NCBI GenBank assembly: GCA_017882185.1 | Contig: JADGQA010000005.1 | Location: 1-39,391 of the forward strand | Reading direction: 5' to 3' | DNA from: Bacteroidota bacterium | Lineage (GTDB): Bacteria > Bacteroidota > Ignavibacteria > UBA10030 | DNA: 39,391 nucleotides | Translations under genes and position numbers: made by a program | The notes under the pieces: generated by a model | What the model was told of the DNA's origin: nothing | Seen by the model: only the letters and a program-made list of their open reading frames with translations | The model's database searches: none | Shown: in pieces, positions 1 to 39,391 of the stretch | How positions within the stretch are numbered: the stretch's first letter is position 1 | How the letters are laid out: each line of letters opens with the position of its first letter

Positions 1-300
1 GTAATCGCCGTATACGACTATTTTTTCATTGTTCGAAATCGCGCGAACGATACACGCCACTGCAATGCCCATCCCATCCATCATTGCGGGATCGTGAAGA
101 TCTTCGATGCTCGGCCTGAAGTAGGCATGAGCCTTCTCAAATGTGTCATTGCCACGGCTGACGAGGATCTCGGTAAGAACAGGCGAAATCGTTAGTTCGT
201 CGGCGAGCTTCTTGACAAGGGCAACACGATCCAAATGATCGGACGAGCTCGTGCCCTCGGCGCTCCGATATTTCCAGCGATATTCGCGAATTGGTTTCAA
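1..300 (-). CDS. recJ: Single-stranded-DNA-specific exonuclease RecJ, N-terminal part
   Basis: This is the first 100 codons of RecJ, a 5'-3' single-strand DNA exonuclease of recombination and repair; the gene runs off the left edge. Reading the minus strand, the protein shows the RecJ N-terminal pattern: a short basic start with a Trp, a PVLTEILVSRG segment, FRPSIEDLHDP, and finally IVVYGDY, the beginning of the DHH-phosphoesterase motif I (GDYDVDG), which the window cuts. I prefer the TTG at 298-300 because it places Arg-Trp near residue 8, as in relatives. A TTG at 328-330 in the same frame would add ten residues. No strong Shine-Dalgarno is visible for either. It lies just downstream of rnpB on the same strand. 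Confidence 0.88.
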   Translation of the reverse strand, partial: MKPIREYRWKYRSAEGTSSSDHLDRVALVKKLADELTISPVLTEILVSRGNDTFEKAHAYFRPSIEDLHDPAMMDGMGIAVACIVRAISNNEKIVVYGDY

Positions 301-346
301 GGAATTACTTGCGTGAGAGAAACGGTTCAAATAAAACAGAGGCAGG

Positions 347-807
347 GAAGATTTGGTCTGTAAGCCGAATTCTGTCTGTTCCGCCGATTTCGCAGCAGAA
401 GAGGCAGCCATTTATCTAAGCGACCTACCCATCACGCAGTCCCGCCGAAGCGGGACGAGAAGCGGGCAACTGCACTCCATTCCCGAAAGAATAGAATACG
501 TGATCTACGCGGTCTTGCACCAGGTGGGGTTTGTCCTGTCCCGATCACCCGTGAGGATGTTCGGGATCCCTCGCGGGACCATCATCATTGCTGATGATGC
601 GGTGGTCTCTTACACCACCTTTTCACCGTTTCCGGTCAATTCCTTTCGGTACTGACAGGATGTGTATTTTCTGTGGCACGTTCCGTTCTTGCGGGATATC
701 GCCCGCAAGACCCGCGATTGACTCGTGGCACCTTGCCCTGTAGTGTTCGGACTTTCCTCCCCGCGAGGGCGAATGCCAACGCGAAGCGGCTGCCTGACTA
801 CGTCTTC
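347..807 (-). ncRNA. rnpB: RNase P RNA, bacterial class A
   Basis: This is the catalytic RNA of RNase P, which trims tRNA 5' ends. On the minus strand the conserved core can be read in order: GAGGAAAGTCCGAACAC with AGGGCAAGGTGCC just after it, then GGTGAAAAGGTGGTGTAAGAG and GACCACCGC, AAACCCCACC followed by GGTGCAAGACC, then GGTAGGTCGCTTAGATAAAT and finally ACAGAATTCGGCTTACAGACC. The ends were set by pairing GAAGA (803-807) with TCTTC (347-351), as in the P1 helix. They may be off by several bases. The RNA is about 460 nt, somewhat long for the class. It sits between rnhA and recJ on the same strand, so it may be processed from a longer transcript. Confidence 0.93.
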
Positions 808-852
808 TCTGCCTCTGTAACAACTACACTCTTGGCTCGGAATCTCGTTGCG

Positions 853-1269
853 TCAAATGTGAATCGGCTTCTTGGTATCAATGCCAAGGTTCGCGAGCCG
901 GTCCGCTTCTTTGTTGTATTCACGCGTTATGTGGCGGAACTTGCACTCAAACCGGGCCGATCCGATTATGGCGTGGGCCTCTTCCACGAATTTCTTCAAC
1001 CGGGGCTCTTTGACTTTGTACCTTCCCTCCATTTGGCGGACGAGCAATTCGCTATCTGAATGGACGACGAGATTCCCGCAATCCTTCGTTTGTGCAAGTC
1101 TGAGACAAGCAATAAGTGCCGTGTACTCGGCAACGTTATTGGTTGCCTGACCGATATAACCAAAAACCGATGTAAGAACGCTGCCTTTTTCGTTCTTCAA
1201 AATGACTCCTATGCCACTGTCTCCGGGATTGCCTCTCGATGCGCCATCGGTGAAGGCATGGATTGTCAT
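853..1269 (-). CDS. rnhA: Ribonuclease HI family protein
   Basis: Predicted RNase H-fold enzyme that cuts the RNA strand of RNA-DNA hybrids. The 138-aa protein has all four acidic residues of the family: Asp8 in FTDGASRGNPG, Glu48 in NNVAEYTAL, Asp72 in HSDSELLVRQ and Asp123 in NKEADRLANLGID. It lacks the basic handle of the E. coli enzyme, like the short YpdQ/RNase HI-like group. Its ATG overlaps the stop of the upstream zinc-ribbon gene in an ATGA quartet, so the two are probably translationally coupled. Next downstream is rnpB. Function as a genuine RNase H is likely. In vivo substrate preference (hybrids versus single ribonucleotides) cannot be read from sequence. Confidence 0.9.
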   Translation of the reverse strand: MTIHAFTDGASRGNPGDSGIGVILKNEKGSVLTSVFGYIGQATNNVAEYTALIACLRLAQTKDCGNLVVHSDSELLVRQMEGRYKVKEPRLKKFVEEAHAIIGSARFECKFRHITREYNKEADRLANLGIDTKKPIHI

Positions 1270-1997
1270 ACAGTCTCTGATGAATCATGTGCCAGATCCT
1301 CCGATACCAGAATTCTGCCGCAGCGTTCGCACGTCATCATGTGAGCATTCTTGCGGAGTTCGAGCACACGCTGTGGCGGTACACGATTGTAGCAGCCTCC
1401 ACAAGCGCTGCGTTTGACATGGACAACAGCGAGTCCTCCTTTGGCCTTCCGGATTCGCTCGTACATCTGAATATCACTTTTCTGAATCCGCACAACAAGT
1501 TTTTCCCGTTCATGACGGAGCTTGAGTTCTTCTTCCTCGTGCTCCTTGTTGACGAGAGCCAGCTCGTCCCCTTTCTCCTTCAATTCAGTCTTCAACCGTT
1601 CCATTTCCGGCCCGATATTTTTGGCATCTTCCTTGGCATTGCTGGCCTTCCCTTCAAGCTGTTCCAGTCCCTTCGTCAGCTTGGTGATGCGTTCCTGGGA
1701 ATAGTCGATTTCTCTGCTGAGTGCGTCGTATTGTTTGTTACTTTTGACTTCAAACTGCTGAGTCTTGTACTTTTCAATTTTCTCCTTGAGGCTTATGATT
1801 TCCGAGTCTGCTTCATCGCGTGATACAAGCGACTGTTTTGCAGTGTCCTCAAGATCCTTCTTCAATTTCTCCTGCTCCTTAATCTTGTCCTGCAGTCCCC
1901 GTACGATTCCCGGAAGATCACCCTTTAATTCCTGCAAATCGTCAAAATTTGAATCCACACGTTGGAGAGCTAACAATAGGCGCAATCTATTTTCCAA
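1266..1997 (-). CDS. Coiled-coil C4-type zinc ribbon protein (DUF164/CdsZ type)
   Basis: The 243-aa protein has two parts. Residues about 10-185 are a highly charged Glu/Lys-rich helical region with heptad-like spacing, consistent with a long antiparallel coiled coil. Residues about 195-235 hold a zinc ribbon with CGGC and, about 25 residues later, CERC. This matches the zf-RING_7/DUF164 family, whose members are proposed to bind nucleic acid. The exact role is not settled. The gene lies between the Nif3-like gene and rnhA, a neighbourhood known from other bacteria, and overlaps rnhA by four bases. No signal peptide is present, so it should be cytoplasmic. Confidence 0.9.
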   Translation of the reverse strand: MENRLRLLLALQRVDSNFDDLQELKGDLPGIVRGLQDKIKEQEKLKKDLEDTAKQSLVSRDEADSEIISLKEKIEKYKTQQFEVKSNKQYDALSREIDYSQERITKLTKGLEQLEGKASNAKEDAKNIGPEMERLKTELKEKGDELALVNKEHEEEELKLRHEREKLVVRIQKSDIQMYERIRKAKGGLAVVHVKRSACGGCYNRVPPQRVLELRKNAHMMTCERCGRILVSEDLAHDSSETV

Positions 1998-2016
1998 ATC
2001 GAACTCCTTCGCTGGT

Positions 2017-3123
2017 CTAAATACTTTGTACTGGATTTGTTGATATCTGAGCCAATGTAATCGATACGTTCTGTTTCAATTGTTGTACGGCATCCAGCAA
2101 TCTCTGTCGCAATGGCTGGAGAATACCGTGTTCGGTTTCCCAATGCCCGGCGTCCACAAGAGCAATTCGCTCCCGAGCAGAATGAAACGTGTGATAACGC
2201 ACATCGGCGGTGACAAAAACATCGGCTTTGGCACGGATCGCCATCTCGAGAAGGTCAGAACCGCTCCCGCCACACACTGCGATCGTTTTGACCTTCTGTA
2301 GTGGGCTCCCCGTGTAGCGAATTGAACGAGCATCTAGGCTTTGCTTGCATCTCCGCAAGAACGATTGCAGCGTTATCGCACGATCGAGCAGGCCAATTGC
2401 CCCCATTCCAAAGTTCGCGCTCGGAGTGCTTACCGGATAGAGATCGTAAGCTACTTCTTCGTAGGGATGGACTCTCTTGACAGCCTCAACGATTGAACGA
2501 ACGCTCACCGTAGGGGCGACCATTTCCAGGCGCACTTCCCTCACTCGCTCAAATGAACCCCGCTCACCAACATGGGGATTTGATTCGGCGGTTCCTTTGA
2601 ATGTGCCTGTGCCTTCTACTCTAAAGGAACATGAGCCGTAGTTACCGATTGTTCCTGCCCCGGCTTCGGACATTTCTTTTGCGACCTGTTCAACGTGAGT
2701 CGCTGGAACGAATACGACGATTTTTGAAAGCTTCCCTTCCAGGGGAGACAGAAATCTTATCTTCTCAAGTCCGAGTGTCTCCGCCAAAACAAAGCTTACA
2801 CCGTTCCGTGTGAAATCCAGGTTCGTGTGTGCTGAATAAACGGCGATCTTATTTTGAGCAAGCGCCAAGATATTTCTGCCGGTTTGATCTGAATTTGTTA
2901 TCGAGGAGGCTCGGTGAAAGAGTGGTGGGTGGTGGGTTAGAATAAGATTGACCCTTTTCCTGATCGCTTCGCTGACTACGCCGTCAGTAATCTCAAGAGC
3001 GATCATGATTCTCGATACCCGTTGATCGCGTCGACCCAACTGAAGGCCGACATTGTCTTGGTCCCAAGCCGTCCATACGGGTGCCAACTCCTCAATGATG
3101 TGTTCGACGTCCGCAACGGTCAT
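2017..3123 (-). CDS. Nif3-like dinuclear metal centre protein with CutA-like insert
   Basis: Member of the NIF3/YbgI/YqfO (DUF34) family, often labelled GTP cyclohydrolase 1 type 2, though the real activity is unresolved. From the ATG at 3121-3123 the protein has 368 residues, the length of the long form with a central insert. Metal-site motifs are visible: LTHHPPLFH near the N terminus, SAHTNLDF after it, and DAGHWETE near the C terminus. The central part with HPYEEVAYDLYP is the CutA/PII-like insertion. I chose this ATG because the in-frame extension to 3174 would run through a terminator-like hairpin (3146-3178). It heads the run with the zinc-ribbon protein, RNase H and rnpB. Confidence 0.9.
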   Translation of the reverse strand: MTVADVEHIIEELAPVWTAWDQDNVGLQLGRRDQRVSRIMIALEITDGVVSEAIRKRVNLILTHHPPLFHRASSITNSDQTGRNILALAQNKIAVYSAHTNLDFTRNGVSFVLAETLGLEKIRFLSPLEGKLSKIVVFVPATHVEQVAKEMSEAGAGTIGNYGSCSFRVEGTGTFKGTAESNPHVGERGSFERVREVRLEMVAPTVSVRSIVEAVKRVHPYEEVAYDLYPVSTPSANFGMGAIGLLDRAITLQSFLRRCKQSLDARSIRYTGSPLQKVKTIAVCGGSGSDLLEMAIRAKADVFVTADVRYHTFHSARERIALVDAGHWETEHGILQPLRQRLLDAVQQLKQNVSITLAQISTNPVQSI

Positions 3124-3145
3124 AATATGCCAGGCTGAACATAAA

Positions 3146-3178
3146 AAAAGTGTCCCGCCTGTTGGGCGGGACACTTTT
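3146..3178 (-). terminator. Strong hairpin with flanking A/T runs, just upstream of the Nif3-like gene
   Basis: A perfect 14-bp stem (AAAAGTGTCCCGCC paired with its complement) closes a 5-nt loop. On the minus strand it is followed by a run of seven T residues, so it should end transcripts coming from the receiver-DHp gene at 3332-4006. The stem includes A/T ends on both sides, so it may also stop plus-strand transcription. It ends only about 22 bases before the Nif3-like start codon, leaving little room for a separate promoter downstream of it. Confidence 0.82.
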
Positions 3179-3331
3179 CGGAAACTTTCGGGTGTAAATC
3201 TGGTCAGTTAGCTTTCTTATGCCTTTTTTGATGCACATCTCACATTGACTGAGCACAAACTCTCACAGAGTTAACATAAGGAAATAATCTCATAGTTGCA
3301 ACAGAAGGCGATATTCCCGTGCATTCCGCTA

Positions 3332-4006
3332 TCACCCGACGTTTTGATTTGATCCAAAGTCGATCTTTTCAAATGTGATGTCCCTAAGGTGCCTGACTTC
3401 CGATTCAATCTTTTGGAAGTTGAGATCAAATTCCGTCAGCAGTTTTTGTTGGCCCTCCGGCAACGGAACTCGCTGAAGAAGATCGGAACTTATCTTGATG
3501 GCAGCAAGGGGATTGTTGAATTCGTGGCAAACGGTAACCACGAGCTCACGTATTGCCTGAGCGCGATTCTCTGCAATATTCATTCTTTTTTCGACAGCGT
3601 GCATTTGGCTCCTGACTCTGATCCGATCAAGGATGTTGACCAGCGTTCGTGGAACGTGAGCTTCATCCAGCTCATCCTTCACCAAGAAATCCTCGACACC
3701 CAGTTTCATCACTTCAACAGCGAGTTTGATGTCCTTTGTGGAGCTGATCATAACCACAGGGATTTTCTGTTCCATCTGGCTGAGCCGAAGGCAGAAATCA
3801 AGCCCATTCAAATCCGGGAGCACAAAATCAGTTACGATGATGTCGAACAAAGGATTTGCCTTGATTGCCAAAAGTGCATCGTCGACATTTGTCTTTCGTG
3901 TAACGCGAAAGACTATGCCGCGAGCCTTCAAAAGGCTATCCTGGAATACTCTTGCAAACGATGGATCATCGTCGACAAGCAGTACTGAAATTGATTTGGA
4001 AGCCAT
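3332..4006 (-). CDS. Response-regulator receiver fused to a HisKA (DHp) domain, no ATPase domain
   Basis: This 224-aa protein has a receiver domain (residues about 5-125) with the acid pocket at Asp12-Asp14, the phospho-acceptor Asp60 (VTDFVLPD), Ser88-Ser89 and Lys110. It is followed by a short helix and a histidine-kinase dimerization/phosphoacceptor segment (about 150-205) with the H-box CHEFNNPLAAIK, His161. It then stops: there is no N, G1 or G2 box, and the 150 bases downstream encode no ATPase domain. It cannot phosphorylate itself in the usual way, so it could be a phosphotransfer protein or a phosphatase-type partner. It is transcribed divergently from a lone receiver and a sigma-54 activator, which suggests a shared relay. 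A good promoter lies just upstream. Confidence 0.88.
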   Translation of the reverse strand: MASKSISVLLVDDDPSFARVFQDSLLKARGIVFRVTRKTNVDDALLAIKANPLFDIIVTDFVLPDLNGLDFCLRLSQMEQKIPVVMISSTKDIKLAVEVMKLGVEDFLVKDELDEAHVPRTLVNILDRIRVRSQMHAVEKRMNIAENRAQAIRELVVTVCHEFNNPLAAIKISSDLLQRVPLPEGQQKLLTEFDLNFQKIESEVRHLRDITFEKIDFGSNQNVG

Positions 4007-4031
4007 TGGAATCCTGAGAAAAGACTATGAA

Positions 4032-4060
4032 AGTATAAGACTTCTTTCGCTGAGTTTCAA
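4032..4060 (-). promoter_or_regulatory. Predicted sigma-70 promoter for the receiver-DHp gene
   Basis: On the minus strand TTGAAA (4055-4060) is followed after exactly 17 bases by TATACT (4032-4037). Transcription should start near 4025, about 20 bases before the ATG at 4006. AGGA lies in the short leader as a possible ribosome site. Confidence 0.7.
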
Positions 4061-4086
4061 ATTGTGCCCGGTGGAGCGGCACTTTG

Positions 4087-4116
4087 TTGCTTTTCTGTCG
4101 GAAATTTATCTATATT
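4087..4116 (+). promoter_or_regulatory. Predicted sigma-70 promoter for the receiver / NtrC-type operon
   Basis: TTGCTT (4087-4092), an 18-base spacer and TATATT (4111-4116) face the two response regulators. The expected leader is about 60 bases and ends with AAGGAG ahead of the ATG at 4186. It is back-to-back with the minus-strand promoter at 4032-4060. Confidence 0.6.
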
Positions 4117-4185
4117 CATCAATCGTACGTCGGGTCAAATTCCTTAGATCTCCAGTATTGATCGACATCTCCCAAGGAGAGTAGC

Positions 4186-4557
4186 ATGCCTGCTAAAAAC
4201 AAGATTCTCGTGGTCGACGACGAGGAAGCGCTCAGGACAGTGCTTGCCGCGGAATTGGAGGGAGAGGGATACCAGGTAACAACGGCAGCTGATGGTCAGG
4301 ACGCGATTAACATAGTCGGGTCTGCTGTTTTTGATTTGATCCTTCTCGACATCAAGATGCCGAATGTCGATGGATTTGAGGTCCTCAAGTTTGTGAAGGA
4401 ACGCCATCCCGCGACCAAGATTATCATGCTTACGGGGTTTGCCGACTTGAAAAACGCAATTGAATCCAAGAAACTGGGAGCAGAGGACTTTGTCAGCAAA
4501 CCATATGATTTGGTGGACTTGCTCACAACCGTGGAAAGGGTACTCACGGGTGTCTGA
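4186..4557 (+). CDS. Stand-alone receiver-domain response regulator (CheY-like)
   Basis: The 123-aa protein is a single receiver domain with no output domain. Visible residues are the acidic pair Asp11-Asp12, the phospho-acceptor Asp55 (LLDIKMP), the switch Thr in MLTGFAD and the Lys of SKPYD. A clear AAGGAG ribosome site precedes the ATG. It resembles the receiver domain of the next gene (both share an IIMLT/VIMLT...AIE..KLGA.DFV.KPYD pattern), so the two probably arose by duplication. With no output domain it is likely an intermediate in a phosphorelay or acts by protein contact. The DHp-containing protein encoded divergently is the obvious candidate partner, which is inference from position. 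Confidence 0.92.
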   Translation: MPAKNKILVVDDEEALRTVLAAELEGEGYQVTTAADGQDAINIVGSAVFDLILLDIKMPNVDGFEVLKFVKERHPATKIIMLTGFADLKNAIESKKLGAEDFVSKPYDLVDLLTTVERVLTGV

Positions 4558-4580
4558 TTTTCAAAGATGAATGATCCCTG

Positions 4581-5939
4581 ATGCCCAAGAGATATCACAT
4601 TCTCATCGTTGATGATGAGGAATCGATTACCTACCTCCTCAAGACCGAATTTGAAGACCGCTCCGAATTTGCTGTAGAAGTTGCCCTCAATGGCGCAGAC
4701 GCCATTAATCTCATTCAATCCCACGTTTACGATGTCGTACTCCTCGATGTAAAAATGCCACGTGTCAGCGGTATTGAAGTACTGAAATACGTAAAAGAAC
4801 ATTCGCCGACGACCCAAGTCATCATGCTTACGAACCTTACAGATGTGAAAACAGCGATTGAGACTGTAAAACTGGGTGCGTACGATTTTGTGGGTAAACC
4901 GTACGATACAGACCAGCTTATGGCGACGGTACATCGCGCCCTTGAGCACCGGCAGCTCGTCATCCAGAAAGAAGTCAATGAACTCGTCCGGCCAGGCGAC
5001 ATCATCGGACAAAGCAAGATTTTTAGAAATGTCGTCGAAAATGGGAAAAGAATTGCAGCAAGCGAGACATTTGTTTTGATCCAGGGTGAAAGCGGGACTG
5101 GTAAAGAACTATTTGCACAACTCATCCATCGCAACAGTTCTCGGAAGGATCAACCGTTTGTCGCTGTCAACTGTGCAGCGATGCCAGACCAATTGCTGGA
5201 AAGCGAGTTGTTTGGGCACGAGAAAGGATCTTTTACAAGTGCGGTCAGTACGAAGCAAGGGCTGGTAGAGGTTGCGGACGGAGGAACGCTGTTCCTCGAT
5301 GAAGTTGGGGATATCAGCATCATGACACAGCCGAAGTTGCTCAGATTTCTGGAGACAGGTGAATTTCGCCGAGTGGGTGGCACAGTAGCGCGTACGGTCG
5401 ATGTCCGTGTCGTTTCAGCGAGCAACAAGGACCTTCAGGAAGAGGTAAAGACGGGACGATTTCGTGGAGATCTTCTCTTTCGGCTGAATGTAGTAAGCTT
5501 GCGACTGCCTACGTTGTCCGAGCGAAAGGAAGATATTCCGGCGCTAGTCCAGCATTTCTTGGCGAAAAAATCGAAGACAAAGCGAATTGGTGATGAAGCT
5601 CTGGCGCTTCTGATGAAGTACGATTGGCCCGGAAATGTCCGGGAGCTTGAGCATGTGATTGAAGGAGCGCTCGTGATGGCGCAAACCGATGAGATCCAAC
5701 CGAAGGACTTTTGGCTTAACAGTGCTGTTGGACCCCAAGTGCAGACCACTCCGGATGAAAAGGAAATGACGAACACCAATGGTTTGCTCTCACTTGAAGA
5801 ATTGGAAAAAATCCAAATTGAAAAAATCTTGAGGCACAACAAGGGAGACCGAGCGAAATCTGCAGAGATGCTCGGAATTTCGAAGAAAACTCTCTATTTG
5901 AAGATAAAAAAGTACGGTCTAGACGTAAATAATATTTGA
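4581..5939 (+). CDS. Sigma-54-dependent response regulator, NtrC type
   Basis: The 452-aa protein has the full NtrC layout. A receiver (1-120) carries Asp56, an AAA+ ATPase (about 140-375) carries Walker A GESGTGKE (169-176) and Walker B GTLFLDEVGD, and a Fis-type helix-turn-helix lies at the end (HNKGDRAKSAEMLGISKKTLYLKIKKYG). It should remodel sigma-54 RNA polymerase at enhancer-dependent promoters when phosphorylated. The sigma-54-contact loop, normally GAFTGA, reads GSFTSA (216-221); the fifth-position Gly is replaced by Ser, which may alter its ability to activate. It follows the lone receiver by 23 bases, so they form one operon. Its kinase is not in the window. Confidence 0.95.
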   Translation: MPKRYHILIVDDEESITYLLKTEFEDRSEFAVEVALNGADAINLIQSHVYDVVLLDVKMPRVSGIEVLKYVKEHSPTTQVIMLTNLTDVKTAIETVKLGAYDFVGKPYDTDQLMATVHRALEHRQLVIQKEVNELVRPGDIIGQSKIFRNVVENGKRIAASETFVLIQGESGTGKELFAQLIHRNSSRKDQPFVAVNCAAMPDQLLESELFGHEKGSFTSAVSTKQGLVEVADGGTLFLDEVGDISIMTQPKLLRFLETGEFRRVGGTVARTVDVRVVSASNKDLQEEVKTGRFRGDLLFRLNVVSLRLPTLSERKEDIPALVQHFLAKKSKTKRIGDEALALLMKYDWPGNVRELEHVIEGALVMAQTDEIQPKDFWLNSAVGPQVQTTPDEKEMTNTNGLLSLEELEKIQIEKILRHNKGDRAKSAEMLGISKKTLYLKIKKYGLDVNNI

Positions 5940-6126
5940 CGCTGCTCCCACCTTTTTCCCGCACATTTCCTTGGTGTTTCTTTCCAAAATTCAATATCTG
6001 ACCTCCAACAATTGGATTTCCAGATTGCAGCCCTCCGAAAAATTTGTCAAACACTGCAACTTTTTCATTCATTTCAAGTATGTAAAATAGGGATATAGGC
6101 TACCTACATTCCCTGAACTCCTTCTT

Positions 6127-6188
6127 GTTGAGCCAGCTATCGGTTGCTCGTGGTGGGGTGGACCGAGAAGCTGGCTCAACCCTTTTTT
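6127..6188 (+). terminator. Intrinsic terminator with a long, partly paired loop
   Basis: GTTGAGCCAGCT (6127-6138) pairs perfectly with AGCTGGCTCAAC (6169-6180), followed by CC and six T residues. The 30-nt apical part can add a second helix, TCGGT (6140-6144) with ACCGA (6162-6166). It should end the receiver/NtrC transcript. The size of the hairpin also allows it to be the 3' end of a small RNA, which is speculation. Confidence 0.78.
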
Positions 6189-6204
6189 GTCCCACTTCGC
6201 TACC

Positions 6205-6233
6205 TTGACTTTGCATCGATTATTGCATAATTT
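6205..6233 (+). promoter_or_regulatory. Predicted sigma-70 promoter for the gcdH-like gene, with overlapping inverted repeat
   Basis: TTGACT (6205-6210), exactly 17 bases, TAATTT (6228-6233). The predicted start is near 6240, about 65 bases before the ATG. An inverted repeat TTGCA...TGCAA (6224-6228 and 6240-6244) brackets the -10 box and start site and could bind a repressor. Confidence 0.72.
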
Positions 6234-6305
6234 TCCCAATGCAAGTCGCACTTTTCTTGATTCTGCTTGCTATTGCCGACACCGAATCCCGCCTGAGACA
6301 CTTTC

Positions 6306-7475
6306 ATGTCCAAGTTCCAAAGTCCTGACTACTATTCAATAGACTCTTTGCTTTCAGAAGACGAACTCCTCGTAAGAAGCACAGTCCGGGATTTTGTCGA
6401 AGAAAACGTTATTCCCATCATTGAGAAACACAATAGAGCGGGTACGTTCCCATTGCACCTCGTGGAACAAATGGCAGAGCTGGGTCTTTTTGGGGCCACA
6501 CTGCCGGCTAAATATGGATGCGCGGAGACGAACAATGTCGCCTACGGTCTCATGATGCAGGAATTGGAGCGGGGGGACAGCGGTATTCGAAGTTTCGCTT
6601 CAGTCCAAAGCGGATTGGTAATGTATCCTATCCATGCTTTTGGCTCTGAAGAACAAAAAGCCTTCTGGCTTCCGAGACTTGCAAAAGGTGAAAAAATAGG
6701 ATGTTTTGGACTAACCGAGCCGGACTTCGGTTCAAATCCGGGAGGGATGGTTACTCGCGCGGAACGTGCGGAAAGAGGATTCCTCCTGAATGGCGCCAAG
6801 ATGTGGATCACAAATGGGACCATCGCAGATGTTGCCGTCGTGTGGGCAAAATTGAGCGGAGAGATCAAGGGCTTCTTGGTTGAGAAGGGTTCGAAAGGAT
6901 TTTCTGCACCAGAAATGAGAGGAAAGCATTCGTTGAGAGCGTCAGTTACTTCTGAATTGGTTTTTCAGGACTGTTTCGTTCCTGAGGCAAACATACTGCC
7001 TGGCTCCGGTGGACTTAAGTGCCCCTTAATGTGTCTCAGTCAGGCAAGGTACGGAATTGCGTGGGGTGTCCTTGGCGCAGCAATGGCTTGCTACGATTCG
7101 GCCTTGCAGTACTCGAAATCACGAATTCAATTCGATCGCCCAATTGCTTCATTCCAATTGACGCAAGAAAAGCTCGTGCATATGATATCTGAGATTACAA
7201 AAGGGCAGCTACTCTGTCTCCAACTGGGACGACTGAAGGATCAGAACAAGGCAAGGTTTAGTCAGATTTCAATGGCAAAGAGAAACAACGTCTATCATGC
7301 GTTGGAAATCGCGAGGATGGCACGGGAAATCCTTGGTGCAAACGGCATCCTGGACGAGTATCCGGTCATGAGACATGCGGCAAATCTCGAATCTGTCAAA
7401 ACTTATGAAGGCACCCACGAAATGCACACTCTCATTATCGGAGAAGACATCACGGGAATTCCGGCATACAACTAA
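6306..7475 (+). CDS. gcdH: Acyl-CoA dehydrogenase, glutaryl-CoA dehydrogenase type
   Basis: FAD-dependent acyl-CoA dehydrogenase of 389 residues, the normal family length. The sequence follows glutaryl-CoA dehydrogenases most closely: RSFASVQSGLVMYPI, GCFGLTEPDFGSNPG, the FAD-contact segment KMWITNG, the QFDRPIASFQLTQ segment, and YEGTHEMHTLIIGEDITG near the C terminus with the presumed catalytic base Glu368. Such enzymes convert glutaryl-CoA to crotonyl-CoA in lysine/tryptophan breakdown, with electrons passed to ETF. Whether this one decarboxylates or only dehydrogenates cannot be decided here. It is preceded by its own promoter and followed 36 bases later by guaB. Confidence 0.92.
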   Translation: MSKFQSPDYYSIDSLLSEDELLVRSTVRDFVEENVIPIIEKHNRAGTFPLHLVEQMAELGLFGATLPAKYGCAETNNVAYGLMMQELERGDSGIRSFASVQSGLVMYPIHAFGSEEQKAFWLPRLAKGEKIGCFGLTEPDFGSNPGGMVTRAERAERGFLLNGAKMWITNGTIADVAVVWAKLSGEIKGFLVEKGSKGFSAPEMRGKHSLRASVTSELVFQDCFVPEANILPGSGGLKCPLMCLSQARYGIAWGVLGAAMACYDSALQYSKSRIQFDRPIASFQLTQEKLVHMISEITKGQLLCLQLGRLKDQNKARFSQISMAKRNNVYHALEIARMAREILGANGILDEYPVMRHAANLESVKTYEGTHEMHTLIIGEDITGIPAYN

Positions 7476-8972
<1,497 letters not shown>

Positions 8973-8984
8973 TATTCACTCCGA

Positions 8985-10055
8985 ATGTTTGCGCGACGTC
9001 TTGAAGCATTAAGGAAAAAGATCTCCGAGTCGCGTCTGCAGGGGTTACTAGTTACATCCCTTCCGAATGTCCGATACTTGACTGGTTTCACCGGTTCAAA
9101 TGCCCTTCTGTTGCTTTCTCCTGACCGCGACCTATTCATCACCGACAGTCGATATAGAAATCAGGCATCGGGAGAGGTCGAGAACGCGCGGATCGTCATT
9201 GCCCCAGGAAGTCTCTTGAAGGCCCTCTCCCAAAAACTGGCACTCAGAACCGTAGGAAGAATCGGATTTGAAGCGGGTTCCCTCACCGTATCCGGTTTCA
9301 GTAATCTGAAAAGGCTTGCGAAGGAGGAAAAATTCGTACCAACAGTTGGTGTGGTAGAGCAAATCCGTGCCTACAAAGATGAGGATGAAATTTCCAGGAT
9401 TAGACGTGCGGCTGAAATTACCGATAGAGTTTTCAATAAAATTCTTGCTATACTTAAACCTGGGCTCATGGAATTGGAAGTTGCCGCTGAGATAACCTAC
9501 TGGCACAAGCGCTTTGGGGCAGAATCAGAGGCGTTTGATGCTATTGTGGCGAGCGGTATACGAGGCGCGTTTCCCCACGCACGGGCTTCAGCTAACAGAA
9601 TAGAAAAAGGAAATATGGTTACCATTGACATGGGATGCAGGGTAGACGGATATCATTGTGACTTGACCAGAACAGTGTCGGTTGGAAGGCCGCCTCCGGA
9701 AATGAGGAAGATCTATGCCGTTGTCCTCGAAGCCGAGCAGAGGTCTCTCAACGAAGCGCAAGCCGGTGTTCGTGTCAGTTCACTGGATGGTATAGCAAGG
9801 AAGAGCATCCGAGCGAAAGGATACGGGAAATACTTTTGTCATTCATTGGGGCACGGATTGGGGTTGGAATTACATGAAATGCCGCGTGTATCATCGAAAA
9901 GCAAGGATATTCTGAAGAACGGATCGGTCATCACTATAGAGCCCGGAATCTACATTCCGCGACTGGGAGGAGTGAGGATTGAAGACGATGTCGTCATTCA
10001 CGACGACAGCAATGAGGTTCTGAGTAAAGTGCCGAAAGAATTGGTGATCGTATGA
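8985..10055 (+). CDS. M24 family aminopeptidase (Xaa-Pro peptidase type)
   Basis: Metallopeptidase of the pita-bread fold that removes an N-terminal residue ahead of proline or cuts Xaa-Pro dipeptides. The 356-aa protein has a creatinase N-terminal domain (1-125; NVRYLTGFTGSNALL) and a catalytic domain with all five metal ligands: Asp215 and Asp226 (TIDMGCRVDGYHCDLTRT), His290 (HSLGHGLG), Glu319 (ITIEPGIYIP) and Glu333 (RIEDDVVI). There is no signal peptide, so it is cytoplasmic. PepP-type and PepQ-type activity cannot be separated with confidence. Its stop overlaps the ATG of the glycosyltransferase in an ATGA quartet. Confidence 0.93.
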   Translation: MFARRLEALRKKISESRLQGLLVTSLPNVRYLTGFTGSNALLLLSPDRDLFITDSRYRNQASGEVENARIVIAPGSLLKALSQKLALRTVGRIGFEAGSLTVSGFSNLKRLAKEEKFVPTVGVVEQIRAYKDEDEISRIRRAAEITDRVFNKILAILKPGLMELEVAAEITYWHKRFGAESEAFDAIVASGIRGAFPHARASANRIEKGNMVTIDMGCRVDGYHCDLTRTVSVGRPPPEMRKIYAVVLEAEQRSLNEAQAGVRVSSLDGIARKSIRAKGYGKYFCHSLGHGLGLELHEMPRVSSKSKDILKNGSVITIEPGIYIPRLGGVRIEDDVVIHDDSNEVLSKVPKELVIV

Positions 10056-11371
10056 AGGATGAATTCCGGAGAGTTCTGATCATAGCGTACTACTTTCCGC
10101 CAATGGGACTGAGCGGCGTGCAGCGGACTGTGAAGTTTGCCAAGTACCTTCCACAGTACGGTTGGAAACCGACAGTCTTGACCGTTAGCCCGAGGGGATA
10201 TTATGCTATCGATGAATCGCTTCTCAAGGAAATCGAAGACGCTGGTGTTGAAATTGTTCGTACGAATTCATTGGACGTAAACCAACTTTTTTCGAAGAAG
10301 GGCGTCATCAAGATGCCTTCGGAGTGGATTCGGAAAATTCTCCAGTTTGTCGGTGACACATTTCTTATTCCGGATTCTAAAATAGGCTGGAAATCGAAAG
10401 CAGTGAAAAAGGCTAAGGAACTCGTCGAACAGAAGCATTTTGACCTGATTTTTGCCACGGCGCCCCCCCAAACGGATTTTCTCATTGGAGTCTCGCTCAA
10501 GAAGGCGACAGAGATCCCATTGGTCGTAGACTATAGAGACTCCTGGCTTCAGTACCCCTACAAGTATTTCCCCACGCCTCTTCATCGATACCTACACTAC
10601 AGGCTCGAAAAGAAAGTTTTGAAGGCGGCTGACAAGGTTCTGGTCACGCATCGCCGCGTCAAAGAGAACCTGGTGAAACAACATCGGGCTATGCAGTACC
10701 ACGACGTAGCAATACTGTCACAAGGTTATGATCCGGTTGATCTTGAAGTAAAGCCTCGAGAACGACTGCAAATGCCGTTGCGGCTCCGGATTTGTCACAC
10801 AGGGACGTTTTACGGCGGCAGAAACCCATCTACTTTTTTGCGCGCGCTGAAAAATATTTTCGAAAGTCATACTCACCTTCGTGGAAGAATCGAGCTCAAT
10901 CTTGTGGGCAATGTACGCCGCGAGGATCAGCGTCTCGTCAAGAATCTTGGACTTCAGAATGATGTTATTTTTCACGGATACCTGGAGCATCAAGAAAGTG
11001 TCAGCCAGATTCTATCTTCGGATGTACTCTGGTTTGTTCTTGACAATGACTACCAGACTCCCGGGAAGCTGTATGAATACTTCGGTGCACGCAAACCGAT
11101 TCTGGCTTCGACAGTCGATGGTTACACGAAACAGCTCATTTTGGAAAGCGAAGCTGCATTGTGTGTACCTATCCATGATGTGAAAGCCCATGAACAGGCA
11201 CTCTTGAGTTACTTTGACCAATTTGAACACAAGACACTTAAGAAAATCCCGGAAGTATTTTCATCGAAATTCAATCGAGTGGCGCTGACGGGCGAGCTCG
11301 CGAAGCACTTCGAGTCTCTTATGAACTATGATGTCAACGCATTTGTCAAATTAGGCACGGTAAAAGAGTGA
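10052..11371 (+). CDS. Glycosyltransferase family 4 protein
   Basis: A 439-aa predicted GT-B fold glycosyltransferase. The N-terminal acceptor domain has the start RVLIIAYYFPPMGLSGVQR typical of WbuB-like GT4 enzymes, followed by the VDYRDSW segment. The C-terminal domain contains ICHTGTFYGGRNP and the donor-phosphate region PGKLYEYFGARKPILAS. It likely transfers a sugar from an NDP donor during surface polysaccharide or glycolipid synthesis; donor and acceptor are unknown. No membrane helix is evident. It overlaps the peptidase upstream (ATGA) and purD downstream (GTGA), so it is inside a coupled operon even though its neighbours are metabolic genes. Confidence 0.88.
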   Translation: MKDEFRRVLIIAYYFPPMGLSGVQRTVKFAKYLPQYGWKPTVLTVSPRGYYAIDESLLKEIEDAGVEIVRTNSLDVNQLFSKKGVIKMPSEWIRKILQFVGDTFLIPDSKIGWKSKAVKKAKELVEQKHFDLIFATAPPQTDFLIGVSLKKATEIPLVVDYRDSWLQYPYKYFPTPLHRYLHYRLEKKVLKAADKVLVTHRRVKENLVKQHRAMQYHDVAILSQGYDPVDLEVKPRERLQMPLRLRICHTGTFYGGRNPSTFLRALKNIFESHTHLRGRIELNLVGNVRREDQRLVKNLGLQNDVIFHGYLEHQESVSQILSSDVLWFVLDNDYQTPGKLYEYFGARKPILASTVDGYTKQLILESEAALCVPIHDVKAHEQALLSYFDQFEHKTLKKIPEVFSSKFNRVALTGELAKHFESLMNYDVNAFVKLGTVKE

Positions 11372-12657
11372 ACATTCTTGTTGTGGGGTCGGGAGGGAGA
11401 GAACACGCGATTTGCTGGAAGATGAAACAGAGCCCGCAGACTTCACGACTATTTTGTGCGCCGGGAAATGCAGGCATTGACCAACTAGCCGAATTAGTGC
11501 CGATAAAAGCGCACGAGATAGATAGCCTCGTTCGGTTTGCGAAGAAGGAACACATTGATTTGACCGTCGTTGGTCCGGAACAGAGTCTCGCGCTTGGCAT
11601 TGTCGATGCGTTCGAGAAGAATGGACTTGCGGTTTTTGGTCCGAACAAGTCCGCCGCACAGCTTGAATCCAGCAAAATATTCGCGAAGGATTTCATGAGG
11701 CGACATTCCATTCCCACATCGCGCTACCAGAGTTTTGCGCGATCCGACGAAGACAGCGCGAGTCAGTTCATTGATAGTCTTCCCACGCCCATCGTGGTGA
11801 AGGCTGACGGCCTTGCCGCTGGAAAAGGCGTGATCATCTGTACAACGAAACATGAAGCAATGCTCGCCCTCCGGACCATGATACACGACAAGGCGTTTGG
11901 AACCGCAGGGGAACGGGTCGTGATAGAGGAATTCATGCACGGCGAGGAGGCCTCGTTTTTCGTCATTACGGATGGAGAACAATTTGCCCCGCTTGCCACG
12001 GCACAGGATCACAAGAGAATTCTAGATGGCGACAAGGGGAAGAATACGGGTGGAATGGGTGCTTACGCACCGGCTCCTGTTGTGAACAAGACGGTGACCG
12101 ATCGTGTGATCAAGGAGATTGTGATCCCAACAATTCGCGGGATGAAATCCGAGGGTATTCCCTTCGTAGGATGCCTTTATGTAGGATTGATGATCACTGC
12201 AGACGGGCCAAAAGTTGTCGAATACAATTGCCGCTTCGGTGATCCTGAGGCACAAGTAATCATTCCATTGATAGACGCTGATCTCGGTCAGGTTCTCTAT
12301 TCTGCGGCAACACACAATCTCAACCCTGCGAGTGTACGGCAGCATCCCGCTTTGGCAGTCTGTATTGTCATGTCTTCACGAGGCTATCCCGACGAATATG
12401 AGGTCGGGAAGAAAATCTTCGGTCTTGATAAGATCGTACCTGAGGATGGGGTCGTTGTTTTTCACTCCGGAACAAAACGGGAGGGAGATTTAATTCTGAC
12501 GGCAGGTGGAAGGGTGCTGGGTGTGACGGCCATCGGTTACGATCATGCACTGGAGGAAACCATTCGTTCCGCCTACAGTGCGGTCGAAAAGATAACTTTT
12601 GATGGGGCCTATTTCCGAGGGGACATCGGAAAAAAAGCTCTTACGATTAAAACGTAA
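11368..12657 (+). CDS. purD: Phosphoribosylamine-glycine ligase
   Basis: ATP-grasp enzyme that joins glycine to 5-phosphoribosylamine, the second step of purine synthesis. The 429-aa protein shows the PurD N-terminal start NILVVGSGGREHAICWK, the ATP-grasp segment VKADGLAAGKGVII, the family signature NCRFGDPEAQV and DKGKNTGGMGAYAPAPV. Translation starts at GTG, which overlaps the stop of the glycosyltransferase gene as GTGA. The length is normal and all core motifs are intact. With guaB upstream, this run contributes two steps of purine supply. Confidence 0.97.
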   Translation: MNILVVGSGGREHAICWKMKQSPQTSRLFCAPGNAGIDQLAELVPIKAHEIDSLVRFAKKEHIDLTVVGPEQSLALGIVDAFEKNGLAVFGPNKSAAQLESSKIFAKDFMRRHSIPTSRYQSFARSDEDSASQFIDSLPTPIVVKADGLAAGKGVIICTTKHEAMLALRTMIHDKAFGTAGERVVIEEFMHGEEASFFVITDGEQFAPLATAQDHKRILDGDKGKNTGGMGAYAPAPVVNKTVTDRVIKEIVIPTIRGMKSEGIPFVGCLYVGLMITADGPKVVEYNCRFGDPEAQVIIPLIDADLGQVLYSAATHNLNPASVRQHPALAVCIVMSSRGYPDEYEVGKKIFGLDKIVPEDGVVVFHSGTKREGDLILTAGGRVLGVTAIGYDHALEETIRSAYSAVEKITFDGAYFRGDIGKKALTIKT

Positions 12658-12675
12658 AAGAGAAAGGGACTCTCC

Positions 12676-13602
12676 TTGAGAATTATTGTAACAGGCGGTG
12701 CAGGGTTCATTGCATCTCATATCGTCGATGCATATGTGAAGGAAGGGCATAGCCTCGTTGTGGTCGACGACCTCTCGAGTGGCATAAAACGGAACGTCAA
12801 TCCAAAAGCATCATTTGTCCATCTCGACATAAGGGATGAGAAACTTGATGAAGTCTTCAAAGCAGGAAATTTCGACGTTGTTAATCATCACGCGGCGCAA
12901 ATGGATGTCCGCAAGTCCGTGGCCGACCCTCAATTTGACGCCTCGATCAATGTTCTCGGAGGCTTGAATGTCTTTGAATGCGCCCGTCGGCACGGAGTAC
13001 GAAAAATCATCTTTTCTTCAACAGGTGGGGCGATTTATGGCGAACAAGACTATTTTCCGGCCGACGAGCTCCATCCATTGCGACCCTTGTCTCCCTACGG
13101 AATCACGAAACTGTGTACCGAGAAGTATCTATTCTACTACAAAGAGGTTCACGGCATTGACCACGTGGTTCTCCGTTATGCGAATGTTTACGGCCCCCGT
13201 CAGAATCCTCATGGTGAAGCAGGAGTCGTTGCCATCTTTGCCAATAAGATGATACGGGGTGAACAAGCGGTGATCAACGGTGACGGCAAGCAAACGCGGG
13301 ACTATACATTTGTGGGCGACGTGGTGAAGGCAAATGTGGCAGCGTTGTCTTACAGGGGTTCGAATATCTTCAACGTGGGAACGGGAATTGAACACGACGT
13401 CAATTTTTTGTTTGATAATCTCCGCGTACATCTGAATCAATCGCTCCTGGAGAAGCACGGACCGGCAAAGCTCGGTGAACAAATGCGCAGTGTGATCTCA
13501 CATTCAAAGATCCACAAAGAGCTTGGCTGGTTGCCGTCCGTCTCACTCAGTGATGGTCTGAAGATAACGGCAGAATACTTCAAAAAATCTGTGAACAATT
13601 GA
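12676..13602 (+). CDS. NAD-dependent epimerase/dehydratase, UDP-glucose 4-epimerase type
   Basis: Extended short-chain dehydrogenase/reductase of 308 residues. It has the NAD-binding GGAGFIASH at the N terminus, the catalytic Ser/Thr region SSTGGAIYGE, Tyr141 and Lys145 (YGITK), and the substrate-domain ending RYANVYGPRQNPHGEAGVV. This fits GalE-like enzymes that interconvert UDP-sugars at C4. UDP-GlcNAc, UDP-Gal or uronate specificity is not readable. The start is TTG with AAAGGGA upstream. Its stop overlaps the next start as TTGA. It may supply donor for the nearby GT4 enzyme. Confidence 0.9.
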   Translation: MRIIVTGGAGFIASHIVDAYVKEGHSLVVVDDLSSGIKRNVNPKASFVHLDIRDEKLDEVFKAGNFDVVNHHAAQMDVRKSVADPQFDASINVLGGLNVFECARRHGVRKIIFSSTGGAIYGEQDYFPADELHPLRPLSPYGITKLCTEKYLFYYKEVHGIDHVVLRYANVYGPRQNPHGEAGVVAIFANKMIRGEQAVINGDGKQTRDYTFVGDVVKANVAALSYRGSNIFNVGTGIEHDVNFLFDNLRVHLNQSLLEKHGPAKLGEQMRSVISHSKIHKELGWLPSVSLSDGLKITAEYFKKSVNN

Positions 13603-14552
13603 ACAATCAAGCAGATAGCACCGTGGAAATGGTGTTGAAACGGGATCGAAGATCCGTCGCCAGGGCAATATCCTCGGTTGAAAATGAATCGCCGGACTCA
13701 ATGAACCTTCTGGAATCCCTGTACAAGCACACGGGTCATGCCTATCGAATTGGAGTGACTGGTCCACCCGGTGCGGGCAAAAGCACGATCACAAACAAGC
13801 TTGCAAAACATTATCGTTGCAAGAACCTGAGAGTAGGAATTATTGCTGTAGATCCAACGAGCCCTTTTACAGGAGGTGCTTTGTTGGGAGACCGTGTTCG
13901 GATGACGGATGTCGAGCTCGATAGTGAAGTATTCATCCGAAGTATGGCATCGCGTGGCAGCCTGGGTGGCTTGAGTAAGAAGGCCAAAGAAGCCGCAGAT
14001 ATTCTCGATGCCGCGGGATTCGACATCATCATTCTGGAAACAGTCGGTGTCGGACAATCTGAGCTCGATATTGCAGGGGCCGCCGACACAACCATCGTTG
14101 TTCTTGTGCCCGAGTCAGGCGATGGCATCCAGGCCATGAAAGCAGGACTCATGGAGATCGCTGACTTCTTTGTTCTCAACAAGGCCGATCGGCCGGGAGC
14201 CGACCAGGCTGTCATGTCGATCAAGATGATTCTGGGTTTTCGTCCGCACAATGAATCGAGTTGGCTGGCTGATGTTATCAAGTCGCAAGCGAACGAAGGA
14301 AAAGGAATTGAGGAAGTTGCAGAGTTTGTGGAAAAACACCGCAAACACCTGGAACGCGGGGGATTAGAACAACGACGGAGAGCTCGATTGAAGAGTCGCG
14401 TCCGCGAAATTGTTGAAGACCGGCTCCATACTGATTTCTGGAACCATAATCGGTCAGATGTTCTGGAAAAGAAGATCGAACAGGTCATAACGCGTCAAGT
14501 CAGTCCTTATGAATTGGCAAATGAACTGATCGCAGATTTCAAGGATCTATGA
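13599..14552 (+). CDS. meaB: Methylmalonyl-CoA mutase-associated GTPase MeaB
   Basis: G3E-type P-loop GTPase (MeaB/ArgK) that guards and loads cobalamin on methylmalonyl-CoA mutase. The 317-aa protein has Walker A GPPGAGKST (about 55-63), the switch segments VDPTSPFTGGALLGDRVRM and ETVGVGQSE, the NKAD base-recognition motif and the C-terminal dimerization helices. I take the TTG at 13599, which overlaps the epimerase stop (TTGA); an in-frame ATG at 13629 would remove ten residues without touching the core. The mutase itself is not in the window. The neighbouring acyl-CoA dehydrogenase and carboxylase beta subunit fit branched-chain/propionate metabolism. Confidence 0.94.
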   Translation: MNNQADSTVEMVLKRDRRSVARAISSVENESPDSMNLLESLYKHTGHAYRIGVTGPPGAGKSTITNKLAKHYRCKNLRVGIIAVDPTSPFTGGALLGDRVRMTDVELDSEVFIRSMASRGSLGGLSKKAKEAADILDAAGFDIIILETVGVGQSELDIAGAADTTIVVLVPESGDGIQAMKAGLMEIADFFVLNKADRPGADQAVMSIKMILGFRPHNESSWLADVIKSQANEGKGIEEVAEFVEKHRKHLERGGLEQRRRARLKSRVREIVEDRLHTDFWNHNRSDVLEKKIEQVITRQVSPYELANELIADFKDL

Positions 14553-14561
14553 AAGGATCGC

Positions 14562-15728
14562 ATGGATAGTGATATCGCAAGTACGGGGATAGATTTTCGG
14601 GTGACCGATGAAATGAAAATGCTTCGGCAAACAGCACGGGAATTCGCTGAAGCAGAAATCAAGCCACAGGTGATGAAGTTGGACGAAGCGCAGGAATTTC
14701 CAATGACGATTTTCCGGAAAATGGCCGATCTCGGTTTCCTCGGTGCGACAGTTCCAACAGATTTGGAAGGTGCCGGGCTTTCGACACTCGAATTTGTGGC
14801 TATCATGGAAGAAATTGCGCGCGTTGATCCTTCGGTGGCTTTGACTATTGCAGCACATAGCGGATTGTGTCTGCAACACATCTCAATGTTCGCAAACGAT
14901 CGCCAAAAGAAGATCTATGTCCCTGACCTGGCGACAGGCCGAAAAATTGGATCGTGGTGTCTCACGGAACCTGGTTCCGGCAGCGACGCAGGTGGAATGA
15001 AAACCAACGCAGTTCTCAAAGAATCAACGTACATCCTGAATGGAACAAAAACGTTTATCACCAATGGCTCCTATGCTTCGACGTTTGTGGTCACGGCCAA
15101 GACAGATATGTCAAAGGGGAAGAGTGGGATATCCGCCTTTATTGTCGAGAAATCCTTTGGCGGTATCAGTGTAGGGAAGAAGGAAAACAAGCTTGGTATG
15201 AGGGCGAGCGACACGGTCCAATTGAACTTTGACAACGTTCCAGTGCCTCGAGAAAACCTGCTGGGTACTGAAGGCGAGGGCTTCAAACAGGCCCTCGCTG
15301 TTTTGGACAGCGGGAGGGTTGGTATTGCAGCGTTGTCCGTCGGGCTTGCGCAAGGAGCATTGGATGCAGCACTGAAATATGGCAAGGAACGGAGGCAGTT
15401 CGGCCAGCCGCTCGTGGAATTCCAAGGCATACAGTTTTCCCTCGCAGATATGGCGACTGAAATCGTTGCTGCACGATTCTTGACTTATCGCGCAGCGGAT
15501 GCAAAATCCCGAGGCGAAAGCATCACTCTTCTCGCTGCCGAGGCAAAGCTGTTTGCGAGTGAAATTGCTGCAAAAGCAGCAAGCGCAGCGGTCCAAATTC
15601 ATGGAGGATACGGATTCACGAAAGATTATCCAGTTGAGAAATTCTATCGTGACGTGAAGCTTCTCACCATTGGAGAGGGCACATCTGAAGTCCAAAAGAT
15701 GGTCATAGCGAAAAATATCTTGAAATGA
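14562..15728 (+). CDS. Acyl-CoA dehydrogenase (short/branched-chain type)
   Basis: FAD-dependent acyl-CoA dehydrogenase of 388 residues. Recognisable parts are WCLTEPGSGSDAGGM, the FAD-contact KTFITNG, the RRQFGQPLVEFQGIQ segment, QIHGGYGFTKDYPVEKFYRD and the C-terminal IGEGTSEVQKMVI with the presumed catalytic base Glu372. It is different in type from the glutaryl-CoA-like enzyme at 6306. Butyryl-, isovaleryl- or methylbutyryl-CoA are possible substrates. The carboxylase beta subunit 200 bases downstream resembles methylcrotonyl-CoA carboxylase, whose substrate is the product of isovaleryl-CoA dehydrogenase, so leucine breakdown is a reasonable inference. Confidence 0.93.
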   Translation: MDSDIASTGIDFRVTDEMKMLRQTAREFAEAEIKPQVMKLDEAQEFPMTIFRKMADLGFLGATVPTDLEGAGLSTLEFVAIMEEIARVDPSVALTIAAHSGLCLQHISMFANDRQKKIYVPDLATGRKIGSWCLTEPGSGSDAGGMKTNAVLKESTYILNGTKTFITNGSYASTFVVTAKTDMSKGKSGISAFIVEKSFGGISVGKKENKLGMRASDTVQLNFDNVPVPRENLLGTEGEGFKQALAVLDSGRVGIAALSVGLAQGALDAALKYGKERRQFGQPLVEFQGIQFSLADMATEIVAARFLTYRAADAKSRGESITLLAAEAKLFASEIAAKAASAAVQIHGGYGFTKDYPVEKFYRDVKLLTIGEGTSEVQKMVIAKNILK

Positions 15729-15847
15729 ATCCATCCCCGAGTTCAACGCCCGACTTGGATGCATTCGAAAGAGTCTCCAAAACAGTACCCGATCATATCC
15801 TTCAAGGTGAGTTCCGATCCAAACTCCACAATATGAATGGAGCCTGA
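15725..15847 (+). CDS. Possible 40-aa ORF coupled to the acyl-CoA dehydrogenase
   Basis: An ATG overlaps the stop of the acyl-CoA dehydrogenase gene as AAATGA and opens a frame of 40 codons ending with TGA at 15845-15847. The peptide is polar (it begins MNPSPSSTPDLDAF) and matches no family I know. The overlap geometry is the same as between real genes in this genome, which is the only positive sign. It could equally be chance or the remnant of a longer gene. The other 74 bases before the carboxylase gene show nothing I recognise. Confidence 0.25.
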   Translation: MNPSPSSTPDLDAFERVSKTVPDHILQGEFRSKLHNMNGA

Positions 15848-15921
15848 CAAAATCACACTTGTTTACGTCGGCGAATCTGACGGAAGTCGCTTACGTGAAT
15901 ACAACCAATTGAGATTGACAT

Positions 15922-17577
15922 ATGTCCATCATTGGCAGTGAGTTGCAGAAAGATCGAAGCTACTCAAAGAATGTTGAGAGCTTTCTTGTGCTTCAGAAAA
16001 GCATCAAGGCCGTCGCTGATGCTGTTCGCATGGGCGGGGGCCAGGAAGCAATAGAACGGCATCGCAAACGCGGGAAAATGTTTGCCCGGGATCGCATTGA
16101 GAAACTGATCGATCCGGGAAGTCGATTCCTTGAGATTGGATTGTTTACTGGTTACGGAATGTACAAGGAGTACGGCGGGGCGCCTTCGGCCGGAACTGTT
16201 TTCGGCATCGGGAAGGTACATAATAGGGATGTCGTCATCGTGGCGAACGACGCCACCGTCAAAGCAGGCGCCTGGTTCCCGATTACGTGCAAAAAAAATC
16301 TTCGAGCGCAAGAGATTTCCATGGAGAATCGCTTGCCGATCGTCTATCTTGTCGATTCCGCCGGCGTCTTTCTTCCCCTCCAATCTGAAATCTTTCCCGA
16401 TAAAGAACACTTCGGCAGAATTTTCCGCAACAATGCCATCATGTCTTCGATGGGAATTACCCAAATCGCTGCCATCATGGGCCCGTGCGTTGCAGGAGGA
16501 GCATACCTTCCGATTATGAGCGATGAAGCCATGATCGTCGACCAAACAGGCAGTGTGTTCCTTGCAGGCTCTCATCTCGTGAAAGCGGCGATTGGCGAAG
16601 AAATCGACAATGAGACCCTGGGGGGAGCGAGAGTCCACTGCGAGATTAGCGGCATTACCGATCACAAGATGAAGAATGACGAAGAATGTCTGGCAAAGAT
16701 CAGGAGTATTATTGGCAAACTAGGCCAGAGATCGACCGCGGAATTCAATCGTATTGCAGCGCGACCACCGAAGTTTGAGGACAAAGATCTCTACGGCATA
16801 CTGCCATTCGATCGCATGAAACCTTATGATATGTATCAGATTCTTGCGCGCATCATTGATGGCAGCGAGCTTGATGAGTACAAGGAACAATATGGAAAAA
16901 CGATTATCACCGGGTATGCTCGTGTCGATGGATGGGCGGTTGGCATCGTAGCAAATCAGCGATCGGTGGTAAAAACTGCAAAAGGGGAAATGCAGGTGGG
17001 AGGTGTCATTTACAGCGACAGCGCGGATAAGGCAGCACGTTTTATCATGAACTGCAACCAAAAGCTCATTCCCCTCGTATTTTTTCAGGATGTCACAGGT
17101 TTCATGGTCGGCAGTCGCGCCGAACAAGGGGGCATCATCAAGGATGGGGCGAAAATGGTGAATGCCGTGGCAAACAGCGTGGTGCCGAAGTTCACGTTTA
17201 TGGTTGGTAACAGTTACGGAGCCGGTAATTATGCAATGTGTGGAAAAGCATATGATCCAAGACTCATTTTCTCCTGGCCCACGGCACAAATCGCTGTCAT
17301 GGGGGGCAAGCAGGCAAGCGAAACATTGCTGAGCATAAGGGTTCAAGCGATGGAAAAAGGGGGAAAACGGATTTCCAAAGAGCAACAGGAAAAACTCCTC
17401 AACGAAATTCAAAAGAAATATGAGGAGGAGCTGGATCCTCTCTTCGCCAGTTCAAGATTGATCGTCGACGGCATTATTGATCCGGCAGAGACGCGTGAGA
17501 TCATTTCGCGCGGGATCGCGATGGCTGCGCAAAACCCAAACGTCCCCAAGTTCAATCCGGGGGTCATTCAAACCTAG
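15922..17577 (+). CDS. Acyl-CoA carboxylase beta (carboxyltransferase) subunit, methylcrotonyl-CoA type
   Basis: Carboxyltransferase subunit of a biotin-dependent acyl-CoA carboxylase. The 551-aa protein has the two crotonase-like halves. The N-terminal one has ARDRIEKLIDPGSRFLEIG and a central GPCVAGGAYLPIMSDE; the C-terminal one has FFQDVTGFMVGSRAEQGGI and GNSYGAGNYAMCGKAYDPR. It also has WPTAQIAVMGGKQASETL. These segments follow methylcrotonyl-/geranyl-CoA carboxylase beta subunits more closely than propionyl-CoA carboxylase. The biotin carboxylase/BCCP subunit is not adjacent and must be elsewhere. Together with the upstream acyl-CoA dehydrogenase it suggests leucine degradation. Confidence 0.92.
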   Translation: MSIIGSELQKDRSYSKNVESFLVLQKSIKAVADAVRMGGGQEAIERHRKRGKMFARDRIEKLIDPGSRFLEIGLFTGYGMYKEYGGAPSAGTVFGIGKVHNRDVVIVANDATVKAGAWFPITCKKNLRAQEISMENRLPIVYLVDSAGVFLPLQSEIFPDKEHFGRIFRNNAIMSSMGITQIAAIMGPCVAGGAYLPIMSDEAMIVDQTGSVFLAGSHLVKAAIGEEIDNETLGGARVHCEISGITDHKMKNDEECLAKIRSIIGKLGQRSTAEFNRIAARPPKFEDKDLYGILPFDRMKPYDMYQILARIIDGSELDEYKEQYGKTIITGYARVDGWAVGIVANQRSVVKTAKGEMQVGGVIYSDSADKAARFIMNCNQKLIPLVFFQDVTGFMVGSRAEQGGIIKDGAKMVNAVANSVVPKFTFMVGNSYGAGNYAMCGKAYDPRLIFSWPTAQIAVMGGKQASETLLSIRVQAMEKGGKRISKEQQEKLLNEIQKKYEEELDPLFASSRLIVDGIIDPAETREIISRGIAMAAQNPNVPKFNPGVIQT

Positions 17578-17596
17578 CGAAGAGACATCCGACACG

Positions 17597-18301
17597 ATGA
17601 GAAGAGTTCTGACAATATTGGTTCTTCTGATGCTCGTCAGAACAATTTCTTTTGCACAGTGCGAGGAGGGATTGTCGTGGAATTTCGATGAACAAGAAAA
17701 CCAAGGATTTTCCATAGGCAAGTTTCTCACGGAGACTTTCACACCCAAATTAATCCTGGACACAAAGAAAATTCGAGCATATATCCGCGATCCACAATTC
17801 AAAGAATTGACACTCCGGTGCGACGATTTGCGTGCAGTCGACGGCATTTACCTGAAAGCACTCAAAATTGCAGAATACAATATTAGCCGGGCCCTTTTCC
17901 TTTCTTTGATGGGAACCCTCGAGCACGAAAACGTTGAATTCAAGATTCCGGTCCTTGGAGCGCTCCCTGTTCCACTCACGTTCGAAGAAGACGGTCTTTT
18001 CAACGCGAGAAAAGTGAATTTGCCTTCGAACATTTATCCAGACACACCACGAGAAGGGGACAAGGACAAGCTCCAACATTTCTTTGCTTCTGCATACCTT
18101 GCGTATGTAACCGAATCTCCGGAGTTTGCAAAAGAGTCGGGTGATCTTGTCGAGTGGGGGGAGGCCAAGTTTGTTGTCGGCGGTGCTGACGACCCAAGAG
18201 ACAAGAGAGCGAACAAGCACGGTGATGCCTTCGGCCGGGATCTTGCCGTCGTCAAGACTCTGCTTCCATCCGATTACTTGCGCCTTCAGTTTGAGAAGTA
18301 G
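17597..18301 (+). CDS. Exported protein of unknown function
   Basis: A 234-aa protein with an N-terminal signal peptide: MRR, a hydrophobic core (VLTILVLLMLV) and a likely cleavage after SFAQ. I start it at this ATG because the longer in-frame version reads through the end of the carboxylase gene and would bury the signal peptide. The mature part has a C-terminal block with DKLQHFFAS, VEWGEA, DDPRDKRANKHGDAFGR and a closing hydrophobic-basic tail. The Asp-Lys-x-x-His and AN-x-x-G-x-x-FG pattern is reminiscent of DUF2279/YfiM-like proteins, but I cannot confirm the family. It is cotranscribed with, or just follows, the carboxylase gene. Confidence 0.8.
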   Translation: MRRVLTILVLLMLVRTISFAQCEEGLSWNFDEQENQGFSIGKFLTETFTPKLILDTKKIRAYIRDPQFKELTLRCDDLRAVDGIYLKALKIAEYNISRALFLSLMGTLEHENVEFKIPVLGALPVPLTFEEDGLFNARKVNLPSNIYPDTPREGDKDKLQHFFASAYLAYVTESPEFAKESGDLVEWGEAKFVVGGADDPRDKRANKHGDAFGRDLAVVKTLLPSDYLRLQFEK

Positions 18302-18307
18302 TATTAT
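18278..18307 (+). promoter_or_regulatory. Possible sigma-70 promoter for the second sigma-54 regulator
   Basis: TTGCGC (18278-18283), 18 bases and TATTAT (18302-18307) lie at the end of the preceding gene, with a predicted start about 25 bases before the ATG at 18340. The -35 box is weak. Confidence 0.4.
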
Positions 18308-18339
18308 AGCTCATTCCGCTTTTTTTGAAACGAGAAACC

Positions 18340-19713
18340 ATGAATAGCCTCCTGATCATAGATGATGAAAAAAGCATTCGAGACTCGCTCAAAATGATCC
18401 TTGAATATGAGCGTTACGAGGTCGAATTCGCAGAGAATGGTGAGCAGGGATTGGCAAAACTCTCGAGTCAACCATGCGACCTTGTTCTGCTTGATGTCAA
18501 GATGGCGGGCATGGATGGGATGGAAGTGCTGCACCGTATTCGGGAAAAGAATACGGGTCTTCCCGTTATTATGATTTCAGGTCACGGCACGATCGAAACA
18601 GCGGTAGAGGCAACGAAGCTTGGGGCCTTCGACTTTCTTCCCAAGCCTTTGGACCGCGACAAACTACTCATCACAATTCGCAACGCAATCCAGCACGCCT
18701 CAATTGCAGAAGAGAACCGGAAACTCCAGGAGACTCTGGAAGGGAAACGCAAGATTCTCGGCGAGAGTGCCAAAATCAAAGAAATCCTTGCTATGATTGA
18801 ACGGGTAGCGCCGACAGACGCTCGCGTGTTTATAACGGGTGAAAATGGGACCGGAAAGGAGCTGGTTGCCAGGGCCATCCACCGGAGAAGCAAGCGTGCA
18901 TCAAATTCATTCGTTGAAGTAAACTGTGCAGCAATTCCAGCGGAGCTGATCGAATCGGAACTCTTTGGACACGAAAAGGGATCGTTCACAGGCGCATCGG
19001 CTCAGCGGATCGGAAAATTCGAACAGGCAGACGGTGGGACATTATTCCTTGATGAAATTGGCGACATGAGTCTGCAAGCCCAGGCAAAAGTATTGCGGGC
19101 ACTTGAGGAAGGCAAGGTCGAACGCGTCGGGGGAACAAAGTTAATTGCGGTTGATGTTCGGGTACTTGCTGCCACAAATAAGAATATCCTGGAAGAAATC
19201 GAGAAAAGGACATTTCGGAAAGATCTGTTTCACCGCTTGAACGTTATCCCGTTGCGAGTTCCACCGTTGCGCGAGCGAAAAGACGATATCCCGATTCTTG
19301 TCCGTGCGTTCATCGAGGATGTCTGTTCGAGAAATGGAATGGCAAGGAGATCCATAGGAGACGAGAGCCTTATGCAGCTTTCCGCGAGAGAATGGCCAGG
19401 CAATGTAAGGGAACTCCGGAATGCTGTCGAACGGCTCTTGATTCTCTCCTCGGGCCCTTCTCTTGATGTGGGGCTCCTCGACATACCAGGATCTTCCGCA
19501 AAAGGCGAACTGGATGAATTGCTCAGTAGCTCAGAGACTTTCCAGGATTTCAAAGACAAGGCGGAAGCGGCGTTCATCAAAAGACAGTTGGAAGTCCACA
19601 AATGGAATATCTCGAAAACGGCCGAAGCCCTTGATATTCAACGAAGTCACCTCTACACGAAAATGAAGAAATACGGCTTGGCGCGGGAAGAGGAAGATGA
19701 AGAAGAGTCGTGA
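18340..19713 (+). CDS. Sigma-54-dependent response regulator, NtrX/NtrC type
   Basis: The 457-aa protein has a receiver domain (1-118; Asp8-Asp9, phospho-acceptor Asp52, Lys in LPKPLD) and an AAA+ ATPase with Walker A GENGTGKE, the sigma-54 loop GSFTGA and Walker B GTLFLDEIGD. A C-terminal Fis-type HTH (HKWNISKTAEALDIQRSHLYTKMKKYG) follows, then an acidic tail. The GSFTGA loop keeps the key glycine, unlike the paralog at 4581. I start at ATG 18340; the frame is open to a TTG at 18325, which would add MKRET before it. The overall pattern resembles NtrX. No NtrY-like kinase is adjacent. Confidence 0.95.
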   Translation: MNSLLIIDDEKSIRDSLKMILEYERYEVEFAENGEQGLAKLSSQPCDLVLLDVKMAGMDGMEVLHRIREKNTGLPVIMISGHGTIETAVEATKLGAFDFLPKPLDRDKLLITIRNAIQHASIAEENRKLQETLEGKRKILGESAKIKEILAMIERVAPTDARVFITGENGTGKELVARAIHRRSKRASNSFVEVNCAAIPAELIESELFGHEKGSFTGASAQRIGKFEQADGGTLFLDEIGDMSLQAQAKVLRALEEGKVERVGGTKLIAVDVRVLAATNKNILEEIEKRTFRKDLFHRLNVIPLRVPPLRERKDDIPILVRAFIEDVCSRNGMARRSIGDESLMQLSAREWPGNVRELRNAVERLLILSSGPSLDVGLLDIPGSSAKGELDELLSSSETFQDFKDKAEAAFIKRQLEVHKWNISKTAEALDIQRSHLYTKMKKYGLAREEEDEEES

Positions 19714-19752
19714 GGAGATATCTGACGGCCGGACGACGGAAAGGAAAAATAC

Positions 19753-19908
19753 ATGAAAGGGGTTAACAACAGACAGAAGATGATCGTAACGCCCCGAGAA
19801 CACATTGAGAAGAGAACGCTAACCGCTCGAAAAATCAAAAGCAGAGAGATTGCGAAAAAGCTGAAGTTTGGAATGCAGAAGTCAAGATTCCAGAAGAAGA
19901 TTTTCTAG
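19753..19908 (+). CDS. Possible 51-aa highly basic protein
   Basis: An ATG 40 bases after the sigma-54 regulator opens a 51-codon frame ending with TAG at 19906-19908. The peptide is extremely rich in Lys and Arg (about 40 percent), with a centre reading TARKIKSREIAKKLKFG and an aromatic-basic end. There is no Cys and no membrane segment. Composition suggests nucleic-acid or ribosome binding if it is made. AAGGAAA lies shortly upstream as a possible ribosome site. I recognise no family; the alternative is chance coding in a purine-rich stretch. Confidence 0.4.
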   Translation: MKGVNNRQKMIVTPREHIEKRTLTARKIKSREIAKKLKFGMQKSRFQKKIF

Positions 19909-19933
19909 AAGGCCTGTTCCGCTGTAAGCTCCT

Positions 19934-20710
19934 TCAACCCGGTTTCCCGGCATTTACTCCCATCGATTTTTCTCCCGCCCTATGTCTTGTCCTTGCTGCT
20001 TCAAACATCAAGAGAGCACCCGAAACCGAAGCATTCAGCGATTCAAGCTTTCCATACATCGGAATCTTGACAAGAAAATCGCATTTCTCTTTCACCAGAC
20101 GCCGTATACCCTTTCCTTCATTTCCAACGACGAGAGCCGTTGGTCCACTGTAGTCGGCGTCGTAATAAGGCTTCTCAGCTGCCGAATCGGAACCAATAAT
20201 CCATAATCCGTAAGATTTGAGGTCATCAAGAGTCTGAGCGATATTGGTGACACGTGCAACGGGCATGTGTGAAGAGGCGCCTGCCGATGCTTTTGCGACA
20301 GTCTCGTTGACGGATGCGGAATGGTGTTTGGGAATGACAACTCCGTGTACTCCTGCACATTCCGCTGAGCGAATGAGAGCGCCGAGGTTCTGTGGATCTT
20401 CAATCTCGTCCAGTATGAGCAACAATGGCGGCTCGACTTTCTTCTGGGCAGCACTGAGAAGATCTTCCAGCTCGACGTATGACTTTGAACCGACCAACGC
20501 CACAATCCCCTGAGTGTGTTCATCGTTTGTCAACTCTTGCAGTCGTTCTATGTTTGTTTCGACGACCGGAATGCCCCTGCGTCTTGCTTGAAAACGGATT
20601 TTTTCCAGAACGGCAGAATGGCCGCCATGGAGAAGGAAGATTTTTTCAATCGGGGTTTCAGATTTGAGAGCTTCGAGAACCGGTTGTTTCCCGAAAATCA
20701 GGTCAGCCAT
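19934..20710 (-). CDS. rlmB: 23S rRNA (guanosine-2'-O-)-methyltransferase, TrmH family
   Basis: SPOUT-class methyltransferase of 258 residues that uses S-adenosylmethionine to methylate a ribose in RNA. The N-terminal substrate-binding domain begins IFGKQPVLEALKS, the usual RlmB start. The catalytic domain has the three TrmH motifs: DPQNLGALIRSAECAG, LVVGNEGKGIRRLVKEKCD and IPMYGKLESLNASVSGALLMFE. The RlmB target would be G2251 of 23S rRNA; a tRNA target is less likely given the N-terminal domain. It is the last gene of a long minus-strand run and faces the plus-strand regulator gene with no obvious terminator between them. Confidence 0.93.
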   Translation of the reverse strand: MADLIFGKQPVLEALKSETPIEKIFLLHGGHSAVLEKIRFQARRRGIPVVETNIERLQELTNDEHTQGIVALVGSKSYVELEDLLSAAQKKVEPPLLLILDEIEDPQNLGALIRSAECAGVHGVVIPKHHSASVNETVAKASAGASSHMPVARVTNIAQTLDDLKSYGLWIIGSDSAAEKPYYDADYSGPTALVVGNEGKGIRRLVKEKCDFLVKIPMYGKLESLNASVSGALLMFEAARTRHRAGEKSMGVNAGKPG

Positions 20711-20782
20711 GGGAAAATGAAATCATAGAGGGAATGGGGGAAAGGTGTTCATCATCTTCGTTCAAAACTCTATACAGTTAGC

Positions 20783-21217
20783 CTACGTAGTCTGCGCTTT
20801 CTTGAGTTCACGTTTCTCAAGAATTCTCCCAACCGCAAACAAGGCAATTCCCGCGAGAAAGAAGTACAGTTCAGTCCATTCATCATTTCTTGTCACGCCG
20901 TAAAACAATCCTGCTCCGACTGTCACAAATCCCATCGCTTCGAGGAATTTGAAGATGAGGATTGACCGTGATGGCTTGAATTGCTTCTTCATCACAGTTC
21001 GGAGTGCCTGCTCTTCGATCCTTCCGGACAATTGTCCACTCTTGTTAAGAATGACCACAGGCACGGCAAGTACGTACTCTCGGTACTTCGGATGATCCTC
21101 CTTGAGAACCTGCTCTTCAATATGAAATGGATATTCCTTCTGCAACTTCAAGAGTATCTCCTTTGCCTCGCGGCAGAGCCCGCAGTCTTCTGTCGTGTAC
21201 AACTCAACGGTATTCAT
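20783..21217 (-). CDS. Glutaredoxin-like protein with two C-terminal membrane helices
   Basis: The 144-aa protein starts with a thioredoxin-fold domain (1-78) carrying a CGLC redox motif in YTTEDCGLCREAKEIL and the cis-Pro segment AVPVVIL. The C-terminal 60 residues form two hydrophobic helices (FLEAMGFVTVGAGLFYGV and LYFFLAGIALFAVGRIL) separated by a short polar turn, ending in a basic tail. The redox domain would therefore be tethered to the inner membrane, probably facing the cytoplasm. Its ATG overlaps the lgt stop (ATGA), suggesting a job linked to the envelope. No partner is identified. Confidence 0.85.
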   Translation of the reverse strand: MNTVELYTTEDCGLCREAKEILLKLQKEYPFHIEEQVLKEDHPKYREYVLAVPVVILNKSGQLSGRIEEQALRTVMKKQFKPSRSILIFKFLEAMGFVTVGAGLFYGVTRNDEWTELYFFLAGIALFAVGRILEKRELKKAQTT

Positions 21218-22029
21218 TGCGCCCGCGGCATCTTCCTGTAATAGATTAACAACAAGGTCCCCAGCAACATCAGCGGGATAGAGATGAGTTGAGCCTCACT
21301 CAATCCGAACGCAAATCGTGGATTGATCCTGAAAAACTCAATCGAAAATCGTTCGGCGCCCGCTATGAGCAGGTACAGTGCAAACATTGCCCCATCGGGT
21401 TTGATCGATCTCCGGTATTTCCACATAACCATAAAGAGGATCGTGCAGAGGATGAACTCGTAGACTGGAGTGGGATGACACGGAGTATTATCGGGGACGA
21501 TGCCGTTGGGATAATGACTGGTAATTTCGGGGAACGGTCTGAATGCAACGGAAGGGGGATACGTTCCTTTTGAATAGTCGGTTCCCCAAGGAAGATTCGT
21601 CGGAAAACCGTAGTCACCGTCTCCTGCAAAATGACAACCGAGACGTGCGACTCCATACCCCAGAAGAAGTGCCGGGGAAGTAGCATCTGAAATTATCTTG
21701 AATCCGATTTTGATTTTCCGGGAATACCCGTAAATGCAAAGCGTCGCGAGTATGAACCCGCCGTACCACGTCAAGCCGCTTGGCGACAGCGCCTCCCGAA
21801 GCGGATCGGCGACAAAATCACTCCAGCTTTCAACCAGGAAAAGCAGTTTTGAGCCCACGATTCCCGCCACAAGACCAATAAGGATAATGTTGTTTGCTAT
21901 CGACGGATCGAGCTTTCTTCTCTTTAGATCAAGCGCCAGGAAATAGTTGGCCGTGAGAAAGCCGAGTGCCATCATCAATCCGAAGCTATAGATCGAAATC
22001 GGTCCTATTTGAAAGAGGCGTGGACACAT
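21214..22029 (-). CDS. lgt: Prolipoprotein diacylglyceryl transferase
   Basis: Inner-membrane enzyme that moves a diacylglyceryl group from phosphatidylglycerol to the lipobox Cys of prolipoproteins. The 271-aa protein has about seven hydrophobic helices, the N-terminal pattern IGPISIYSFGLMMALGFL, the Lgt signature GYGVARLGCHFAGDGDYG, the LTWYGGF segment with Tyr/His-region residues and the C-terminal AERFSIEFFR. All core segments are intact. It forms a coupled pair with the membrane glutaredoxin. At least one putative client, the NlpC/P60 lipoprotein at 32711, is encoded in this window. Confidence 0.96.
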   Translation of the reverse strand: MCPRLFQIGPISIYSFGLMMALGFLTANYFLALDLKRRKLDPSIANNIILIGLVAGIVGSKLLFLVESWSDFVADPLREALSPSGLTWYGGFILATLCIYGYSRKIKIGFKIISDATSPALLLGYGVARLGCHFAGDGDYGFPTNLPWGTDYSKGTYPPSVAFRPFPEITSHYPNGIVPDNTPCHPTPVYEFILCTILFMVMWKYRRSIKPDGAMFALYLLIAGAERFSIEFFRINPRFAFGLSEAQLISIPLMLLGTLLLIYYRKMPRAQ

Positions 22030-22055
22030 CGTAGGGGGATTCCTTCAGTCTTGAC

Positions 22056-22454
22056 CTAACGGTGAACTTGTTCTTCGGAGTATACGATGAATGGTTTCCT
22101 CGAAGTGTTCTTTACTTCGATAGCACGGGAAGAAATGGTCAGCAGAAACTTGTTCAAAATGCCGTCGACGTTTATGATGGAGAGGTCATATTTGCCTTTG
22201 AGTCTGGGGTGAAGGACAGTTCCGCGTGCCCTTCCTTTTCCCGGAACAAGATTCTCCGGAACGCGGAGGCCATGAATTTTCAGTTGAATCATTTCCCCTT
22301 CGATGCCTGACTCGAGGGGAATCTCATACTTGAAACTCACAAATTCTCTCACCGTTTGGACGACAAATGCAGTGACCGGTTCGCCCGTATCGGGGTCCGT
22401 CGTGTGCAGGACATGAATCGTGTATTCTGGTTCGTGTTTTTTCTTCTCGCTCAT
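22056..22454 (-). CDS. Conserved-looking small protein of unknown function
   Basis: A 132-aa protein that I do not recognise. It begins with a charged segment (MSEKKKHEPEYTI) and is then predicted to be mostly beta strands with alternating hydrophobic residues and conserved-looking Gly/Pro turns (for example ESGIEGEMIQLKIHGLRVP and RARGTVLHPRLKGKYDL). It has no Cys, signal peptide or membrane helix. Its ATG overlaps the hisS stop (ATGA) and it ends 26 bases before lgt, so it is part of that operon. Coding is supported by the coupling and the compact fit between two certain genes. Confidence 0.8.
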   Translation of the reverse strand: MSEKKKHEPEYTIHVLHTTDPDTGEPVTAFVVQTVREFVSFKYEIPLESGIEGEMIQLKIHGLRVPENLVPGKGRARGTVLHPRLKGKYDLSIINVDGILNKFLLTISSRAIEVKNTSRKPFIVYSEEQVHR

Positions 22455-23707
22455 GCAGATCGAAGAGCATCCTCGATTTTCTCGAGCTCAATAAGTTGCT
22501 CCGTACCTGTCTTCATATTCTTCATCCTTGCCGTTCCGGACTTCAACTCGGAGTCTCCGATAACGAGAACGTGTACGGCCTCCTGGCGATTCGCCTCACG
22601 CATTTGCGCTTTAAGGCTGCGGCCCAGATAATCCAGTTCAACAGGAATGCCAAGAGAACGGAGCCGCGTCGCTTTCACAAAAGCCCACGATCGTGATTGT
22701 TCATCCAGACCAATAATGAATACCGCGGGAACCCGTTGCTTCGTCTGCACGGATCCCGTTTTCTGAAGAACCATCATGAGCCGCTCCATTCCCGCGGCGA
22801 ACCCCACACCCGGCGTCGGTTTCCCTCCCAATTCTTCCACAAGCAAATCATAGCGCCCGCCACCTGCGAGAGCATCCTGAGACCCCAGAGCCGTGCTGGT
22901 AATCTCAAAAGCTGTCTTGGTGTAATAATCGAGACCTCGGACCAGCCTTCCGTTGATGAGAAACGGTATCTTCAGCGCCCCCAGCGCCGACTGGACGCCG
23001 TCGAAGTGAGCGGCACACTCGCTGCACAAAAAATCCTTCATCAGCGGCACATCGTTCGTTGCTAGTTGATCTCTTTCGTCCTTGGAATCGAGAACGCGCA
23101 ATGGATTTTGTTGAAGCCGCGCCTGGCTTTCCGGAGAAAGCTTATTGACGATCTTCTGGAGCTCCCCAACGAGTTTCTTCTTGTAGATCGGCCGGCAATT
23201 CGGGCAACCAACAGAGTTGATGAACAAGGTGGTCTCTTTGATGCCGAGGCTCCGATACACCTCCAGCGGTATCAACATGATTTCGACGTCAAGCTGCGGG
23301 GAGGATGATCCAAGAGCCTCAACTCCAAACTGATGGAATTGACGCAATCGTCCTGCCTGGGGGCGTTCTTGTCGAAACATCGGGCCAACATAGTATAATT
23401 TCGACAGAGGTGACTGTTCGCCAAGGTTATTTTGAACATACGCCCTGATGACAGAAGCCGTTCCCTCCGGGCGCAGAGTCAGACTTTCTTCGCTACGATC
23501 CAGGAATGTGTACATCTCTTTGCTGACAATATCCGTGAGTTCTCCAATGCTTCGTGAGAACAGCGAGGTTTGCTCAAAAATCGGTGTCCGGATCTCCTGA
23601 TAATTGTAAGCCATCATCACGCGCCTGATGGCTTCTTCCGCCGCTTGCCATATTGCGGAATCGGCGGGTAGAATGTCTTTTGTGCCTCTGATGGACTTAA
23701 GCGTCAC
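22451..23707 (-). CDS. hisS: Histidyl-tRNA synthetase
   Basis: Class II aminoacyl-tRNA synthetase that charges tRNA-His. I start it at the GTG at 23705-23707, which gives 418 residues beginning just before the usual KSIRGTKDILP; the open frame extends upstream to an ATG at 23773 without family support. Motif 1 region (YNYQEIRTPIFEQTSLF), motif 2 (LRPEGTASVIRAY with FRQERPQAGRLRQFHQFG), histidine motifs LVRGLDYYTKTAFE and AGGGRYDLL, motif 3 (PGVGFAAGMERL) and the anticodon-binding domain (LRSLGIPVELDYLGRSLKAQMREA) are all present. It overlaps the unknown gene downstream by four bases. Confidence 0.96.
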   Translation of the reverse strand: MTLKSIRGTKDILPADSAIWQAAEEAIRRVMMAYNYQEIRTPIFEQTSLFSRSIGELTDIVSKEMYTFLDRSEESLTLRPEGTASVIRAYVQNNLGEQSPLSKLYYVGPMFRQERPQAGRLRQFHQFGVEALGSSSPQLDVEIMLIPLEVYRSLGIKETTLFINSVGCPNCRPIYKKKLVGELQKIVNKLSPESQARLQQNPLRVLDSKDERDQLATNDVPLMKDFLCSECAAHFDGVQSALGALKIPFLINGRLVRGLDYYTKTAFEITSTALGSQDALAGGGRYDLLVEELGGKPTPGVGFAAGMERLMMVLQKTGSVQTKQRVPAVFIIGLDEQSRSWAFVKATRLRSLGIPVELDYLGRSLKAQMREANRQEAVHVLVIGDSELKSGTARMKNMKTGTEQLIELEKIEDALRSA

Positions 23708-23784
23708 GGTGCGGTGCCTTTCCGGATGTAGCACTATATCGGGGTGCTGGTGTCGCCAATTCCCGTGCGACACGAAACAACAAT

Positions 23785-24255
23785 CTAGGATTCAAAGTAC
23801 GTCGATTCTTCCTGTTTGAATATTTGAAGAATCTCGGAAGGAGATTCGGCGTTGATGAGTTTCTTGCGAAACTCTTCTTTGTTCATGAGGCGCGAAATGC
23901 GGCTGAGGAGTTTGATGTGAGGTCCGACCGAATTGTCTTTGCCGACAAGCAGGAAAATGATGCGAACGGGTTGATCGTCAAGCGACTGATAGTCAATAGG
24001 CTGGTCCGTAATAGCGAATGCCGCCACAATGTCCTGGACGGCGTCCGTTTTCCCGTGCGGAATTGCGAACCCCGATCCCACGCCCGTCGACATGATTTTC
24101 TCGCGTTCGAGAATGGCCATTCGCATTTTCTCCTTATCAATGACGCGGTCGCTGGTTGCAGCGAGCTCGATCATTGCGTTCAAGATCTCGGCTTTGGTTG
24201 TTCCCGGGAGCTTTGTGACAATTACTTTCTCATTCAATATATCGGTTATCTTCAT
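23785..24255 (-). CDS. ptsN: PTS IIA-like nitrogen-regulatory protein PtsN
   Basis: A 156-aa IIA(Ntr)/fructose-type domain. It has the N-terminal TDILNEKVIV, the phosphorylation site His67 in SGFAIPHGKTDAV, and the closing RLMNKEEFRKKLINAESPSEIL. Start ATG 24253-24255 matches the family; a longer frame to 24300 is unlikely. No PTS sugar transporter genes are nearby, so a regulatory role (EI-Ntr, NPr chain) is likely. Its presence fits with the two sigma-54 activators in the window, since ptsN is often linked to rpoN, although rpoN itself is not here. Confidence 0.9.
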   Translation of the reverse strand: MKITDILNEKVIVTKLPGTTKAEILNAMIELAATSDRVIDKEKMRMAILEREKIMSTGVGSGFAIPHGKTDAVQDIVAAFAITDQPIDYQSLDDQPVRIIFLLVGKDNSVGPHIKLLSRISRLMNKEEFRKKLINAESPSEILQIFKQEESTYFES

Positions 24256-24281
24256 TATCGTTCTATGTTGTTGGACAAGGG

Positions 24282-26792
24282 CTATCCTTCTTTGATCCAC
24301 GCTAATAATTTTTTCTCGTATTCTTCTGCAAGTTGTTCAGCCTTCGCCGGGTCTTTGGACTCCGCGAAAATGTGAAACATCGGACGTGTTCGGTCGGGGT
24401 TGAGAAGTACTGACGTACATTTTCCAGAGTTGTCCGGATAGAGCCTGACTCCCTCGATGAGATCCCTCGGAATAGATTCGGTGTCCTTCATCAAGCGACG
24501 CATCACCCCGCCCTTGCTGTTGAAAGAGCAAGGGATATTCTTACGAACAGAATGGAGGCGGGGTGTTTCACGATCGATTTCGCCGAAACGTTTCTTGGTC
24601 AGAGCCATGCACTCAAGCACTTTTGCCACGGAGTACATTGCGTCTGATGCAAAAAGGAATTCGTTGAAGATAAAGCCGCCCTTGGATCCCCCGACAAACT
24701 TTATTTCCTTGTCGGCTGCAGCCTCCATCAGAGCAAGGTGACTGTCACGCGTCTTCACAACTTCCAACTGCATCTCCTTCGCGAGCATGTCGACTTCTCC
24801 GGAAGCGGTGATCGGCACTGCGATTTTTTTGTTCTGAGGATTCGCGAGGGCTACGAACTTCGTCACCAAGGTAAGCAATCGGTCGCTGTCAATGGCAAAG
24901 CCGTTTTCGTCAACGACGAAAAGTCGTTCTGCTCCGGGATTCAGCATGCAACCGACGTCATATTTAAGGGACGTTACAACGTAGGAAAGCTCCCGTATAG
25001 ATTCAGCAATTTCGGCCTCCGTGCGGGTAAGTTTGCGACTGTCCAGGTAAGCGTGCAACGACACGGCTTGCACATTCAGATTGCCGAGAATATGGGGAAA
25101 AATCGTGGATGCAATTCCGTTCGAATAGTCGACCACCAGCTTCAAACTTGCCGTCCGAATCGCCTGAGTATTGATTGTTGCAATGAATCGGTCAATGTAG
25201 CTTTCGGTCGTGCGTTCCGGGAAAGTAATCATGCCGACGGCATCATAGGGCGAACGTGCAAAGTCTTCTCCAAAGAATAAACGTTCGACCGATTTAGTCT
25301 TATAGGAAGGAAGATCTTTACCGTCGGCGTCAAAAAAAATGATATCTGTATAGTTCTTGTTGTAGGGTGACTTGCGGACGTGAATTCCTCCTTTTTCGGT
25401 CCCCGTCCTCAACTCGTGGCGCACGATCGGAATTGAGCTTGTCCGCAGATCGCTGCAGTGAACTCCTGCTGACATTAGTCCCGTCATCACGGCGCGGTTA
25501 ATCATCCTGGAAACATTGTCTGCATCCCTGGATGTCACAGCGGTGGAGCCGGACCCGAGGAATGCCCCAAACGCCGCACCCAATTTTGCCCCAAATTCCG
25601 GGTTCATATCAATATTGGATATCCCAGTAACACGGGCTTCAGTGAAGAGCTCACGCAACCACCGATCTTCCCAGACCAGGCTTCGCGTAACCGTGGCCCC
25701 ATCTTCGACGGTCTTGTTGGGCCACAGCTTGATGTTGGAAAATAACTTCCCCTTGTTCCCAATGACGCATTGATCCCCGATAAATATGTTTTCTGCGAGG
25801 ACTACATCTTCTCCGATAATGCATTTTTCTCCGATGACGTCTGAAACAATTTCGGTTCGCGCTCCCACCTGCGTTCCATTCCATATTACTGCGTTTCTCA
25901 GGATCGATCCCGGGAATATCTCGCAGTCATTCCCGATGACGGTGTTGCTCAACGTTACGTCGGGAAAAATGTGCGTGTTTTTTCCGATGACATTGTTTCC
26001 GGTGAAGTTCTTTTCACCCGATTCGATTCTGGCATTCGCCCCTACTATAGCATTTCCTTTTTTCGTTCCGTCGATCGAAACCTTCACCAGTCCTCGCAAT
26101 ACGTCAAGGTGAGCTTCCTGATATTCATTCAAATTTCCGATATCGCGCCAGTAGCCCTCAGCGACGTATCCGTACAGGCCAAGGTCATGTTCCAGCATCG
26201 CAGGGAACAGATTCTTGCTAAAATCATACTCTTCCCGCGGCGGCACCATATCCAGGATTTCGGGTTCGAGAATATAGATACCGGTATTGATTGTGTCGCT
26301 AAACACTTCTCCCCACGAAGGCTTTTCCAGGAACCGCGTAATCTTGCCGTCATCTTGAGTCAGCACGACGCCGAATTGCAGAGGATTCGAAACGCGTGTT
26401 AGCAGAAGTGTAGCCTTTGCCTTTTTCTGATCGTGGAATCGAATTGCCGCAGAAAGGTCAAAGTCGGTCAGTACATCGCCACTGATAATGATAAAACGCT
26501 CGTCCAGGAAATCCTTGGCGTTTCGAACACTTCCGGCAGTTCCGAAATCCGCCTCTGCCTTTCGGTACTGCATCTTGACGCCAAACGCATCTCCAGACCC
26601 AAAATAGTTCGAGATAATTTCGGGCTGATAGTAAAGAGTCGAAACGATGTTCGTAATTCCGTGCTTTCTAAGCAGTTCTATGATGAGTTCCATCATGGGT
26701 TTATTTGCCACGGGAACCATCGGCTTCGGAATGTTGCAGGTGAGAGGTCGTAGACGCGTACCGAACCCCCCTGCCATGATTACAGCTTTCAT
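24282..26792 (-). CDS. Sugar-1-phosphate nucleotidyltransferase fused to a phosphomannomutase-like domain
   Basis: An 836-aa two-enzyme architecture. Residues 1-235 form a nucleotidyltransferase (MKAVIMAGGFGTRLRPLT, IPKPMVPVANKPM, SGDVLTDFDL). Residues about 250-370 are hexapeptide repeats of a left-handed beta helix. Residues about 380-836 follow the phosphohexomutase fold. The fusion is known from other bacteria as mannose-1-phosphate guanylyltransferase. The mutase half lacks the usual active-site motifs: the TASHNP serine loop reads HVRKSPYN, the metal DxDxDR site reads NPGAER, and the sugar loop reads VGGSKGG, so it may be non-catalytic or regulatory. I start at the ATG at 26790-26792. 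Likely role: GDP-mannose or related NDP-sugar supply for surface glycans. Confidence 0.9.
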   Translation of the reverse strand: MKAVIMAGGFGTRLRPLTCNIPKPMVPVANKPMMELIIELLRKHGITNIVSTLYYQPEIISNYFGSGDAFGVKMQYRKAEADFGTAGSVRNAKDFLDERFIIISGDVLTDFDLSAAIRFHDQKKAKATLLLTRVSNPLQFGVVLTQDDGKITRFLEKPSWGEVFSDTINTGIYILEPEILDMVPPREEYDFSKNLFPAMLEHDLGLYGYVAEGYWRDIGNLNEYQEAHLDVLRGLVKVSIDGTKKGNAIVGANARIESGEKNFTGNNVIGKNTHIFPDVTLSNTVIGNDCEIFPGSILRNAVIWNGTQVGARTEIVSDVIGEKCIIGEDVVLAENIFIGDQCVIGNKGKLFSNIKLWPNKTVEDGATVTRSLVWEDRWLRELFTEARVTGISNIDMNPEFGAKLGAAFGAFLGSGSTAVTSRDADNVSRMINRAVMTGLMSAGVHCSDLRTSSIPIVRHELRTGTEKGGIHVRKSPYNKNYTDIIFFDADGKDLPSYKTKSVERLFFGEDFARSPYDAVGMITFPERTTESYIDRFIATINTQAIRTASLKLVVDYSNGIASTIFPHILGNLNVQAVSLHAYLDSRKLTRTEAEIAESIRELSYVVTSLKYDVGCMLNPGAERLFVVDENGFAIDSDRLLTLVTKFVALANPQNKKIAVPITASGEVDMLAKEMQLEVVKTRDSHLALMEAAADKEIKFVGGSKGGFIFNEFLFASDAMYSVAKVLECMALTKKRFGEIDRETPRLHSVRKNIPCSFNSKGGVMRRLMKDTESIPRDLIEGVRLYPDNSGKCTSVLLNPDRTRPMFHIFAESKDPAKAEQLAEEYEKKLLAWIKEG

Positions 26793-26955
26793 AAGAACCA
26801 GGCCGAAAAGTGCTACTCTCCCTATAATATCCAAAAAAAAGCAGAGAAAAAAACGGACGAAGAATTGAGGCTAAGGCTATTTCGAAACGGGAATCTAGCG
26901 AGAGCCAATCCGAACCTAAGCTTTCAGATTATCGTTTGATATAGATCCTGATTGC

Positions 26956-26984
26956 TTGACTTTAGGCCTAAAATGGGCTAAATT
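26956..26984 (+). promoter_or_regulatory. Predicted sigma-70 promoter for the GAF-GGDEF-like gene
   Basis: TTGACT (26956-26961), exactly 17 bases, TAAATT (26979-26984). The predicted start near 26991 leaves a 25-base leader before the ATG at 27016. This argues against the TTG at 26956 being a start codon. Confidence 0.72.
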
Positions 26985-27015
26985 TACATATGTTTGGGGC
27001 GGAATAAGGCTCCTA

Positions 27016-28962
27016 ATGCTCTCAAGCAACTCAATGACTGACGCCCGAAGGCTTAACACGATTAATTCTTGGATTAGCTCGCTGACGTTAAGACAGGAAT
27101 TAGCAGCGTTGTCGGGCGTCATTCTGTTTTTTGTCGGCTTGGCGTTAAGTTCGATACTCTTAAAGATTTCGGTGTTTGTTGTTGCTAGCTCTGCGATCGC
27201 ATATGTCGTGGTGACCTATCGTGGCCGAACAAGCAAGGATTCGACAGATGGCACTGGATTGGATCGGGAAACAGGGGGTTTGGAAGAAAAAGCATCTGCT
27301 CCTCCGAATGAAGGCTTGGGGATCAGGACGGAAATGAGCGGAATTTCGAATTTGCCGGACAAGCTCTCGCCGCACGCGCCAGAGGTTTCGGCGAGCGTGG
27401 AAGTTGAATACCAGCCACGAAGCTATGAGTTTCGGCTCTCCGATTTCTTCGACTTACACGAAGAGACCGGAACTCAGGAATCGGGACCCAAATCGGAATT
27501 CGCAAATCTCATCAAAAAAGTCTTGGCGCTTGTGCAGAATACGTATTTTGCGCATACGGTGGCGTTTTTTTGGGTCAATCGGGAAAAGAAACAATTGGTT
27601 CTGGAAAGCTACGTCAGCGAAAGCACTCGATTTACCACGCACCGCCGTAAGGAAATTGGGCTCGATCTCATAAGTCAGATAGCGAATACAGGAAAGCCGC
27701 AGCTGGTTACCGAGATCAACGCTTTGAGTCAGCCGGAAATGCTTGGGTACTACGAAGGCGTCGAGTCCGTAAAGACATTTGTGGGTGTGCCCATTTTCTA
27801 CTCACAGTTTGCGATCGAGCCGCAGAATCCGGTTGCTGTTCTTGCCATGGACTGTCTGGAACAGGATGCGTATGGGAATGAGACTCTCACGTCTCTTGGG
27901 CACGTGACAAAGTTGGTGTCCGGACTCATTCGGAGTTATACAGATAAATATGACTTGCTGCTCGATTCCGAGCTCTTGCGATCCATCACGCGAATGCGTG
28001 ATCAGTTGAAAATTGATTTCACCCTTCACACAGTCGTTCGAAGCCTTGTCGAAGAAACATCCCGGCTGGTTGGGTGGGATTACGTGACAGTTGTGTTGTT
28101 CGACGAAACCCGCAAGGCCTGGGTGATTCAAACAGTGATGAATAGAATGAACGACCCCTATGTTGGGGTGACGAATATTGTGGATCATCAGCGAAGCCTC
28201 GTTGGAGATGTCATTCAGTCGGCAACCCACAAGATTATCGATCACGTTGGGGAATCGAACCTTCCCCGTTTTTACCGGACCGAACGGTGTGAGTCCAGGG
28301 GGTCGTTGATGATTCTGCCTCTCAATTCACTGAGCCGATGCTATGGTGCACTTGTGGTCGAGAGTAAAGACGTGCGGTCGTATTCCGAATCAGATGTCAA
28401 ACTCCTCCAGAAGATCGTCGATGCTTCGTCGTGGGCCCTGGAAATTCTCGGACTCACGGAGGTGACGAACGCGTATGTGACACTCGATGAGACGACAGGA
28501 GTAGCGAACCACAAATACTTTATGGGTCGGGTGCAGGAAGAGGTTCAGCGGGCGAACGATTTCAGCAGCGAGCTATCCATCGTTATGATTTCGATTGATT
28601 CGATTTCCGAGCATATGAATCGCATCGGCAAGGATGGATGCGATTTTGTTCTCCAGAATGTCGGCAGGATGATCAAGAATTCAATTCGGCCATACGATCT
28701 CGTCGGGAGATTCGATTTCAACCGGTTCGCTGTGCTGTTGGCCAATACAACACCGAACGAAGCTTCCCTCTGGGCAGAGAAGCTCCGAAAGAATGTTGCG
28801 AGCAACATCATCAATGTGGAAAGCAGAAGCTTTTCGGTGACGATCAGTATGGGGATTTCGGGCGCAGTGAATGAGATAAGCGACATGGATCTTCTTGAAA
28901 AGGCAGATCGTGTATTGAAAAAAGCCGTCGAAGCCGGCGGCAACATTGTTCGAGTGTATTGA
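27016..28962 (+). CDS. Membrane-anchored GAF-GAF protein with degenerate GGDEF domain
   Basis: About 648 residues from ATG 27016 (an ATG at 27034 is also possible). Two hydrophobic helices near the N terminus (LAALSGVILFFVGLALSSILL and ISVFVVASSAIAYVVV) anchor it. A variable linker follows, then two GAF-like domains (roughly 170-310 and 330-480; the second has RGSLMILPLNSLSRCYGALVVESKD). The C-terminal 165 residues keep the GGDEF-domain frame (DETTGVANHKYFMGRVQEEV, FVLQNVGRMIKNSIRPYDLVGR, FSVTISMGIS). The active-site loop reads RFDFNRF where RYGGDEF is expected. It is thus unlikely to make cyclic di-GMP, but could bind GTP or regulate a partner. Signals would be small molecules in the GAF domains. 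Confidence 0.88.
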   Translation: MLSSNSMTDARRLNTINSWISSLTLRQELAALSGVILFFVGLALSSILLKISVFVVASSAIAYVVVTYRGRTSKDSTDGTGLDRETGGLEEKASAPPNEGLGIRTEMSGISNLPDKLSPHAPEVSASVEVEYQPRSYEFRLSDFFDLHEETGTQESGPKSEFANLIKKVLALVQNTYFAHTVAFFWVNREKKQLVLESYVSESTRFTTHRRKEIGLDLISQIANTGKPQLVTEINALSQPEMLGYYEGVESVKTFVGVPIFYSQFAIEPQNPVAVLAMDCLEQDAYGNETLTSLGHVTKLVSGLIRSYTDKYDLLLDSELLRSITRMRDQLKIDFTLHTVVRSLVEETSRLVGWDYVTVVLFDETRKAWVIQTVMNRMNDPYVGVTNIVDHQRSLVGDVIQSATHKIIDHVGESNLPRFYRTERCESRGSLMILPLNSLSRCYGALVVESKDVRSYSESDVKLLQKIVDASSWALEILGLTEVTNAYVTLDETTGVANHKYFMGRVQEEVQRANDFSSELSIVMISIDSISEHMNRIGKDGCDFVLQNVGRMIKNSIRPYDLVGRFDFNRFAVLLANTTPNEASLWAEKLRKNVASNIINVESRSFSVTISMGISGAVNEISDMDLLEKADRVLKKAVEAGGNIVRVY

Positions 28963-29000
28963 TATCAGAATCGTTCATAAGACAACTTTAGGAGAGTTCG

Positions 29001-29195
29001 ATGGCAAAGCAGACGGATTTTGCGGAGAAGGCGAGAAAAGCAGGTCAAGAAAAGGGAATGAAATGCCCAAAGTGTGGATCAGTCAAGGTTCCTACCCTCT
29101 ACGTCAACTCGATTCGTTCAGCGCACGGATCCTATCGTTTCAACAGGCAGCGCGTGCAAATCTGCAAGTGCAACGAAAAAGAGATTCTGGGCTGA
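29001..29195 (+). CDS. Mini zinc-ribbon protein
   Basis: A 64-aa protein with a strong AGGAGAG ribosome site ahead of its ATG. After a helical basic start it has CPKCG (Cys22, Cys25) and a second knuckle CKC (Cys55, Cys57) thirty residues later, which would bind one zinc. The spacing C-x2-C...C-x-C is unusual, since most ribbons have C-x2-C twice. The middle is basic (YRFNRQRVQ). I recognise no named family. It could bind RNA or DNA. It sits between the GAF-GGDEF-like gene and deoB. Confidence 0.82.
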   Translation: MAKQTDFAEKARKAGQEKGMKCPKCGSVKVPTLYVNSIRSAHGSYRFNRQRVQICKCNEKEILG

Positions 29196-29229
29196 GCACC
29201 CCTTCTGATTTCCACTCAGCATACGATTA

Positions 29230-30426
29230 TTGAAGCACAAGAAGGTGATATTTGTTGTGCTCGACGGTGTTGGCGTAGGTGCATTGCCGGACGCAGGCGC
29301 CTATGGGGATGCCGGTACGAACACACTTGGGAATATTTCCCGAGCTGTGGGTAAACTTGCGTTGCCCAATCTTCAGCGTCTGGGATTGGGAAACATTGTG
29401 AGCGTACAAGGTGTTTCAAAGGTCGACGCCGCAGAGGCGTGCTATGGCAAAATGACCGAACGCTCAAAGGGCAAGGACAGCACAACAGGACACTGGGAAA
29501 TCGCCGGAATTATCACAGATCGACCGTTTCCAGTCTTTCCAAAAGGTTTCCCCGAGGCAGTTATCCGAGGGTTTCTGGTTGCCACGGGTGAGAAAGGAAT
29601 TTTGGGGAACAAGGCTGCATCGGGAACGGAGATCATTAAGGAACTTGGAGATGAGCACCTCAGAACAGGGTTTCCGATCGTCTACACTTCTGGCGACTCG
29701 GTGTTCCAAATTGCCGCGCACGAAGAGGTCATTCCTCTTTGCAGACTCTATGAAATATGTCAAATCGCAAGAGATCAGGTTCTCATCGATGTGTATGCTG
29801 TAGGAAGAGTCATTGCGAGACCATTCGTTGGTAAGAGCGGAAGCTACTCGAGGACAACAAACAGGAGGGATTTTTCCGTTGTACCACCGAAAGCGACTCT
29901 CCTGGATTTGCTCTCAAGGGCCGGAATTGAAACCGTCGCTGTAGGAAAAATCGATGATCTGTTCGCAGGACGAGGGTTGCATGAAAAACTTCACACGAAA
30001 TCAAATGCAGAGGGGATCGAAGAAATTGTCCGGTCCGCCAAACGCATGAAGTCGGGGTTTGTGATGGCGAACCTTGTTGATTTCGATGTTCAATATGGTC
30101 ATCGACAGGATCCAAAGGGCTTCGCTCGGGAGCTTGAGGCATTCGATCGCGAGCTTCCCCGAATCCAGAACAGCATGCAGGATGACGACTTGCTGATCAT
30201 CACGGCCGATCATGGAAACGACCCCACGGATGCTAGCACAGATCACTCCAGGGAATATGTTCCATTGATTTGCTGGAGCCGGAATGGCAGAAAAAACGTC
30301 GATCTTGGGACCCGAACAACATTCGCCGACGCCGGTCAAACCGTGGCAGATTTCTTCGGATTGTCGGATGGCGACAATCTTGCAGGAGAGAGTTTCCTGG
30401 AACTTGTCTTTACGAAAGGCCGTTAA
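29230..30426 (+). CDS. deoB: Phosphopentomutase
   Basis: Alkaline-phosphatase-superfamily enzyme that interconverts (deoxy)ribose 1-phosphate and 5-phosphate in nucleoside salvage. The 398-aa protein starts at TTG with KKVIFVVLDGVGVGALPDA. It has the DSTTGHWEIAG segment with the phosphothreonine site, TSGDSVFQIAAHEE, GRVIARPFVG, VDFDVQYGHRQDP and ADHGNDPT, the metal ligands at Asp, His and Asp. The motifs are full and the length is normal. The stop overlaps the ATG of the AbrB-type antitoxin by one base (TAATG), so the toxin-antitoxin pair is read through from this gene. Confidence 0.95.
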   Translation: MKHKKVIFVVLDGVGVGALPDAGAYGDAGTNTLGNISRAVGKLALPNLQRLGLGNIVSVQGVSKVDAAEACYGKMTERSKGKDSTTGHWEIAGIITDRPFPVFPKGFPEAVIRGFLVATGEKGILGNKAASGTEIIKELGDEHLRTGFPIVYTSGDSVFQIAAHEEVIPLCRLYEICQIARDQVLIDVYAVGRVIARPFVGKSGSYSRTTNRRDFSVVPPKATLLDLLSRAGIETVAVGKIDDLFAGRGLHEKLHTKSNAEGIEEIVRSAKRMKSGFVMANLVDFDVQYGHRQDPKGFARELEAFDRELPRIQNSMQDDDLLIITADHGNDPTDASTDHSREYVPLICWSRNGRKNVDLGTRTTFADAGQTVADFFGLSDGDNLAGESFLELVFTKGR

Positions 30427-30728
30427 TGAAGACGGAAAGTGCGGAAATTGATGTTAAAGTAACTGATGGCGGTAATTTGGTGATTCCGGCGGGTGTTTTG
30501 AATCGTCTAAATCTTAGACCCGGAGAAAAGGTTCACATCAGAGTGACGACCAGTGAACTTTCGGGCGAATTGAAGCGGCGAAACGTCACCGAGGAGGAAA
30601 TTGAACAAATCACTGCTCTTCAACTTGAGCCAAGGGAAAATGTGATTAAATTCTTGTCGACGGAATCGAGTTTTTCCCGAAAGGCACGATTCAAAAGACG
30701 AGCTCATGAATTGCGGGGCAGAGGCTGA
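30426..30728 (+). CDS. AbrB/SpoVT-type antitoxin (VapB-like)
   Basis: A 100-aa protein with a swapped-hairpin DNA-binding domain at residues 8-42: VKVTDGGNLVIPAGVLNRL followed by NLRPGEKVHIRV, the classic AbrB pattern. The C-terminal half (NVTEEEIEQITALQLEPRENVIKFL then a basic tail) is helical and should wrap the toxin. The next gene is a PIN-domain protein, so this is the antitoxin of a VapBC-type pair and probably represses its own operon. It is translationally coupled to deoB upstream and to the toxin downstream. Confidence 0.85.
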   Translation: MKTESAEIDVKVTDGGNLVIPAGVLNRLNLRPGEKVHIRVTTSELSGELKRRNVTEEEIEQITALQLEPRENVIKFLSTESSFSRKARFKRRAHELRGRG

Positions 30729-31156
30729 AAAAGGTCGTCGTTGACACTGATATTTTCCTGGATCACTTGACCAATCCAGATTCTGCAGGAGGCCGGCCGA
30801 AGCCTTCTGTGTTGCGACAGGTGATGTCACAATTGTTCTGCTATACGACCGTGTTCAATGCCATTGAGTTGTTCTCGCTGTGTGAATCAGCCAGAGAAAG
30901 ACAAGTCGTGGAAGATGTTATGCACTCGGTGAAAATTCTCGGATTGAATGGTAAGAGTGCGAAGAATGTTGGTATGTACCTCGGGCAGTCGCGCACCAGA
31001 CATCTGCGTGACATGGAGATCTTGATCGCGGGGCTTTGTCTGGAGAGCCGGTTGCCGATTTTGACTGGCAGGCCACGGCGATATCGGGCGCTACGTTCGT
31101 TGCGCGTGGTTACTACTGATGAAGTTGTCGGTTCCCACAAGAAAGGGATACTATGA
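30725..31156 (+). CDS. PIN-domain ribonuclease toxin (VapC-like), apparent CTG start
   Basis: PIN-domain RNase, presumably the toxin partner of the upstream antitoxin. The acidic residues are Asp7 (VVVDTDIFLDHL), Glu48 (FNAIELFSL) and Asp96 (RDMEILIAGLCLE), with the closing strand pattern LPILTGRPRRYRALRSLRVVT. The first ATG/GTG/TTG in this frame (TTG 30767) lies after the Asp7 strand, so it would remove an active-site residue. The only fitting start is CTG at 30725-30727, which overlaps the antitoxin stop as CTGA in the way other genes here overlap as ATGA, GTGA or TTGA. An ATT at 30710 is the only other in-frame alternative. Its own stop overlaps the next gene (ATGA). Confidence 0.82.
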   Translation: MKKVVVDTDIFLDHLTNPDSAGGRPKPSVLRQVMSQLFCYTTVFNAIELFSLCESARERQVVEDVMHSVKILGLNGKSAKNVGMYLGQSRTRHLRDMEILIAGLCLESRLPILTGRPRRYRALRSLRVVTTDEVVGSHKKGIL

Positions 31157-31422
31157 TCCTAGGAAAAGTTGTCGGTACGGTCTGGGCAACACGAAAGGAT
31201 GAAGAGCTTGTTGGGATGAAATTTCAGATTGTGAAACATGTTGACCTGGATTATAAACTGAAGGACACATTCGTCGTTGCCGTCGATACGGTGCAAGCGG
31301 GGGTCGGCGATGTTGTTCTTGTAACATCTGGAAGTTCTGCACGTCAAACAAATACGACGAAAAATCGACCGGTCGACGCGGTTATCATCGCCATCGTCGA
31401 CAAACTCGACGTAACCGATTAG
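31153..31422 (+). CDS. EutN/CcmL-type bacterial microcompartment vertex protein
   Basis: An 89-aa single-domain BMC-P protein. These form pentamers that cap the vertices of protein-shelled organelles. The family pattern is clear: MILGKVVGTVWATRKDEEL at the start, VAVDTVQAGVGDVVLVTSGSSAR in the middle and PVDAVIIAIVDKLD at the end. No BMC-H hexamer or cargo enzyme is recognisable in the window. The start overlaps the PIN toxin stop (ATGA). Its neighbour is a second member of the family, and deoB lies 730 bases upstream. Confidence 0.92.
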   Translation: MILGKVVGTVWATRKDEELVGMKFQIVKHVDLDYKLKDTFVVAVDTVQAGVGDVVLVTSGSSARQTNTTKNRPVDAVIIAIVDKLDVTD

Positions 31423-31429
31423 GCCTTCA

Positions 31430-31711
31430 ATGTTTTTCGGCAAAGTCATTGGCACTATTTGGGCAACGCAGAAAGACGAATCGTTGAAGAGCTTTAAGCT
31501 TCAACTTGTTCAACCGTTGAACGCACAACGTCAATCCGCCGGCTCGCCCATCATAGCTGTTGATACGGTGGGGGCAGGGCAGGGGGAAACGGTCTTCTAT
31601 ATCACGTCCCGCGAAGCAGTAATCCCGCTTCCGGTTGAAACGGCACCCGTGGATGCAAGCATTGTCGGTATCGTGGATAGAATCGATCTTCAGCCTCTTG
31701 ATTCGCGGTAA
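31430..31711 (+). CDS. EutN/CcmL-type bacterial microcompartment vertex protein, second copy
   Basis: A 93-aa BMC-P protein with the same frame as its neighbour: MFFGKVIGTIWATQKDESL, IIAVDTVGAGQGETVFYITSREA and APVDASIVGIVDRIDL. The two differ at many positions, so the duplication is old and they may form mixed or distinct pentamers. They are separated by seven bases and surely cotranscribed. Without hexamer genes, they either serve a compartment encoded elsewhere or have an independent role. rpoD follows 52 bases later. Confidence 0.92.
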   Translation: MFFGKVIGTIWATQKDESLKSFKLQLVQPLNAQRQSAGSPIIAVDTVGAGQGETVFYITSREAVIPLPVETAPVDASIVGIVDRIDLQPLDSR

Positions 31712-31717
31712 AGTTAC

Positions 31718-31735
31718 ACACAGAATTTTCTGTGT
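31718..31735. repeat. 18-bp inverted repeat between the vertex genes and rpoD
   Basis: ACACAGAATTTTCTGTGT is an 8-bp perfect inverted repeat with a 2-base centre, 29 bases before the rpoD ATG. It is followed by a modest T-rich stretch. It could be a weak terminator for the upstream operon, an operator, or part of the rpoD leader. Confidence 0.5.
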
Positions 31736-31763
31736 TTGAATTTGTTCAATCAAAAGAGATGAA

Positions 31764-32621
31764 ATGGTAAAAATCACAAAACAATATACGAACCGGGAAA
31801 GCCAGTCGTTGGACAAGTACCTTCAGGAAATCGGCAAGGTGGAATTACTGGTTCCACAGGAAGAGATCGAGCTTGCCCGGCGGATCAAAAAGGGAGATCA
31901 GAAAGCTCTCGAGAAACTTACGAAGGCAAATCTGCGATTCGTGGTGAGTGTTGCGAAGCAATATCAGAATCAGGGGCTATCGCTCGGCGACTTGATCAAT
32001 GAAGGAAACCTGGGGTTGATCAAAGCAGCGAAACGATTCGATGAAACGCGAGGGTTTAAATTCATTTCCTACGCAGTCTGGTGGATCCGGCAATCGATCC
32101 TTCAGGCGCTTGCCGAACAATCGCGTATTGTTCGTCTGCCGCTTAACAGGGTCGGTGCGCTGAACAAAATCGGCAAGGCGTTCAGCACGCTGGAACAGGA
32201 ATTCGAACGCGAACCAAGCGCCAGCGAACTTGCGGAAGAGCTTGACATGTCGCTGTTCGAAGTCTCGGACACGCTTAAAATATCCGGTCGTCATCTATCC
32301 ATGGATGCTCCATTTGCTCAGGGTGAGGACAACCGGTTGTTGGATGTGATCCAGGATCACCGACAGCCGTCGCCGGATGTTGGCCTGATGGAAGAATCGC
32401 TCAAGATCGAGGTGCGCCGCGCGCTTGCTACACTGAGTGAGCGCGAGGCGCAAGTTATACGGCTCTATTTTGGCCTTGACCAGGAGCATTCGCTGACACT
32501 GGAGGAGATTGGAGAAAAATTTAATCTTACACGCGAACGTGTCCGGCAGATCAAGGAAAAGGCCATTCGTCGTCTCAGGCACGCTTCCCGCAGCAAGGCG
32601 CTGAGAGCGTACTTGGGCTGA
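31764..32621 (+). CDS. rpoD: Primary sigma factor RpoD/SigA, short Bacteroidota-like form
   Basis: Sigma-70 group protein of 285 residues with no region 1.1 or long non-conserved insert. Region 1.2/2 is visible as [34 protein letters not shown] and [18 protein letters not shown], with region 2.3-2.4 [20 protein letters not shown]. Region 3 is [16 protein letters not shown], and region 4 has [18 protein letters not shown] and the [20 protein letters not shown]. The short form is usual for Bacteroidota and related phyla, where it is the housekeeping sigma factor. A terminator follows 40 bases after the stop. Confidence 0.95.
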
Positions 32622-32662
32622 CAGTACCTTCGGGTGCGTTGAGGACAGAAGAAATGCATGGA

Positions 32663-32690
32663 AGCCCCGGAATTCGTTCGGGGCTTTTTC
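32663..32690 (+). terminator. Intrinsic terminator after rpoD
   Basis: AGCCCCG (32663-32669) pairs with CGGGGCT (32679-32685) across a 9-base loop, followed by a run of T. It lies between the rpoD stop and the start of the lipoprotein gene. Confidence 0.85.
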
Positions 32691-32710
32691 GTAGCCCCGG
32701 TCATTCAAGA

Positions 32711-33349
32711 ATGAAAACCCATCTAACTCCCATCGCGGTGTGCTTGATGTTCGGGCTCATTCTCATGGAAGGGTGCAGTTCGTCGTCTCCTCGATTTGCT
32801 GACAGGGAAAAGAAACCCGCAGAGAAGCAGGTCGGGCACAAGGGGCAGCGGTTCTCCTCAAAGGAAGCCGAAGAAGAGACCAAAGAGAACAACAAAAAGG
32901 TTGATACCAAGGACATTGAGAAAATTACTGCCGGGACCAGGGATTTCAAGAAAGAAAAAAATCCTGCGATCAAACCGCTCGATCATAGCAAAATGATGCG
33001 TGAAATCTCGAGGTATATGGGTGTCCCTTATCTGTATGGCGGAACCACGGCTCAGGGACTCGATTGCTCTGGTTACACAATGCTTGTCTATAAAAATGCG
33101 GTGGGAAAATTCTTGCCGAGGTCTGCAGCAGACCAGGCGAAAATTGGTCGTCACGTTCAGCTCCAGGATCTAAAGTTCGGCGATCTGCTTTTCTTCAATA
33201 CAACAGGTGAGCAGTATTCGCACGTCGGGATTTACCTCGGCGACGATCTGTTTGCTCACGCGAGCGTGACACTCGGTGTTACAATTTCTTCTCTTCAGAG
33301 CGACTATTATGAAAAACGATATGTCGACGCCAAAAGGGTCATAGAATGA
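32711..33349 (+). CDS. NlpC/P60 family lipoprotein, probable cell-wall endopeptidase
   Basis: A 212-aa predicted lipoprotein. The N terminus has a hydrophobic core and a lipobox-like LMEGC with Cys22, then a charged Lys/Glu-rich linker (28-90). The NlpC/P60 domain (about 95-212) has the catalytic Cys119 (GLDCSGYTMLVYK), His171 (YSHVGIYLGDD) and the third polar residue His183 (FAHAS). Such enzymes cut peptide cross-links between D-gamma-Glu and diaminopimelate in peptidoglycan. The open frame begins upstream at 32639, but that part crosses the rpoD terminator, so I start at this ATG. Confidence 0.92.
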   Translation: MKTHLTPIAVCLMFGLILMEGCSSSSPRFADREKKPAEKQVGHKGQRFSSKEAEEETKENNKKVDTKDIEKITAGTRDFKKEKNPAIKPLDHSKMMREISRYMGVPYLYGGTTAQGLDCSGYTMLVYKNAVGKFLPRSAADQAKIGRHVQLQDLKFGDLLFFNTTGEQYSHVGIYLGDDLFAHASVTLGVTISSLQSDYYEKRYVDAKRVIE

Positions 33350-33400
33350 TGGGGTAGCGCTTCTCTCCGAACGTGGAAAAAAGTCGTTTCCGCTGCGGGG

Positions 33401-33429
33401 TTGAATTCAACATATTCAATCTTTACATT
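33401..33429 (+). promoter_or_regulatory. Predicted sigma-70 promoter for def-fmt
   Basis: TTGAAT (33401-33406), exactly 17 bases, TACATT (33424-33429). The predicted start near 33436 leaves a leader of about 25 bases. Confidence 0.6.
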
Positions 33430-33461
33430 CACAAAAGAGAAAACTCACAAGTCAAATAAGG

Positions 33462-34055
33462 ATGGCAATTCTACCAATCTATCTCTACGGGACAAAAGTT
33501 CTCAAGGCGAAGGCGAAACCGGTCAAGGAGCTTAACAACAACATCATCAAGCTCATTTATGACATGGTTGATACGATGCATACCGCGAATGGCATGGGAT
33601 TGGCCGCCAACCAGGTTGGCAACCTCCATCGCGTGGTGACCGTTGATATCACCGACGTTGATGAAAATGAACGCAAAGAGTCGAATGAACAACTGAAGCT
33701 GACTTCGCCGGACTTGCCGCGAAAGATCGTCATGATCAACCCTGAAGTGCTGGATCGTGAAGGATCGTGGAAAATGGAAGAAGGCTGCCTGAGCATACCC
33801 GAAGTGCGCGGAGAAGTCGAACGGGCAGAGAAAATCCGTGTCAGATTTCGCGATCCAAATTTTGAACAGAAAGAACTTATTGCGGACGGACTTCTCGCAC
33901 GAGTTATGCTCCACGAAATCGATCATCTGGACGGAATTCTCTTCACCGAATTGCTGGATCCTGCGGAGAAAGCAACCATGAAGGACGACCTCAAAAAGAT
34001 AAAAGCAGGTGACGTTGAAACGAGTTATCCCGTCATTACCGCAAAGGAGGAATGA
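33462..34055 (+). CDS. def: Peptide deformylase
   Basis: Metal-dependent enzyme that removes the formyl group from new proteins. All three motifs are intact in the 197-aa protein: GMGLAANQVG, EEGCLSIPE with the metal-binding Cys, and HEIDHLDG with both metal His residues and the catalytic Glu. Between motifs 1 and 2 there is an insertion of about 20 charged residues (around 68-88; DENERKESNEQLK), as in some Bacteroidota forms. It is paired with fmt ten bases downstream, a classic arrangement in which one adds and one removes the formyl group. Confidence 0.96.
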   Translation: MAILPIYLYGTKVLKAKAKPVKELNNNIIKLIYDMVDTMHTANGMGLAANQVGNLHRVVTVDITDVDENERKESNEQLKLTSPDLPRKIVMINPEVLDREGSWKMEEGCLSIPEVRGEVERAEKIRVRFRDPNFEQKELIADGLLARVMLHEIDHLDGILFTELLDPAEKATMKDDLKKIKAGDVETSYPVITAKEE

Positions 34056-34064
34056 ACATTCGCC

Positions 34065-34997
34065 ATGCGGATAGTGTTCATGGGAACTCCCGACTTCGCA
34101 ATCTCAAGCCTCCGGATTCTCCTCGAACACGATTACACTGTCATTTCTGTTATTACAGTCCCTGATAAACCGCGGGGGCGCGGGCAAGAAATCGCATTTT
34201 CTCCAGTCAAGAAGTTTGCTCTCGAGCATAGCCTTCCAATCCTGCAACCGGAGAATTTGAAGGGTCCGGAATTTGTTTCCGCCGTGCGGGCTCTTGAGCC
34301 AGATCTTATTGTTGTTGTTGCATTCCGAATCCTTCCGCAAGAAGTTTACAGCATTCCCCGGTTTGGTACATTCAATTTGCACGCATCACTCCTGCCAAAG
34401 TATCGAGGTGCTGCGCCGATCAATTGGGCCATCATCGAAGGAGAAACAGAAACGGGCGTCACCACGTTCTTCCTGCAGGAAAAGGTAGACACAGGATCTG
34501 TCATCCTTCAAGCCAGGGTCAAGATAGGTGCCGATGAGACTGCCGGAGAATTGCACGACAAGCTTGCGGCCGTTGGTGCCGAAATAGTTTTGCAAACCGT
34601 GCACCTGATTGAACTTGGGAAGGCGAAGCCACGCGCTCAAGAAGAAGGCCGGGCAACACCTGCCCCAAAATTTTTTAAAGAAAGCTGCAGAATCAATTGG
34701 AACAATCTGAGTCCGAAGGTTCACAATTTTGTGCGTGGACTCTCTCCCTATCCGTGCGCCTGGACAAGCCACGTCGGAAAAGCTCTCAAGATTTATCGCA
34801 CTCAGCTTTCTCCATCAATAACACGTGAATCAAAAACTCCAGGGACGATTGTGGAGGTCGGCAAGAAATCACTTCGTGTCGCGACGAATGGAGATACAAT
34901 CTCGATCCTCGAGATTCAGCAAGAAGGAAAGAAAAGAATGGGTGTGGAGGAATTTCTCAGGGGATATCCTTTGCAACAAGACGACAGGTTCACGTAG
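34065..34997 (+). CDS. fmt: Methionyl-tRNA formyltransferase
   Basis: Transfers a formyl group from 10-formyl-tetrahydrofolate to Met-tRNA(fMet). The 310-aa protein begins MRIVFMGTPDFAISSL and has DKPRGRGQ, the folate-site region FNLHASLLPKYRGAAPINWAI with the catalytic Asn-His pair, and the Asp of EKVDTGSVI. The C-terminal OB-fold domain starts near 205 (GRATPAPKFFKESCRINW). The length is typical. It forms an operon with def. Confidence 0.97.
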   Translation: MRIVFMGTPDFAISSLRILLEHDYTVISVITVPDKPRGRGQEIAFSPVKKFALEHSLPILQPENLKGPEFVSAVRALEPDLIVVVAFRILPQEVYSIPRFGTFNLHASLLPKYRGAAPINWAIIEGETETGVTTFFLQEKVDTGSVILQARVKIGADETAGELHDKLAAVGAEIVLQTVHLIELGKAKPRAQEEGRATPAPKFFKESCRINWNNLSPKVHNFVRGLSPYPCAWTSHVGKALKIYRTQLSPSITRESKTPGTIVEVGKKSLRVATNGDTISILEIQQEGKKRMGVEEFLRGYPLQQDDRFT

Positions 34998-35060
34998 AGA
35001 GTGGTGTTTTGATTCCCTTCCCGACAGCGCATCCGGGATGGCGTCTTGAATCTGACTCGG

Positions 35061-35089
35061 TTGATTGAGCGTGAAAAAAGGAGTATATT
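35061..35089 (+). promoter_or_regulatory. Predicted sigma-70 promoter for the membrane protein / parAB run
   Basis: TTGATT (35061-35066), exactly 17 bases, TATATT (35084-35089). The start near 35096 gives a leader of about 105 bases before the ATG at 35201; I recognise no riboswitch in it. Confidence 0.7.
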
Positions 35090-35200
35090 TTTCAGCATTT
35101 TTCAACTGAGATTCCATTATACACTCGTCCGAGAGCCGTTCATTCCCGTTTGAGTTCTCGCGGATGCCCGGACAGTAAGGCTTGCGCCGGTGAAAAAACT

Positions 35201-35686
35201 ATGGATTTCGTTCTTTGGGTTTGTCGCGTGATGCACGTGATGTCATCCGTTGTCTGGGTGGGGGGGCTCATCTTCCTCAATACTGTCGCGGGTCCGGTTT
35301 TTGAACACGATAAACTTGCGCGGAATCCGACGGTTATGGCGATCCACAAACGTTTCTTCGGATTTGTGTGGATGAGTTTGTGGACATTACTCGTGACTGG
35401 AGGGCTCTTGATGCTGTTGAGTCCGCAATTCCAATGGTTTGATTACTCCACGCCGTGGCGCAAAATGCTGGCGGTCAAGCAACTCTCCTTTCTCCTGATG
35501 GGATTTTTTTCCTGGCAGACCAAGAAAGTCTTTGATCAAATGGAGCTCTCGCTGCAACGCGGGGACGATTCATTCGACGGCTGGCGGGCGGGATATCTTA
35601 AGCTGGCGAGACGCACGATTGCCGTTGGAATTATTGCTTTCTTGTCGTCCGCGGCAATGTTCGTGTACCAAAATCCTTATGGATAG
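35201..35686 (+). CDS. Four-helix integral membrane protein, CopD-like
   Basis: A 161-aa protein with about four hydrophobic helices: residues 2-25 ([24 protein letters not shown]), about 50-72, 85-103 and 135-155. The first helix carries [11 protein letters not shown], the His in a position seen in CopD/HemJ-like membrane proteins that bind haem or copper. That link is based on a short pattern only. I start at this ATG because the extension upstream is polar and lacks support. It is followed nine bases later by parA and shares its transcript. Function unknown. Confidence 0.82.
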
Positions 35687-35694
35687 CAGAAGGC

Positions 35695-36504
35695 ATGAGT
35701 AAAGTAATCGTCATAGCGAATCAGAAGGGGGGAGTGGGGAAAACAACGACCGCTATCAATCTGGCCGCCTCACTTGCCGTTGCAGAAAAGAAAGTACTGT
35801 TGTGCGATAACGACCCGCAGGCGAATGCCACAAGCGGCGTCGGCGTGACGGCGGAGGAAAACCGAACGATCTATCAGGTGATTGTCGGCGATCTCAATAT
35901 CAACGAGGCGATCGTCGAGACGCAGATGCCGTTCCTTTGGATTCTTCCTTCCCATATCAACCTCGTGGGGGCGGAAATCGAGCTTGTTGACATGCAGGAG
36001 CGCGAACATTTGCTTTCCAAAGCGCTTCAACTGGCACGAAATAGATTTGACTACATCATCATCGACTGTCCCCCGTCACTCGGATTGTTGACGCTGAACG
36101 CCCTCACAGCGGCAGATTCGGTTCTCATCCCCGTCCAGTGTGAGTACTTTGCACTCGAGGGGCTCGGTCAGCTCTTCAATACGATTAACATGGTAAAAAA
36201 GACGTTCAACCCGAACCTTGACATCGAGGGGGTTTTGCTCACGATGTTCGATTCGAGGCTGCGTCTTTCCAATCAAATCCTTGATGAAGTGAAGAAATAT
36301 TTCGGTGACAAAGTCTTCAAAACGATCGTCACGCGCAATATCCGACTGAGCGAGGCGCCGAGTTTCGGGAAGCCTATTCTTTTGTATGACGCTGTCTGTT
36401 CGGGAACACGCAACTACATGCAACTCGCAAAAGAAGTGCTGAAGAATCACAAAGTCACGATGACTGAGACGACACTTCCACATCACGTAACCGCTGAAGA
36501 ATGA
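35695..36504 (+). CDS. parA: Chromosome-partitioning ATPase ParA/Soj
   Basis: Deviant Walker ATPase that moves chromosome origins with ParB. The 269-aa protein has the P-loop [18 protein letters not shown] with the signature Lys, [14 protein letters not shown] (switch I), [14 protein letters not shown] (Walker B) and [15 protein letters not shown]. It lacks the N-terminal DNA-binding domain of plasmid ParA, so it is the chromosomal Soj type. It ends in the ATGA overlap with parB. No parS-like palindrome was seen in the window. Confidence 0.97.
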
Positions 36505-37427
36505 CTATGGCGACACAGAACAAGAAATCCGTGTTGGGCCGCGGGTTGGGAGCCCTGATCCCGAGTGGATCTCCGAAAGAAATGAGTGTTCGACGCGATC
36601 ACGGGGCCTCGGAGGCAGGAGAAAAGGGTACGTTGGCCAACATCGACATTGCCAAAGTCCGACCGAATCCGTACCAACCTCGAACCGATTTCGACAAGGA
36701 TGCGCTGGAAGAACTCACACGTTCGATCGTTGAAAAAGGAGTTATTCAACCGATAACCGTACGCCGTGCGGACTCCGGATACGAAATGATCACCGGCGAA
36801 CGTCGCTTGCGGGCTGCACATGCGGCAAGGCTCAAGCAGATTCCCGCGTACATCATCACCGTGGACAGCGACGAAGAGATGCTCGAGATGGCGTTGATCG
36901 AGAATATCCAGCGCGAGCATTTGAATCCGGTCGAAGTTGCGATGGGGTATCAGCGCCTGATGCAGGATTGTCATCTCTCGACGGAGGAAATTGCAGAACG
37001 CGTGGGGAAAGAACGCAGTACGGTCACCAATTTCATCCGACTCCTGAAATTGCCGGTGAAGATCCAGGAGGGATTGCGAAAAGACCTGATTCAAATGGGT
37101 CACGCCCGTGCTCTTATCAACCTCCCGAATGAGAAAACGCAGCTTCGCCTCTATGAGAAGATTGTTGACGGTGGGCTTTCCGTGAGGAAAGTGGAAGATC
37201 TCGTGAAGGCGTTTGCGAAGCGGGCGGTGAAGCATGCGCATAAGACACAAACGGAAACGAATTCGAGCACGAGCAGCGTTGAGGAGAAGCTGAGACAGTA
37301 CCTGGGGACAAAAGTTGCCGTTCATGCCAAGGAAAACGGCCGCGGAGAAATCGTTATCGAATACTATTCACTGGAAGACCTTGACCGGCTTATCGAACTC
37401 TTTGCAGCGGCGGAAAAGAATTTCTAA
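36501..37427 (+). CDS. parB: Chromosome-partitioning protein ParB/Spo0J
   Basis: CTP-dependent DNA clamp that loads at parS sites. The 308-aa protein starts with [14 protein letters not shown], the ParA-stimulating peptide. The N-terminal CTPase domain has [13 protein letters not shown] and [14 protein letters not shown], then [14 protein letters not shown]. The HTH is [26 protein letters not shown]. The C-terminal dimerization part holds the closing [14 protein letters not shown] and an ending helix. All segments are intact. The start overlaps parA; an ATG two codons later is also possible. Confidence 0.97.
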
Positions 37428-37492
37428 AGGCAGTTGCATGGATCCCTCTATTGCCTACAGTCACCGAAAAAAGTGTGAATTGAGACGGACAT

Positions 37493-37524
37493 CGAATGAT
37501 CGAGACTTCCGATAGAATCATTCG
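37493..37524. repeat. Inverted repeat in the parB-ridA gap
   Basis: CGAATGAT (37493-37500) and ATCATTCG (37517-37524) form an 8-bp perfect inverted repeat with a 16-base loop. There is no T run after it, so it is not a standard terminator. It does not resemble parS. Confidence 0.4.
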
Positions 37525-37575
37525 GGAGTGATGCTGTATTTATGGGTTGGAACCTAATTCGAGGAAATCAAACAT

Positions 37576-37965
37576 ATGCCAACAAAGAAAATCCTTACTG
37601 AAAGCGCCCCCGCACCGATCGGACCCTATAGCCAGGCAATCCTTGTGGATGGAAAATTCCTTTACACAGCGGGGCAGATTGCGTTAGATCCAAAGACGGG
37701 ATCTCTCGTGTCCGGGGATATCAAGGCGCAAACACGCCAGGTGATCAAGAATGTCGAGCAGGTTCTTCTTGCAGGAGGGGCCTCTCTGAAATCGGTATTC
37801 AAGACAACGGTCTTCTTGAAAGATATGAACGAATTCGGAGCGATGAATGAAGTCTATTCTGAATTTTTCTCGGCGACAGCTCCGGCCAGGAGTACTGTTG
37901 AAGTCGCAAGACTTCCGAAGGATGCAAAGGTCGAGATTGAAGCAGTCGCTCTTGTCGAAAAGTAA
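37576..37965 (+). CDS. ridA: RidA family enamine/imine deaminase
   Basis: A 129-aa YjgF/YER057c/UK114 protein that hydrolyses reactive 2-aminoacrylate-type intermediates. Family segments are [25 protein letters not shown] near the N terminus, ADAL-like packing with ALDPKTG, and the C-terminal signature [24 protein letters not shown] with the substrate-binding Arg. Trimeric, cytoplasmic by family. The sequence is complete and the start is unambiguous. A terminator-like hairpin lies 50 bases after the stop, inside the next gene. Confidence 0.96.
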
Positions 37966-37984
37966 CGGCGCTCTCGGGCTCTTT

Positions 37985-38659
37985 ATGCGGGATGTGTTCT
38001 TTAAAGTTCTAACCAGGAGGGTTACACTGAGTGTAACTCTCCTTTTTTGTTTCTCTCTTGGAATGGGCCAGATCAATATTGGGCGGTCAATCTTTAGAGA
38101 TACCCGTGCCGAAGAGAAGAGTCCTTCCTCGATGTTACGGCTGCAGCATCAGCCGGGAGCGATGACGAACAGCAATCCCTTCCTTTTTGCCCTGCCCGAC
38201 ACACAAGACGTCGCTAAGGATAGTCTTCGAATTGACGCCGGATCAACAAGAGTTGATACGCAATCGGCGAAGAAATCTCCCAGTTTGGCAATGCTCATGT
38301 CTGCGATAATTCCGGGGGGCGGACAAATATACGTGCACCGGTACATCACCATACCGATCATCTGGGGATTGGGCTACTATTTTGTCAAGGCATGGAGCGA
38401 CCAGAACAATCGGTACATATACTATCGTGATCTTTTCACTGCATCAGTGAAAGTCGATAGTCTGCATAAGGGTAACGATCAGTACCAGAAGAATCGCGAT
38501 TTTTACCGCGACGACAGAGACAAGTTCGCCTTCTATATAGCCATCACCTATATTCTGAATATCGTCGACGCGTATGTGAGCGCAAGTCTTTATAGTTTCG
38601 ATGTGAGCGACAACCTCGGCGGCTCTGCTGCGATTCGCCTCCGTTTTCCAATCCAGTAA
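37985..38659 (+). CDS. DUF5683-type exported/membrane protein
   Basis: A 224-aa protein. From ATG 37985 it begins with a signal-peptide-like stretch (basic start, hydrophobic VTLLFCFSLGMGQ). A polar segment follows, then the DUF5683 core around residues 95-125: SLAMLMSAIIPGGGQIYVHRYITIPIIWGLGYYFV. A charged middle (YQKNRDFYRDDRDKFAFYIA) and a hydrophobic ending with NIVDAYVSASLYSFDV complete it. The family is common in Bacteroidota and has no known function. The codons of the signal peptide coincide with a textbook terminator hairpin (38016-38048). A start at ATG 38063 would avoid this but would lose the signal peptide. Confidence 0.85.
   Translation: MRDVFFKVLTRRVTLSVTLLFCFSLGMGQINIGRSIFRDTRAEEKSPSSMLRLQHQPGAMTNSNPFLFALPDTQDVAKDSLRIDAGSTRVDTQSAKKSPSLAMLMSAIIPGGGQIYVHRYITIPIIWGLGYYFVKAWSDQNNRYIYYRDLFTASVKVDSLHKGNDQYQKNRDFYRDDRDKFAFYIAITYILNIVDAYVSASLYSFDVSDNLGGSAAIRLRFPIQ
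38016..38048 (+). terminator. Intrinsic terminator overlapping the start of the DUF5683-type gene
   Basis: GGAGGGTTACAC (38016-38027) pairs with GTGTAACTCTCC (38031-38042) over a 3-base loop, with one G-T pair, and is followed directly by six T residues. It should end the ridA transcript 50-80 bases after ridA. It lies within the predicted coding region of the following gene. Confidence 0.82.
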
Positions 38660-38709
38660 GAGCTATCCAAGAGATGCAGGAAGAGGGAGGTGGGTGGGTC
38701 GAATCATTC

Positions 38710-39391
38710 TTAGGAATGCCTCTTGTGCCTTGCATCAGGAAAGATCTCAACCAATGCTTCATCAATCTTCGAGAACCTGAAACGATATCCGCTGTCGACC
38801 AACTTCCGCGACGCAACTTTTTGTCCACCCAACACCAGCGCCTCCGCCATTTCTCCAAGAACGACCTTCAACACGAACGAAGGAACCGGCGCCCAGGAAG
38901 GTCTGTGCATAGCCTTGCCGAGTGCTGAACAGAATTGTTTCATCGTTACACTCTCTGGCGCAACGAGATTAACAGGACCAACAACCGACGGGTGTTCAAG
39001 GGCATGGATCATTGCGTCGATTTCGTCATCAATGTGAATCCAGGGGAACCATTGTTTTCCCGACCCCAGCGGCCCACCTGCAAACAATCTGAATGGAACC
39101 AGCATCCTTTGCAGCGCTCCGCCATCTTTCGCGAGCACGATCCCTGTCCGAGGAAGTACGACTCTGACGCCCAACCTCTCAGCTTTCATTGCCTCCTCTT
39201 CCCAGCGAACGCACACATCGGCCAGGAAGTCGTTTCCCGGCGGATGAGTCTCTGTTACTTCCTCGTTCTCCACGTTCCCATAGTATCCCACCGCCGAAGC
39301 ATTCAAAAGCACCGAGGGCTTCTTTGATGTCCTCCCGATCGCCTCGACAATCGTTCGTGTTGTTTCGATACGACTGGCAAGAATCGCGGTT
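38710..39391 (-). CDS. TIGR01777/SDR39U1-type epimerase, C-terminal part
   Basis: Partial atypical SDR; the gene runs off the right edge and the frame is open to the last base. On the minus strand the visible 227 residues include SRIETTRTIVEAI, LLNASAVGYYGNVENEEVTE (the family's SAVGYYG with the active-site Tyr region), VRVVLPRTGIVLAKDGGALQRM, GPLGSGKQWFPWIHIDDE and VGPVNLVAPESVTMKQFCSALG. The C-terminal DUF1731 segment has LGEMAEALVLGGQKVASRKL followed by GYRF. These proteins (YfcH and relatives) bind NADP; their substrate is not known. It faces the DUF5683-type gene tail to tail. Confidence 0.92.
   Translation of the reverse strand, partial: TAILASRIETTRTIVEAIGRTSKKPSVLLNASAVGYYGNVENEEVTETHPPGNDFLADVCVRWEEEAMKAERLGVRVVLPRTGIVLAKDGGALQRMLVPFRLFAGGPLGSGKQWFPWIHIDDEIDAMIHALEHPSVVGPVNLVAPESVTMKQFCSALGKAMHRPSWAPVPSFVLKVVLGEMAEALVLGGQKVASRKLVDSGYRFRFSKIDEALVEIFPDARHKRHS

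Follow-up and report, generated by a model that had tools for sequence, protein, structure and literature searches.

The opening codons of a DUF5683 gene in the window, the 39,391-nt stretch of DNA analyzed here, hold a 13-bp hairpin with a U tract directly behind it, placed shortly after the stop codon of the preceding ridA gene. We think it probable, though well short of certain, that this is an intrinsic terminator ending the ridA transcript, whose bases double as signal-peptide codons of the DUF5683 gene and which is leaky, with read-through. The sequence, position and frame of the hairpin and the conserved DUF5683 start are matters of observation; the action of the element is treated conditionally throughout.

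The hairpin and its place in the DUF5683 reading frame

The locus comprises parA (35695-36504), parB (36501-37427), ridA (37576-37965, + strand; Rid family, PF01042 with a Pfam E-value of 3e-43 and TIGR00004 with an NCBIfam E-value of 1.1e-49) and a gene of 224 codons (37985-38659, + strand), the predicted product of which consists of a signal peptide and a domain matching PF18935 (DUF5683) at 101.7 bits, above the Pfam cut-off of 26.7. A gene for a TIGR01777-type oxidoreductase lies downstream in convergent orientation. DUF5683 is matched at E ≤ 0.001 in 27 of 31 other genomes of the same family, and the order parB-ridA-DUF5683 (36501-38659) is conserved in the family loci examined. Between parB and ridA, inspection by eye also revealed an inverted repeat lacking a U tract (CGAATGAT ... 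ATCATTCG, about 37490-37525), possibly an operator or a processing site.

The ridA stop and the ATG at 37985 are 19 nt apart, and the hairpin (38015-38043, + strand) begins 30 nt inside the frame opened by this ATG. Its arms, AGGAGGGTTACAC and GTGTAACTCTCCT, pair around a TGA loop with a folding energy of -18.5 kcal/mol, and the U tract TTTTTGTTT (38044-38052, + strand) follows immediately, the arrangement expected of an intrinsic terminator. The original prediction, which had set a hairpin with its U tract at 38016-38048, was right about the element itself, with the left edge of the stem one base further to the left. It was also right that the hairpin bases are read as R-R-V-T-L-S-V-T-L-L-F in the hydrophobic N terminus: this is their translation in frame from ATG 37985, within an ORF spanning 37847-38659, with the U tract falling in the codons L-F-C-F. 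RNA folding of 38005-38060 yields -19.1 kcal/mol, while 200 dinucleotide shuffles average -9.9 (z -3.4) and two of them fold as well. In the interval 36000-39391, terminator-like matches are no more frequent than expected by chance (four against 3.4 expected); the stems of the other three have 5-6 pairs, against 13 in the ridA-DUF5683 hairpin. The fact that only six of these 13 pairs are G-C, with one G-U, counts against the terminator reading.

Several other identities for the element were considered and set aside. The 17-base core of the hairpin has no second copy in the 3.64-Mb genome with up to two mismatches, which speaks against a repeat family or a binding site of this sequence present in many copies, and the lack of any Rfam match at E up to 1 within 37400-38700 disfavors a riboswitch, a T-box or another Rfam leader. 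A terminator serving the convergent oxidoreductase gene was likewise rejected: there is no minus-strand match to the terminator rule at the hairpin, and the sole such match in 37400-38800 is a weak one (-7.9, 38494-38511). On the + strand of the same interval, loosening the rule to -6 uncovered no other U-tailed hairpins. For the Bacteroidota-type promoter consensus, the full pattern has no match near the hairpin, and the half pattern occurs in the window at the chance level. Separately, we observe that the palindrome sits in codon register and that a minus-strand frame (37684-38076) also reads RRVTLSVTLL, as a by-product of the palindrome.

The terminator is assigned to coding sequence because a conserved start precedes it. 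From ATG 37985, the putative translation runs in frame through 38015-38052, and the codons at 37985-38068 (+ strand; MRDVFFKVLTRRVTLSVTLLFCFSLGMG), judged by this translation and by the layout in relatives, resemble a signal peptide ahead of QINIG. Many relatives in the family have the same N-terminal layout, ending in AQ or GQ, and the GQINIGRSIF that follows the hydrophobic stretch parallels their AQYRVSASLL. Comparison of N termini with relatives, proposed as a check alongside the original prediction, found a signal-peptide-like start closely following ridA at 72 of 76 distinct ridA-DUF5683 junctions, as called by rule (27 of 28 within the same family); the median distance from the ridA stop is 10.5 nt, and 69 of the 72 starts lie between -35 and +75 of it. 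The signal-peptide calls were made with a hydrophobicity rule devised for this analysis and by visual inspection, and the case for the start is made from position and layout because the alignment program aligned signal peptides poorly. Among the four junctions without a rule-called start (L014, L042, L057 and L196), an in-frame signal-peptide-like start is visible by eye in L042 and L196, and possibly in L014, which has a long N-terminal part. In L057 (G072), a signal-peptide-like start just after ridA stands in another frame than the DUF5683 domain, which may reflect a frameshift, an error in the sequence or a start that the rule overlooked.

These junctions contradict one option raised in the original prediction, namely that the true start is the ATG at 38063-38065 (+ strand), with the hairpin as plain intergenic sequence and a protein devoid of a signal peptide; we regard this as extremely improbable. 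The ATG in question is two residues ahead of QINIG, in the expected cleavage region, such that MG-QINIG occupies the position of the AQ/GQ region of the relatives, and we judge it to be internal. The lack in L057 of a signal-peptide-like start in frame with its DUF5683 domain would fit a later start, as would the choice of 38162 by the simple codon-score caller with which genes were called, a choice of little weight for short 5' ends. In agreement with its relatives, then, the DUF5683 gene is predicted to start before the hairpin, at ATG 37985.

Terminator-like hairpins of the genome and the likelihood of a chance origin

To place the element among its counterparts, we draw on a census of hairpins at -12 kcal/mol or better with a U tail in 739,989 nt, made up of the window and 80 other pieces of the genome, none of these longer than 20 kb. 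It returned 60 such hairpins: 40 no more than 200 nt downstream of a same-strand stop, five in a same-strand called gene, seven in an opposite-strand gene and eight elsewhere. The 40 post-stop hairpins start at a median of 42 nt from the stop (range 17-194). The ridA-DUF5683 hairpin, counted among them since the gene caller put the DUF5683 start after it, starts 49 nt from the ridA stop and is of middle strength, with 20 of the 40 at least as strong. Terminators of this sort appear to be in use in the genome, and the ridA-DUF5683 hairpin appears typical among them because its spacing and strength match those of the 40. Together with the conserved start before the hairpin, this makes the doubling of the ridA terminator as coding sequence the best supported of the options offered in the original prediction.

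Two other terminator-like hairpins of the window were seen near gene starts. That at 32663-32685 precedes the apparent start of a lipoprotein gene, an ordinary arrangement. The other, a strong one (-25.5) at 3145-3179 on the minus strand, overlaps the opening codons of the longest Nif3-like ORF (2017-3174, minus strand); as the family match begins at residue 18, the true start of this gene is probably after the hairpin.

The main competitor of the terminator reading is chance: U-rich signal-peptide codons might simply happen to allow a palindrome, which translation would render harmless and which has not been selected. We consider this unlikely, but it has to be taken seriously. When the first 38 codons were recoded synonymously, an equally strong terminator arose in 24 of 20,000 cases, and one of -10 or better in 433 of 20,000; a looser measure, the best 50-nt fold over 150 recodings, gave p 0.033. 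That about 0.1% of recodings equal the terminator counts against our preferred explanation, and the lack of conservation of the hairpin in relatives also fits chance. As a fifth of the genome holds 77 signal-peptide-like genes, these counts suggest a few hundred in the whole genome, and one chance terminator among them would not be surprising and is not unlikely. On the other side stand the strength and spacing of the hairpin, typical of the terminators of this genome, and its rarity among comparable genes: of the 76 other signal-peptide-like genes in the sampled part of the genome, a single gene carries a hairpin (10 bp or more, -12 or better) within the 110 nt from its start, and this hairpin (-12.6) has no U tail. 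Selected or not, a hairpin with this U tract should act on RNA polymerase.

Hairpins at the junction in relatives

Of 154 relative loci, counting that of the window, 76 distinct junctions remained after leaving out 48 without a ridA match in the stretch, 29 duplicates and one with ridA elsewhere. A protein-only query of genome contigs did not find the relatives. The alignment-based scan covered 80 loci, the best 80 of 122, which are titled mostly as Ignavibacteria, Ignavibacteriae, Ignavibacteriales or Bacteroidetes and are nearly all from metagenome-assembled genomes.

The terminator is not conserved at this locus in relatives: at -12, four of the 76 junctions pass the rule, namely the window's, L021, L023 and, weakly, L042. 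This non-conservation across the 76 junctions counts against our preferred explanation. L021 and L023 have near-identical hairpins, which pass with a second-best U tail; the hairpins of L007 and L026 differ in sequence and are not followed by a U tract. In all four of these loci, which belong to the same family, the strong hairpins start 28-42 nt after the start codon. In L042 (G085), which belongs to another family, ridA stop and DUF5683 start share bases (TAATG), and the weak terminator-like hairpin (-12.4, about 648-710 of the reverse complement), followed by ATCTTTTTC, lies in signal-peptide codons.

The two hairpins lacking a U tract cannot be explained by termination, and thus favor an alternative by which the hairpin acts as an RNA structure, either as a barrier protecting the 3' end of the ridA mRNA or as a translation brake in the signal peptide. 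Given that the U tract directly abuts the stem in the window, we hold this alternative to be very unlikely there.

As for recurrence, hairpins of at least 10 bp and -12 or better number six in the 76 junctions of 130 nt each (those of the window, L007, L021, L023, L026 and L032, the last before the start codon), against nine in 110,747 nt of the same loci, taken from the start of each locus to the DUF5683 end minus 130 nt per junction. Six further such hairpins lie downstream of DUF5683, over an uncounted length. In the comparison with signal-peptide-like genes, the scan took in each junction from the ridA stop up to +130 and each control gene over its first 110 nt. At -18 or better, a cut picked after the data were seen, hairpins occur at four of 25 family junctions against one of 183 such genes (Fisher 0.0008), or at three of 24 (Fisher 0.005) with L021 and L023 counted once; at -12 the figures are four of 25 and five of 183 (p 0.014). 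The 25 are 26 family junctions minus the window's own, whereas later counts have 28.

At p ≤ 0.02, synonymous recoding singles out seven of 72 junction signal-peptide regions (L007, L021, L023, L030, L041, L059 and L184), the 72 being the 76 without L014, L042, L057 and L196, against two of 285 same-locus regions and four of 170 other signal-peptide regions; the latter fall from 183 to 170 through the exclusion of unreadable stretches and of three genomes represented by few pieces. With the limit at p ≤ 0.05, the counts are 10 of 72 junctions and nine of 170 regions from the other signal-peptide genes. For the window's own region p is 0.033, and the median z over the junctions, 0.14, indicates no excess of structure overall. 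The excess of junction hairpins is clear against same-locus controls and borderline against other signal-peptide genes. From these counts one might propose that strong hairpins of unrelated sequence keep arising in the first codons at the ridA-DUF5683 junctions of the family, 28-42 nt after the start and sometimes with terminator tails, and that they serve as a recurring means of tying the transcription, or the stability, of a secreted protein's mRNA to early translation of its signal peptide; we find this proposal decidedly unlikely.

Predicted action and parallels in known systems

If the element works as we prefer to read it, as a leaky terminator of ridA, most ridA transcripts would end near 38050, and the fraction that reads through would yield the full DUF5683 mRNA. 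Terminated transcripts would carry the DUF5683 start codon and no stop, forming a stop-less mini-ORF on which ribosomes would need rescue; the genome encodes a tmRNA (177.5 bits, above the Rfam cut-off). To open the hairpin, ribosomes initiating at ATG 37985 would have to trail the polymerase closely. Translation would thus be expected to relieve the terminator only weakly, because termination was largely retained in the W48 reporter of E. coli, the geometry of which is almost the same. By the same analogy, we infer that termination after ridA is efficient but incomplete. Against strong termination between ridA and DUF5683 stands their operon-like spacing of 19 nt.

In meaning, this looks like a natural case of terminator bases that are needed also as protein code, an arrangement tested before by an engineered reporter. 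Were it to work, a strong stop signal would be kept between genes 19 nt apart, at the cost of stop-less mini-transcripts. Signal peptides, with their U-rich hydrophobic codons, would be a site where overlaps of terminator and code can arise, which is a warning to users of gene callers and terminator finders built on the assumption that terminators and genes never overlap. Among the literature matches listed, none reports a terminator overlapping the signal-peptide start of a DUF5683 gene, and the name DUF5683 occurs in the full text of one paper, on nematode receptors.

In pyrBI-type attenuation, a terminator lies within the ORF of a leader peptide. By extension, termination in the window might be relieved on demand, for instance by efficient translation from ATG 37985 coupled to that of ridA, and DUF5683 would then respond to the state of the ribosome or of the secretion pathway. 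This resembles another option of the original prediction, control by termination at the 5' end of the gene itself, which stands insofar as it is mechanically possible: a ribosome translating an ORF that spans the terminator could block the hairpin, as in the pyrBI leader (PMC4824070), and translation of the long leader peptides of pil1 in Streptococcus gallolyticus into a terminator hairpin raises downstream transcription (PMC3894217). The strong hairpins at the same junction in L007, L021, L023 and L026 would fit as well. It does not stand well against the retention of the hairpin in the best fold, the only fold considered, of its 140-nt context, the missing Rfam family, the borderline recurrence and poor conservation of the junction hairpins, and the reporter of nearly the same geometry, in which translation hardly changed termination (PMC4824070); we judge regulated attenuation to be decidedly unlikely. 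Unlike the pyrBI arrangement, there is no separate leader peptide, the ORF in the window being the target gene itself. The same distinguishes it from pil1, the leader ORF of which has GCAGA repeats and changes length by phase variation (PMC3894217); no such repeats were noted in 37966-38062.

The closest parallel to the leaky ridA terminator is the W48 reporter itself (Li et al., 2015, PMC4824070), which shares with the window a hairpin with a U tract and places it 30 bp beyond the AUG that opens a second ORF, at a distance of 48 bp from the upstream stop, the latter value as read from the plasmid name by analogy with W28; the corresponding distances in the window are 30 and 49 nt. In W48, translation of the second ORF cut termination efficiency by only about 10%, and the upstream gene reached about half the expression of the reference plasmid, which the authors attributed to stop-less mRNA (PMC4824070). 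According to the same source, with the stop more than 27 nt from the terminator, efficiency is maximal and a ribosome at the stop no longer represses termination (PMC4824070). W48 is an engineered E. coli construct in which the second ORF ends 16 bp after the terminator (PMC4824070), whereas the ORF in the window is that of a native gene, 224 codons long, from a bacterium that is apparently uncultured. RNA 3' ends within ORFs have been detected in large numbers in E. coli (PMC7815308); by comparison, the site in the window is known from sequence. Terminators and RNA ends inside ORFs are, as a general kind, already in print (PMC4824070; PMC7815308), and the ridA-DUF5683 overlap is real and curious, yet it fits known kinds of element.
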